Below the pieces are notes generated by a model. That model was given only the letters and a program-made list of their open reading frames with translations. It did not search any database and was not told the origin of the DNA. Positions 1-64,000 of a stretch of DNA of 64,000 bases are shown one piece after another. Source of the DNA: Ulota crispa (taxonomy: Eukaryota; Streptophyta; Bryopsida; Orthotrichales; Orthotrichaceae); NCBI GenBank assembly GCA_963920765.1, contig OY987244.1:28562358-28626357 (forward strand), in the 5' to 3' direction. The first letter of the stretch is position 1; each line of letters begins with the position of its first letter. The translations under genes and the position numbers were made by a program.

Positions 1-904
1 ATATTTTGTGCAAAATGTGTGACATATTGTATTTTATGAAAAATTTTGTGGATATTGAAATCGCTCATTTGCATAAAAAGTGAGAGTTTGTGCACGTGGA
101 ATATCAAAATTTATGCGCTCAATTTTGACTGGCTTATAAAAAGAGTGTTTCGTGCAAGTGGGACAGTTTTGCAATAAACTTGTTGAAGCTTGGAACGTAG
201 GGTAGGAGGCTTGAATTTTATTTGGGCTCTAATTGTGTTTTGCTTTAGGAATGGTTGGCATTTGAGGTGAAACATCTAGTACTTTGGTTGATGAGTTAGG
301 TTGGCAAAGGTTTATGAGTCTCACCTTAATGGATGAGCTCAGTGTAACAAACCTATGCTATACAAGGTGTTGAATCCATGAGAGTACATTTATATTTATA
401 TTTACATTTTTCTTGTGATCATTAGCAATTAGATACCTTTTTCCACAAAACTGAACAATCTTACTTTCACAAAACTATATCCAATCATTCATATAGTTTA
501 TGTTGATTTCAACAAAATTTTCTTTTAGTGAATGGTAGAATATGGTTTCCATGTAGTCTATCAAACTAAATTCTTAAAATAAATATGTACAATTTCTCAA
601 TATCATTATATCAAAAATTTCATAAAGAAAATAACCATGCAAGGTCAAAATACATTGTATTTACATTTGGCTAGAAACACAATATATTGCTAGAATCAAA
701 ACATCTAATCTTAAACTTGAATGTTCAATTGGTCGAATATGGTCAATTCCATCTAAAGCCGAGTCTAAAGCATTTAACATGTGTATCCTACTTTGAGCTT
801 ACTTTTTCTTAGACATCACTACCTTTCAAAGCATGTCTACTATTTATAAAAAAACTCCCGTTCCACCTGTCTGTTTGGTCGTTAATTGACTGGTGTTACC
901 GGCT
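1..904. other. AT-rich intergenic DNA, nothing recognised
   Basis: No open frame with a recognisable product, no RNA gene and no clear paired repeat ends were found on either strand. It is likely transposon-derived or neutral intergenic DNA. Confidence 0.5.
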
Positions 905-1018
905 CTAGGGACATGGCGCATGGGGACATGGATGCATGGGGACCTGGACGCATGTGGGACCTGGGCACATGGGGGACATGGTCACATAGGGGACATGGAT
1001 GCATGGGGGGCATGGGAT
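905..1018. repeat. Degenerate minisatellite (GGGGACATGGATGCAT-like)
   Basis: About six imperfect tandem units of 16-20 bp built around GGGGACATGGATGCAT, G-rich on the + strand. A short reading frame runs through it (Met-, Trp- and Gly-rich), but that composition comes from the repeat and is not evidence of a gene. Confidence 0.7.
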
Positions 1019-1615
1019 GGATAAAAAGAAATATAAAAGTTATGCTCAAGCTTGCATTTACCTTGATAAATGGGTTTATAGGACTCGTAGTCAATGAAAA
1101 TTATGAGATCCAGAAAGATTCATGCTTTCAAATCTTTTTTGAAGAACTCAAAGTTCAATCTTGATATTCATGAAGCATAGCAAACCAGAATTGATCAATA
1201 CAGTACACTTGTCTACTATTGAGAATTTTTTTTTTGTTTGAGCACCAAAGGAGGAAACAAAGTTTGGTCCCAAAGATCACTTTGGACACTAAACTTTTGC
1301 CAAAAGGGTTTCTGACACAAAAAAATTGTGCCAATACATCGTCTTCAAAAACCACCTTCCTAATTGGAGTCTTACCCATCTTATTCATCACTTGTCGAAA
1401 AAAACTTCTTATGTTTGAACAAAGCAACCCACACTGTTTACAACATTACCAATAAGCAATAACAACCCCATTTGAGGAATTTTTTGTGTATTTTACCTGC
1501 TGAAATCCAAACTTCCCATTTTCAACCAGCTTTCCACATGTATGCACTCATCATTTCCTATACTTAGACTATAAAGTACTTTAACTAGAGTGTTTAGAAA
1601 ATTGACCAGTTTTTA
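1019..1615. other. Unassigned AT-rich stretch
   Basis: Short overlapping frames on both strands look like chance frames. No repeat ends were paired here. Confidence 0.4.
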
Positions 1616-2002
1616 GGGAATTGATATATGCACACCGGGGATGGAAAATTTAGATATTTAACATCAACAAGTTGAATTTGGAAAATTTGAATTAAAATTT
1701 GGATTTAGAGATCCTAATTTACTCTTTAATTGTAATTGAGGATATAATTGAACAACATTCAACGGAAAATCTTAGCTTTTTTCTATAAACAAGGGTAAAC
1801 GTAATAATTTGTTCTCTAACTAAGCTTTTCCACTATATGCTGTTTGATTGTAACCTCCTTTGTGGTTTTAGACTAATTCAGGATCTCTAAATCCAAATTT
1901 GGATTGAAATTTTCCAAATTCAACTTGTTAATGATAAATATCTAAGATTGACCCCCTCAAGTGCACATATCAAACCTTGGGTACGTGCATATATCAGTTC
2001 CC
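1616..2002. mobile_element. Foldback MITE, GGGAATTGATATATGCAC ends (copy 1)
   Basis: The left end GGGAATTGATATATGCAC is mirrored on the right by a segment whose complement reads GGGAACTGATATATGCAC. Long inner arms also pair (around 1660-1740 with 1870-1945). A second copy with the same ends and arms lies at 31762-32173, which supports a mobile family. No coding capacity. The target duplication is unclear. Confidence 0.75.
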
Positions 2003-2496
2003 ATTTTTCTAATACAATAACATCAACTTTCTAACATTTAAAAAAAAAAAAATTGCTACTTCAACTAGACAACTTTGTATTGATAACCGGTTCTCCTCAA
2101 TCATTGATCCCACGTGCATGAGTTGAATTGTATGTGATACATGTTTCAAGCACATGCAAGATCAAAACAAACTAAGGCAGACATACCCATACCTGATTGT
2201 TCAATGGTTTGGGGTACCTCAAGGTATTGGAAATTTAGGATTTTTTTTTTTTTTTTTTTTTATTTTGTAGGGTTACCCTTTCAACAAGCTATCATGGAAC
2301 ATCATTTTTGTGAAAATTGTACTGTAAATTTTTTTATATAAGAGGGTAAAGTTGTAGCTCACAGCGTCCCTATAAGCAATTAGACTAACCTTGAAATTGC
2401 TTGGATGTGCTCCTATAATGGCACTTGGTAGTCCCAATCCCAACCCTCTCAAAGCAGCTTAGCAACCCAACATGTGACAAGATTTGCTTGTGCAAG
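2003..2496. other. Unassigned stretch with a T-tract
   Basis: It contains a T run of about 21 nt at 2241-2261. No gene is supported; the short frame starting at 2141 runs straight through the T-tract. Confidence 0.4.
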
Positions 2497-2814
2497 TAAG
2501 GTAGGAGCACCCATTAGTGTCAATTTAAGGGTTTTGAACATGATGAGTATTAATAAACAGCTAACAAATTATAGGATCCTATTAGGAACAGAGAAATAAT
2601 GAGTTTGCAATTTTGAATGTATTATTTGAATACTGTGAGAATAAGTTGTGAATTTTTAAAGGGAAAATTGCCATTGTACCCATAACCACTATCAAGATTT
2701 CAGGTTCACATGTTGTACATCCTTGTCATTACATGTATTTACTTCCAATTTTTTTTCAAGATTTCATAGCTGACGATTATGGGGACATCGTTGCTTATGG
2801 GTGCTCCTACCTTA
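2497..2814. mobile_element. MITE, TAAGGTAGGAGCACCCAT ends (copy 1)
   Basis: The terminal inverted repeat begins TAAGGTAGGAGCACCCAT; the right end reads ATGGGTGCTCCTACCTTA, its exact complement. The interior aligns base by base with 9424-9742. About 318 bp, non-coding. Confidence 0.8.
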
Positions 2815-2925
2815 ATGTTCATTACTCCACTTTGAGTTCAAGGGTATATTGCGAACACCTCAAATATAGAGTGCAAAATTGAGAGCCGCTCGGGAATGGG
2901 TAAAGTTATGTCTACCTTATAACAA

Positions 2926-3330
2926 GGGAAATACTACAGTGACACCCTTAATTGCTAATAGAACTCCCTCTCTGAGCATGAAAATGTGATTTTTAATGCT
3001 AATTTTGCTGATTTTTTATTTGGATCAAAAAATTTGATTCACCTTTGTCATTCTAAGGCTATACTAAAAAAATAGGTGTGCTTAAATTTTAAACTAAAAA
3101 TATAGGACTTTTGAGTTACCTAAAGCAAAAATATATTAAAAAATGGTATGAGTGAAATAATATTTCAAATTTTTTGTGTGTTTGTCATGTTTTCTTTCAA
3201 GGAAATGATAATGTTGTGATTGAATGAATGATGGACCACTTAATAAATAAAAAATAACACAAAATTATCAAATTTTGAGCTCAAAGGAGATGTCCCGTTA
3301 CCAATTTAAGGTGTCGCTCTAGTAATTCCC
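2926..3330. mobile_element. hAT-like MITE with 8-bp target duplication TATAACAA
   Basis: The ends are GGGAAATACTACAGTGACAC on the left and a mirrored copy on the right ending AGTAATTCCC. The flanking octamer TATAACAA is present on both sides (2918-2925 and 3331-3338). An 8-bp duplication is the hallmark of hAT transposition. It is closely related to 47302-47730. 405 bp, no ORF of note. Confidence 0.85.
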
Positions 3331-3338
3331 TATAACAA

Positions 3339-3882
3339 AACCAAAAACTTGCCATGGCTGCGATGAGGGTCGAAACAACAACAATAATGCCAAGTAAGCA
3401 GGTACTTTGCCAATTAAAAGGGAGGCAGTAAGAGGACAAGCTGGCATCATAATCAAGCTGAAGGGCAGGGTGGCTGTCTGAAAGGTTAGGAGGTGCGAGT
3501 CAAGCCCCATAAGGCTCAGCGGAGGACGGGGTTGGGACCGTAGTTTGTTACTCGTCGACTGTGACCCTTGCCCTTGGGCTTGACATCATAGTCCCCGGTA
3601 TCCCTGTCCATTAACAAGATCATTTGTTGTTTTGTACACTTGCAAGCACACTCTGCTCCTTACAGTCATGATATTCTTCTGATTCTATAAGTAACACTAA
3701 TCATTGGAACTTACTGGCCTTTGTGAATTCTTATCTTTTCCCTTTTCACTTCTTTTACTTTTACTCGCATAACATCATTTTAAAATAGTTGTTATTTAAT
3801 GAATCCTTAACTTGCAATGATTTCATCTCTTTTCTTCTTTTGCAATTATGCAAACCTATGACTAGGGCCAATAGAGTTAGTG
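3339..3882. other. Unassigned intergenic stretch
   Basis: Slightly richer in GC around 3340-3620. No protein or RNA is recognised. The 63-residue minus-strand frame at 3319-3510 has no recognisable domain and begins inside the adjacent MITE flank. Confidence 0.35.
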
Positions 3883-3892
3883 TTAGTAAGTA

Positions 3893-4440
3893 CGAAATGT
3901 TTTATGGATACCCTTGAAGTTTGTCATATTTGTGTAGATACCCCTGGTTATTCAGAAATTGCACAAATATTCTTAGGTTATAATTTTCTGGCATTTGCTT
4001 TGTTACGCATGCTATTTCCTTCATGATCAATTTAACCCTCAAAAGTCTGAGAGTGCTACTGTAACCAGTACAATACAAGGTATTGTTCTTGTATTTGGAA
4101 TGGATTCATATCTTTACTACATTTTAGATCAATAAGGAGTTGGAGAATAGACCAATTTAATTCTAGTGAGCTATCTGAGATCTCAAACTAAAATTTCTTG
4201 TTGGCAGCAAATGCCAATTATACGGCTGTGTATATACTATGCCCTATGGTCGTTTAAAGATTAAAGGAAGGAGTGCAACAAAATGGAAAAGAAGCATTGT
4301 GTGCACAAGGGAAAAAGATGTGGCATGCACAATAGTACAAACGCTTGAAAATTATGGTCCAAGAGTATTTGTGCAATTTCTAAAAAACCAAGGGTATCTA
4401 TACAAATATGGAAAACTTCAGGGGTATTCATGAATTTTCC
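3893..4440. mobile_element. Mutator-like MITE, ~9-bp target duplication, interrupted
   Basis: The ends read GAAATGTTTTATGGATACCC on the left and GGGTATTCATGAATTTTCC on the right. Flanks TTAGTAAGTA (3883-3892) and TTAGTGAGTA (4441-4450) are a 9-10 bp duplication with one change. The family is shared with 24543-24875. A 233-bp TTAA-flanked element (4032-4264) sits inside. Confidence 0.7.
4032..4264. mobile_element. Short TTAA-flanked element (233 bp)
   Basis: It is bounded by TTAA on both sides, starts TTAACCCTCAAAAG and ends TTTAAAGATTAA. The interior matches 61097-61330, 27060-27301 and the split copy at 54126-55653. It is inserted in the MITE at 3893-4440. Confidence 0.7.
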
Positions 4441-4450
4441 TTAGTGAGTA

Positions 4451-5286
4451 ACAGGTCCTCAAAAAATTGGCTTGATGTTCTTTGGCTCTAGTCATATGTC
4501 TGTAGTATCACAAAAAATTCTTGGTCCTAGAGTAATAACAATAAATGAATATTTGTATCGAATTTCTCCATGATATTTGTGAGCAAAATTCTGAATTCAA
4601 TTTCATTGTTTGTTTTCTTGAAATTTTTAGTTATTATGTTCTTATGCTGAGATTTGCAAAGGATCTTCCCATCTTAGTGAAAATGTTGTACTAATGAAAT
4701 ATGATTATTGAGCCTTTCCATGCAATTAACACAAGATGCAATTTATTTTTGCATCATGTTTTGTAAACTTGTTGGTAAAAAGTTTTATTTAAAATTTTAT
4801 TTTTATTGTATTAAGAGAAAAATGATTCATTGCTTTATTCTAACCATGGTTTTACTCTTGATTCAAAGTTATAGCTAAGAATCTAATAGTAAGTGTTGTA
4901 ACCACATTATTGGTGTTAGGTTTGGAGAGTTTACATTGAGACTAAACAATTATCCTCTTCATACGATTTCATTTAATTATTTGCTACGGTCGTCTACTTT
5001 TGGCTAAAATTGAGTCATTTTATTCAGTTGATAATCTTGATTATTTTTTTCTCTTTGGAAATAATCTTTAAGTGTTAAAATACAAATGGCTGAAAGGTGC
5101 CAATTCTATAAAAAAATGGTTTGTTTCCTATATAGACGTATAACTAATGAAATAAAAGATTATAACAACACTTATCCTTCCTCAGTTTGATCATGGCCAA
5201 GTCTTTCACCATTTGAAAGTCAAGGATTCTCAACTCATCAAATTTCAATGAGTTAAATAACGTATAGCTCTTCAAAACTTGATGAG
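4451..5286. other. AT-rich stretch, nothing recognised
   Basis: No supported gene, RNA or paired repeat on either strand. Confidence 0.4.
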
Positions 5287-5387
5287 TTTATCCCTAAAGT
5301 CCTAAACGCCTTCTTCTTCTTTTTTTTGTTTTTTTTGTTTTTTGTGTTTTGTGGCAACATAGCCATTTTGGGCAGCTCGCTACCATT

Positions 5388-5430
<43 letters not shown>

Positions 5431-6251
5431 AAATTTTCACACACAATGTGTCCAATGAGTAGCTTTAAGGCCCAACAATTTCATAACTTTTGATTTCATG
5501 GTTCAAAAGCTATTGCATAAATGTAGTTTTCTTTGCTTGTCCAGCAAAGAGAATTTTTTTTTGAAAGATGCTTTTAAAAAAAAAAATTTGTTCTTTACAT
5601 TATACATACATGGGAAGCTTTGAATCATTCAATTTTGATCAATGACATGAAAGTTATGAGAGGTTTTGTTTGTAGGCAATAATGGATTCTCTATTCTAAA
5701 ATAAACTTTGAAGTCCTATATTTTACTCAATTTTCAATATATTTGGAAAAAAAATCAAAACTTGCAAATTTAGAGTGTTTCTTACAACATTAAAATTATT
5801 GAGATTAGAATTTTTCATTTCCATAATTAAGTTGTTAACAATTTAGTGGTTTGAATCATTCTCTACTTCTATTTACTTACTTTTATTTTCCCATGTGTTT
5901 TACAATTCCAAATGAATTGGAAATTTTCATGTGTGTACCAATTTGCTTTGAATAAAAAGTCCAGAAAATTACAACCATTTCGGAGTTTTTTCATACAAAT
6001 ATGACCTTGTGAAGTGCAATTGCCTAGATATTTGCAAGGACAAAAAAATGACTTTTTGTCAATTCAAACTCAAACATCTTACAATCTACATGGTGATTTT
6101 TTTTTCCACATTTTTTGATACTAGTGTAGTACAAGATCTTATGGCTACATGTGTCCAAAATGTTTTTTTTTCTAAAATTTGGTACTTGTACTAGAAATGA
6201 TAGTTATGGAGCAATTTTGATGAAAACTTAGCTTAGGACTGTAGGGGTAAA
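5287..6251 (+). mobile_element. TTAA-family MITE, degenerate copy
   Basis: It aligns along its length with 10350-11294 and, inverted, with 33307-34235. The left end TTTATCCCTAAAGTCC and right end GACTGTAGGGGTAAA are decayed versions of the family ends. It holds the 40-nt T run at 5390-5429. Short frames inside (5253-5444, 6009-6194) are not genes. Confidence 0.7.
5390..5429. repeat. Poly-T tract, 40 nt
   Basis: Uninterrupted T run inside a TTAA-family element. The sister copies have a much shorter T run at the same place, so it expanded here. Confidence 0.95.
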
Positions 6252-6483
6252 AATTATACATGAAATTTTAGAATATAAAAACACAGATATGTCAAAATGT
6301 CAATACAAAATCAAAATGCATTAGAGACCTTCAAATCTTTTACAAATATGACCACTACAATATGTTTTAGTTCAAGAACACACATGTCTTTAGTGGCAAC
6401 AATTTTTGCATAGCTGAATAGCCTCCACCAAGAGATGATTCACGCACTAATATGGCCCTTCTAAAGCAATCCTTGATACATAG

Positions 6484-6861
6484 TTAACCCTTAAACATCA
6501 GGCTGGTCACTGTGACCAGCTCCCGGTTATAGTGTTTCTAAAATATTTTGGAGTGTCTAAAAATTATAATAATGTTTCCTAAAGTCGCAAAAGTCAACAA
6601 TGCATGATACTTTCATGGAAATTGCAGGAAGGGCAGCTCGGGACCTAAACCCGTGTCTCTGAACCTTCTCACAATTTGGGTTATCAAAAAATATGAGTGC
6701 ATCTAATGTGATAATTTTTTTTGCTTTTCATGATGGACCATGTATTTATGATCACTTTTAGAAAACAAAAAATCAAATGTAAAATGGCTTTTTTCTCTCA
6801 CACAAAAGGTTTTTTAAGAGCGGACGGAAGTTTTTTGTCCGCCTCAACTTTTAAGGATTAA
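6484..6861. mobile_element. Possible TTAA-flanked element (378 bp)
   Basis: It begins TTAACCCTTAAACATC and ends CTTTTAAGGATTAA, with TTAA at both edges. Near the left end lies a 19-nt perfect palindrome, GCTGGTCACTGTGACCAGC (6502-6520). I found no second full copy, so the assignment rests on the ends only. Confidence 0.45.
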
Positions 6862-7615
6862 GGTATTTTGTACCTATACAATCTTTAGATTTTTTTTTAT
6901 CGCATTTTGAACTATAAATGCCTTTTTGCAAGTGGCTATAACAGCACATTGACATTCAACAATCTCTTCTAAAGAAAATAATAGGGTATTTTACATAGAG
7001 AGCTTCATTCAATGTTATCATGGCCCAAAACTGTTAAATGACTTCTCAATCATTCCATAAGTCCTTGCAATTTGAAGATGAAAAAGTCTCTTTTGCATGC
7101 CTTTCTATCAAGAAGAGGAGAGGTGGTCCTTGGGCAACGCTTACAAAGATTCATTACTCCAAAATACCTACAACCCACAAAACCCTAAATCATGTTCACA
7201 TTATTGGATCGACTTCTAACTTTTCCATTGCGGTTTTAATTGATACCCGCCTATATCCTTGTGAACCAAGCTAAATACTGACCCTACTCTCATGGGAAGA
7301 GATAATCCTCAGATTTTTTTTCCAACAGGTTCATCTCCTCCACAGTCCACACTTCATCTCCTCCACAGTCCACACTTGATTTTACCCTTATTTCTTAAAA
7401 CCAAAATTTCATAATTAAATGGGAGTATTTACACTTTCTTTGAGCTGACTTTACACAAAATATCGGATCAGCCCGCTCATTGCTTTGCATGCACTGCTGC
7501 CCTAACTTATATTGATTTTGTTTGACCAATTTATTGTGCTTCCAGATTTTGCTTTTTGCTTCATTCACCACAGTCAGATCATATGTCATCAAACTGCAAA
7601 GATTTATTATTAGGA
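6862..7615. other. Unassigned stretch with a 23-bp tandem duplication
   Basis: The unit TCATCTCCTCCACAGTCCAC plus ACT occurs twice head to tail at 7331-7376. The 78-residue frame at 7038-7274 has no recognisable domain, and no gene is called. Confidence 0.4.
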
Positions 7616-7618
7616 TAA

Positions 7619-8136
7619 GGGCCGCTTCACACTTTGACCGGCAAAGTCCAGAGGCAGTGGGATTGAGTGGCCAAACTTTGGTGAGGGGCCAACATAATGG
7701 GCTGAAAATAGGTATTAAATTATTGTTTTTGACACTTTTGGCTGTCTTTAGTGTGAAATCTCCAAAGGCCAAATCTAAAAGTCAAACTCTTGGCAATGAG
7801 CTTCCACGGACTCTCAATTTGAATGGTCATAGTGTGAAGCCTTCAAAGGCCAAGCCCAAAGTACAAAACCATAGCATTTATTAGACTTTCCAAATCTAAT
7901 GGCCAAGATCTTATAAGCTTTTGATTATTTTATGAAAAAAATGTGATGGCCTCTCAATTATAGTTTGGGTCTCCATTTTTGCTTCACCCAAACTATTACC
8001 GAGAGGCCGTCAACCTTGTATGATAAAGTGCTGCCATGTAACATTTGGAGGATGATGGCTTTTGAAATTTGGCCTCTAGTGTAAAGGGTTGAGTGGCCAA
8101 ACTTTCAGTTTCTCACATAGTGATGTGAAGCCGCCC
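7619..8136. mobile_element. PIF/Harbinger-like MITE with TAA duplication
   Basis: The left end GGGCCGCTTCACACT is mirrored on the right by GATGTGAAGCCGCCC. TAA flanks both sides (7616-7618 and 8137-8139), the 3-bp TWA-type duplication of PIF/Harbinger elements. Subterminal blocks such as GAGTGGCCAAACTTT recur. The 120- and 125-residue overlapping frames inside are not supported as genes. Confidence 0.75.
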
Positions 8137-8139
8137 TAA

Positions 8140-9423
8140 GAAAATTTTCAGTTCGGAGAGACTTGAATTTTAGATATTTTCTGGAGTGACAAAGCCATTT
8201 CCATCTTTGAACATGTAAATTTTGGAGGAATAATCTATCATTCATATGAGCATTTGTACGTCCACCACATATACACTTTTAGAAACCCAGTTATTCTTTT
8301 TTGCATTATATTTCATTTTAAATGTTTAGGGGTAGGATTTGGAGATGTATTGCTTAAAAATGTAAAAACCACTATCAGCATCAAGCCATCAAATTATTTA
8401 ACATGAATGAACCTGGAATAATCATTGGATCCAAGCCTGGATGATCAAGAAGAGCTGTAATTTTGAACCTAGAGCAACCCAAACTAAGTACTTCATTTTA
8501 GACAATGAATTCTCTAGCAATATTTTGCAATTTACATAACATTCGGTAGCGCTACCAGGCGCTACCCTCCCTCCAGATGAAATGGTGTTGGAATATTTCA
8601 CACCATTTCATCCACCAGATGAAATAGTGTAAAATATTCCACACCCATCTTTAGTTATGGGGACACTTGGTTGAATTTGTCAGAGAACTTAAGAAAGAGA
8701 GGCTCAATTTAGTGCACATACATCAATGTGGGGGCTAGCTATGTCAAAAAAAATAAAAATAAAAATAAATTATTAGGATGAAGTTTGTGGATGATACCTA
8801 AAGAGAGGGAAAGGCAACCTCTCTTCAGGCTACTGAATGTTATGTATTTGTTCATAATCAAATTTGAGATTACAGATATCACGGGTTCTTGGTTCGGCCT
8901 TAATCAGTTTCTACGGTTATCAGATTTGAAACAATGATACTGGAAAAGAACTTACAATCAAATTAAAAAAACTAATTATGAACTTTTTATTCAACAGTTC
9001 AAATTTTAATTATCAATCAGATCACTTAGAATTTGCAAATATTACACGCAACAATTGTGAACATTTGGAATAGCCACTGATGAAGCCAAATGGGCTATAA
9101 TAATTCTTCAAAATGTCGTGTATTTAGGTAGGTTTTTCATAAATAATGCAATAGTTTGTGAAATAAAAGAGAAACAGATAAAGTGGACGTCAAAATTAAA
9201 TACACATGATTCTATTAATTGTAGCACAAGTACTTTGTCACACATGTTTCTTGTAAAAATATCTCAAAAATGTCCATCTTCATTCTCAAAATGTACTTTT
9301 TGCTTGAAGATTAAGTATAAATGGAATTTCAACCATATGTGTACGAAACCTTCAATCTCCAAGTATTGTTGCCATTTTTTTTCTTATAAAACGCACTTGT
9401 ACACATACCCTTATGACAGCATT
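8140..9423. other. AT-rich stretch with a small hairpin
   Basis: The only structure noted is an inverted repeat at 8576-8612 (GATGAAATGGTGT pairing with ACACCATTTCATC) followed by a third related unit to 8647. The 102-residue frame at 9118-9426 has no recognisable domain and ends inside the next MITE. Confidence 0.4.
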
Positions 9424-9742
9424 TAAGGTATGTACACCCCATAAGCGTCAAACTAAGGGTTTTGAACATGATGACTATTAATAAACAACTAGCAAATTAT
9501 AGGATCATGTTAGGAATAGAAAAATAATAAGTTTGAACTTTCAAATATATTATTTGGACATTGTGAGAATAAGTTGTGAATTTTTAAAAAGCAAATTGCC
9601 ATTGCACCCATAATTACTTTCAAGATTTCAAGTTCACATGTTGTACATTCTTGTCATTACATCTATTCATTCCCACAGATTTTCCAAGATTTCAGAGGTG
9701 ACAGTTATGGGGACACTGATGCTTATGGGTGTACATATCTTA
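9424..9742. mobile_element. MITE, TAAGGTA...CACCC ends (copy 2)
   Basis: Full-length relative of 2497-2814. It starts TAAGGTATGTACACCCCATA and ends TATGGGTGTACATATCTTA, and the interior shares long blocks with copy 1, for example GTGAGAATAAGTTGTGAATT. About 319 bp. Confidence 0.8.
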
Positions 9743-10349
9743 GATTGTGTGCCATTCATATATCTTCCTTCTCCACTTTCAGAATTATGTGAAAGGTTTA
9801 TTTCTAATTTTTTTGGCGAACTAATCCAATCAAACTAAACATTGATATTATGATCTCAAAGCTATAAGCAAGCTTTTCACGGTTTACCCTTATTTAACAA
9901 GTGCCACTAAACAAATCCTATGAAGACAGTAAAGGACCTTGCTACAAATTTACAATGTTACGTTCTATGGTATTCGTACACCTAGTATAATTAACCAACT
10001 TAATTTCTTTCATCATACGAGATGTTATGTAGTTGTGACAAAATGTTTTTAGCATGTCCTATCATCATGGCTCTTCTAAATTAACATGTACAAACACGAT
10101 TGATCTCATGAGAATTTGACTACCACTGGGAAGATTTTTTTGATGATGCTGTGCTAAAAGTTATGAGTATTTTAATTATAAAGAATTTTCTTCCTCAATC
10201 TCATTGGGTAATGAGAATTAAGTTACTAGCATGCGAGGGTTACAAAACGGTAATCAAGGGTTATTAACAAGGTTCTCAGAAATGAGTTAAGTACACCTCT
10301 AGATTACATTCACTGCTTCATTATGCTAACATTGTCCCTAATACGAGTG
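9743..10349. other. Unassigned AT-rich stretch
   Basis: Nothing recognised on either strand. Confidence 0.4.
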
Positions 10350-11294
10350 TTAACCCCTAAAGGCCCCAACAGTGTTATTTTTTTGGCAACATAGCAATTT
10401 TAAGCATCTCACTACAAATGGATTTTCCATTTTTTTTTTTTTGAAATTTTCACACATGATGTGTCCAAGGAGTAGCTTTAAGGCCCAACAAATTTCATAA
10501 CATTTGACTTCATGGTTCAAAAGTTATTGCATGATATGTAGTTTTTTTGATCGAAGGGCAGCCTAGGCAGCTCAAAAAACTTTTTTAAAAATTACATTTT
10601 TTGAATTTTGTTTTTTGAAATTGGTTTTTCAGATTTATATATACTTGGAAAGCTTTAAATCATTCAATTTTCATCAATGAGATGAAAGTTATGAGGAGAT
10701 TCTGTTTGTGAGCTGTTATGAATTTCTTACTCTAAATTTTTTTTTATGTCCTATGTTTTACTCAATTTTTAATATTTTGGAAAAAAAATAAAGCCCAAGT
10801 ATGTAGATGGTTTATTACAACATTTCAACCATTGAGATTGGAATTCTTGTTTTTCATAATTAAATTCTTAACAATTTAGTGTTTTGTGTCATTCTCTACT
10901 TCTTTTTACTTACTATTTTTTTCCAATGTGTTACACATTTTTAAATGATTTGAAAATTTTCAAGTGTGTACTTGACTTGCCTTGAAGAATGAATACAAAA
11001 AATTACAACCATTTTGAAACTTTTTTCATACAAATATGACCTTGTGAACTGCAGCTGCCTAGATTTTTGCAGGGACAAAAAACAACTTTTTGTCAATTCA
11101 AACTCAATCACCTAACAATCCACATGGCAGAAATTTCTGAATTTTTTTCCACATCTTTGGATACTAGTGTACTACAAGATCTTACGGATAGATGTGTCTA
11201 AAATAACTTTCATCTAAAATTTGATACTTGCACTACAAATGGCAGTCTTGGGACAATTTTGATGAAAACATAGTCAAATGCCTTTAGGGGTTAA
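10350..11294 (+). mobile_element. TTAA-family MITE (945 bp)
   Basis: TTAA at 10350-10353 and 11291-11294. Left end CCCCTAAAGGCCCC, right end GCCTTTAGGGG. The TTAA target and CCC-starting ends are piggyBac hallmarks. The interior aligns with 5287-6251 and, inverted, with 33307-34235. No transposase frame; non-autonomous. Confidence 0.85.
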
Positions 11295-11451
11295 TACACC
11301 TTAAATTTGACCCTGATGAAATATCCTTAATCTCCTTTCACCACTTCAAGTCTTCTAGTAGTTACATCTTACAACCAATCTAGACGTGACTTGTGGCAGG
11401 TGCAAAAACCTTCAAAAACCTAACAGTCACGTAAGGTACTTATTAAGTATA

Positions 11452-11568
11452 AGGCAATGCCGCTAGAGGAGGGCATTTTGTGAAACAAAGGGCCGACAAG
11501 GAGGGCGGAGCCCAACGAGGAGGCCCGTTTTTTTTTTGCAAAATGCTTGATGATGACGGCATTGCCCT
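11452..11568. mobile_element. Small foldback candidate (AGGCAATGCCG ends)
   Basis: AGGCAATGCCG on the left is mirrored by CGGCATTGCCCT on the right, and inner segments (GGGCATTTTGTG with GCAAAATGC, GGGCC with GGCCC) also pair. About 117 bp. Overlapping minus-strand frames across 11443-11836 are not convincing genes. No second copy was found, so the assignment is tentative. Confidence 0.45.
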
Positions 11569-11570
11569 AC

Positions 11571-12764
11571 GTAAACCCCTATTGAGAAAATGCTCAAACG
11601 GATGAATGTCGTGACATAAGAGTTGGATGAAAGCTTTTCTAAATGAAAAAGACATAATGTCCAATTACGCGGGGAAAATTGCATAATTGCGCAGGAAACC
11701 CTAATTGCGGTACAGAAGCCATCTTGCAAATGAACAAGAATTTTCTCAACGGAGGTTTACGTAATGCTAGTGATATTGCTATGGTGGGGTTGAAGTCCAA
11801 AGAAAACTCATTGTAGAGGACTTGCCTTGTTGTCACCTTGTAAACAAGATGAATTCAACATTAATTGACCCATGAAATTACACATTCATGTAAAGTGCAC
11901 TCAATTGTATTCATTTAAATTTTAGTAATAAATTATAGACTTTCCAAACATGAAAGTTCAAGATCAATTTTGCATATTATCCTTATGTTAGCAAAATTAT
12001 AAACCCCAACAAAGCCCTTAAGATTTGACACTCTTAAAATTTATGAAGCCTAGGCTAGGTACATTAGAAAGTGTGTACAAGAAGTATACTAGACCCATAC
12101 CACATTTGGCACAATTTTAATGTACAAAAACACATCAAATACACTAAAATACTGAATAACTTTTGAAAGAAATAATATTTTGGAAATTTGATTTTTAGCC
12201 ATTCTAGAACTAGGTGCAAGCATATAGAATCTTAAACACAATTAAGGAAAACATATATTTTCACAAACTTATCCCTTGTTAAAAAATGAGCAAAAAACCA
12301 GCACTATTTTTGTAGATATTTGAAAATTTTGTAATGCATTTAGAAATTTGAATGTGGATTTGGGTAGAAGAGCCATAGTCAATGTCTTTTGTGAAGTAAA
12401 GGTGGAAGAATATGATTTCTCCACATTCAATTTTTTGTACTTTTCTGTAATTTTCTAATATTGTGACATTTTAGTGATGCTTCACAAAAGTACAAATTTA
12501 ACAATTTGAACTTTTTTTAAACAAATTCAAGCATGATTATGTGTACTTAACACATATAATTTATAGGAAAAAAACAAAGAAGTCTAAAACAAATCTTTAA
12601 ACTTTGAGTAACTTCAAGTAAAAAATCATGTTTACCTCCATTTTTGGATTTTGACCTCAAAAGTACAAGGCTCTAGTGTACTTCCACTTGTGATTCTACC
12701 TTGTATGACTTTCCTATTATACTATACATCATAAAAACCATGAATAGAAAATGGTAATCTAGTT
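11571..12764. other. AT-rich stretch, nothing recognised
   Basis: No supported gene, RNA or paired repeat. Confidence 0.4.
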
Positions 12765-13136
12765 ACAACTTACAAGTGTTACAAGTGAACTAATTTTGAG
12801 AGACCTATGAGTCACAAATTGATGCAAACTATAAAAACCTTTAAAATCGCATCAACAATTCAATAATGCTTTAAAAAATATGAAAAATATTGTATTACAT
12901 TTGACTCATATTTCTCTTTGTTTATAAATTGGACAAAAAGTATCGTCTTGTCTTGGAAAGCCCATGAATAGGCAAACCAATCCTTAAAAAGTCGCTTTTT
13001 GAGTAAACTACTTTACAGTTACAGCCAATATAACAAGGGTGACTAGGAAGACACCCCCAAACCCCAATTGCTAAGGAAACATTTCCTATAGTTCAACCTA
13101 TTAAATTTGAAATTATTATTAAGTTGAAATTTGAAA
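12765..13136. repeat. Left arm of a large inverted duplication
   Basis: This segment recurs in inverse orientation at 16475-17105. Shared blocks include CCCATGAATAGG (mirrored as CCTATTCATGGG), TTTGTTTATAAATTGGACAA and the hAT-like terminus GGGTGACTAGG with its flank. The right arm is longer because a 4-bp-TSD MITE (16739-17005) landed in it. Confidence 0.8.
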
Positions 13137-13247
13137 TAAAATCAAAACAATATTTTAGAGCACAACAGCATTTGCAAGTGTTCACTGCAAACATACAACA
13201 AATAAGTCTCATTTGTGACATGGTCAAGAGTTAAACTACAAACAAAG

Positions 13248-13502
13248 AACACCAGATTAGGTAATCTAGGCAAAAAGGAGGTACCATTTTGTATTCCACC
13301 TTAAACCCAAAAAGTTACCTTAAACTAGATTTGAAGGTATCAAATTTAATCTAAGCCACTAAGATTTTTTCCCTCACAAATTCCTCCTCTCAAGTGAGGG
13401 CATGTGTACCAAAAAAAAACCTTGAGCTTGGTTTAAGGTAATCACCTAGAACCTAAAAGTCCCAAAAAGTACCCTTGTGCCTCGATTATGTAATATGGTG
13501 TT
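13248..13502. mobile_element. 4-bp-TSD MITE, TSD AAAG
   Basis: Ends AACACCAGATTAGGTAA and its mirrored counterpart TAATATGGTGTT, with AAAG on both sides (13244-13247 and 13503-13506). The interior holds the family block TACCATTTTGTATTCC and an AAGGTAATCACCT-type core. Confidence 0.85.
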
Positions 13503-13889
13503 AAAGGGAATGACTAGTTTTACCATGTCACAAATGAGACATATTCGTTACATTTGCAATGCTTGTAGATGCAAATGTGCACTAAAATATTGTTTAAACA
13601 CATATTTATTATAATGAAAGAATGGGAATCTCTCCAAATAAACATGTTGATCTCGACCAAAATCGTCAATTTCCACTAAAATGAGAGTTTTTTGCTTGAA
13701 TTAAGTTAATTTAACATAAATCCTATCAATTTCAAGTCAAATTTGAAAGGTTTTATATCAATTCAACTTGATTCAAGCTGAATTGACCTAAAATCTTTTG
13801 TGAAATTGACCTAAAACTTTTTAATTTCAAGTTGTATTTCCTTTAAATTACCTCTCATTTCATTGGAAAACTCTCATTATAACAAATGT

Positions 13890-14146
13890 AACACCATATT
13901 CATTAAAATGGGAGATTGGGCACCTCTCAATATAATCATATTGATTGTGCCCTAAAGCAGGAATTTTTATTAAAAGTAGAGTTTTTAGCTAAATTGACAT
14001 AAGACCTTCTAATTTTAGGTCAATTTTAAAGGTTTTATTACAATTTAGCTCAAATCAAGCTAAATTGCAATAAAACCTTTTGTCAAATTTCCTTTCAATT
14101 ACCTTTCAATTCAATGGAAATCTCCCATTTTAATGAATATGGTGTT
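13890..14146. mobile_element. 4-bp-TSD MITE family, copy without clear TSD
   Basis: AACACCATATTCATTAAAAT on the left is mirrored by ATTTTAATGAATATGGTGTT on the right. The flanking tetramers differ, so the insertion is old or rearranged. It abuts the next copy. Confidence 0.7.
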
Positions 14147-14149
14147 AAT

Positions 14150-14397
14150 AACACCATATTTGTTAATTTGGAAAAAACGGGGGTCCCAATTTGTTTTCCT
14201 CTCAAACCAAAAAGTTACTTTAAAACCAGATTTGAAGGTATCATATTTCATTTGAGCTACTAAGAATTTTTCCCTCTCAAATCCCTCCTCTTTGGCGAGG
14301 GCACGTGTCGGTTTGAGGAGATCTCCTCAAACTTCTTGACTCACTTCCTGAAAGTCCCAAAATGTACCATTTTTCCCAAATTAACAAATATTGCAAT
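14150..14397. mobile_element. 4-bp-TSD MITE family, adjoining copy
   Basis: The left end AACACCATATTTGTTAATTT is mirrored by a decayed right end AAATTAACAAATATTGCAA. Inner blocks AAACCAGATTTGAAGG and TTTGAGGAGATCTCCTCAAA (a palindrome) are family hallmarks. Confidence 0.75.
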
Positions 14398-14661
14398 TTA
14401 AGTGGTGTTTTGTATTTTCTTTTATCTCAAGTTTACTAGGTTGGACTTTAGGGGGTGTCTCCGTAGCGAGCAGCAACTGGGGCCTGGGGGTGTCTCCCTA
14501 GTCATGATTCCCTATAACAAAACTGACGTTTGAAAGACCTGCAAGGCTGCAACAGCTTTAGAGTAAACAAATCGTTTCGTAGTCACACAGAAGAAGTTCT
14601 GACTAAGGCTTAAGGCTTTTTTATCAAATGCTTATCTTATCATAAATCTATTTTCTGTATG

Positions 14662-14919
14662 AACGCGTTATTCGTTAAATTGGAAAAACAGAGGTACCAT
14701 TTTGTATTTCATCTTAAACCCAAAAAGTCATCTTAAACTAGATTCAAAGGTATCAAATTTAGTCTGAGCCACTAAGATTTTTTCCCTCGCAAATTCTTCC
14801 TCTCAAGTGAGGGCACGTGTACCAAAAAACTACTGTGAGCTCGGTTTCAGGTAGTCACCTGAAAATTCTTCAAAAGTCCCAAAATGTAAAAATTTTCCCA
14901 ATTTAACGAATAACGCGTT
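14662..14919. mobile_element. 4-bp-TSD MITE, TSD TATG
   Basis: Near-perfect ends: AACGCGTTATTCGTTAAATT on the left, with AATTTAACGAATAACGCGTT as its exact complement on the right. TATG flanks both sides (14658-14661 and 14920-14923). 258 bp. High identity of the ends suggests a fairly recent insertion. Confidence 0.9.
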
Positions 14920-14929
14920 TATGGCTTCG

Positions 14930-15690
14930 CTGCGAAATGATGAATTTGTGGTGCTGCGAAGAACTGAATTATTTGAAGAGCTTGCTAGCAAGAGTGAGTG
15001 AGTGAGTGAGCGAGAGAGCTGAGTGAGTGAGAACCCCGGTGAGAACAGGGCTAGGGATCAATTCTGGCAGCGCGTGGAGAGAGGGAGTCAGGGAGAGAGA
15101 CCTGCAGTCAGTCTGCAGCAACATAATGCAACGCATGCGCGGCGGCAGCAGCAGCGAGCGAAGCAAGCTGCGAGTGGCGTGCGCCCGAAGCACGAGACTG
15201 ACGCCACGGCAGATCAGAGGACCCACCGTGACCTCCCTCAGTTCCCTCAGGGCATCCCTGAGTCCCCTGAGTCCCAGCTCAGTCCCTGAGTTCCTGCGAG
15301 CAAGGGGAGGAGGCCCGAGGCGGAAGGAAGGGAAGGGGCGAATCATGCGCAGCCTGGCTGATTGTTCCTGACGGTCAATGCGTGTGTGCCCACACTCCGG
15401 ACGGCTCGGATCCGACGCCAGCCCAACCCAGCCATTCAGCCAACTGGCGGGCGGGCGAGCGAGGGGAAGAGCAGGCAAGGGCAAGGGCAGTGAGTGCAGT
15501 GCAGTGATGGGGTCAATCAGGTCGAGTCTGTGTCGCTGCAGGCGCCTCTCATTGCACCCCCACGTTCGTTTGTACTGATCACTACTATGCTTACTACTAC
15601 TGCCTGTGGCCTGTGCTGAGTGTGCTCTCTCTCTCCTCTCTCTCTGCCTCCTTTGTGGCCCCAGCACAAGGCTTCATCGTTTCCTTGCGA
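14930..15690. other. GC-rich island of unknown origin
   Basis: About 760 bp, strikingly richer in GC and CpG than the surrounding DNA, bounded by 4-bp-TSD MITEs at 14662-14919 and 15697-16003. It carries GAGT-type short repeats at its left edge and overlapping long frames on both strands (232 residues on minus; 88 and 114 on plus). Their Arg/Ser/Leu-rich, low-complexity translations look like chance frames in GC-rich DNA. It could be a gene leader or promoter fragment, or captured genic DNA. No product is recognised. Confidence 0.5.
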
Positions 15691-15696
15691 GCCTTT

Positions 15697-16003
15697 AACG
15701 TGTCATTCATTAATTTGGGAAAACGATGAGTACCATTTTGTACCTCAGCTTAATCCAAAATATTCACCTTGATTTGAATTAAGGAGGTCACTTGAATCCA
15801 AGTTAATGAACTTTGTTCAAAATTTCAGAAGTTAATGAATTTTTATTCAAAAAGAGCTTGTTTATGGATAATATGGATGATATATATCTCATTTCATTGA
15901 AAAACAGTGAACAAATTCCCAATTCAATGAATATGGCGTTTTTTGGAAAAAAACCCAAAATCCCACTTTGTAAGCTTTTTCCCAAATTAACAAATAACGC
16001 CAT
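15697..16003. mobile_element. 4-bp-TSD MITE, 307-bp subtype, TSD CTTT
   Basis: Left end AACGTGTCATTCATTAATTT, right end AAATTAACAAATAACGCCAT, with CTTT on both sides (15693-15696 and 16004-16007). The interior, including the block TCCCACTTTGTAAGC, matches 48869-49177. Short frames on both strands inside it are repeat-derived. Confidence 0.8.
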
Positions 16004-16195
16004 CTTTCCTTGTTCCTCCTTCTCCGTGTTATCAAATTTAGCAAGGTTTCTGTGCATATAGAATTTGAACACTCCAATGTTGGTTTTAGAGGTTTTTGTG
16101 CTTGTAGTTGTAGGGGACTAGGGGTTACGCCGTTACATAGCAATCATGATTGTTACTTTGGGCAAGTTTTGGTCAAAGGTCAAGGACATGGGTAA

Positions 16196-16474
16196 AACAC
16201 CGTATTCATTAATTTGGGGAAAATGGTACAATTTGGGACTTTCAAATTTTGATATGAAGGTTTTAGGTGGTCTCCTAAACTGAACTTGACATTTTTTTTG
16301 TACATGTGTCCTCATCTAAAAGGAGAAATTTGCAAGGGAAAAATCTTAGTAGCTCAAACTAAATCTAAGACCTTCAAATTTGTTTAAGGCTTTAAGCCTT
16401 AAGGTAACTTTTTGGGTTTAAGTTGGAGTACAAAGTGGGACACTTAATTTTCCCAAATTAACAAATATGGTGTT
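16196..16474. mobile_element. 4-bp-TSD MITE family copy, TSD unclear
   Basis: AACACCGTATTCATTAATTT on the left is mirrored by AAATTAACAAATATGGTGTT on the right. The interior carries the family blocks GGTACAATTTGGGACTTTCA and AACTTTTTGGGTTTAAG. Confidence 0.8.
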
Positions 16475-17105
16475 TTTCATATTTCAACTTAATAATAATC
16501 TCAAATTTATTAGGTTGGACTATAGGGAATTTTTCCCTAGCAATTGGGATTTGGGGGGTGTCTCCCTAGTCATTCCCTTGTTATGTTGGCTGTAACTATA
16601 AGGTAGTCTACTCAAAAAGCACCTTTTAAGGGCCGGTCTACCTATTCATGGGCTTTCCAAGACTTTTTGTCCAATTTATAAACAAAGAAAAATGCGTTTC
16701 AAATGTAACACAATCTTTTTCATAATTTTGAAGCATTAATCTTCTTCTTTGTTAATTTGGGAAAAACGGTACATTTTGGGACTTTCAAGAAGTTTCAGGA
16801 AGTTTGAGGTGATCACCTCAAACCAAGCTCAACTTTTTTTTTTTACATGTGCCCTCATCTAAGAGGAGGGATTTGCGTGGGTAAAAATTTTAGTGGCTCA
16901 AATTGAATCTGATACCTTTGAATTTGATTTAAGGTAACTTTTTTGGGTTTGAGGTGGAGTACAAAATGGTACCTCTCTTTTTCCCAAATTAACAAATATG
17001 GTGTTATTATTGAATTGTTGATGCATTTTCAAAGATATTTATAGTTTGCATCGATTTCTAACTCATAAGTCTCCCAAAATTAGTTCACTTCTAAGTTGTA
17101 ACATG
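16475..17105. repeat. Right arm of the large inverted duplication
   Basis: Inverse copy of 12765-13136, including the hAT-like terminus and its TTGTTAT flank. It is interrupted by the MITE at 16739-17005. Deleting that MITE and one ATTA restores collinearity with the left arm. Confidence 0.8.
16739..17005. mobile_element. 4-bp-TSD MITE, TSD ATTA, empty site known
   Basis: The decayed left end AATCTTCTTCTTTGTTAATT pairs with the right end AAATTAACAAATATGGTGTT. ATTA flanks both sides (16735-16738 and 17006-17009). The left arm of the inverted duplication shows the uninterrupted GCATTATTGAATTGTTG, a direct view of the pre-insertion site and proof of a 4-bp duplication. Confidence 0.9.
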
Positions 17106-17143
17106 TAAAAAGATGAGGACACCTAATTGCCTTAAGAATTATA

Positions 17144-17391
17144 AACACCATATTAGATAAACTAGGAAAAAAGGGTGTCCCACTTTGTTTTCTCCCCCAA
17201 ACCCAAAAAGTTAAATTTGAAAGTATTAGATGCAATTTGAGCCACTAAGATTTTTTCCCTTGCAAATCCCTTCTCTCAAGTGAGGACACTTGTGCTTTGA
17301 GCTTGGTTTGAGGTGATCACCTCAAACTTTTGAAGGCAAATATGAAAATCCCAAATTATACTTTTTTTCCCACTTTACCTAATATGGTGTT
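17144..17391. mobile_element. 4-bp-TSD MITE, TSD TATA
   Basis: Ends AACACCATATTAGATAAACT and ACTTTACCTAATATGGTGTT, flanked by TATA (17140-17143 and 17392-17395). The interior palindrome TTTGAGGTGATCACCTCAAA is well preserved. Confidence 0.85.
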
Positions 17392-17395
17392 TATA

Positions 17396-18752
17396 ATGCT
17401 TAAATTGAGTTATTTTATTTTTTGAGCAAAGATATTTATAATTCAACTTGCCAAGATATTTGTAGTCCAAGATTGTTCATACTTTATAGTATTAGTTTAT
17501 AATTCATATGACTTTACAAGACCTCCTAAGCTCCTCCATTAAGGCATTAACATGGGCATTGTCATTCCTGGCGTTTTCACTCAAGATCATTTCAGTTACT
17601 TCTTGCTGTGACTTAGTTGTGACAAGTGACAACCATCCTTGCATGAAATAAAAGAGCAATAAATAATAAAAACAAAATACGGAAATAAGTTCTTGAAAAG
17701 ATTGAAACCTAGGAGGCTCGAGAGCATCATTCATGATGCCAGTTGCGGTACGCAACGAGTAGCTGACATTTGACATTTAGACCTACTAACACCTGATGAC
17801 TGGTTTTGAGAGCCCAAAACTGACATCAAATTATTCTTATACATTCGTTTTTTGTTTTATTCGTTGCTCTTTTTCTTACACGTCTCTGGCAAATTTTAAA
17901 AAAAAATCATCGAAACAAAGAAAGAAGGAAAACTGTCACCTCCGGAGAAAACCGACTAGATGGCAGTAACTTAGTACAAGTACAGAACTACTACAGACAC
18001 GGCGACACCGTGCCCTACACATACAAGTCTTCAAGTACACTACACCTCTCCCCACCCCAAATTGGTAAGAAAGAATAAAGAGCTTAACAGTTTGCAGACG
18101 CACCTTTTCCAGATTCCGAGTTTACTACTTTGATCAATTGTAGATAGAATGTCAGACAATCATATTATTGATATTTCGGAGTGCACTGAACTCCATCAAG
18201 TCAAAGTTTACAACTTGTTTCATTATTTCGCCATCCTCAAGTGCACTCACATATAAGTGAGAAATCGAGACTCTCTGGCGCCAGAGAGGCATGCCAAGCA
18301 ATCCACCCAGCAGGAGTCTTCGTCGTCGTCCATGGACAGTATGACCCCACCGTGCAGAAGCCAAAAGGCGAGTGGATGTATGTTGTTGCTGCTGCTGTTG
18401 CTGTTGTTGTAATAAAAATCTTATCCAATTATTCTGCTATAGTGATCTGATTCACCTTTTGTCACCCTTTGCTTTGAGTCACATGCTTGGTGCAAAGTGA
18501 TTCGAGCTACCCGGTCGGAATGTTTACAGTGGGCTCCAACGCATGGCGCTTCTAGTAAGGCACGAATTGTTGTCGTCTGAGCGAGTCAAGGGGAGCTTTT
18601 GATGTCGTGGTGGTTTGGCCGGGGTTTTTGCCTTCGACGTGGGGCCGAGCTGGTCGGCGAGCTGGAGCTTTCTAGTGCCGCAAGGTCGTCTCATTTCATC
18701 AGTAGTACTCTATCGACGTCGTACGTGGTGGTAAGTAGCTGGACGACCCGGG
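17396..18752. other. Upstream flank of the MYB locus
   Basis: Composition shifts gradually from AT-rich repeat DNA to more balanced sequence. A trinucleotide tract of TTG/CTG units lies at 18381-18410. Short frames on both strands at 18152-18450 and 18599-18835 have no recognisable domain and are probably promoter DNA. Confidence 0.5.
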
Positions 18753-18762
18753 GCATAAATGG
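18753..18762 (+). promoter_or_regulatory. TATA-like element upstream of the MYB gene
   Basis: GCATAAATGG sits in GC-rich DNA just before a pyrimidine-rich, AACAACAACAAAAC-containing stretch typical of plant leaders. If used, transcription would start near 18785-18795. This is inference from composition alone. Confidence 0.35.
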
Positions 18763-19739
18763 AGCCGCGCGCGGGGAAGTGTGCTCCTGCTTTTGCTTCC
18801 CTCTCCTTCCATTGTTTCCCTCTCATCAGCTCTGAACAACAACAAAACGGTAGTAGTAAGGTAGTGTACACTTGTCCTGGCTCGAATCTCCTCACCGATT
18901 CGCCCTCGAGAAACCCGTAGCGTCCGCTGTTCGATCTTCCGGATTCTTGTAACCCCCCGACGTTAAGCCACTGTGTTTCTTGTTGAGTGTGTTGCACGCC
19001 ACTAGCTAATTTTGTCACACTCGTCAAGCTCGTGGCTAGCCTGCGGGTGTCATCTGCGAGCCAGGCCGTTTTAAGGATGACATGAGCGATCCAACAGTGG
19101 TCAAGCTTATATGTGTTCAATTACAAGCCTGGTGCAGCAACAAGCTAGCGACATCACCGTAGACCTCTTCCTTCATGGGGCTTCCACTCTTATTCCGTTG
19201 CAACATGCAACAAACGCAGATCTGTTGAGTTCTGGAGACGGTGTTTCTGAAGTTTGGTTACTCTGGTACGTTGAATTGTGGTGCCCTGGATTCTTCTTCA
19301 AGCTCCGAGGGTTAGTCGTACGATATGTGCAGACAGTAGTTTCTAGTTGCTATATGGGAGATCAAACTTACAGTTTCCGAACGGAAGAAGCTTTACGGTG
19401 AAGGCACTTGTTGAGGTTTTCCTACCGGAGGAGTACGAGTTTGCTGCTGGACTGGTGTGGTATATTTAGTTCGAAGTTAGCTCGGAAAACAGGCGGCTGG
19501 TGTGCTGTATCGTTGGAGATGTAAGACAGGGTGGAAAGGAAGGGTAACAAATGGAGGTTAAGTTGTGATCTATGAGCGGCGACACGGTGGCAGGAAGACA
19601 TGAATTGCAACCATGAGTAATTAGGCTGTGTGGAAAACGACGTGATGAGACCGCTGCAGGTAGAGAGGGAGGAAGGTGAAGCAGAACTGAGAGCTGGATC
19701 ACTTCTAGCGTGGCTGCAAGGGCTGGAGTAGCGAGGACC
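18763..19739 (+). other. Probable long 5' leader of the MYB gene
   Basis: About 0.95 kb between the TATA-like site and the MYB start, more GC-balanced than the intergenic DNA. It contains several upstream ATGs opening short frames (for example 19111-19401, and 19710, which is in frame with the MYB start and would add ten residues). It may also hold a leader intron. RNA evidence is needed to fix its limits. Confidence 0.4.
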
Positions 19740-22528
19740 ATGGGCCGCCACTCGTGTTGTCACAAACAAAAACTGAAGAAAGGGCTGTGGTCGCCCGAGG
19801 AGGATGAGAAGCTAGTGCGCTACATTACCAAGCACGGCCATGGCTGTTGGAGCGCGGTCCCCAAGCAAGCAGGTGCGTGCACCACTGAGCTTTCTTTCCA
19901 CCCTTCCCAGCTAGACTGCCTGACTCCTGCTAAATGACCAAGTGCCTATGTGTGTATTTTTCTCCACTTTACTCCAAAATACGTTATAAGTGATAACCAT
20001 TTTATGAAGCCTCTACAGTTTCTAGAAGTTCATGTTATTTCCACAATACAATCGTAGCCACAACGTACCTTTGGCAACGCTAGTTCTTTCATACTTGTTC
20101 CAATGATACTTAAGATAGCTTTGAATTGCTTACCGTGGTCATCTGACCTTCCTCGATTCTAGAGTGAGTTACGACAAAGTAACGTTGCCAGGAAGGCTAA
20201 GTTGTTACATTTCCAGTTCTTACTAGCTTCTACGATAACTACAGTCATATTTTGCATATTTTGCAGTCTCGATGTTCTTGCTAACTACCTAATTGCTACA
20301 CATGAAGGTAGTTGTTTCTATTATTTTCTGTTAATTATCCCCAGCAGCAGTTTAGACTTCAGTAAGTAAAGATGCTAGGCTTGCTAGCTGGTTTGGCCGA
20401 TAATTCGATTAAGTTAGGAAGAGGACTGTTTTCTTGTCCTTTTCGGTGAGACGTTATGTTTGATTTTCTGCGTTTCCTGCCTTCAGAAACGACTCTGATT
20501 GATTAGCTTAGGGCCAAATAGAGCCAGAGGCTCTTCGTAGCAAGACCTTAGAAGTCAGTGCTGTCGTTATCATTGACAGATTCTGACTGATGTGCAAAGT
20601 TACATCGACATTCACTCTTCTTTCACTGGGGGGAGGAAATGTACTGCAGGTCAATAACACTAAGAGATCGGGCTAGTTTAGGAACACGTAACGTTACGCA
20701 CTGAAAGCTTGCTTCGTGATGCTTAGATTAGAGAGAAAATTAGAAGCCATAAACCACGAACTGATCCTGATAAGCGTGATTACTAACTTGGTTTCTTTGT
20801 TACTCATTAGGTTTGCAAAGATGTGGGAAGAGTTGCCGACTCCGGTGGATTAACTACTTAAGGCCCGATCTGAAACGAGGAGTGTTCTCAGCGGCTGAAG
20901 AGAATTTGATCATTGACTTACATGCAGCACTCGGTAACAGGTCCTCTCAATCTTAACACCTCATCTCCGTCTTGAATGTGCAATCACTTCCTGCCGCTCT
21001 TTTGATTAATTTGTTTTCTAGCCATCAACGTAATGTACATAAGAAACAGCCAACATGTCCTCTCTCATGCACACCAGCGCACAATCTACTAATGATTGAT
21101 TTCAGCCTGTTTCATTTGTTTGTTTCTGCGCTATCAATGCAAACACGTTCAGTCACTGATACATGCACACTGAACAAAAGCTTGTCATGATCGAAGCTTC
21201 ATAATTGATGATGCATGAACGCAGAGATTCGATTTGGCAAAGATCATGACGATCGATCATTAACTGACTTGAATGCGGTGTTTGATATGACGTTACGAAT
21301 GATCGATTCCTGCAGGTGGTCACAGATCGCAATGCAACTGCCTGGCCGCACCGACAACGAGATAAAAAACGTGTGGAACTCATGTATCAAGCGCAAGCTG
21401 CGCAGCATCGGCATCGACCCGGACACGCACCGACTGGTTGCTCCCGAGGCAGGTCTGCAGGCAGCAGGGGAGAGCTCTTCCATGAGCGGTGTGCATCCAA
21501 ATGATTTCCCTGCAACGTCGTTGTTCATGAGGTTCGGTGCCAGCAGTACCAGCAACGAGTTCAAAGCGCAGTCTCTCTTCCAAGCGCAAGCACCACTGGC
21601 GAATGCTATCCCGATGGAGGACGTGATGTACTGCAATCCAACCAGAACAACAATGACGTTGACGACAGCAGCTGGCATCCACCCGGGCAGCGGCCGGTTC
21701 ACCAGTGCAGATTCCAGCCGGGACGGCGAGCCCGGCCTGCTGGAGCGCCTGCTGGTCAAGAGCAGGCAGCCACCCAGTTCGCTGGCGAGTCCCAAGGCTG
21801 CTCTGACACCCCATGAATTATCAGCCCCCCCTGCAGGCCCTGCTGGTTCCCAAGCAGCTCTCGCACCGCCCCCTGCTGCCACTACCATGGTACCCCCCGT
21901 GTTCAACCCAGTCTTCTGGCTCCTCCAACCCGGCACCGCCACGTCATCCACCCCGTCACCCAACCCTGAGGTCGAAATGCGCCTGGGCCCCTTTTTACCA
22001 AGATCTGAGCGTTTTCCAGGTGGGTTTGTGCACGACAGAGGTGACTTGAGCTCCATGATTAGTCCCAACCAGCAAATCCAGCACCCGTCCAATATCATAA
22101 ATATGGACGCAGAACTCGACCATGTGGACGGGGACCATGGCCACCACATGTCCCTTAACGGATCACTGATCCAGTGGGAACCTAATCATGGTCAGGAGTC
22201 AGGTAACAGCAACAGAGATAGGAGATTATTAGTCTCACCTGATTGTGATCAGCAACCCCACTTTGACATGAAATGGCGTAGTTTGGAGCTACCCAGTCAC
22301 CTCCGCCATTGCCATGACGAGGCCTTACCTCCTTCAACAAGAGCTTTGCATCCCGAGGGCCGCCATGTCCATTTCAGTAGTGGACCCCTGCAGTCTACTG
22401 CACCAAATTGTATGAACTGGCAAATGCAGGTTCCTAGTGCAGAAAACATGTACAGCCAAGGCATGGCCGCTGCACCCATGTCACAGGAGCTTCAAAGGAT
22501 GGCTGCAGTTCTTGACCAGATTAACTGA
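19740..22528 (+). CDS. R2R3-MYB transcription factor (3 exons)
   Basis: DNA-binding transcriptional regulator acting in the nucleus. Exons 19740-19872 (133 bp), 20811-20940 (130 bp) and 21316-22528 (1213 bp) join in frame to 491 codons; introns of 938 and 375 bp have GT/AG ends in phases 1 and 2, the classic plant R2R3-MYB gene structure. The start gives the conserved MGRHSCC opening. Repeat R2 (about residues 14-61) has Trp at 17, 37 and 57; R3 (about 66-112) has Phe70 in place of the first Trp, then Trp89 and Trp108. [11 protein letters not shown] and the trailing [14 protein letters not shown] are family hallmarks. The opening and tail resemble the group of Arabidopsis MYB55/61/86 and relatives, several of which act in secondary wall, lignin or water-related programmes; this function is inference. 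The C-terminal ~360 residues are low-complexity (Pro, Ser, Gln, Met) and unrecognised. A strong shadow frame covers 21244-22149 on minus. Confidence 0.93.
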
Positions 22529-24386
22529 TTGACTAGCTAGCTGAAAGAGTCTCTGGACTTTTGAGTTCATAGTGTACAATGGTTGGCATTTCAGTAGAGA
22601 CTGAAAACAAGTAGAGCAAAAAAAACAGATCGTGAACATCCCCATCTAATCGGGCAGAGAGACAGGTTGGCAGACTCCTGGAATAACTCAAAGGTTGCTG
22701 CGTTGCTGATGACGTATGTCACATTTGCAGAGTTGCAGTGACATGTTCAATATAAGACCATCACTTTGACCAGCATTTGTAAAGTGATTTTACAAGTGTT
22801 TTCAACTTAGAGTCTTAGACTGGAGGGATTGTTACTTGTTAGATGGTTAAACGTGAGAGCAGAATTTATGAAGATTTCATAGTGGAATTGAAAAAGAGCT
22901 AGAGGAGGAACTGTAACACTAATTTAGATACTAAGCTCGGTGATTTTTACTCTTTACAGCTTACACTACTGCTGTGCTGGACGCATACTGTACTGTACAT
23001 TTGGCCAATATTAATCTCGTGAGGTTTTGGTGCACAAGGATCGTTTCACATTCTTCAAGAGGTTTTGTTTTGTTTTGTCTGTCTGTTTGTCTTGGCACTC
23101 ATGAACTCATGTAGTCTGCCCAAGTGGATTTCAAGTATCTATTTGCAGACCGCAACATTTTTTGTAATTGTGTTTTTAGGGAACAGTCATGGGGTGCGTA
23201 TACCCAAAACCAACACTTGAACCTAAAATTAACATCATTCATGAGATATTAGATTTTACATTTAAGGGTCTTAGCTTGAGGTGTATGGGTTAGTTGTACT
23301 GCTGTACTTTGTGTTGGTATTGAGTTGGCAATTGGTTTGGGGAATACCGAATACATACCTTCGTAGTTAGTACGATACATTTATAGTTCTTGAATATCTA
23401 CTCCAATCTTCGGGCAACAATTGGTGCTCAAAGTCTCAAACTACAGAATGTAATTTTACAACCACAATGTTTAAGAATCAAGGCAAAGTTTCTAAAAGTA
23501 TACTATTAATCTATTTCACAACCAAAGGAGTTTGGAAATTTGTTATTGAGAAAAGTGGAGTTCCTTTTTGCAAGTATTTCTTCTCCAAAATGACATCTAT
23601 AATTTATTTATATTGCCATGTTTGCAAAAAGCACAGTGCATGAATTTTCTTTGCAAACAAACTTTCAGACGTCTCGTTTTATAAGGAGTCAGTATTTTGC
23701 AAGTTTTAGCTTTAATTGCTTTAATATTTTTTTTGCAGAATCCAATATTGCCAAGCCTTACATTTCACCAGTGCATTTTGTTATCACCCCATCCAAATCA
23801 GGGTACTACAGTGTGAGGATTGCTTGGAAGAATGCAGAAAAATTGATGAGGAGCATTTCGTATCATGACCAGTCAGTTCAAAAGATACAAAAGATTTTTT
23901 ACTTAAATTTGCCTTCTACAATTTCATGTACAAGATGTTATGTTTGATAAACAAATAGACTATGTGTATAACTAATTCCTGTGCTAAATATCAGTACATT
24001 TTCCAATATTTAACCAAGTGACGGTCAATTATTGGGAAAATTCCTCAATGTTTTTCATAAATTTTTCCAAATATTGTTTTGGATGATTATTTATAAACTT
24101 TGCACCCACATTTAGTTACGTATGGCATCAAGACAACTAACCTCATAAAAGAGTACATTCTCATCTCCAAATTACAGAGTGACATATGTATGCTCATTAA
24201 ATAGTTCTCGGAAAGTTTCATGCATTTATTTATTTTAAAATAAGAAAGTCATTTCAAAAAGAATTTTCCATGATTTCATCCTTTGAAACGTCAAAATGTA
24301 ATTTCTAAGAAGGTTTCATCAAGTGGCAACCAATATAGGAATGTCGTATCACAACACTATAGGAAAAACAAATGTCTAGAGAGCCC
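22529..24386. other. 3' flank of the MYB gene and unassigned DNA
   Basis: The first ~650 bp after the stop are GC-balanced and probably the 3' UTR. Beyond about 23200 the DNA is AT-rich with no recognised gene. The 109-residue frame at 23618-23947 has no domain I know. Confidence 0.4.
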
Positions 24387-24390
24387 ATAT

Positions 24391-24532
24391 AAGGCCATAT
24401 TCATTAAATTGGGAAAACTAGGTTCCCAGATTGTGTTTCACCTTAAACCTGGAACTTGGTTTAAGGTGGTCACCTTAAACCTAGTTAATGCCCAAAATGT
24501 TCACAAATTTTCAATTTAATGAATATGACGTT
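24391..24532. mobile_element. 4-bp-TSD MITE, short form, TSD ATAT
   Basis: AAGGCCATATTCATTAAATT pairs with AATTTAATGAATATGACGTT. ATAT lies on both sides (24387-24390 and 24533-24536). Only 142 bp, with the palindrome GGTTTAAGGTGGTCACCTTA at its centre: a minimal form of the family. Confidence 0.85.
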
Positions 24533-24542
24533 ATATATTCTA

Positions 24543-24875
24543 GGGAAAATTTCATGGGTGCTCCTAAAGTTTGCAGTAATTTCATAGAAACCCTTGTTTT
24601 TTCAAAAATTTCACAAATATCCTTGGACCAAAATTTTTAAGGGTTTTTTTGTTGTGCATGCCACTTCCCTTCTTCCTTTGTGTGCACACATAACAAGAAA
24701 GAAGTAGTGTGTGCTCAAGTGCGTGCACAAAGGGAGAAGGGAAATGACACGCACAACAAAAAAAATGCCTGTAATTTTTGGTCCAAGGGTATCTGTGAAA
24801 TTTCTGAAAAGTAGGGATATCTAATTATCTATGAAATTATTGCAAACTTCAGGCCGGTATCCATGAAATTTTCCC
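24543..24875. mobile_element. Mutator-like MITE, 9-bp TSD TATATTCTA
   Basis: GGGAAAATTTCATGGGTGC on the left mirrors the right end CCATGAAATTTTCCC. The nonamer TATATTCTA is perfectly duplicated (24534-24542 and 24876-24884). A 9-bp duplication with matching ends points to Mutator-type transposition. The interior also folds, with GTGTGTGC-rich blocks near the centre. Related to 3893-4440. Confidence 0.85.
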
Positions 24876-24992
24876 TATATTCTAAAGTGATTTGTGAAAC
24901 AAGCACATAGTTGTAGGTACTGCCTATTAAATATTTATAACCAAAAACAACTCCAAAACCTAAAACTTTTGTATAACTTACAATTTACAACT

Positions 24993-25248
24993 AATGCGTT
25001 ATTTGTTAATTTGAGAATATGCTTATAAAGTGGGACTTTTGGATTTCTAAAGCTTTTAGTGCACTTTCAGGAGTACTCTTGAAACCGGTCCACGTGACCT
25101 CACCTGAGAGGAGGAATTAGCGAGGAAATTTTTTTTAGTGGCTTAGGTAGAATTTCATACCTTTGAATCTGATTTAAGGTAACTTTTTAGGTTTCAGGTG
25201 GGTACAAAATGGGACCTCCGTTTCTCCCAATTTAACGAATAACGCGTT
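24993..25248. mobile_element. 4-bp-TSD MITE, TSD AACT
   Basis: AATGCGTTATTTGTTAATTT on the left, AATTTAACGAATAACGCGTT on the right, with AACT on both sides (24989-24992 and 25249-25252). The interior has the AAGGTAACTTTTTAGG block found in other copies. Confidence 0.88.
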
Positions 25249-25252
25249 AACT

Positions 25253-26286
25253 ACAAATGCATCTTGAAAAGTGCCTATGTCTTGGAATTTTTTGTCATTT
25301 TAATGAAATTGACCATTTGACCTTGATATATACAAGAGCAAGCAATATTAAAAGTAAAACCAACCTCATATGTCTATGTCACGCAAGCAATCAAAATTCT
25401 GAAATGTGCCAAAAGTTTTTATTGTGTTGATTTTAGGATCTTACTTGATTTTAGATACACATTTATACTTATAGCAAATTAACCAAACAAGCAAGGAAAG
25501 GACTCTCTTTGCTAACAACTAATTGAACAACCTAACAAAACAAAACAAGAACATTGCAACCAAATGCTATCAAATCTCGTGACACGTTTGGACAGAGATA
25601 CCACTTTGACACCAGTGTTGTTAAAAATGTCATTTTCAGGAATCCAATTTGTTGAAAATGGGTTCCAGTGGTACATGCAAGAGCCATGGGCGTTTTTCAA
25701 AAAGTGCCCATGGCTCTTTCTGTCACCTAATGAGAAGGCAGGGGTAGGGTAAACTTACTATTGCAATTTTCCTGAGATAAACTTTAGTGTGTTGTGCTGT
25801 TTGAGATTCTGACTCTGGTGGGGACGGGGGTGTTGTACAAATGGGCCACACTGTCAGTCACATTGTTTGTTCTCGAGCGTGGAGATCAGTGAAGACTGAT
25901 GCAAGATGCAGAACAGCACCGGCTCTGCAGAACACTGTAAGCTTAATAGGCTCCTTCATGCTCCCTCTTTGTCGTGTCTAGTGTAATTAACTTACACAGT
26001 GGCAGCAAAATACCCAACTGTACTGGAGTCTGGAGTCAAGAGGAGGATTCTAGATCTTATGCGAGTTCCTTCATTATGGACTGACTGGCGCCAATTGACC
26101 ACGCTATGGCTTTTGGAATATCTTGGCTCTATTCACAGTTTCTTGGCCTCACTCAGATCTTTCTTGGACAGCCCCGTCGTCACAGTCACACTGATTGTGC
26201 ACACCTCACCATCACCCCCCACAGGCTCCACAGGCTGCTGTCAGAGACGTGCACGCTGGTGGTGGTGCTCTGCTCAAACTCTAACA
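25253..26286. other. Unassigned stretch, locally GC-richer
   Basis: From about 25790 to 26280 the DNA is richer in GC and CA repeats, and two overlapping plus-strand frames (102 and 65 residues) appear. Neither has a recognisable domain. It may be decayed genic DNA. Confidence 0.35.
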
Positions 26287-26290
26287 AAAG

Positions 26291-26677
26291 AACACCATAT
26301 TAGGTAAATGGAGAAAAACAGTACATTCCGGGCCTTTCACTACTTCTGTCATTAGGTATATATTAGGGTATCACAAAAAAAAAGCTTATTTTTTGTGCAA
26401 TAGTGAAGTCTCAGTAATTGCCTCCAAGAACTTCGATAATTACAATTTTTGAGCAATAAATGTCATATTTGTTTATTTGGGAAGCAACCTTGATTTTGGG
26501 AGTTTAAGGTGATCACCTTAAACCATGCTCTAGTGTAAGGTGAGTACAGTTTGGGAATTTGGTTTTTTCAATTTAATGAATATGGAGTTAATAATTATGA
26601 CTACATGTATTGATGTGAAATTAAGATGGAGTACAAAATGGCCTCTCTGTTTTTCTCAAATTACCTAATATGGTGTT
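26291..26677. mobile_element. 4-bp-TSD MITE, TSD AAAG, containing a nested copy
   Basis: AACACCATATTAGGTAAATG pairs with the right end TTACCTAATATGGTGTT. AAAG flanks both sides (26287-26290 and 26678-26681). A second family member (26459-26589) interrupts it. Confidence 0.85.
26459..26589. mobile_element. 4-bp-TSD MITE nested in its own family, TSD AATA
   Basis: AATGTCATATTTGTTTATTT pairs with AATTTAATGAATATGGAGTT. AATA flanks both sides (26455-26458 and 26590-26593). Centre palindrome TTAAGGTGATCACCTTAAAC. 131 bp. Confidence 0.85.
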
Positions 26678-26884
26678 AAAGCCTTTAAGGTAAGAGACTC
26701 TAAATTTTGACCATGTTCTCAACTTCTAATTGCTTTCCATATCTAGGAATGAGGGACAAGTTAGGTTGGTTTACCAATTGAACATGTTTAGAATTAGAGC
26801 CTCCTACGTGAATAGATATAAGGTCATGGGGTACCAAGTTTTGACATTGTACCTTGGTACCTAAAGTTATATTTCATGGATTAA

Positions 26885-27008
26885 GGGTATGTTCACATTT
26901 GGTGTTGGAAGGGGTATTAGCAATATGAAAGCAGTTCAAAAGCGTGTCCAAATGCATCAAAAAAATTCTTTGTTACTACCCCTCTTAAGATCAAGTGTGA
27001 ACATACCC
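26885..27008. mobile_element. Tourist-like (PIF/Harbinger) MITE, TSD TAA
   Basis: GGGTATGTTCACATTTGG on the left mirrors CAAGTGTGAACATACCC on the right. TAA flanks both sides (26882-26884 and 27009-27011). 124 bp. Both the ends and the TAA target fit the Tourist group. Confidence 0.85.
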
Positions 27009-27059
27009 TAAGTTTATTACAGTGTCAAACCAATTCAAGAATATGTTAGAATGGAAAGT

Positions 27060-27301
27060 TTAACCCTCAACCCTTGGAATGTTTGAGCTTGTGGGTGTGA
27101 TCAACACAATATGTGGTATATTTCTTTTATTTGGAAAGGATTTCCTCTTTACTACATTTGAGATCAATAAAGAATTTGGAATATAGATTGATGCAATCCT
27201 AATGAGCTATTTGAGATCCCAAATTTAAAAAAATGTGATGGAAGTAAATGCCAATTATACGGCAACATATCTACTATATCCTTGGGACTTTTAAGGATTA
27301 A
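27060..27301. mobile_element. Short TTAA-flanked element (242 bp)
   Basis: TTAA at both edges; it starts TTAACCCTCAACCC and ends CTTTTAAGGATTAA. The interior (ATTTGAGATCAATAAAG, GCCAATTATACGGC) matches 4032-4264 and 61097-61330. Confidence 0.7.
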
Positions 27302-29937
27302 AGATGTTTTTTCTATTTTGTATACGCTCTTGCGTATTATATACAAATGAGAAACTTGGGTAGCACATGAATCCCATTGGAATTGTAAAGATTGGGCCAA
27401 GTCACAAACATACTATTGGTCAACTAGGATATATTGGGGATTTTTTTTACATTTGTCATAAAACCATTCCCTTCAAGTGTTCAATGATCCTCAAAGACTC
27501 AAATGAATATAGTCTACTGCTTTGGTAGGCCAACACCCTTAAGGGTTCAATAGGTTCTAGAACCTCAGATCTATGCCAGTCCCACATTGTGGAGCTCAGA
27601 AACAAGCCAATTTCTCACCAATTTGTATGACTATGGAGTATTTGAAAGCTTACACATTAAGTGAGCTGGGAATTTGAATGCACTGGGCCTCCACAAGTGG
27701 CCTGCAAACTCCATGTGATTTTAGAGGCCCCTGCTCAGGAGCACATGATTCCACCGCCCGGCCCTTTGTTGCAATCCTCATGAGAGCTGGGTTTTATGAA
27801 CTTTGGTGGCTGGGCTTGAATGCGCAATCCAATCAGATTCCATTGATATTTGCTCATCATTTTGAACAATGGCCAGAATCAGATGATAACAAAAAGAAAG
27901 GAAGGGCTGAATAATTTGGCAGTACTTTGCTTTGAGTGGAGAATCGGTTTGGATTTTATTTAATGCTTACCACCAATGGAGAAACAAGTAAAAAAACATT
28001 CAACATGTTTTCCAGGAATTTCGATGAAACAAAAGAAGCTAAAATGTCGCATCTCTGGAAATTTTGTTTTTTCTGGTTGCACTTGGTTCCAATCAGATTC
28101 TACTGATGTTCTGTTGTTCTCTCATGATATTTGACAATGCCTAGAATCAGATGATAACAAAATGGTTTCTATCAGATGTGAGCTTGGAGAAGAGACTCTA
28201 CAAAGACTCTTGTACTATTTTGGCTTCACATGTTGTGCATTCAACCCCTTTTTAAACGAGTTTTAAGAATAATGATCTAAAGTTAAAAGTGAGAACACTG
28301 AATACCAACATATCGGATCGATGACGCTATTTTGTGAGCCTGAAACAATGAGCCATGAGCATGAACCAAGTTTGAGCTCACAATGAATGGATAAACTAAA
28401 AATGACAGGTTTTTCGAGAGATGAAAGGTGAGAATGTACAGTTATAGGGTTTAGTGTACATGGGTAGAGGTGAAATTTAGAATTCTAATAAAAAATCTAG
28501 ACTCATGACTCAGTGCTCACAAATCCTTGCTCAAGATATAGCATTTTGCATCTTGCAATAAGCATGAATGATGCAATAAGCATGTATGAGTGTATTATCC
28601 ATATTAATTAGGCCGTACTTTTGAGGACATTCTCACTAATGCGTGATCATACCTTGGCATTTAGCACTAGTAAAAAAAACCCTTGACTTGTTAAACAATG
28701 CATCATGCATTCAGTGTAACCCAATTTTTTCCAAATTTGAGAGAAATTTCTTCCAGAACTTGGATGACCTCCGTTGAGAGGAATGCAAAAATGTGCTTTG
28801 CAAGCACTTTGAAGGGTTTTATTTGTAGTGCACATATGGAGTAAAGAGGAAACATACGGATCCAGATTCCAAGGAATCTGATGTAAGAAAAAGGAAAGAA
28901 GAAGAGATGCTGAATGTCGCATTTAGTTGCGGTTCACACCCCATCCCACGTCCCATCTCTACAAGCCCCACCTCAAGTGCAAGGTCGTATCTTCATTGGG
29001 TTATCGAGGGTAAAAACAAATCATTAAAGAAAGTCACAAATGTTACATGCACAAATATTGTTAGGACTTGGGTTAAAAGTTGGGTTAAGGAACATGGTTG
29101 ACCCCAACCAATTTAAAAAAAACGACACCTCGTAAGCACAACGGAATCGATAAAGACAAAGAGACTTGGGATAATTGTGAATAACCAAGTCTCAACTTTT
29201 GGCTCTACAATAATCAGATATATCTCAAATTTCAGTGCAACTTAGGAGATATCTTAGTGTGAACCGCCTCTTAGTTTGTGCATTTGTTCGTGTGCCGGAC
29301 CTCCCGACGCACATGGGCTGACCCCCAAATCTTATCAACAGGGTTGGCTTGGGACACTTGGGGAGGAGCGGAGGGGTGCGCACCTCAGCAATCAACTTCG
29401 ATGTCAAATAGTCAGCAGTTTATTGGAAGTGGGTCATAATGGATGTGGGGCACTCTGGTTACATCCTGCTCTGCCAACCCCCCTTTTTGTGAACAGGACG
29501 GGCACTCCTGCTGGCCCTATTATTCAACTTCTAGGCCGTGTACATGCCTACATGATGGCCACAGCCTTTGATACAACATGGACTTTCCGGTCTGCATTCA
29601 AAGCCTTCTCCCCGTACAAAATTATATACCACATTTCTGGAGCTTTTTCCCTTCCCATATGTTGGCTGAGAGTATCTCCTGCCACCCTCCAAGTGTCCCC
29701 TCCCCTCATTTTTGGATGATAAGTAATCAATTCTAGAGTGTTAGGTTCAACTTTTATTTTCTTCTCTCAAATAAGAGCATTTTTTGCAACCTTCCAAAAG
29801 TCCAAGTCCCTTCAATTCTTCTCTATTTATTTTAGAGGGCATGGCCACTTGTATCTCAATAGTGCAACTTGCTAAATATAATGCCAACCAATCACAAGTT
29901 AAGGAATTTTCAAAAGCAATAAAGTAATCTATGATCA
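27302..29937. other. Long unassigned stretch with a dispersed duplication
   Basis: A ~70-bp block (AATCAGATTC...AGAATCAGATGATAACAAAA) occurs at about 27832-27895 and again at about 28093-28163. Several frames exist (78 residues at 27678-27914, 147 residues at 29276-29719), none with a domain I recognise. The 29276-29719 region is locally GC-richer and could be a decayed gene fragment. Confidence 0.35.
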
Positions 29938-30147
29938 CAAGAAAATAGAGCTTGTAGAGGGTTTAGAGGCCCCTTCAAATAAGCCATATTTGAAGGGGGA
30001 AGGTAAATGTAGAGGCTGACACCACTAGAATTGATTGTTTTTCATCTAGATTTGAGCGGGGCCTAAACATTTGGAGGGTTGCAGGAGACACTCTAAGCCA
30101 TACTTGAAGGGGTCACTGAACTCTCTACAAGCTATATTTTCTCTTGG
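29938..30147. mobile_element. Foldback MITE candidate (AGAAAATAGAGCTTGTAGAG ends)
   Basis: About 45 bp at each end pair: AGAAAATAGAGCTTGTAGAG on the left against CTCTACAAGCTATATTTTCT on the right. The interior element GGAGGGTTGCAGGAGACACT recurs in altered form around 29665-29690 and 30310-30335. No clear target duplication. Confidence 0.6.
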
Positions 30148-31176
30148 GATTAGCAAGTCATCATAGTAAATGATAGCCTACTTATTATTTTTTGAAGTTT
30201 TGTGACCTAAGATTGGTTGGAAGTATATTTAGTGAGTTGTATTGTTGGGGATACAAGTGGTCATCTCCTCTTAAATGGAATTTTTTAAATTTAAGGGCTC
30301 TTGGTAATTGGAGGGTGGAAGGAGATGCTATGACATTGTAAGCCAAATCACCACTCAAGAAAATTTTCATGCTCCCTTTGTACTTTCCCTTCTCTCTCAA
30401 GGCACCACACCAAAACAAAACAATATTTTGTAAAAAACAAGTGGTAGCATTTACTTCTTTGTGTAAAAGTAGATATTTTGAAATTTTACACTCAACTTTT
30501 TGATTAGTTTTAAACAAGCATTTAAAGTTTTTCCAAACCGTTATCTCCAACCTCCTATGCATAAATAGTGAAGAGGTTGTCTTTAATTATCTTTAGTAGA
30601 TCATCACATAGAAACTCTAGCAAAGTGATTGTCCCTTATTTTTCAAAAATATTGTTTACTATTCCATCTATTGATTTTGTTCAGTTGTTTTCACATTGTC
30701 ACATTGTGTCCCGACATTAGGAATGCACCCATACTAACTCCAAAATATTATTTCCTAGGTTTATTATCCAACACAATCATTTACGTGCCTTTGAATAAAG
30801 TCTAGAATTCTTTCTTATTATAAATTTGGTAGTTCAAGAAGCTTTATCACTTCTTTACATCAATTTGCATTCTCAGCAAGAAATCAACCAAGCAATGTTT
30901 GTTACAATACGAAGGGCTAGAATCTTGCCAATTTATCCAAGATTGAGCTGAATTTTGACAATGAAATGGAGGTTGTAGAATATTTAATAAAAATTAAGTT
31001 GGGTTTGAGGTTGAAATCTTGTTTTTCAAGGAAGGTTTGATACCATATATGGGTTGAGCATATAGCCTCACACTTACCCTCAAACCTCAAGTGCGCTTCA
31101 GGTAAGTGCCATATTGGCTTTAGAAGTAGCTTGCGGAAATCCAAATATTTTGAAAGAAACTTGTATGAAATCCACT
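30148..31176. other. AT-rich stretch, nothing recognised
   Basis: The minus-strand frame of 125 residues at 30185-30562 has no recognisable domain. No RNA or paired repeat was seen. Confidence 0.4.
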
Positions 31177-31403
31177 ATACTGAACGACATGAAAGCCCTT
31201 TGGAGCCGTATGTATAGTGGGATGTATAAGCATATTTGAGCTGTTTTGAGGGCTTTCCAATTTTTTTTATACACCCATCATCATACAACCTTCAATATGT
31301 ATGGTTGTAACACTTAATTTCCAGCTGATTCAAAATTCTAAATATTGGTTGCGACCGCATTTGGTACCATATATCTAGAGCCCAAGGGCCTTTCAGGGGT
31401 TAA
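31177..31403. mobile_element. Short TTAA-family element, related to 55650-55878
   Basis: The right end CCTTTCAGGGGTTAA carries TTAA at 31400-31403; the left end is decayed. Shared blocks with 55650-55878 include CACTTAATTTCCAGCTGATC and GGTTGCGACCG. Confidence 0.6.
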
Positions 31404-31761
31404 AGCTTGGGAACCAAAGGAAACCACAAATGATTCTTTAACTTGGTTTAGAGAATTTTTTATGTTCACACCTTTTATACATCCTTTAGTATCAAAACCC
31501 AATTAGTTATTTGGTTATTATACTAGTACTAGTGGACCCGTGCACCCTTCGGGCCCACTTCAAACACATAAGTTAAAGGTGAAGGCTTTAATCATGATTT
31601 GTTTGTTGTTTATTTTAATCGTTTATTCTAATCACGCTTATTGGTTTGTTTATTTTAATTGTTTCTTGCTTGCTTAATCACGTCATGTTGTTGCTTATTT
31701 TAATCATTTTTTTGCTTATTTTAATGGTTTTTGTGACATGTGAGGCTAATTGTGTTTTTAA

Positions 31762-32173
31762 GGGAATTGATATGTGCTCACCAAGGGTTGATATTTGCAT
31801 ACCCCCCAAGAGGTAAATTGTAGATTTCTACCATCAAAAAGTTGAATTTGAGAATTTTGAATTCAAATTTGGAGTAAGAGACCATGGTTTACTCTAGAAC
31901 CATAAAAAAGGGTTGCAATTTAACAACATTCAGTGAAAAAGCTTAGCTACGGGAAAATTTTTACTTTTACTTTTGTTTGTAAAAAAAGATAAGCTTTTTC
32001 ATTAGATGTTGTTCAATTGCAAACTTTTATATGGTTCCAAAGTAAACCATGGTCTCTAAGTCCATATTTGAATTCAAAATTCTCAAATTCAGATTTTTGA
32101 TGGTAGAAATCTACAATTTACCTCCCAAGGGGGTGTGCAAATATCAATCTCTAGTGTGCACATATCAATTCCC
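31762..32173. mobile_element. Foldback MITE, GGGAATTGATATGTGC ends (copy 2)
   Basis: The left end GGGAATTGATATGTGCTCA mirrors the right end GTGCACATATCAATTCCC. The arms pair over roughly 150 bp each (for example ATGGTAGAAATCTAC in the right arm with GTAGATTTCTACCAT in the left). It shares ends and interior with 1616-2002. Confidence 0.8.
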
Positions 32174-32179
32174 TTTTTT

Positions 32180-32286
32180 AATCATTTTTTTAATGTGTGA
32201 GAGGTGATGCTTATTTTAATTGTTTTTTTAATGTGTGTGAGAGGTGAGGCTTATTTTAATCATTTTTTTAATGTGTGACAAGTGAG
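32180..32286. repeat. Tandem array, ~38-40 bp unit, 2.7 copies
   Basis: Units contain TTTTTTTAATGTGTGAGAGG followed by TGATGCTTATTTTAAT. It lies near the 5' end of the Helitron on the minus strand. Confidence 0.75.
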
Positions 32287-32790
32287 ATATCAATCCGAGA
32301 ACTTTTTATGATTATTTTTATCACCCCCATGGCCCCATGCATGCCCCACATAACATGTGCAATTGTATTATGGGAGCATATGGCTTGCCTCCCATGCCAC
32401 GTAGGAAAATCATGCTTGACCAACAGACACCCAGTTCTATTATATATATAGACAGGTGGTTCAGGTTCTACTAAAAGGCAATTGTTCCTGGTCATTTGGC
32501 CAGGTGTCAACAAGGATGGAGAATTCAATCATATAAGACACTTCCTGGATTTTAAACAGGCTAGCAAATTGAGAGGAATGGCATGGCCTGATGTCACATG
32601 TGGCCATGTGCATGTGGATTTTTTTTACTGTTTTTTAATACTGACAAAACTGACAAAAAATTAATGTACTGTAGTAAAGAAGAAGAATATAATACAGTAG
32701 AATACCCCCTGACCTCGCCCATGTGCAGCAACGTTTCTTTGTTTTTTTTGTGTCAAAGAATGAGAAGGGCAAGCTGCACGGCTGGGGTTA

Positions 32791-33162
32791 GAGCATCTCC
32801 TGCAGCGTCAAAACAGTTCCGTGCTCCTTAATCGCAACAGTTTTCGCATTTCAAGTCCCCAACAGCACTTGATGGCATCCCTATGCAGGTCACAAGGTTT
32901 TTAGATTGAGCCTTGTTCTCGTCAAATTCAAGCTTTCTTCAGGTCCCCTTCACGGTCCCGCCCAAGCATTGTTCACGCACTGTTCACGTAGGACCCCACT
33001 CCATAGCCAGGTGTACCTGTGCGATTTGTTGTAACGCAGGTGCAGGTTCGGAAGGTCTTAGGACTGCAGGAGAACTTCAAGCCTTGCCGTGAATGTTCAC
33101 GTCATTCTCCCCGTCAAACCTCATTTATCCAGGGCTTGGAAAGCGTGGTGCAGGAGATGCCC
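32791..33162. mobile_element. PIF/Harbinger-like MITE, TSD TTA
   Basis: GAGCATCTCCTGCAGCG on the left pairs with TGCAGGAGATGCCC on the right. TTA flanks both sides (32788-32790 and 33163-33165). The GGGCATC-type ends match 38832-41535 and 53184-53698. The flanks outside also repeat GGCTGGGGTTAGA. Confidence 0.75.
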
Positions 33163-33306
33163 TTAGATGCAAGGCTGGGGTTAGATGGCACGCCGTTTAG
33201 TTTTGTGGGACCATAGTGGAAAATCTCACATTTTTATCAAACAAAAATAAAAGTAATAATCTACTCACATTGTTGGAGTTGGTCAATGTTGTCTTTTTTT
33301 CATAAC

Positions 33307-34235
33307 TTGAACCTTTGAAGGTTTTTGACTAAGTTTTCACCAAAAACGCTCTAAAATTGCCATTTTTAGTACAAGTACCAAATTTTAGATTCATTTGTTT
33401 TTGGACCCATGTAATTGTAAGATCTTGTACTATACTAGTTTCAAAGATTTGAAAAAAAACTCAATTATATTTACCATGTCAATTATAAGATATTTGAGTT
33501 TGAATTGACAACAAATTGTGTTCTGCGCTTGCAAAAACCCGGGTAGCTACAATTCACAAGGTCATATTTGTATGAAAAAGTTTCCAAAATGGTTGTAAAA
33601 TCATGGATTCATTCTTCAAGACAAGTTGGATACATGCTTGAAAATTTGCAAATCATTTGGAATTGTATAATACATGGGAAAAAATAGTAAGTTAAAAGAA
33701 GTAGAAAACAATTCAAAACACTAAATTGTTAACAATTTAATTTTGGAAATGAAAAATACCAATCCCAATAACAATAATATTTTAATAAACAACCGACATC
33801 CTCCAGTTTTATATTTTTTCCAAAATATTGAAAATTCAATAAAAGACAAGATTTCAAAGTTTGTTTTAGTGGAGAGATTCAAAAACTACCCGCACTCTAA
33901 AATTCTTCATAACTTTCATCTTAGTAAGCCAAATAGAATGATTAAAAGCACTCAACATACATGTAAATCTAGAAAACCAATTTCAAATTTTGTTTCTTAA
34001 AGATTTAAGAAAAAGAAAGCTACTTAGACTGTGCAACCAAGGAAAAAAAGCAACATGTTAGGCCATAACTTTTTACTCATAATTTCAAATGGCATGAAAT
34101 TTAGTACATATGAAAGGTATTCCTTGTCCCCACCTTCTAATAGAACTTCAGCTTATAATATGGAAGTCTTGAGTCACAAGTACTTGCGCAAAATAGCTAT
34201 GTTGCCAAAAATGCAACTTGGTCCTCTAGGGTTAA
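33307..34235 (-). mobile_element. TTAA-family MITE, inverse copy
   Basis: Inverse alignment to 10350-11294 over its full length, for example AGTACAAGTACCAAATTTTA and ATGTTGCCAAAAATGC. The left flank TTAA is changed to TTGA; the right TTAA (34232-34235) is shared with the next element. Confidence 0.8.
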
Positions 34236-35636
34236 CCTCTAAGCCTTGAACAACATTTTTTGGCAACATAGCAATTTTGGGCAATTCACTACAAGTTATT
34301 TTTTTGCTTTTTTTCTTTGAGATTTTCACACATGATGTGTTCAAAAAGTAGCTTTAAGGTCCAACAATTTTCATAACTTTTGGCTACATGGTTAAAAATT
34401 TATTGCATGATAGGTAATTTTCATTGTTTGCTAGGCAGCCTAGGCAAGTCCAAAAACTTCTTAAAAATTTACATTTACATTTTTTTGAAATTGGTTCTTT
34501 ACATTTATATATGTGGGAAGCTTTGAATCCTTCAAATCAATTAATGAGATGAAAGTTATAAGGAGTTTTAGTTTAGTGGTAGGTACGGAGTCAAAGCTTC
34601 CTACATATATATAAATGTGTAATTGCAAGAAACACTTCACAATTTTGTCTCAAACACCAATAGTACTTGTAGTACTAGTAGTACTACCAAGCTTTTGGAA
34701 TAATTTTTTTAAATAAAATAAAATATGGACAATTTGTAAAGCACTTAAAAATGCATACTTGTGAAAATTTAGACGTAGAAATTTTTTATTCTAAAAGTTA
34801 TGCGCAAAACAAAATCACCAACAAAAAGCCAATTTCTTTCTTGCATTTTGGAAAATAGTAAATTCATTCAAAAAAATAAAATAAAAATTGGCCATTTGAG
34901 AATCCATTAAACACATTCACATGGTACAATTGCTTTGTTGAGGAATTTCTTCGTATTTTGCCAATGAAGGGAGATAGGATGCCCACTTTGAGACAATGTA
35001 GATGCCATGGAATTATAATTTTGCAAAACCCTTCTACAAATGCGCGTAAGCATGCTCCATAAACAACATCCCTAATTTATAGCCCTAGAAAAGCTATTTT
35101 GGACCCAAAATAGTACTGAAAACCCCCAAAATGGCCAAGGTAGACTCCTATTTGGGGGTTGTTTAAAAATAGTAAAATAATTTTTAAAAAAAACTGCAAA
35201 ATTATGGAAGGTCCATAACTATGACATGTACCTTCCTTTGAAATTTCAGCTCAAGAAAACTTGATGCGCAAAAGTTACAAGCCAAAAAGCACAGGTGGGA
35301 GGTGAAGGGGACAAGAAATAGTACAAGTGTTTCTTGCAATCACCCAAATCTAAAAAACTAATTTCAACAAAATTAGATAATTAAAGTGTAATTTTAAAAA
35401 AAGTTGTTTTAGCTTCCCAAGGAGTAAAGAAAACTACATATCATGCAATAACTTTTGGACCATGTAGTTAAAAGTTATGGACATTGTCATACCTTAATGC
35501 TACTCCTTGGGCACATCATGTGTGAAAATCTCAAAGCAAAAAGTGAAAAAGACATTTGTAGTGAGCTGCCCAAAATTGCTATGTTACCAAAAAAATGAAA
35601 AAAATAAAAAATGCTGTTTAGGGCTTTAGAGCTTAA
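34232..35636. mobile_element. TTAA-family foldback, interrupted
   Basis: TTAA at 34232-34235 and 35633-35636. Both ends carry the same ~250-bp block in opposite orientation (GGCAACATAGCAATTTTGGG on the left, CCAAAATTGCTATGTTACC on the right). The element at 34618-35346 fills its centre. Confidence 0.75.
34618..35346. mobile_element. MITE with ATTGCAAGAAAC ends (copy 1)
   Basis: ATTGCAAGAAACACTTCAC on the left mirrors AAGTGTTTCTTGCAATCACCC on the right. The interior is shared, inverted, with 46790-47963. The target duplication is uncertain (AAAT on both sides is possible). Confidence 0.65.
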
Positions 35637-36406
35637 TAAAACTAAGCCAAACAAGTTACAAGACTCAAGCAGACAAAGTTATGAGCAAATGAAACCAAGA
35701 TACAAAGAACTTGCATTTGCAAGCGAAACATGCATTTGCCGCAAATGAAGAAATTGGGATTGAGAAAAAAATATGAATTTTGAACTTGATCTGGAGTCAA
35801 GCAAAGATGCCAAGGGCAAGCTGGTGAAGTAAAGAGGCTGCGCAAGCTGGAAAGCACTTGCTTGGCCAAAATTGCAAAGACACAAGTTGTTGGCGTAAGC
35901 AAAATCAAGCTGCAAAAGCATTGTGACTAAAAAAGGAGGTCCTGTGACAGTCGGAGCCAAGCTTTGAGGCCAACGGCAAATTACAAAAATGACGCAACTA
36001 TCGCAAATCAAGGACACAAAACAATAGGACTAAATTAGAGATTAATAACTAGCACACTAAACAGCAAAATTTAGTGTTATGCTACTCATCAAGTTTTTTG
36101 CCATATCCAATCTAGTTCTCATTAACCCATAAACACCAAGCCTTTTTTTCTCAAAAGACATTCATAACTGTCATTTTTAGTTATTTGATCCTGGAAACCA
36201 TTTTTTTTCTATATTCTACAAATCTAACCACATGATCTTACATTGGATATATGAAAGAAGACATGGTGAAATTCTTATGAGGTTTGATGGTATGGATTGA
36301 GAGATATGATCATTTGAAGTTAGAATAAAAGTTTTTTTTGACATCTATTCAAAAAAATTAGGTCCTTTGATTGTATATTGCCATGTTGTAAATAATTTTC
36401 GTACTA
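35637..36406. other. Unassigned stretch with a solo TTAA-family end
   Basis: TTAACCCATAAACACCAAGC at about 36124 looks like a family left end, but no partner was found. Two overlapping minus-strand frames (35642-36017) have no recognisable domain. Confidence 0.4.
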
Positions 36407-36780
36407 CTAGTGGACCCTTGTACCTGTCGTTCCGGCAAAGAGCCATCACGGGAGGAGGCCGTTGCAAAAATATTAATAGGATCTTTTTCATAACCACCTT
36501 CTTCATACTTCTTCTGCTTCCGTTACAATGAGCTTACTAGTACTATGCCTACCTACGCGCTTTGTCTCTTTCTCTAGATGTCCAATCCCTATTTCTATAT
36601 ATATCCCATCTTCAAGGATGACCATAACTGCTACATAACCATAGAAATAAGAATAACTGTCACATAACCGCCATTTAATCTTCTTGGAGCAACATCCAAC
36701 TATCCAATTAATAAAGATTCTATTCTATTATAGACACCTAACTATTTAACCAATGAAACCAAGCCTATTAATAATATAGA
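36407..36780 (-). mobile_element. Short Helitron-like element (374 bp), minus orientation
   Basis: On the minus strand it starts TCTATATTATTAATAGG and ends GGGTCCACTAG, inserted exactly between a host A and T, the Helitron target. The terminal hairpin is partly decayed. It shares the GTGTC subterminal motif and the TGGACCC end with 31529-32452. Non-coding. Confidence 0.75.
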
Positions 36781-36794
36781 TGGGTGCTGACACG

Positions 36795-37020
36795 TTAGTG
36801 AGGCAGGAAATTAGTCCATCCAACCCGCTATCTATCCCCTGAACTGTGCATGTGACAAGACGGTGCAACGCCTTGGTATCTATGGCCATTGCGTTGTCAT
36901 TAAACTGTGATTCTCACCACAACCACCTCTTTTGTCTTAACTGTTGATTTATTATAATCAACATAGACATAGATAAATAACGTGTATCTACATGATGGAA
37001 ACATTTCCATTGAGACAAAG
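36795..37020 (+). mobile_element. SINE family copy, 5'-truncated
   Basis: It aligns with the inverse of 63262-63500: shared blocks GTGAGGCAGGAAATT, CTGTGCATGTGACAAGACGG, TATGGCCATTGCG and GTATCTACATGATGGA. The tRNA-like head is missing; a Helitron lies just upstream. Hairpins at 36943-36962 and 36993-37012 match those in the other copy. Confidence 0.75.
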
Positions 37021-37187
37021 CTTCCACTTAGAAAGTGGACAATAATTTTGCAAGATATTGGAAAAACCATGCATGTTTTATATAAATACAATTTCTCACC
37101 TAAATAGAAATTTGAGAAACTTTCGTTACCTTGTCTCTAATGTTTGCTAATATTGGATCCATACCTTAGGTATATAATAGCGGTTAG

Positions 37188-37838
37188 TTAACCCTTAAAA
37201 AATATCCAAGGCCTTTTTGAATTCTTGGAATTTCATGAAATTGAACAATTAACCAACCCTTTTCTTTAATTTTATCAAGTTATTTCAATTGTAACCGTAC
37301 AAATTCAAACTAGACATGTTAGAGATCACATGGAAAAATAAAGTACAACAATATCACTCATACTTTGAAAGATTATAATGTTTGAACATGAGGGTGTTAA
37401 AATTTCAAAAATGACTTGAACTTAACCCTTATTTCACATGTCAAATCTAAAAAGTTGGTCACCAAAAAAACATGAGGTTTAAGGTCATTACATGTCTAAC
37501 TTTTATCAATTTAAGGCTTTCAAAATCTACTCTTGAATACATTTTAAATGGATTTCTATTGTGGATTTTTATCCAAACTCTAGTGTATTTGAGGCTCATT
37601 TTCAAGATCTTCCAACACTAGAAATCTCAAGATTGCAGTGCACACCCTTGCACAAAATCTTGAATAGAAAAACCATCAATATTCATTTTCAAAATCAAAA
37701 TTTTGATGTTGAAAAGAAGCTTTAAAAAAAACTTGTATTAAAAAATTAAAAAATTAAAATAGTAATTTGATAAGGTTTTATTCATCTTCAAAGTTTTGTA
37801 CACATCCAAAATTAGTCACTTGGGCACTTATGGGTTAA
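37188..37838. mobile_element. TTAA-family MITE (651 bp subtype)
   Basis: TTAA at 37188-37191 and 37835-37838, the latter shared with the next element. Left end TTAACCCTTAAAAAATATCC. The interior (TTCCAACACTAGAAATCTCA, TTCAATTGTAACCGTACAAA) matches the interrupted copy at 45936-48387. Confidence 0.75.
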
Positions 37839-38795
37839 TCCCTAAAGGACTAATCGTCCCATCAAGGACAATTGGGATTTTGGGCATGTATCAATGACTA
37901 AACTACTTTGTATAATTTTTTGAAACTTTCTTGGAAAATGGGGAATTCAAAGATCTACAAGTGCACCTAAGTTTTTCTTCATTTCAACATTTATTGAAGA
38001 AGTCATGCATGATTTTTTGAAAAACAAGGAGGCAGGCAACTTGATTTTTTTTTGTTTATTTCATTTAGAAAAAAAAAATCTGAAATGGATTCTTTAGATT
38101 TATATATACGTGGTAAGCTTTTAGTCATTCAATTTTGATTGATGAGTGAGAAGTTTTAGTTTGCAAGTAGGTATGGAACTCCCAAACCTCCATTCCTTTT
38201 GCCCATTTTACAATTTGGTGCTTTACTTTTTTGGGCTCTTTGTGTATTTGATTTTTGACTTTTTTTCTTTTCCAAGTTGTAATAGACTAAGATTCCTTGG
38301 TTTTTACCATTTGGATAAAAGTAATTCAGATTTTTGAACTTCACATAAATCCTCCAATTTTGCCTGGTGTATATGCAAATTTCATGGCCTTATGGCATTG
38401 CAAGGTTTTACAATGTATGATTCACACCTCCAATTCATTTGAGATGTCTCCCAAACTTACATAACTTGGTCATTTACATGGAAAAAATGAACCTCATCTT
38501 TGCATAGAGCAATTTTTTTGATATAGGAGCTATCAAAAGCTTCTGAAATTTTTGGGCAACATGTAAATTGTTTTTTTTTTGCACTTCAAATGTCAATATC
38601 TGACTCCTTTTATATCTACAATGAGCTGATTTTTTTCCCACAAGTTCCTCACATAGGCTAGGGCAAGGTCTTACACGAGATTTTACAATTGGATTTCCAA
38701 AAAAAACATTTTTTCCTACTTTTCTACTCATTCCCTCCAAAGTGGCAGTTTTCAATGACTTTCATAGAAAAAAGGCTTGATCCTTTAAGGATTAA
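37835..38795 (+). mobile_element. TTAA-family MITE, ~0.95-kb subtype
   Basis: It begins TTAATCCCTAAAGGAC and ends GATCCTTTAAGGATTAA. The interior matches 50972-51905, 57084-58017 and 58113-59036 in order (AAGTTGTAATAGACTAAGAT, CATAAATCCTCCAATTTTGC, GCATAGAGCAATTTTTTTGA). Confidence 0.85.
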
Positions 38796-39144
38796 CTCCT
38801 AAATATCCAAGACACCAAATTTAGATGTTTAGGGCATCCTTAGTCCATACCCGCAATAAAGGCCGCTATAACAATCTTCATCTATTAACCCCTGAGCGCC
38901 CAGCAGACGGGATCCTGTCGCAGGGAATTAAAAACTAGGGTTCCTGGTCGTGGATGTACTTGTCCTGTTCTGTGGTTTGTACAGAGTTGTGACAGAGTGG
39001 GTCACTCATCAGAAGTGAGTGGGGTTACTTGGAGCTGAAGTCGTTGTAGGTCGCTGTATGCAATTGCAACAAGGGACCAACGTTCTGAGTTCAGGATTTC
39101 AACTGGGACAACCGGGGAGAGCCGGTTGCAAACCGTTGGCCCCA

Positions 39145-39153
39145 TTTTGGCGC
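39145..39153 (+). promoter_or_regulatory. E2F-like site in the captured segment
   Basis: TTTTGGCGC fits the E2F consensus TTTSSCGC. It lies about 500 bp upstream of the MCM-like exon; replication genes such as MCMs are known E2F targets, so promoter DNA may have been captured with the exon. Confidence 0.5.
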
Positions 39154-39652
39154 GAGATGGAAAATTTCGAGTCTCGGTTTTCTTGATTCTTGTCAGGCGA
39201 GGTTTCTGGAAATTTGAGAGTGTGAGGATTGGGAGTGTTGCGGCATGAGTGCGATTCTTGTCATCGCAAGCGGTTTAGGGTCTGTGCGTACATGGTACCA
39301 TGGTTGATGGAGATTTCATGGAGAATTGCTCTTAGTTTGCTGGGGACGAGCACGCTTAGTTTAGAGGGAGCGTGCACAGCCACATTCACCGAAACATGAT
39401 TGAGGTTTAGGGCTACTGTGCGGTTGCCCTCAGGGTTTTCATTGCAAGGAGTACTGGTGCCGTCCGGGTTTTCATTGCAGGGAGTTCGTGTTAGGGTTGC
39501 GATCAGCAATTCGCAAGAACGTTTGGCTGTGGCGGGCGTTGCCTAGAGGGATTTCAGTTGTCTTTTACATTGGATGTTGTGGCCGAATGTGCATTTTGTG
39601 AGTGTTTGCTCTGTGTGATACTCAAGGTTTTTTTTTGTCTGGGTTTATGCAG

Positions 39653-40093
39653 GGGCGCCCAACTCCATCTGCAAAACCGGATGACGACATGGGTGGGGAG
39701 TATGCTCACGTGTGGGGAAGAAACGTGAATATCCCAGATGTGTTGAGAGCAATTCGTCGGTTTCTCAACAATTACCAGACAAATGCAAGAGATCTTCATT
39801 CAAAGTACATCCAGCTTATAGAGGAAGTTGGTAAAAAATTCCTGTCTGAGCTCACCGTATTGCTTCAACAGGACGATTTAGCACAGAGACTGACAAATTT
39901 TGTTGTTGGCATCAATCAGGCTGTGGAGCTAGACGAGGATACTGTAAACATTGACATGTCCAATATTGCCAACCATGACCCTCATCTATGTGGCAAAATT
40001 GTCTGATATCCCCTCGATATTATCCCTTTCTTGGACAAGGAGTGTCAAGATGTTGCCACATACTTTGTACCGACATTTGAGAATCATATTGAG
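39653..40093 (+). pseudogene. Captured MCM (MCM4-like) N-terminal fragment, broken
   Basis: An exon-like stretch from an AG acceptor (39651-39652) to a GT donor (40094). The translation contains a VWGRNVN start block, an IRRFLNNY helix, KYIQLIEEV, a valine/aspartate-rich strand and then KIV. An in-frame TGA at 40004-40006 stands where CGA (Arg) would give the R-YPL motif that follows MCM N-terminal domains; after it the frame stays open to the GT donor, with PLDIIPFLDKEC. MCM proteins are subunits of the replicative helicase; the WG-N-V start and RYPL motif look most like MCM4. Only part of the N-domain is present; the zinc finger and AAA+ ATPase are absent. It lies inside a TTAA-flanked element, so it is a mobile gene fragment, not a working gene. 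Family assignment is from memory of motifs. Confidence 0.55.
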
Positions 40094-40212
40094 GTATGCA
40101 TTAACCTCTGACCCTGCTTCTAGATTCAAATATTTGAATGTTACATGCCCTCAAATGCAGAGCTCGAATCCAGCTCACCATGTGTGCATGTGATGGGGTA
40201 TTTTCTTTTCAG

Positions 40213-40344
40213 ATCTACAGAGATATGGTTCGGAGAGCAAATGAGGCTACCAACAGAGGCGAGTACGGAATCGCAGCGAGTGCCTTGGGGTGGAGAAACA
40301 TTGTCCTGTCCGAACAATTCTTCTGGTCAGTCGAAGCTCTCTAA
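40213..40344 (+). pseudogene. Second coding-like fragment, unidentified
   Basis: After a TTTTCTTTTCAG acceptor the frame reads IYRDMVRRANEATNRGEYG and continues to a stop at 40342-40344. It does not look like the continuation of an MCM N-domain, which suggests a second captured source or a divergent exon. A further open frame to 40528 in another phase contains KHYPQILSMIDKVSAG. Not identified. Confidence 0.4.
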
Positions 40345-40576
40345 ACTAGCAATAACAGAAAGGAGGATTACGATTTTGCACTACTTACGTATTCCTCGGT
40401 CACGCAAGCTAGTAGCCAAGCATTATCCACAAATCCTTTCCATGATTGACAAGGTTTCAGCTGGGGTTGGGCTGTACATGAAGGGACAGTATGGACGATC
40501 CGCTCAAGGTGTGTCAAAGCATTGTTGAAACTGCAGCCTGCGGAGCCGAAGAAGCAATGTCAGCTGACCGCGGTAG

Positions 40577-40590
40577 TTGGCGCGGGAAAA
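40577..40590. promoter_or_regulatory. Strong E2F-like site
   Basis: TTGGCGCGGGAAAA closely fits the extended E2F/DP consensus (TTTSGCGCSAAA-like, with GCGGGAAA). It lies downstream of the coding-like fragments in GC-rich DNA, so it may belong to a second captured promoter. Confidence 0.55.
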
Positions 40591-41538
40591 CTCCGCTGGC
40601 AAGCAGTACGAGGGGGGGCGACCGGGAGGGGGACGTGTCAGTGAGCCCCGTACACTGAAACCGGAAACCTGCTTCATACCAGCTGCACCCCAAGCTCATT
40701 CATGGCCGATGCAGATGGTCCCTCAGTTGTCAGAAAAAGTTGGAAATTTGAAGCCTATCAACTAACCTAGTCGAGAAGACCCTGCCAAAAACTCGTGCCC
40801 AGATTCCTCTTCCCTAAACTGCACTGATTTTTGAAAGCTCAAGACTCCACTAATTTTGCAACCCTCCAGAAAGGTCAACTAAAGTTTGACTATTATAATT
40901 TTCTTTTCAATACGGTGAATCCCTCTCCTTTTTTGACTAATTGAACCGCACCCTAAACAACTACCAATTTCTACAGTGAATCTCTCTGGATCTGAGCCTT
41001 CTATCTCCGGCCCCAACTTCAATGGCAGTACCTCCTCCGGGTCCCTCCTTCTGCAGTTATGGGCTGGGCGCTCGAGGGTTAATAGTAGATAGTTAAACAC
41101 GCAAAAAATATATGGTTTGAAGGGCATGAAAATTTTTCATTCTAAAAATGTAATAAAATTTTGGCTTGGATATTGCATGCTTTAGATATATTATATCAAA
41201 TGTTAGCTAACTTCAAAAAAATTAGAGGCCTCTCCAAATCAAGCCTAAATAAGGAAGTTTTACTAAAGTGAACGGCAAATGTAGCAACCCCTCTACTAAA
41301 ATTTCCTTGTTTAGGCTTGATTTGGAGAGGCCTCTAATTTTTTTTGGAAGTTAGCTATCATTTGATGTGATATATCTAAATCATGCAATGTCCAAACCAA
41401 AATTTTATTATGTTTTTAGAATGAAAAATTTTAATGCCCTTCAAACCATATAATTTTTGTGTGTTTAACTATGTGCTATTAATAGGTCAAGATTGTTAAA
41501 GCGGCCTTTATGGCAGGTATGGACTAAGGATGCTCTTA

Positions 41539-42780
41539 GTAAACTTTTAAACCTTGCTAAAGGTAGAGGTTTGAGTTTTGTTTTGTTTCTATTTTTTTGG
41601 AGAATCTGCACTCAAAAGTTAGGTTCAATGTTCAATTTTAATGTCCTCCATATTATATTCTAGTTGATTTTGGTGGAAGCTAAATTGCAAACATATCACT
41701 TGTGTACCAAAATTGTACTAAATTGTGTCACTAAAGAGCCTATGACAAGCCACCACATTGGAAAAATATGCAGCAAGTTGAGAAAAAAATCCAAATGTGT
41801 TTGTGGGTTAATTTTACTTGGAATGTCTTTTTTGTATAGAATTCATTCACTGTTGACTTCTCTTTCATTCATAATGAATTTTGGTTTATAATTGGAGCTA
41901 AAAAATTCTTTGTATTAGATGGTAATTCTTTGATAATTGTATTGCATGTTCATTTGTGAATTAGTGGTTAAGGATTTGGAAGGAAGATCAACAATTTTGA
42001 GGTAACAACAATAAATATTAAAACCATTTGGATTGTTAGTTTTGGGCAGCTTTAAGAAAACCAAAAAATTCCATACTCATCCATTCATTCATACCTTAAA
42101 ATGTGCTTGACTTTTTTGGATTTTTTTGGCAGCACCATCTAAAAACCTTGAAGTCCAAGATCCTATGGTTATAATTTTATTTTGATTTTTAATAATGATT
42201 TTACAAGGACATTCGAAAAACTCCAAAACCACTTTCCAAAAACAAGAAAAGTATCCTTGGGCTTTTAAAAATTAATCTTTAACATTCATTTATGACCTCA
42301 GCATGTGTGAACAGGATACCCTTCCCCTATTACATAAGAGCGCATCACAAATTCCGAACCAACCTCCGTGACAGTAGGAAGCCCAAAGTCCGAGCTTCTA
42401 TTTTTAACTTTGGTTTTATCTAAACTTATAGCACCCAGTCTTTTGTGAAGCCAGGTGCGAATGGACCTTTAGGGTGCTTCAAATTACGAAAGTGGATCCT
42501 GTTTTTAAGTTGTGCAAGGATGGTGGTGATTTAAATGCTCGAAGCCCTGTGACGATTTGCTCTTTCATGCAGTAGGAGTTGTTTTCTGTATCCTTCCTTT
42601 ACCGATTCTACAGAAAGTGAGAATCCGCTGATCAGTGCTTAACTCATTAGGGGTTCAAACATAAAATCTGCCCTATCACAAGATCCCCGCTAACCAGTGA
42701 AGTATTTTTCTTTGCTCGCAGGATCCCTCATCACAAGTGAACTATTTTCTTTGCTTGCACGCCTAAACTTTGACGCACCA
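41539..42780. other. Unassigned DNA upstream of the kinase gene
   Basis: AT-rich until about 42300, then more GC-balanced, consistent with the start of a promoter region. No gene or repeat assigned. Confidence 0.4.
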
Positions 42781-42834
42781 GTTAGGGTTTTGTGCACAAG
42801 TCGGGGAGTTAGGGTTTTGTGCACAAGTCGGGGA
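42781..42834 (+). repeat. 27-bp perfect tandem duplication with telo-box motifs
   Basis: The unit starting GTTAGGGTTTTGTGCACAAG is repeated exactly twice (42781-42807, 42808-42834). Each unit carries TTAGGGTTT, the plant telo-box in reverse orientation, which is common near transcription starts. It lies about 155 bp upstream of the kinase start codon, so it is probably promoter or leader. CCAGGGTTAGGG follows at about 42851. Confidence 0.8.
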
Positions 42835-42989
42835 AGTTAGGAGTGAATTCCAGGGTTAGGGAATACTGTCGGTAAATGACTCGTAGGGATTGATTCTGAA
42901 TGGATGTTTTGAGGTCGATGGTTCCTAGCTGGACGAGTGTCTAAGCGTCCTTTGGATTGTGTGCAGTTGAAAAAATCTGCTAGCACAGG

Positions 42990-44291
42990 ATGATGTGGAT
43001 TTGGCCGACGTCGTGGACATGGAAGGGGAAGGAACCGGAGAACGCGGTTGTCACAGCAAGCTCGAGTGATGGTGAATCCACACAATCCCATGCTCTATGC
43101 TCTGGCCAATCCGGGGCTGAAGCTGCCACAACATCGGCGTCATGTCCCTCGCCATCACTGTATTTTTCTGAGCGAATCCAAAGCTTGAGTGAGCGGCGGA
43201 ACGACTTCGCTAGCGAGGTCGAGTTTGAGATCGAGTCCTCGAAATCTCACTGGACGGAACCGTCTGTTGCAAGATTGAACTGCGATTCCGATGAGGAGCA
43301 GGTGCCGAACAGCGTGGTGTTCGAGAAACTGAAGGAGCACCCCGAGTGGGGACCCTTTTTCCGGAGACAGCCGTACGTGTTGAAGATTGGTGAGAGGATT
43401 GCTGAGGGAGGGCAGGCTGAGATTTATGAAGCCTCTCGAACAAATGTGATCGATCATTATCATGGCACCAGGCCTAAGAAGACATCTGGATGGCATGGGG
43501 ACATGGATCTGGTGGTGAAAGTGTTCAAAGGAGGTTCTACTCTCCAGGAACTGCAACAGATGTGGCCTCCTGGACTCGCATCGGCCGCATTACCGCACCT
43601 GTATTTTCCTCAGTCCCATGGACTTTGTTGGGCCCTGGGTGTGCAATTGTTGGGTGATGGCAGATTCGCGTTTGTTTATGACAGGTATTGGGGTGATGTA
43701 CGCAAGCTCATCGATGAAAGAGTGCGGAAAAGTAATGGAACCCCGCCATTTTCAATGGTGGAGACCCGCTTAATCCTGCTTAATATTGCACGGGGTATGG
43801 CTAACCTCCACGGATTAGGCATTCTCCATAGAGACCTGAAAGCAGCCAACGTCTTGATAGGTCGTGAAGGTAAGCAGAATTCGATAATTGGTTGTCCAGT
43901 ATTCATAGCAGATTTCGAGTCCTCACTAAGGATCATAGGCACCAAATTTTGGAGATCCCCGGAGGTATTGCTGGCTTTGAGGAATGGCGGCGGCTCGAGA
44001 GCGGTGAAGTTCACACGAGAATCAGACGTGTACAGCTACGCCATGACCTGCTACGAAGTCATCACGGGTCGTTTACCTTTTGAAGGCCATCCAGTCTATG
44101 ATTACGATGTGGTCTTGCGTGGTGACAGACCGGCATTGCCGAATGAGACCCCTTGCCAGTTGAAGGCTCTGGTGATAAAGTGTTGGCACAAAGACCCTCT
44201 CCAACGACCCTCATTTCAAGAGATCGTTGAAGACTTAACGGCGATGGCTGACCAGTTGAATCTGGACATAGTCCCACCGGTTAATCCATGA
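42990..44291 (+). CDS. TKL-like Ser/Thr protein kinase, single exon
   Basis: A 433-residue predicted cytosolic or nuclear protein kinase with no signal peptide or membrane segment. Residues 1-110 are Ser/Glu-rich and probably disordered. The kinase domain runs from about 131 to 420: glycine loop IAEGGQAEIY (137-146), VVK lysine at 177, catalytic loop HRDLKAANVLI (280-290; Asp282, Asn287), DFE at 308-310 in place of DFG, SPE at 323-325 in place of APE, helix-F Asp346 and Arg406 near the end. The usual phosphotransfer residues (Lys, both Asp, Asn) are therefore present, with an altered, short activation segment. The intronless gene and the HYHGTRPKKTSGW insert between the glycine loop and the lysine recall a kinase group expanded in mosses; this is memory, not a search. 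Two adjacent ATGs (42990, 42993) leave the start ambiguous by one residue. Substrate and pathway are unknown. Minus-strand frames here are shadows. Confidence 0.88.
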   Translation: MMWIWPTSWTWKGKEPENAVVTASSSDGESTQSHALCSGQSGAEAATTSASCPSPSLYFSERIQSLSERRNDFASEVEFEIESSKSHWTEPSVARLNCDSDEEQVPNSVVFEKLKEHPEWGPFFRRQPYVLKIGERIAEGGQAEIYEASRTNVIDHYHGTRPKKTSGWHGDMDLVVKVFKGGSTLQELQQMWPPGLASAALPHLYFPQSHGLCWALGVQLLGDGRFAFVYDRYWGDVRKLIDERVRKSNGTPPFSMVETRLILLNIARGMANLHGLGILHRDLKAANVLIGREGKQNSIIGCPVFIADFESSLRIIGTKFWRSPEVLLALRNGGGSRAVKFTRESDVYSYAMTCYEVITGRLPFEGHPVYDYDVVLRGDRPALPNETPCQLKALVIKCWHKDPLQRPSFQEIVEDLTAMADQLNLDIVPPVNP

Positions 44292-44805
44292 GAGTGTTAG
44301 GTGAAGCAACAACGAAGAACGTTTCATGTCTATTATCTTGGAATTAGCCATGACATCACAGTAGGGTTGAGGGTTTACGAATCTGAAGTCCAGACAAATT
44401 GGAAGGAATGACCAACTGAGCATGCCTTTTTTGACGGGAACGACAGAACTAAAGTAGAGACTGGTATGTTCAATTAGCCCACTATCGCAAAGTGTTTGCT
44501 GTTTTGTAAATACAAATCGGATGAACCAGCAATATGCTGGAAGACTCTGAGTGGTGTCTTCGAATTTGCTGTTGTCGTTGTCCAGCAGACTTCCCTTATG
44601 GTTTCTTTCTCTCTGATACTTTGTTGTTAAAAAGGGGAGCAACACCATAATAGATAAATTGGGCGAAAGAATACGTTTCGGGATTTTTCAGCTTTTTTAA
44701 CCTCTGCGTACATTTCAGCGTTTTACAAAGAAACGTGCATGCAATTTGGTGTTCCATAGAAATTTCAAAGATAGCTTCTTCAAGATCTTCCATCTTGTAT
44801 ATTTC
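44292..44805. other. Kinase 3' flank with a solo MITE end
   Basis: Probably the 3' UTR to about 44600. At 44641 the sequence AACACCATAATAGATAAATT looks like a left end of the 4-bp-TSD family, but its partner was not found; the TTAA element starting at 44806 may have disrupted it. Confidence 0.45.
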
Positions 44806-45635
44806 TTAACCCCTAAAGGCCCAAGCCCTTTTTCCAATGAAAGTCACCGTTAGCTGCCACTTTGGGAGGAATGAGTAAAGGCCCAAGCCCTTTTTCCAAT
44901 GAAAGTCACCGTTAGCTGCCACTTTGGGAGGAATGAGTAGAAAAGTAGGAAAGATTTCTTTTTTTGCAAATCCAACTGTAGGATCTTGCCTTGGATTGAA
45001 AGAGGTACTTGTGGGAAAAAATCTGGCCATTCTAGATGGAGAGGAGGGAGATATTTACATATGAGGTGAAGGGAAAAGGTTTTTTTCCTTATTGTTAGTA
45101 AATTTTAGAAGCCTTTGACCACTCTTACATGAAAAAAATTACTCTACACAAAGTTGAGGTTTATTTTTTCCATGTAGAAGACCAAGTGGTATGTGTGGGA
45201 GAATTTTCAAATCAATTGGAACTATACAACACATGGGGAAAAAATAGTGAGTAAAAAGTAGACAATGAGTCAAATCACTAAATTGTTAAGAATTTAATTA
45301 TTAAAGTGAAAAATGCAAATCCCAACAATTGTAGTGTTGTGATACACATGAAAAAAATCTTAAAAACTAGTTTCAGATTTCTATTTTTAGAAATAACAAT
45401 TTTTAAAGAAGTTTTTGGGCTGCCCAAATTGCCCTCCCCCCCTTGGATTATAGCAATTATTGCATAACTTCTTCATCAAATGTCAGAATGAAGAAGAAAT
45501 TAGATGCTCACATAGATCTTTGAATTCCCCACCTTCAATAAAAGTTTTAGATAATCACACAAAGTAGTTTAGCTATAGGTACATGCCCAAAATCCATTTG
45601 TCCCCTAAGGGGACAGTTGGGCCTTTAGGGGTTAA
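44806..45635 (-). mobile_element. TTAA-family MITE, inverse orientation
   Basis: TTAA at 44806-44809 and 45632-45635. Ends CCCCTAAAGGCCCAAG and TTGGGCCTTTAGGGG are inverted repeats. The interior aligns with 54536-55493. It contains a 62-bp tandem duplication next to its left end. Confidence 0.88.
44815..44938. repeat. 62-bp tandem duplication of the element's subterminal region
   Basis: The unit starting AAAGGCCCAAGCCCTTTTTC occurs twice in a row (44815-44876, 44877-44938), essentially identical. Sister element 54536-55493 has one unit, so the duplication arose here. Confidence 0.9.
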
Positions 45636-46789
45636 GTGCAGCAATAGCCCGCACTTTTGCTACGTAGTAGCTTCAAAGAATATAATCAGCCCAATACAAA
45701 CATACACTCCACCTTTCACATATACACATGCATTTAGACAATGATAAATGTATAAAACAATACACAATGGTGCTTGGATAAGGTCAACATTTTGGGCTAG
45801 AAAAAAATATTAACCATATCCAAACATTGATCATAAACAAACACTCTACTTGCATTACTGCCCTAGTTTTGCTAGTTGCAACTTTGGAGGTGCTTTCCCA
45901 CTTGTTTTTGGTACACAACCCAAATGCCTTTCTCATTAACCCCTAAATATCGAAGGCTTATTTGAGTTTCTTGGAGTTTCCATGAAATTGTACAATCAAT
46001 CAACTTTTTCAAAAAATTAATCAAGTTTTTTTCAATTGTAACCGTACAAATTTAAACTAAACTTGCTAGAGATTACATGGGAAAAGGAAACACAATAATA
46101 TCACTTAATTATAATGTTTGAACATGAGGGTGTTAAAACTACAAAAGTGACTGGAAGTCTTCTATTCCTCATTTCACATGTCAAAATCAAAAAAGTTGGA
46201 CACCAAAAAAATATGAGGTTTAAGGCCATTACATGTCTAACTTTAATCAATTTACGGCTTTAAATATATCCTCTTATTATTTTTTTAAATAAATTTATAA
46301 TGTGGATTTTTCTTCAAGCTCTAGTATATTTGAGGATCATTTTTGAGCGTTTGCATGGTTGAGTGGACCAAAAACAGCGGATAAAACCTCATAAAAAGCC
46401 CATAATTTTGAGATTTCTGCAAGTATGGATCACAAAGTGTTTGTTTTTTTTTTATGCAAATATGTGCATTATAAAAAGAAAGACCAAGTCCATGTAGCCA
46501 TTAGGAAGGCTTTTACAAAAGAAAAAAGTTAAACTAAAAAAATGTCAAAAGATATCGACGCCTAAACATTTTGCCTTAATTTGGGCACTAAAAAGTCCAT
46601 AGCTTTTATTGTATATCACTTATCTAAAATTATAACACGTTTTTGAAATACCTAAAAGATGCTAAATCACATGTGTAGTCCCTATGTACGCATTATAGCT
46701 AATTGATACATTATGTCTATCATTTTCATAGGATGCTATAAATGGGACAATTCAAATATATGCATTGAAAAGTCCCTTATTTCTTATAT

Positions 46790-47963
46790 GGGTGATTGCA
46801 AGAAACGGGTGTACTATTATTTTGTCCCCTACTACCTTGACAGCATGATTTAGTGTTGTATCTTTTGCTTCAAAAGACCTTTTGACTTGAAATTTTAGGG
46901 CAACATGAACATCAAAGTCGCAAACATTCCATGATTTTTAAGTATTTTCTAAAATTATTGCAATATTTTTTTTTTGGTTTTAGATAATTTGTCTACTTTT
47001 GCTGTTTTGGGGGTTTTCAGTACTATAGTGGGCCGTAAAATGTGAATTTAGGCCCACAAATGAGGGTGGTTGTTAAGGAGTAAGAGTTACAGGTATTTGT
47101 AAACTAGTTTTGGAAAATTCCTATTTCTTTGTCCTGGCCATTCACTCAAAGTGAGCAACCTGTCTCCCTCCACTCATGCAAGGTTAAATTTTTTTTGACA
47201 TTCAATTGCATCAAACCATGGTAATGAAAGTGATCACCAATGGCCATTTTTTGTTTTATTTTTTTGAACTTTTTTACTATTTTCTAAAAAGCAAAAAGAA
47301 AGGGAAATACTACAGCGACACCCTAAATTGCTAATGGGACACCCCCTCTGCGCATGAAATTTGATAATTCAATGCTATTTTTTATTTATTTAGTGGTCCA
47401 TCATTCATTCAATCACGACATTATCAATTTATCACCTCCTTGAAAGAAAACATGACAAATACAACAAAAAATAAATAAAAAATAAAAAATCGTTGCACCA
47501 ATACTAAATTTTTATAGATTTTTGCTTTATGTAATTCAAAAGTCTTATATTTTAGTTTGAAATTCAAGCACACTTGTTTTTTTTATAGTATAGCCTTAGA
47601 ATGATAAAGGTGAAACAAATCTTTTGATCCACCTGAAATAGATAAATCAGTAAAATCAACATTAAAAATCACAATTCATGCTCAGAGGGGTGTCTCTTTA
47701 GCAATTTAGGGTGTCGTTATAGTAATTCCCAAAAGAAATTGTCTTTTTATTGGTAGTTTTTGTCCCTCTATTTTTGTGCATAACTCTTAGAATAAAAAAT
47801 TTCTAATTCTAAATTTTCACAAGTATGCTATTTTAAGTGCTTTACAAATTGTCCATATATATATGTTTTTTAAATTTATTTCAAAAGCTCATAGTACTAC
47901 CTAGTACTACTAGTTTTTAAGGGTGTTTGAGACAAAACTGTGAAGCGTTTCTTGCAACTACCC
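46790..47963. mobile_element. MITE with GGGTGATTGCAAGAAAC ends (copy 2)
   Basis: GGGTGATTGCAAGAAACG on the left mirrors CGTTTCTTGCAACTACCC on the right, with ATAT on both sides. The interior is shared, inverted, with 34618-35346. It contains a hAT-like MITE at 47302-47730. Confidence 0.75.
47302..47730. mobile_element. hAT-like MITE, 8-bp TSD AAAAGAAA
   Basis: GGGAAATACTACAGCGACAC on the left mirrors GTGTCGTTATAGTAATTCCC on the right. AAAAGAAA is exactly duplicated (47294-47301 and 47731-47738). Close relative of 2926-3330; inserted in the element 46790-47963. Confidence 0.88.
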
Positions 47964-48868
47964 ATATATTAATTTTAACAAACATTGATTACATGTTTTG
48001 TTTTATGAACAAGTATAGAATATATTCACTAATTTAGGATGTTTCCAAGCTCTTTCTTTTGTAAGAAATAAGCCATGCAATCAAAACAAGTTCCTGAAAC
48101 TTGAATGGGACACGCATTTTGGTCCAGCTGACCATGCATCCACCCTTTCAAGATCTTCCAACACTAGAAAACTCAAGATTGCACTAAACACCCTTGTACA
48201 AAATCTTGAGTAGAAGAATCATCAACTTTCATTTTCAAATTTAAGTTTTGATGTTGAAAATAGATTTCAAAACAAACTTATATTGAATTTTTTAAAATTA
48301 AAAATAGCTAGTGATTTGATAAGGTTTTATTCTACTTCAAAGTTTTGTAAAGTCCCAAATTTGGTTGCTTGGGCATTTAAAGGTTAAGCTAAAACGGGTG
48401 TTGACAAAAAGCAAGCGTTGATCATAAGCAAGCACTTGACACAAACCAAGCTTGTAATACATACCAAACCTTACTAGCAAGTTTGGCAAAAAATAATTAT
48501 TTGAAAATCTACCTAATTTTCTTGGTAATTATGGAGTTTCATTGCCTAAAATCTGTAAAATTATTTTTAAATAGTGTTGAAAAAAAAAATTAAACAAAAA
48601 GGTGTTGAAATAAGAATAAAAACATTACCAAATAATTTTTGTAATTACACTGACTTACACAAAGATCACAATATAAAATTTGAGCTCAAAGTTGCAAAAT
48701 CAAGCAAGACACATGCTTTCAACTCATTTTTGTCAACTTTTCTAAATATTCATAGTAGAATTATATGCTTGATAGTTTTCATTTTATTGAGACATGTCTC
48801 ACACAAAAAAGAGAACTCTCATACAAAAACACAAGCAAAAAGTTAGTTTAAAAATACAAGAAGCATTG

Positions 48869-49177
48869 AACGCGTTATTTGTTAATTTGGAAAAATGCTT
48901 ACAAAGTGGGATTTTGGGCTTTTTTTTCCAAAGAACAACATATTCATTGAATTGGGAATCTGTTGACTGTTTTCCAATGAAACGTGATATATAACATCCA
49001 TATCATCTATAAATATGCTATTTTTGGACAAAAAGTTCATTAACTTCTGAAATTTTGGAGAGAGTTCATTAACTAGGATTCAAGTGACCTCCTTAATTCA
49101 AATTCAAGTGACAATCTCATATTTAGGTGAGTACAAATTGGGACACATCTTTTTCCCAAATTAACAAATAATGCATT
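48869..49177. mobile_element. 4-bp-TSD MITE, 309-bp subtype
   Basis: AACGCGTTATTTGTTAATTT on the left, AAATTAACAAATAATGCATT on the right. The flanks ATTG and ATCG differ by one base. The interior matches 15697-16003, with the block TTACAAAGTGGGATTTTGGG mirrored in orientation. Confidence 0.82.
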
Positions 49178-49181
49178 ATCG

Positions 49182-50222
49182 AGGCAACACAAGAAATTAG
49201 CAACTAACATTTTTTTCATGAATGCCATCTTATCAATGAATATTAAAATGAAGATCATCTCAAATTGTTGATCATATCAATTCAATACAATAGCTAACTA
49301 GTTCATCTATAGTATTTGACTTTAGTGAATGCCTAAATATATATATGTTTTTTGAAAATGACTAATTTTTTAAAACAAATTTTTAAGTTGCCTAAACATG
49401 ATTTCTAACTTTAATTAATTATTAAGCACTTGCGTGCTGAACTTGCTAGTAAGGTACGGTAGTTTGGGCAAAAGGAAAATGGGACCGTGGTCATAGCATT
49501 AGGAAAAACATGGGGCTAGAAGAAGGCCTTTAAAAACAAATCCAGCCCTCCATCCTTTTGGTTCTTGATGTGGGGAATTAGCCCCTGCTGATGGCCGGAA
49601 AAAATTAACTAAAAATATCTTAAAAATAAAAATAAAAACAAAAATCTTAAAAAACTAAGAAACTTTTGTTATTTTTGATTTTTTTTTAATTTAAAAATTC
49701 AAAAAAACCGACGTGGCATCAATGATGCCACATCAGCTTGGACATGATTTTATTGGGAACTAGGTTCCCATGCCTAAGAATCCCCCAAACTCATGACCTT
49801 ATTGGGGCCCCATATTTTCCTAATGTCTAATTGATTATGTTACAAAAAATTGACATTAACCAAACACCATTGTATCAAATATTGATGGTTTACAAGCACA
49901 CGGAACTTCTAGGATGTACATTCATTCAAAGTATCTTATTTTGTTCAAAACTGCTTGGAAAAATCTCTTGTCATAAAAGTAAACATTCTCTATAATCATA
50001 GGTAATTCAAGTGGCCTTTCAAAGGCCTCGGTAAATAACTCTAAAAACAACCATTGCCACCATTCATTTTTTGAGGCATTTCAAATGCGGTTGAATTTTT
50101 TTAAGTGCTGCAACGGCCTTGCTTTTCTAATAATCTTTACAAAAATCCCAAGGCGCTAGTTGTCGGTGCAAGTTGAGAGCCTCTAATATAATTGACTCTA
50201 AATAATCTTGTGCAATACATGT
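49182..50222. other. AT-rich stretch, nothing recognised
   Basis: It contains a small palindrome around ACGTGGCATCAATGATGCCAC at about 49710-49730. No gene is supported. Confidence 0.4.
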
Positions 50223-50946
50223 GATACCCTAAAGGATCGAGGACCCTTTTGGGGGACAAAGGGATTTTGGGCATGTACCTATGGCTAAACTACTTTGCGT
50301 GATTTTTTGAAACTTTTATTGAAGGTGAGGAATTCAAAGACCTACGTGGGACTATAATTTTTTCTTCATTTCCTCATTTATTGAAGAAGTTAAAAAGGAA
50401 TAATTGAAAAACAAGGGAGAATTGGGCAGCCAAAAATTTCTTTAAAACTTTCATTTTTTTCAAATAAAAATCTGAAATAGGTTCTTTAGACTTATGTAGA
50501 CATGGGGAGCTTTGAATCATTCAATTTTGATAAATGAGATGAAAGTTATGAGAAGTTTTAGTTTGTGGGTAGGTGTGATTTTGAGCAGAACCACACTTAC
50601 CCACAAACTAAAACTTCTTATAACTTTCATCTCATTTATCAAAATTGAATGATTCAAAGCTCCCCATGTCTACATAAGTCTAAAGAACCTATTTCAGATT
50701 TTTATTTGAAAAAAATGAAAGTTTTAAAGAAATTTTTGGCTGCCCAATTCTCCCTTGTTTTTCAATTATTCCTTTTTAACTTCTTCAATAAATGAGGAAA
50801 TGAAGGAAAAATTATAGTCCCACATAGATTTTTGAATTCCTCACCTTTAATAAAAGTTTCAAAAAATCACGCAAAGTAGTTTAGCCATAGGTACATGCCC
50901 AAAATCCCATTTGTCCCCCCAAGGGACAATGGTCCTTTAGGGGTTG
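50223..50946. repeat. Near-perfect ~720-bp hairpin made from TTAA-family sequence
   Basis: Two arms of about 355 bp face each other around a ~13-nt loop near 50578-50590. Outer ends ACCCTAAAGGATCGAGGACC and GGTCCTTTAGGGGTTGA resemble family ends, but the TTAA is changed on both sides. The arms carry the left half of the 0.95-kb subtype twice. The few differences between arms are in the outer part. Such a structure would give long double-stranded RNA if transcribed. Confidence 0.88.
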
Positions 50947-50971
50947 AGTCATTTCCCTATACAAAGCTAGA

Positions 50972-51905
50972 TTAACCCCTAAAGGCCCCACTATCCCCTT
51001 GGGGGACAAATGGACCTTGGACCTATGACCAAACCAATTTTATATAAAAAAATTGAAACTTTTGAGGATGGGGGGACTCAAACATGTATGTGCACATCTA
51101 ATTTTTTCTTCATTATGACGTTTATTGAAGAAGTTATGCATGAATTTCTAAAAAATAGGGGAGGGCGAGTAGTTTGGGTAGCCCAAAAACTTTTTTAAAA
51201 TTTTCATTTAAAAAAAATAAAAAATCTGACATCGGTTCTTTATACTTTTATATATGTGGGAAGCTTTGAATCATTCAATTTTGGTTGATGAGTGAGAAGT
51301 TTTGGTTTGTGGGTAGGTGGTATTGGAATCCCAAATCTCCTGATTCCTTTTTCCCCTTGTCAAATTTGGTGCTCTAGTTTTTTTTTTAACTTTTTCATTT
51401 TCTGAGTTGTAGTAGACTAAGATTCCTTGGTTTTCCCCACTTGGATAAAAATAATTCAGAATTTTAAATTTTACATAAATCCTCCAATTTTGCCTAGTGT
51501 ATATGCAAATTTCATGGCCTTACAGCATTGCAAGATTTTTCAAAGTATGAATCACACCTCTAATTCATTTGAAAATTCTCCCACACATACCTAACTTGGC
51601 CTTCTACATGGAAAAACAAACCTCAACTTTGCATAGAGCAGTTTTTTTGATATAGGAGAGGTCAAAGGCTTCTGAAATTTTGGGTAGCACGGTTTTTTTT
51701 TTGCACTCCAAATGTCAATATCTCACTCCTCTACATCTAGAATGAGATGATATTTTTCCCACAAGTACCTCCCATAGTCTATGACAGGATCCTACTATTG
51801 GATTTCCAAAAAATACATTTTTTCCTACCTTTCTACTCATTCCCCCCAAAGTGGTAGTTTTCAGTGACTTTCATTGAAAAAAGGGCTTGGGCCTTTAGGG
51901 GTTAA
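50972..51905 (+). mobile_element. TTAA-family MITE, 0.93-kb subtype
   Basis: TTAA at 50972-50975 and 51902-51905. Ends CCCCTAAAGGCCCC and GGGCCTTTAGGGG. The interior is collinear with 37835-38795 and 57084-58017. Confidence 0.9.
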
Positions 51906-52198
51906 GAAGATCACCTCAATTCCTTAAATTGAAATTAAAATGACCTTGTAACTTGAAGTCCTTTGAAGTAGAGGTGTTTTCCACTCCAAAAAGAAACTAA
52001 GTCATGGAATTCCTCACTACAAAGGACCAATGTCAATTTAGACATTTTTGTCAATTAGAATTACTTGATTTGACATTTTTTTGTCAATTTGGGCACTTCT
52101 TTGTCAAATTTGTATCAATTTGGACATTTTAGTCAATTTGGACATTTTAGTCAATTTGGACATGTCAATTAGGACAGTTTTGCTTGTAGTGCTGCATG

Positions 52199-52405
52199 TT
52201 AACCCCTAAAGGACCAAGGAGCCCACTTTGGGCTTTATAAGAACTTGGGCAAGTTCTATTGACTTCATAATTTGGAAGTTTTTCATGAAATTTTTAGGAT
52301 GGATGCTACTCATCATAATCTTCATGTCATTCCGATAAGTAATGCAAAAGTTATAAGGTATTTTCAATTTCAATTTCAAACTAGGTAGCAAAATATATAA
52401 TTACA

Positions 52406-52493
<88 letters not shown>

Positions 52494-53163
52494 TTTATAA
52501 ATTGATACCTACTCAAAAAAAATTGAATCACTCAATTCCAAATAATGAAGTAAGAGTTAAATGGAGTTTTCTTTTGCAGGCAATGAAGGTAGAAAGAGGG
52601 TAGAAAAAACATATAAAGTTATCTTTTACTCTCAATTTTGAAAATTTTAAAATGAAAATGAAAATTAAAGTTGTTGATTGTTTGTTAGAGCATTCTCACC
52701 ATTAGGATTAACAATTTCCAAATTCTTCCAAAACTTATTAGCATATTAGTTATATTTTTCATTCATCAATACCTTTTGCTTTACAACTTTTGTAAAAATG
52801 AATCCAAAGTTTTTTTGGTTAAATTGTTTTATATATGCTTTCAACCCATTTTCCAAAATATTGCCAAAATTGCACAAGAATTACAACATACGTGTTTTTC
52901 TCTGAAAAGTTTGTAAAATAAATCTTCACCTTCTGGAAGGACTAGAAAAGCTTGTATTTTGAAGTTTAGCCACATTGATCTTGCAATTGGTGGGGATATT
53001 CATTTTGAAATTTTGGGACAATGTACTTGTGTAAATCAACCAAAGGATCCTACAGTTGGAATTGTGAAAAAGTAATTTTCAATGAAGATTTTGACCCTGG
53101 TTTGAGGACTAGTATTTTGAAGTAGTTTTGGGCCTATAAACATGAAAGAATTTTAGGGGTTAA
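52199..53163. mobile_element. TTAA-family MITE with expanded TA microsatellite
   Basis: TTAA at 52199-52202 and 53160-53163. Left end CCCCTAAAGGACC, right end TTTTAGGGG. The interior differs from the other subtypes, and a (TA)39 tract sits in its left third. Confidence 0.75.
52412..52489. repeat. (TA)n microsatellite, 39 units
   Basis: Perfect TA repeat of 78 bp; the Tyr-Ile frame through it is an artefact. Confidence 0.97.
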
Positions 53164-53183
53164 CACACAATCAGCATCCCTTA

Positions 53184-53698
53184 GGGCATCATCAATCCAG
53201 CACTGGGTATTTGGCGGGGCCTGGGATTGCAAAAACACTGCTATTTTTTGACTGCTGTACAATTAGAAAATGAGATTACTATCATTGGAAGCATATACAA
53301 AAACTCGTCAAATAAATAAAATAACATATGGTATTGGAGATTGGACAAACTAACTAACGCCCATTGAAAAAATAGCTAAAGGACAAACAACACGGCAAAC
53401 CATGCCTAATAAAGAAAAATTAAATAGTGGCACTCCAAATTCTATTAGAGTGCCACTATTTAATTTTTCTTTATTAGGCATGGTTTGCCGTGTTGTTTGT
53501 CCTTTAGCTATTTTTTCAATGGGCGTTAGTTAGTTTGTCCAATCTCCAATACCACATGTCATTTTATTTATTTGACAAGTTTTTGTATACGCTTCCAATG
53601 ATAGTAATCTCATTTTCTAATTGTACAGCAGTAAAAAAAAAGCAGTGTTTTTGCAGTCCCAGGCCCCGCCAAATACCCAGTGCTGGATTGATGATGTC
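53184..53698. mobile_element. PIF/Harbinger-like foldback hairpin, TSD TTA
   Basis: GGGCATCATCAATCCAGCAC on the left mirrors GTGCTGGATTGATGATGTC on the right. TTA flanks both sides (53181-53183 and 53699-53701). The arms of about 245 bp are almost perfectly complementary, meeting near 53435. The outer 60 bp are GC-rich. Frames on both strands inside it are products of the palindrome. Confidence 0.9.
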
Positions 53699-53874
53699 TT
53701 ACTACAAGCTTTACAATAATACAGATGCCTTGTCTTGCAATACACGTGTTTGAGTAACTTCTTTGCTGTTGTCTTTTTATCCTTAAATGGCAATTTTCTC
53801 TAACGTCTCCATAAAAGTTGCAGATACTTTTATAAATGGCTGCCAAAGTTGTTTTTTTCTTGCTTGTTGCATTA

Positions 53875-54124
53875 AACGTGTTATTCGTTAAATTGGGAAA
53901 AACGTAGGTACCATTTTGTATTTCACCTCAAACCCAAAAAACTACTTTAAACCAAATTTGAAGGTATCAAATTTAGTTTGAGCCACTAAGATTTTTTCAT
54001 TCGCAAATTCCTCCTTGTAGGTGAGGGCATGTTTACAAAAAAAAAAAAACGTTGTGAGTTGGAATTCAGGTGATCACCTGAATTCTTGAAAGTCCCACTT
54101 TGTACTATTTAACGAATACGCATT
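53875..54124. mobile_element. 4-bp-TSD MITE, TSD ATTA
   Basis: AACGTGTTATTCGTTAAATT pairs with the decayed right end TATTTAACGAATACGCATT. ATTA flanks both sides (53871-53874 and 54125-54128). Palindrome TTCAGGTGATCACCTGAA near its right end. Confidence 0.85.
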
Positions 54125-54125
54125 A

Positions 54126-55653
54126 TTAGCTTCTAAAGGACACATCATGCCACTGCAAATAGTAGAATACAAAATTTTTTTCTTGTATTTGGATTAGATT
54201 CACACCTTTACTACATTTGAGATCAACAATGAAGTTGGAAAATATAGTGAAACCTCTTTTATTGCATGGGAATGGTGGGGAGTGTGTTTTAGTAATATGC
54301 ACACAAAGAGGTTAAAGTGTCATAAGTCATTTATTTCAACATGAGCATGTTGCACAATTGGTAGGTGGCTCATGTAAAAAAACTACTTGTAGTTGATTGC
54401 AGTCTACTAACAATAATTTGTAAAATGAGTCACCAATGAGATTATAGACGTACTTTGCAGGTGGTCCCACTCTGACAAAAATAACTCCATCCATGGTTTT
54501 TGGACTACACTTTATACACATAGGGATTATGCAATTTAACCCCTAAAGGCCCAATCAATTTTCTCTAGTGAAAGTCACTGGTAATTGCCACTTTGGAGGG
54601 AATGAGTAGAAAAGTAGGAAAAAGTTTGTTTTGCAAATCCAACCATAGGATCTTGCCTTAGATTAGAAGAGGTACTTATGGGAAAAAATCAGGTCATTCT
54701 AGATGGAGAGGAGGGAGATATTTACATCTAAAGTGAAAAAAAAGGTTTCCTTTTGTGCTCTCCAAAAAATTTTAGAAGCCTTTGTCTTCCTTACATGAAA
54801 AAAATTACTCTACACAAAGTTAGGTTTATTTTTTCCATGTAGCAGACCAAGTTAGGTATGTGTGGGAGAATTTTCAAATCAATTGGAACTATACAACACA
54901 ATCAATTGGAACTATACAACACATGGGGGAAAATAGTAAGTAAAAAGAAGCAGAGAATGAGTCAAATCACTAAATTGTTAAGAATTTAATTATTAAGATG
55001 ACAAAATGAAAATCCCAATGGTCATAATGTTGTGATAAACAATCTACTTCCTTGAGTTTAGTTTTTTTTCCAAAATATTGAAAATTGTGGACAATAAAGG
55101 ACTTCAAAGTTTATTTTAGAGCAGAGAATCCATAACTGCCCACAAACTAAAACATCTCATAACTTTCATCTCATCGATTGAAGTTGAATGATTCAAAGCT
55201 TCTCACATATAAAAAAATCTAAAGAACCAATTTGAGATTTCTATTTTTTGAAATTCAAATTTTTAAGAAGTTTTTGGGCTGCTCGGATTGCCCTCCTCCC
55301 GTAAGCAGCATAAATTATTGCATAACTTCTTTGTCAAATGTCAAAATGACAAAAAAATTAGATTCTTGGGTAGGTCTTGAAATTCCCCACCTTCAATAAA
55401 AGTTTAAAAAAATCACAAAAACTAGATTAGCTATAGGTACATGCCCGAAATCTCAACTATCCTTTGGGGGATAGCTGGGCCTTTAAGGGTTAAGAAGTAC
55501 AATTAATTATGCAAATAGCAAATTTGCATTATGATAGGTTTCACTGTAGATTGCCGTTCTAGTGAGCTACTAGACATCTCAAATTAAAACTTCTTTTTGG
55601 TAGCAAATGCCAATTATATAGTAGCGTATATATTATGCCCTATGGTCCTTTAA
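54126..55653. mobile_element. Short TTAA-family element split by insertion
   Basis: The left part (to about 54243) and right part (from about 55545) together match the inverse of 61097-61330, for example TTCTTGTATTTGGATTAGAT and GCAAATGCCAATTATATAG. The gap holds the larger element 54536-55493. Its left end overlaps the flank of the previous MITE. Confidence 0.6.
54536..55493 (-). mobile_element. TTAA-family MITE, 0.96-kb
   Basis: TTAA at 54536-54539 and 55490-55493. Ends CCCCTAAAGGCCCAA and GGGCCTTTAAGGG. Collinear with 44806-45635. A ~22-bp block, ATCAATTGGAACTATACAAC, is duplicated at about 54878-54920. Confidence 0.88.
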
Positions 55654-55878
55654 TCCTTGAAAGTCCCAAATGCCCTTTGTGGCCGTATGTATAGCCGTAT
55701 GTTTAGATATATTTGAGCTACTCTAAGGACTTTTGAATTTTTTTATGCACCCACCATCATACAACCCTTCAATGGATGATTGTAGCACTTAATTTCCAGC
55801 TGATCCAAACTTCTGAATATTGGTTGCGACCGTATTTGGTACTGTAGCTCCAGAGCTCAAGGGCCCTTCAGGGGTTAA
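55650..55878. mobile_element. Short TTAA-flanked element (229 bp)
   Basis: TTAA at 55650-55653 and 55875-55878, sharing the left TTAA with the previous element. Starts TTAATCCTTGAAAGTCCC, ends CCCTTCAGGGGTTAA. Related to 31177-31403. Confidence 0.65.
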
Positions 55879-55967
55879 GGATTAGTATGATCCAAACTTC
55901 TGAATATTGGTTACGACCATATTTGGTACTGTAGCTCCAGAGCTCAAGGGCCCTTCAGGGGTTAAGG
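55802..55967. repeat. 79-bp tandem duplication at an element end
   Basis: A unit starting GATCCAAACTTCTGAATATT and ending CAGGGGTTAAGG occurs at 55802-55880 and 55889-55967, with few differences, so the element's right end including TTAA is duplicated. Confidence 0.9.
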
Positions 55968-57083
55968 GTTTGTATGGTCTCTAAAGCAAACACAACTTTG
56001 TTTTTAACCTCTTAGCCGTGTGTGACTAAGATCCAGTGTCGTGCCACAACTAAAATAATAAAATTATGGATATTGTTTGCCAACATATTGTTGACCTTGT
56101 TTTGCTGCACCTTTTTACTCTTCATTTTGAGGGCTAGAACATCTTTTTTATGTCCGCCCCATTAGATATAGCGTCCACGCCTTCCTCCCAATTGTCGTCT
56201 TTGTCCTCATTTCAGCTTGGCATCTCCTTCATTGCTTTTCATCTTCAACCGGTCTCCCTCCTCCTTGCCTTCCTTTGTTTTTTATTTTCTTCTTTTGCAC
56301 TTACTTCCTTAACCTCCTTTTCATCTATTTCATCCTTTGGCTTCTTCTTCTCATTGCTTGCATTAGTGTTTACAACAATACATTTGATGGCTTTTCTCTT
56401 TTCTATTCCAGCGTCCTGCCCTCCACTTTAGCATGACTTTATTTAGTATATATTTATTTTGTGAATGTTAGAAACAAGTTGCCTTGGCATGCATTTGAAT
56501 AGGAACATAACGAGACTTCATGAATACCACCCTCCTACATCAACTCAACTACGGAATTAGTTGATTGCAAGTTTCCTATACCTTTGTAATTTGTAATGGA
56601 AGTGAAATTAACAACAACTGCAATACTTGCGCCTTATTCAACTTTGACATTCTCAACTAAATCATGTAAACTAGCAAAAGTGATAGTGACTTTCTACAAA
56701 TGCTTTCATAGAAAGAGCTAATCAAAAACCTATAGCATCAAATTAAGGTGATTACTTTAAATCAATACCTAAATTCAAAAATGCGACAATAACAAAAAAT
56801 ACTATCTCTGAGCGTCTTCGTCAAATCCACACATCTTGAACCAATAGCAACAGACTAAAATAATTACTTCAAATCAACACCTTGACATAAAAGTATTGAA
56901 ATGACAAAAGTTTCTTCACATGAGTTGCTCCAATTAAAAAATACAGCTTGAAAGTCTAGCATCAAGTTATAAGAATCACCTTAAATCAACACTCATACCC
57001 AACAGACATTGCTCTACGCAGCCAACTTGATTCAAAAAATTGCTTCACGAACCTAGTAAGAGTACTACATTACAATAATCACC
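55968..57083. other. Unassigned stretch
   Basis: The 93-residue frame at 56150-56431 is Ser/Leu/Phe-rich and could suggest membrane segments, but it is low complexity, has no recognised domain and lies in CTT-rich DNA. No gene is called. Confidence 0.4.
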
Positions 57084-58017
57084 TTAACCCCTAAAGGACC
57101 ATCGTCCGTACGGGGACAAATGGGATTTTGGGCATGTACCTATGGCTAAACTATTTTGCATGATTTTTTGAAACTTTTATTGAAGATGGGAATTCAAAGG
57201 TCTGCGTAGGCATTTAATTTTTTCTTCATTTGGACATTTCTTGAAGAAGTTATGCATGAATTTCCGAAAACAAGCAAGATTGGGCAGTCAAAAACTTTTT
57301 TAAAATAATTTTTTTTCAAAATAAAAATCTGAAATTGATTCTTTAGATTTATGTATATGTGGGGAGCTTTGAATCATTCAATTTGGATTTATGAGTGAAA
57401 AGTTTTAGTTTGTGGGCAGGTACAGGACTCCCATAATTCCTTTCTTTTACCTTTGGTACTTTACTTTTTTGTGCTCTTTGTGAATTTGTTTTTTGACTTC
57501 TTTATTTTCCAAGTTGTAGTAGACTAAGATTCCTTGATTTTCACCATTTGGATCAATGTTATTCATGTTTCTCAATTTTACATAAATCCTCCAATTTTAC
57601 CTAGTGTATTTGCAAGTTTCATGGCCTTATGGCATTGCAAGATTTTACAAAGTATGATTCACACCTCCAATTCATTTGAAAATTCTCCCACACTTATCTA
57701 ACTTGGTCTTCTACATGGAAAAAATAAACCTTGACTTTGCATAGAGCAATTTTTTTGATTTAGAGGCAATCAAAAGCTTTTAAAATTCTTGGGCAGTAGG
57801 GAGAAAAAAAAAATTCACTTCAAATGTCAATATCTCACTACTCTGTATCTAGAATGAGCTGATTTTTTTCCCACAAGTACCTCCCATAGTCTAGTGCAAC
57901 ATCTTACAATTGGATTTCCAAAAATAATTGTTTTTCCTACCTTTCTACTCAGTCCCTCAAAAGTGGCAGTTTTCAGTGATTTTCACAAAAAAAGGGGCTT
58001 GGTCCTTTAGGGGTTAA
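57084..58017 (+). mobile_element. TTAA-family MITE, 0.93-kb subtype
   Basis: TTAA at 57084-57087 and 58014-58017. Ends CCCCTAAAGGACCATC and TTGGTCCTTTAGGGG. Collinear with 37835-38795 and 50972-51905. Confidence 0.9.
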
Positions 58018-58112
58018 GTGGACACCTAAACAAAAAAATTACAAACTCAACAAACATTGCTCTACGCATTTGACTTGTTTCCAAAATCACATTATGAACC
58101 TAAATCACCAAA

Positions 58113-59036
58113 TCAACCCCTAAAGGCCCAATTGTCTCCTTGGGGGACAAATGGATTTTGGGTATGTACTAATGGCTAAACTATGTTTTGTGATTTTTTG
58201 AAACTTTTATTGAAAGTGGAGAGAATAGAGACTTATGTGGGCATTCAAATGTTCCTCATTTTGACATTTGACAAAGAAATTATGCACATTTTTTCAAAAC
58301 TAGGTGAGAAGGGGCAGTTTGGGGAGGGCCTCTTCTTTGTGAGTGGATGTTGACTCCAAAGAGAGACAACTCTTCTTACTAACACAAGGTGCATATACTT
58401 GGGCAAAAGGGGGTGGAGTGAAAAGAGCTTGTCTTGGGGGACTCCCAACTCTCCATTCCTTTTATTCCTTGTAAAGGTTGGTACTTTGATTTTTTGAGCA
58501 ATTTGTATGTTTGAATTTTTTTTTTTAAATTTCCAAGTTGTGGGCTAAGATTCCTTGGTTTTGAGTGTTTCCATTTGTGTAATTCAAATGACTAAATTTT
58601 ACATAAATCCTCCAATTTTGCCTAGTGTATTTCCAAGTTTCATGACCTTTTGGCTTTGCAAGATTTTATAAATTACATTGTACAAATGCACACCTTCAAT
58701 TCATTTAACAATTCTCCCACACATACCTAACTTGGTCTTCTACATGGAGCAATTATATCTCAACTTTGTGTAGAGCAATTTTTTTGATATAAAAGTAGAT
58801 ACATGCTTTCGAAGCTTTTAGGGAAGAAGGAAAAAAACTTTTTTCTTCACTTCAGATGTCAATATCTCACTTTTTTCTATTTGAAATGAATTGATTGTTT
58901 TTCCACAAGTACCTCCCATAGTTTAAAGCAATATTATAGTTGGATTTTGATTTTTTTTCCTACCTTCCTGCTCCCCTAAAAGTGAAAATTTCCAATGACT
59001 TTTACAAAAAATAGAACTTGGGCCTTCAGGGGTTAA
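58113..59036 (+). mobile_element. TTAA-family MITE, diverged copy
   Basis: The left flank TTAA has become TCAA (58113-58116); the right is intact (59033-59036). Ends CCCCTAAAGGCCCAATTG and TTGGGCCTTCAGGGG. Collinear with the preceding copy but more diverged. Confidence 0.85.
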
Positions 59037-59519
59037 TAAAATCAACTTAAACCAACATGCAACAAAAAAACACACTCATAATTGACATTGCTCTTTGTGA
59101 CCAATTTCTTTCCAAAAACACATCTTGAACTTAAAGCACCAGATTAAGGTAATCATCCTAATCCAACATGCAACAACATAACTATGCAACTAATAGACAT
59201 CGCTTTTTGCAACCGAATTTGATTCAAAAATTACAATTTGAACCTAGGGCACCACATCAAGCTAATCACCTCATGTCATTACTAGAAAATTTAATAGAAA
59301 ATCAACATAATTTCAACTCGAAACTATTGATTTCATTTGTTGATTTGGGTACTTTTTGACAAGAATTTGTTATTTTTCTGTTAGCTTTTGTTGTTTTTCT
59401 ATTAATTTTTTTTGTTTTTCTATTAATTTTCTGTAATTTTTTTGTTGATTTTAGTTGTTCATTTGTGTTTTTAATCATTTTTTTCATAAGAATTTTTTTT
59501 AAAACCCTGCGGAAAATTT

Positions 59520-59690
59520 AAAAACTCAACCCAAAGGTTGGCCAATCAAGCTCAGCTGCTCGGCAGCCAGGCACGCCCAACGGCCAAGCATGCTAACCGA
59601 AGGCACCTGGGCTGGGGATCAAACCCTATACCTCGGGCTCCCCACTCAAGACCCCTTACCATACTCCCATGGCCATCAAACCACCCAAAT
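59520..59690 (-). mobile_element. tRNA-like (possible SINE) remnant
   Basis: A GC-rich island inside the CACTA element. On the minus strand TGGCCATGGGAGTATGG resembles a pol III A box and GGGTTTGATCC, about 45 nt on, a B box with one change. No matching second copy was seen in the window, and no tRNA fold is claimed. Confidence 0.4.
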
Positions 59691-61096
59691 TTGCATGTGC
59701 ACACATGAGAAAAAAAATTACATTTGTACACTCTAATTAGTGAATGCTTTTCACTACTTGGCTATTTTGGCCTTGTAGAAGGTTTTTTTTCAAAAAACTC
59801 AAAACTACAAAAAGTTGGTTGATGTAGTCTACTTTCACCTCTGACAATTTTTTTGGATTTCAAATCTTTAATCAAAGGTTATGAGCATAAAGCTAAGAAG
59901 GTATTCAGAAATTTTTAAAAAATTATTTAATTCCTTGCTTTTGATTTTAGTTCATAACTTTTGATTGAAACACACAAATCCCAAAATAATTGTTGCAAGT
60001 GAGGGTTGGCTTCATTCCGAAAAAAATTTGTTTTATTTTTTTTGAAAACAAAACTCTTATTAGGTTATTGTAGCCTCCATAGTTTGCTAACTTCAAAAAC
60101 CATCAAATTTTGAATATTTATGGAATTGAAAAGTTGTAATCATACAATCAAAATTTCTAAGTATTCAAAAGATTAAAATAGATTCTATAATATTTTGAAG
60201 ATTTTTGAATCTTTTTTAAAAATTCAAAAAATATTCCAAATGATTATAATTTTTTTGTTGATCTGATTCATAAAAGAAGAGGAAATATTAAAATCGCTCT
60301 TTAGTTGTTTCAAAATATTAAATTAAAATATTAAAAATAGTCTTGTTTTTTGTTAGAGTATCAACTTTAACCCTAGTGTTTTGAGATAATATCAAAAATG
60401 TTCTTTCATTTTGAAATAGTAAATATTCTCTTGTGTTATTTGAAATAAAAAAATTACCTTTGGTTTTATTTAAGAATATTAATTAAACTATACCCTTAGT
60501 TATTTTTGAGGATACAAGAAGTTTCCATAGTTCATTTTTTTTATTACAATTCTTTTGTAACTACTAGAATGACAATGAAAATTACTAAATATAGAGGCAA
60601 GTGAAATGCAAACTTAATCTTATAGTGAAGTTGTTCTAACTCTTTATAGGATTTCTGCATATAGATTTATCATTGCAAATTCTATTGCATCAATTGCATA
60701 GTGGTTTTTATTTCTAATATAATATTTAAAATACAATTGAGAATACAATTTTATAAAAAGGCAAAAAAACACTAGAGGTATTTGTGATATTTTCAAATTT
60801 CAAGAATAAACATTAATTGGCATTTTTACACAAAGCCAAAGGTAGATTTTTTTTTCAAACTACACAAGGATTTATTTGATAATTTAAAATAGTTGAGGAG
60901 CATTTTTAATATTTTACTAGTATATTAGAGGCATTGTTGACATTTTTGCAAAAAGCCAAGGGTATTTTTGATACTTTTAATGTTTGAGGGATATATATGA
61001 TTTTTTGTAAGATTTGAGGGGCATCTTTTATATTTTTTCACAAAGAAATTTTGGTATTTAAAACAACAAATGTTGTACTTTTTATATAAATTTTTG

Positions 61097-61330
61097 TTAA
61101 CCCTTAAAGGACCATAGGGCATAGTATATATGTTGCCGTATAACTAACATTTGCTTCCAAAAAGAAGTTTTAATTTGGGATCTCTAATAGCTCACTAGAA
61201 TGGCTTTGATCTATTCTCCAACTTTTTTGTTGATCTCAAATGTAGTAAAGGTGTGAATTTAGTCCAAATACAAGAAAAACACATTGTATTCTATTGATAG
61301 CAGCAGCACGCTATGTCCTTTAGGAGTTAA
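61097..61330. mobile_element. Short TTAA-flanked element (234 bp)
   Basis: TTAA at 61097-61100 and 61327-61330. Ends CCCTTAAAGGACCATAGGGC and TATGTCCTTTAGGAG. Reference copy of the 233-242 bp subtype (4032-4264, 27060-27301, 54126-55653). Nested in the CACTA element. Confidence 0.82.
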
Positions 61331-61749
61331 TGAAGTTCTATCCAAAAGTGTCTAGATCAACAGAAAACTGTTGATTTTCTGTTGATTTTCTGTTGTTTTG
61401 TTTTGTCCAAAAGTGTCCAGATTAACAAAAAATTGTTGATTTTCTATTGTTTTGGTCATGTTTTTAGTACTTTAAAGGCTACTAATGTTAAACCATACCA
61501 AATTGTGAAAAATGAAGAAAAAAGCCACACTAAAATTTTAAAAGATTCTAATTTTCTTCAAAACTTCTTTTACTTTTCAAAACTTCAAAACATTTTCATG
61601 TAGTCCAAAGAAATTCTAGAAAAATTTCAAAAACAACCCAAACTATTCTAATAGTTCTTTACAAAAAAATATTTTAAAATATTTTAATGAATTACAAAAA
61701 GATTTTGAAACAACTCTAATTGAGTCTAAGGGATTCTATTTTTATATAG

Positions 61750-62095
61750 ATTTTGAAGTCCTTTAACATATTTCATAATTAAAGATTTCAAAAAGATTAT
61801 CAAGGATTCCAAAAAAGATTATGAAAGATTCCAAATGATTTTGAAAGATACCAAAAAGATTTCAAAGAAGATTTTTAGGGATTTCAAAAAGATTCTCAAA
61901 GATTCTTTAAAATTCTTAAAATATTCTTAAAGATTCTCAAAGATTCTCAAAGATTCCAAAAAGATTCTAAAAAATTCTTAAAAATTCTTAAAAGATTCTC
62001 AAATATTTTCAAAGATTCTTAAAGATTCCAAAAAAGCTTGAAGATTCCCAAATGATTCCTATAGATTCCCAAAAGATTTTTCAAAGATTCCAAAT
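61750..62095. repeat. Irregular array of AAAGATTC/CAAAAAGATT units
   Basis: Roughly twenty-five 9-14 bp units such as AAAGATTCTC and AAAGATTCCAAA follow one another with variable spacing. Tandem slippage within the CACTA interior is the simplest explanation. Confidence 0.75.
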
Positions 62096-62248
62096 TTTTT
62101 GTTGATTTAGATAATGGTGTCCAAATCAATAGAACGTATTTAAATTTTTACAAAATTTTGTTAAATTAGTCAATTAGCATGGGCAAGTGCCCAAAACAAC
62201 AAGAAACTGTTGATTTTTTGTTGTTCTAGATGGAGTTTTCTACTAGTG

Positions 62249-63254
62249 TGTCAACACCTAAACAAAACAACACATAACTAACAAATATTTCTCTACTAGT
62301 ATACAGGCACACGCTTTGAGTGAATAGGACATGTATGAATAATGCAATATTCAACTTTACAAAAAAATGGTATCTCACAATCCAATTGGTCTAAAATCTA
62401 ATTTTGATGTACTATAGAAAAAATCAATATCTTACAAATGGTCTATAATCTAATCTACATGCATCATCAATTTGGTCTTTTTTTGAGGCCAACAATACCA
62501 ATTGCTTTCATCACAATGCTACTCTTTTGTATTTGCTAGGAGGCTCTTGGCGTTTTATTAATTTCTAGCACATGGTTGGAGGGTGTTTGGTGTTCTATAT
62601 TTGGGACATCCTTTATTATTTCAACTTCCACCAAAAATTTCTACAAAATTTTGGAAATGGACGTGGTTGGAGGACACTTGGTGTTCTATATCTTGGGTGT
62701 CCTTTGTTGCTTCAATTTACAACAAAAAGTTCTAGAAGGTTCTGGCAAAGGGCGCACTTGGAGAAATCCTCCCACTTAGTAGTATAGATATAACAGTCTT
62801 TATTCAAAAATGTCTCTTGAATCTATATCACCACATTAGGGTGGTCCACTTGAACCAACACACAATAAAGAAATCATATACTCAACACATAAAACTCTTC
62901 GCAGCCAATTTGTATCAAAAAACACATCTTGAATCTAGAGCACCAAATTAAGGTGATCACCGTAACCCTTTAAGGATTGGTTGACCTGTTTGTGGTCAAT
63001 TTTGGTACTTTTTAAATGCTGGAGGGAATTTTGTTATGAGTTTGGATACGTACAAAAGGAAATGGTTGTGGAGAATAGTAAAATACATTCATTGAGCCAT
63101 GAATCAGAAGAAAATGTGTTGGCATTTGGAAATGAGACTCAAAAAAGCAATGTAGGGGTGGCCAAAAATACAATAATCAATACACAAAAGATGGCCATGA
63201 ACACAAAAGAAGCAGTATTGTACGTTGTGACAAGGCAAACCCTAAGGACCTCAT
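62249..63254. other. Unassigned stretch with a 91-bp tandem duplication
   Basis: Units starting TGGTTGGAGG at 62573 and 62664 are about 80% alike by eye (TTGGTGTTCTATAT and TTCTA blocks shared). The short frames through it follow the repeat. The 94-residue frame at 62981-63265 has no recognisable domain. Confidence 0.5.
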
Positions 63255-63261
63255 CTCTTGA

Positions 63262-63610
63262 CTGACCGTTGTCCTGATGGAGATATCTCCATCATGTAGA
63301 TACTCGTTATATGTTTATGTTTGTGTTGATTTCAATAAATCAACAGTTGAGGCAAAAGGGGTGGTCGTGGTGAAGACCACGGTTTGGTAACAGCGCAGCG
63401 GCCATAGATTCCAGTGCGCTGCGCCGTCTTGTCACATGCACAGCTCAGGGGAGTAGGTAGCGGGTTGGCTAGGCCAATTTCCTGCCTCACTAGCTGCCAA
63501 GCCGTGAGCCGCCGTCACCGCTCGACGAGTCCGATGGGATTCGAACCAGGACCGGCGGGCGACCAGAGACGACCGCTTCTCCAGCCAACCAAGTCCACGA
63601 CTTGGCGACT
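63262..63610 (-). mobile_element. tRNA-derived SINE, nearly full length
   Basis: On the minus strand the head has an A-box-like TGGCTGGAGAAG (63575-63586 on +) and a perfect B box GGTTCGAATCC (63537-63547), about 28 nt apart, as in pol III promoters. A unique body follows that is also present at 36795-37020 in the opposite orientation. The body carries two hairpins near its 3' end (63325-63344 and the 20-nt palindrome 63275-63294). There is no poly-A tail or clear target duplication. Frames on both strands here are not genes. Confidence 0.72.
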
Positions 63611-63629
63611 GAAGACAAGCGTTTGACGC

Positions 63630-64000
63630 TATTATATGCTCGCAAGGGCACGTGGCCGCTTTACGATGGCATTTATTTTGTAATTTAATCATTTTCATAT
63701 GTTTATCTAGATGTTTTGGAAGGCTCATATATTTTGCCTTTGTTTGAATAAAAATACTAAGGGTTTAGAAGTCAATAGGAAAGGTGTGAAAAGATAAAAG
63801 GTTTGGCATCTATGGTGGGGTTAGGATAGGGAGGGCATGGGCTGATGTGCCCCACCTCCCTACCTTAGATAGGGTCGAAATTGTGGAAAAAAGATCCCTT
63901 AGTTGTTGGAAGTTAGTGTATGAGTGTTGGTGGGAAGAAGGAGAAAAATCCCGAAACTTTGATGGGAGATTTTTTTCTGTGTATACGTGATTTTAAATTG
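63630..64000. other. Unassigned right edge
   Basis: No gene, RNA or paired repeat recognised. It may continue into a feature beyond the window. Confidence 0.4.

What the first reader, a model, noticed from the sequence alone, without database searches (positions are those of the whole stretch)
38885..41082. TTAA-flanked transposon carrying a captured MCM-like exon with E2F-like sites
Seen: TTAA at both edges, inverted GAGCGCCCAGC ends, and interior GC-rich genic DNA with an exon-like MCM N-domain stretch bounded by AG and GT, one in-frame stop, and sites TTTTGGCGC and TTGGCGCGGGAAAA. Known: MCM genes are E2F targets; gene-fragment capture is documented for Pack-MULEs, Helitrons and CACTA elements. 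I do not recall it for piggyBac-like elements in plants. Inference: the element acquired promoter plus exon together.
Basis: partly seen in the sequence, partly recalled or inferred. Interest (0 to 1): 0.75.

Follow-up and report, generated by a model that had tools for sequence, protein, structure and literature searches.

The report
TTAA transposon carrying stolen gene pieces
A small piggyBac-type jumping gene in this plant genome has picked up pieces of at least three unrelated places in the genome, including part of the DNA-replication gene MCM4; gene theft by jumping genes is well known in plants, but I found no report of it for this class.

Summary
The element is real and its ends are exact. 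38885-41082 is a 2.2-kb TTAA-flanked element with 16-bp inverted ends, inserted in an older PIF-type MITE. Of 16 distinct sibling MITEs, 13 have one intact TTAA at that site, 2 have one changed base, and for 1 the alignment is cut there; none shows an insert. Retained introns mean it was copied from DNA. Joined to it are 110 bp from a C1 locus and 230 bp from an ELF3-like gene on C3. The co-captured MCM promoter is not supported: MCM4's 5' region is absent, and both E2F-like sites lie in backbone shared with sibling elements. A sibling pair (C5, C9) carries RING-finger and BAHD-acyltransferase pieces at two unrelated sites, so a loaded element has moved. The family has about 5,000 ends. It is a Pack-TYPE (gene-fragment-carrying) transposon of piggyBac type: a known kind in a superfamily for which I found no earlier report. 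Template switching during gap repair fits best, but is inferred.

The parts
38829..41538 (.). Older outer element: PIF/Harbinger-type (Tourist-like) foldback MITE with TTA direct repeats (38829-38831, 41536-41538) and ends GGGCATCC/GGATGCTC; the inner element is inserted in its left arm
   Evidence: Inverted repeats I1-I3; 81 matches in the genome search, many of them the two orientations of one foldback copy; TTA/TAA flanks seen at several siblings; type assigned from recalled features
38885..41082 (+). Pack-type TTAA transposon, including both TTAA copies
   Evidence: Empty site at sibling MITEs; TIRs
38885..38888 (.). Left TTAA (target-site copy)
38889..38904 (+). Left TIR CCCCTGAGCGCCCAGC
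38885..39179 (+). Left backbone, about 70% identical to sibling elements e4 (C5) and e8 (C3)
39145..39153 (+). E2F-like site 1 (TTTTGGCGC), in left backbone; also in e4, one change in e3
39180..39551 (+). Unassigned interior; no other match found in the genome by DNA or by the 93-aa reverse-strand frame; contains a 2 x 33-bp tandem repeat
39552..40142 (+). MCM4 gene fragment from C2:22862668-22863258 (sense)
   Evidence: MCM4 identity
39653..39826 (+). MCM4 exon A (58 codons)
39827..39919 (+). Retained MCM4 intron (93 bp here, 88 bp in the gene)
39920..40093 (+). MCM4 exon B (58 codons) with in-frame TGA at 40004-40006
40147..40256 (+). Fragment of a locus on C1 (C1:11913126-11913235), 89% identical, no other match found; gene not identified
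40255..40484 (+). Fragment of an ELF3-like gene exon on C3 (C3:13425293-13425523, minus strand; sense in the element), 89% identical; 2-bp overlap with the C1 piece
   Evidence: ELF3 name rests on a recalled motif
40485..40547 (+). Unassigned 63 bp
40548..41082 (+). Right backbone, 76% identical to e4, 62% to MITE e8 over its outer part
40577..40590 (+). E2F-like site 2 (TTGGCGCGGGAAAA), in right backbone; siblings e3 and e4 read CTGGCACGGRAGAAG
41063..41078 (-). Right TIR CCCTCGAGCGCCCAGC (read inward)
41079..41082 (.). Right TTAA

Best explanation
Shown: 38885-41082 is a non-autonomous TTAA (piggyBac-type) element, inserted with TTAA duplication in a PIF-type MITE. Between its ends it holds fragments of at least three loci on three large contigs (MCM4, an unidentified C1 locus, an ELF3-like gene); the MCM4 piece was copied as DNA, with introns. 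At least one other element of the family carries other gene fragments and exists at two unrelated sites. Inferred: an ancestral backbone element was broken, most likely at excision. The gap was repaired by copying from several unrelated chromosomal templates with template switching and end joining, leaving 4 bp of filler at one junction and a 2-bp overlap at another. The loaded element kept functional ends, was moved in trans by a piggyBac transposase, inserted in the outer MITE, and has since decayed. The gene fragments are probably passengers. The E2F-like sites belong to the element's own subterminal sequence, not to MCM4.
For: Empty sites: of 16 distinct sibling MITEs, in the best-scoring orientation 13 read TTAA, L044 and L053 have one changed base, and L056's alignment is cut there; none has an insert. 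In the other orientation of these foldback copies 15 of 16 read TTAA. Donor matches at 87-89% with sharp edges; no other match found for MCM4 (protein), C1 or the ELF3-like piece. MCM4 identity by PDB (10 of 10 hits MCM4) and MCM_OB in the next exons. Introns retained: 12.0%, 15.9% and (32 sites only) 9.4% diverged, against 7.4% and 8.0% for the exons. Sibling pair e3/e4 86% identical over 1500 bp with unrelated flanks, carrying RING (L067) and BAHD (L068) pieces. About 5,000 family ends against 1 control. 120 PF13843 matches, some being two pieces of one copy; two transposase loci align over 4003 bp, to within one base of ..GGGTTAA. No internal TIR remnants above shuffles.
Against: No transposase-bearing element with this exact TIR was identified, and none of the 30 transposase loci held (of 120 matches) shares backbone sequence with the elements tested. 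The 372-bp segment 39180-39551 and the 63-bp segment 40485-40547 have no known source. Repair-based capture is inferred from junctions only; the one overlap is 2 bp, which chance could give. The window element itself exists in one copy, so its own movement after capture is shown only by its TTAA insertion, not by a second copy. ELF3 is named from a recalled motif, without Pfam or PDB support. The genome searches score only the best candidates, so 'no other match' is limited to that.
Confidence: 0.72

Rival explanations
1. Tandem-insertion fusion, as proposed for Pack-CACTA and other Pack-TYPE elements: two neighbouring elements flank host DNA and are mobilised as one, repeated once per donor.
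For: Documented for Pack-TYPE elements (PMC8903248, section 9 read; review passages PMC13317346). Sibling elements do sit directly side by side in places (L004 2003-2251).
Against: No TIR remnant above shuffles inside the window element or e4 (best match 13/20 and 12/20). No TIR above shuffles within about 1.2-1.5 kb of five of the six loci tested; the sixth, L080, has an end of the other TTAA family. Three donors on three contigs are joined with at most 4 bp between them, so several fusions with complete loss of the inner TIRs would be needed.
Confidence: 0.2
2. One reading: the element took up an MCM promoter together with its exon, so that the E2F-like sites are MCM regulatory DNA.
For: Two strict E2F-like sites, more than the 0.24 expected; an MCM gene piece is present.
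Against: The captured piece starts in an intron; MCM4's 5' end is absent. Neither site region matches the first 1500 bp of the MCM4 locus (scores 26 and 26; shuffle maxima 33 and 36). Both sites are in backbone shared with elements in which no MCM4 match was found. Site 2 lies downstream of the MCM4 piece.
Confidence: 0.03
3. A different TTAA-generating superfamily (for example Sola3, recalled) rather than piggyBac made these ends.
For: The transposase partner with this exact TIR was not found; TTAA duplication is not exclusive to piggyBac (recalled).
Against: PiggyBac transposases are abundant (120 PF13843 matches) and two transposase copies end, to within one base, at TTAA CCCTTCATTGCC; ends are CCC-type and 16 bp. 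No Sola3 search was made.
Confidence: 0.12
4. RNA-mediated capture (a processed MCM4 copy) or an ordinary host pseudogene with chance ends.
For: The MCM4 piece reads as an almost continuous frame (134 aa).
Against: Parts of both flanking introns and an internal intron are present; empty sites show the whole 2.2 kb came in as one TTAA unit.
Confidence: 0.01

Closest known systems
Pack-TYPE transposons (Pack-MULE, Pack-CACTA, Pack-hAT, Pack-PIF, Pack-Mariner; Gisby and Catoni 2022, PMC8903248)
   Same: Non-autonomous TIR element with internal fragments of host genes, multi-gene chimeras, relatives with and without the insert.
   Different: TTAA target and piggyBac-like ends; that paper treats MULE, CACTA, hAT, PIF and Mariner in rice, maize and Arabidopsis, and its text holds no mention of piggyBac (count; passages and section 9 read). 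No TIR remnants found between fragments here.
piggyBac/TTAA MITEs (for example coral CMITEs, PMC2872659, passages read; Wuneng and Microuli as cited there, rice origin recalled)
   Same: TTAA duplication, short TIRs of the 12-19 bp piggyBac type, high copy number, no transposase.
   Different: The coral elements are about 100 bp; the paper suggests transduplication as a possible origin of their interior but found no source sequence.
Teratorn (piggyBac-herpesvirus fusion in fish; PMC6431247, passages read)
   Same: piggyBac-type element that has taken in foreign DNA.
   Different: A giant element with its own transposase and a viral genome, in animals; not small host-gene fragments.

Membership tests
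piggyBac superfamily | TTAA target site, duplicated on insertion | tested here: met
   Single TTAA at 13 of 16 sibling MITE sites (2 with one changed base, 1 cut alignment, no inserts), TTAA at both edges of the insert
piggyBac superfamily | Short TIRs (12-19 bp) | tested here: met
   16 bp, 14 of 16 matching
piggyBac superfamily | Terminal motif CC[C/T]T (definition as given in PMC2872659) | tested here: inconclusive
   Right end CCCT fits; left end reads CCCC; both forms occur among family ends
piggyBac superfamily | Moved by a PF13843 DDD transposase | tested here: inconclusive
   Such transposases are abundant with the typical D motifs (motifs recalled) and two end at TTAACCC, but none is tied to this exact TIR; L014's right end matches it at 16 of 20 bases, which background copies could also give
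Pack-TYPE transposons | Non-autonomous element with matching TIRs and target duplication | tested here: met
   no PF13843 match at this place's listing, which is capped to scored candidates
Pack-TYPE transposons | Internal DNA derived from host genes outside the element | tested here: met
   MCM4, ELF3-like gene, C1 locus
Pack-TYPE transposons | Loaded element has been mobilised | tested here: met
   e3/e4 pair at unrelated sites with RING and BAHD pieces; for the window element only through its TTAA insertion
Pack-TYPE transposons | Acquisition by tandem insertion and remobilisation (a proposed mechanism, not a defining trait) | tested here: inconclusive
   No internal TIR remnants above shuffles, which does not support it; remnants could have been lost

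The most novel reading that the evidence does not exclude
In this plant, piggyBac-type elements act as a running gene-shuffling system. Thousands of TTAA elements take up pieces of unlinked genes by template switching during gap repair, join them into chimeras with splice sites intact, and spread them. If the 1-in-10 rate of loaded copies in my small sample holds, the genome carries hundreds of such chimeras, and piggyBac joins the Pack-TYPE superfamilies with a capture route unlike tandem fusion.
Probability: 0.35. Interest if true: 0.68.

Novelty: new variant of a known kind. Interest (0 to 1): 0.5.

Why it matters
Gene-fragment capture is a main route by which plant transposons make new exon combinations, and the Pack-TYPE survey seen here covers five superfamilies without piggyBac. 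A piggyBac-type Pack element with three donors abutted and no TIR remnants bears on an open question: whether capture needs tandem elements or can happen by template switching. The outer-MITE empty site, the retained introns and the known donors make this copy a clean test case. piggyBac is also a transgenesis tool known for seamless excision, so evidence that related elements acquire host DNA has some practical interest.

Tried and rejected
Rejected: co-capture of an MCM promoter; RNA-mediated capture (introns); a chance or host-gene reading; a full-length second copy of the window element (none found). The 26-bp resemblance of 40532-40557 to the BAHD gene was not better than shuffles (score 32, maximum 34) and is not claimed. 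The source of 39180-39551 was sought by DNA, by the 93-aa reverse frame and against donor loci; nothing convincing was found (best score 40 against L068, shuffle maximum 39). A transposase partner was sought in the 30 loci held, by backbone similarity and by paired TIRs within 1.5 kb, without success. ELF3 was not supported by Pfam or PDB; the C1 locus was only scanned for open frames. Literature: 10 full-text searches; no listed title or abstract start, and no passage that I opened, reports gene capture by piggyBac elements in plants. Most listed papers were not opened and subscription papers are mostly not held, so this is not proof of absence. The E2F-in-Brassica-transposon literature was seen only as a listing. 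The moss paper PMC10619864 turned up in two listings; of its two 'piggybac' counts the one shown is the word 'piggybacking'. The organism was not identified; a bryophyte is a guess from genome size and contig number.

Sample limits: 10 of the 100 listed exact-TIR places (of 5,009 counted) were fetched, chosen by hand along C1-C3. Taking the nearest partner end (for L069, the alignment to L077), 7 of 10 are 248-250 bp, 2 of 10 are 772 and 783 bp, and 1 of 10 (L073, 1384 bp) carries extra DNA, part of which matches one place on C9 at 76%. That C9 locus was not shown to be a gene; its one peptide tested gave no significant Pfam hit.

Full report
Observation. The window lies at C3:28562358-28626357 of a 274.8-Mb genome in 157 contigs. 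The element at 38885-41082 has TTAA at both edges and 16-bp inverted ends, CCCCTGAGCGCCCAGC and CCCTCGAGCGCCCAGC. Its ends belong to a large family: TTAACCCCTGAGCGCCCAGC with up to 3 mismatches is found 2562 + 2447 times, against 1 + 0 for the reversed pattern.

Insertion shown by empty sites. The element sits inside an older foldback MITE, whose ends GGGCATCC/GGATGCTC and TTA repeats are of PIF/Harbinger (Tourist) type (type assigned from recalled features). I joined the window flanks and aligned them with 19 fetched sibling loci, which are 16 distinct places. In the best-scoring orientation 13 of 16 read a single TTAA at the insertion point, L044 and L053 have one changed base, and L056's alignment is cut there; none shows an insert. 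In the other orientation of these foldback copies 15 of 16 read TTAA. The 2.2 kb therefore came in as one unit with TTAA duplication.

What is inside. A whole-genome DNA search gave 13 matches. Besides the element itself and end-only relatives, three matches are to places unlike the element. (1) C2:22862668-22863258, 87.5% over 600 alignment columns, matches window 39552-40142. The spliced protein of that locus hits only MCM4 chains in the PDB (10 of 10, best E 8e-8), its next exons match MCM_OB (E 1e-15), and a protein search finds only this gene and the window element. (2) C1:11913126-11913235, 89% over 110 bp, matches 40147-40256; no other match was found and its gene is not identified. (3) C3:13425293-13425523, 89% over 231 bp, matches 40255-40484. 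It lies inside a long open exon of a gene whose N-terminal motif (..PRGPPRNKMALYEQL..) I recall as that of ELF3; neither Pfam nor PDB supports or contradicts this.

The MCM4 piece was copied as DNA. It contains the end of one intron, exon A, an 88-bp intron (93 bp in the element), exon B and the start of the next intron. The joined exons align without a gap across the junction to the best PDB match, chain 8ouw_4. Introns differ by 12.0%, 15.9% and (32 sites only) 9.4%, and exons by 7.4% and 8.0%. Differences by codon position are 3, 3, 7 in exon A, 4, 3, 7 in exon B and 7, 4, 14 in the ELF3-like piece. This fits a free-running copy beside a constrained gene. Exon B has a TGA at 40004-40006 where the gene has CGA.

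E2F-like sites. Two strict sites in the element exceed the 0.24 expected (P about 0.02), but they did not come with MCM4. Site 1 (39145-39153) is in left backbone: e4 on C5 reads CATTTTGGCGCAAG, e3 on C9 CATTTTGGCACAAG, and the short relatives e6 and e8 carry TTTTTGGCGTGAG and TTTTTCGCGTAAG. Site 2 (40577-40590) lies in right backbone, where e3 and e4 read CTGGCACGGRAGAAG. Of the 14 other elements examined, 3 have a strict site: e4 at the same place, L070 and L073 elsewhere. The MCM4 gene's own candidate site (GCGGGAAA, L002:20-27) lies outside the captured piece, and no similarity to the first 1500 bp of the MCM4 locus beyond shuffles was found. Whether any E2F protein binds these sites is untested.

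Siblings show the same behaviour. e4 (C5:13139137-13140636) and e3 (C9:14166121-14167567) are 86% identical throughout, have TTAA at both ends, and sit in unrelated flanks: left score 24 against a shuffle mean of 23.6; right, beyond the MITE next to e4, 22 against 21.9; right with that MITE included, 41 against a mean of 28.9 and a maximum of 45. Their interior matches C2:3698485-3698718 at 83%, a gene with a RING domain (PF14634, 28.6 bits against a cut-off of 27.9), and C7:18343087-18343363 at 72%, the 5' end of a BAHD acyltransferase gene (PF02458, E 2e-23). An element already loaded with two gene pieces therefore transposed. In a sample of 10 exact-TIR copies, 7 are 248-250 bp MITEs, 2 are 772 and 783 bp, and 1 (L073) is 1384 bp, with extra DNA absent from a 67-68% similar copy on C6 and partly matching one place on C9 at 76%. 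The rate of 1 in 10 is only a pointer.

Superfamily. TTAA duplication and short CCC-type ends fit piggyBac. The genome has abundant piggyBac transposases (120 PF13843 matches, 116 of 528 first-look candidates scored, some matches being two pieces of one copy) with typical D motifs in those translated (motifs recalled). Two copies, L009 and L018, align at 90% over 4003 bp and stop within one base of GGGTTAA, so transposase-bearing elements here do end at TTAA CCCTTC. No transposase element with the window's exact TIR was found among the 30 loci held, and the left ends could not be fetched. I file the element as piggyBac-type, with the transposase link inferred.

How it most likely formed. Three donors on three contigs are directly joined: the MCM4 and C1 pieces with 4 bp of filler, the C1 and ELF3-like pieces with a 2-bp overlap. 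No TIR remnant above shuffles lies between them, and none lies near five of the six loci tested. The published fusion model for Pack-TYPE elements (PMC8903248 section 9) would need several fusions and the loss of every inner TIR. Template switching during repair of an excision gap needs no such steps, so I prefer it, at perhaps 50-55% as to mechanism. Two stretches (39180-39551 and 40485-40547) have no known source. All four gene pieces whose gene could be named or typed (MCM4, ELF3-like, RING, BAHD) are in the sense direction relative to the element as drawn; four are too few to claim a bias.

Comparison with what is known. Pack-TYPE elements are described for MULE, CACTA, hAT, PIF and Mariner (PMC8903248, passages and section 9). 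That text and the 2026 review on gene capture in plants (PMC13317346, passages) have no mention of piggyBac (counts). A 2008 grapevine survey states that only five superfamilies, without piggyBac, had been described in plants (PMC2528002, passages), whereas a fern genome lists 1230 PiggyBac copies (PMC6890710, passage) and a review lists piggyBac MITEs in angiosperms (PMC10004981, passage). A coral study proposed transduplication for piggyBac MITEs without finding a source (PMC2872659, passages). In ten searches of a partial library I found no report of gene capture by piggyBac elements in plants; most listed papers were not opened.

Verdict. It is a known kind of thing in a superfamily for which I found no earlier report, with an unusually clean history. 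It is of moderate interest, and higher if a genome-wide census shows many loaded elements.

Noticed in passing
window 44806, 50972, 54536, 57084 and genome-wide: A second, much larger TTAA family: ends like TTAACCCCTAAAGGCCCAAT (up to 3 mismatches) occur 14826 + 14861 times against 63 for the control, a very heavy load of TTAA-type ends for a 275-Mb genome.
   Followed up: partly
L004 2003-2251: A 249-bp family MITE has inserted directly at the right TTAA of sibling element e4, so elements can sit back to back sharing one TTAA.
   Followed up: no
L009 and L018 (C3:13132787, C10:11527521): Two long piggyBac copies, 90% identical over at least 4003 bp up to the right TTAA; each has stops in the transposase frame.
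   Followed up: partly
window 38829-41538: The outer foldback MITE belongs to a high-copy family (1987 first-look candidates, 40 scored) that is nearly palindromic over about 0.5 kb.
   Followed up: partly
L067 1684: The RING-finger donor gene on C2 has an in-frame stop within the captured region; either an unseen intron or a decaying gene.
   Followed up: no
window 42984-44291: An open frame with a protein-kinase domain (PF07714, E 5.8e-25) begins about 1.4 kb downstream of the nested elements.
   Followed up: no
window 39418-39483: Two 33-bp tandem copies (82% alike) within the unassigned 5' interior, with GGGTTTTCATTGCA cores.
   Followed up: no
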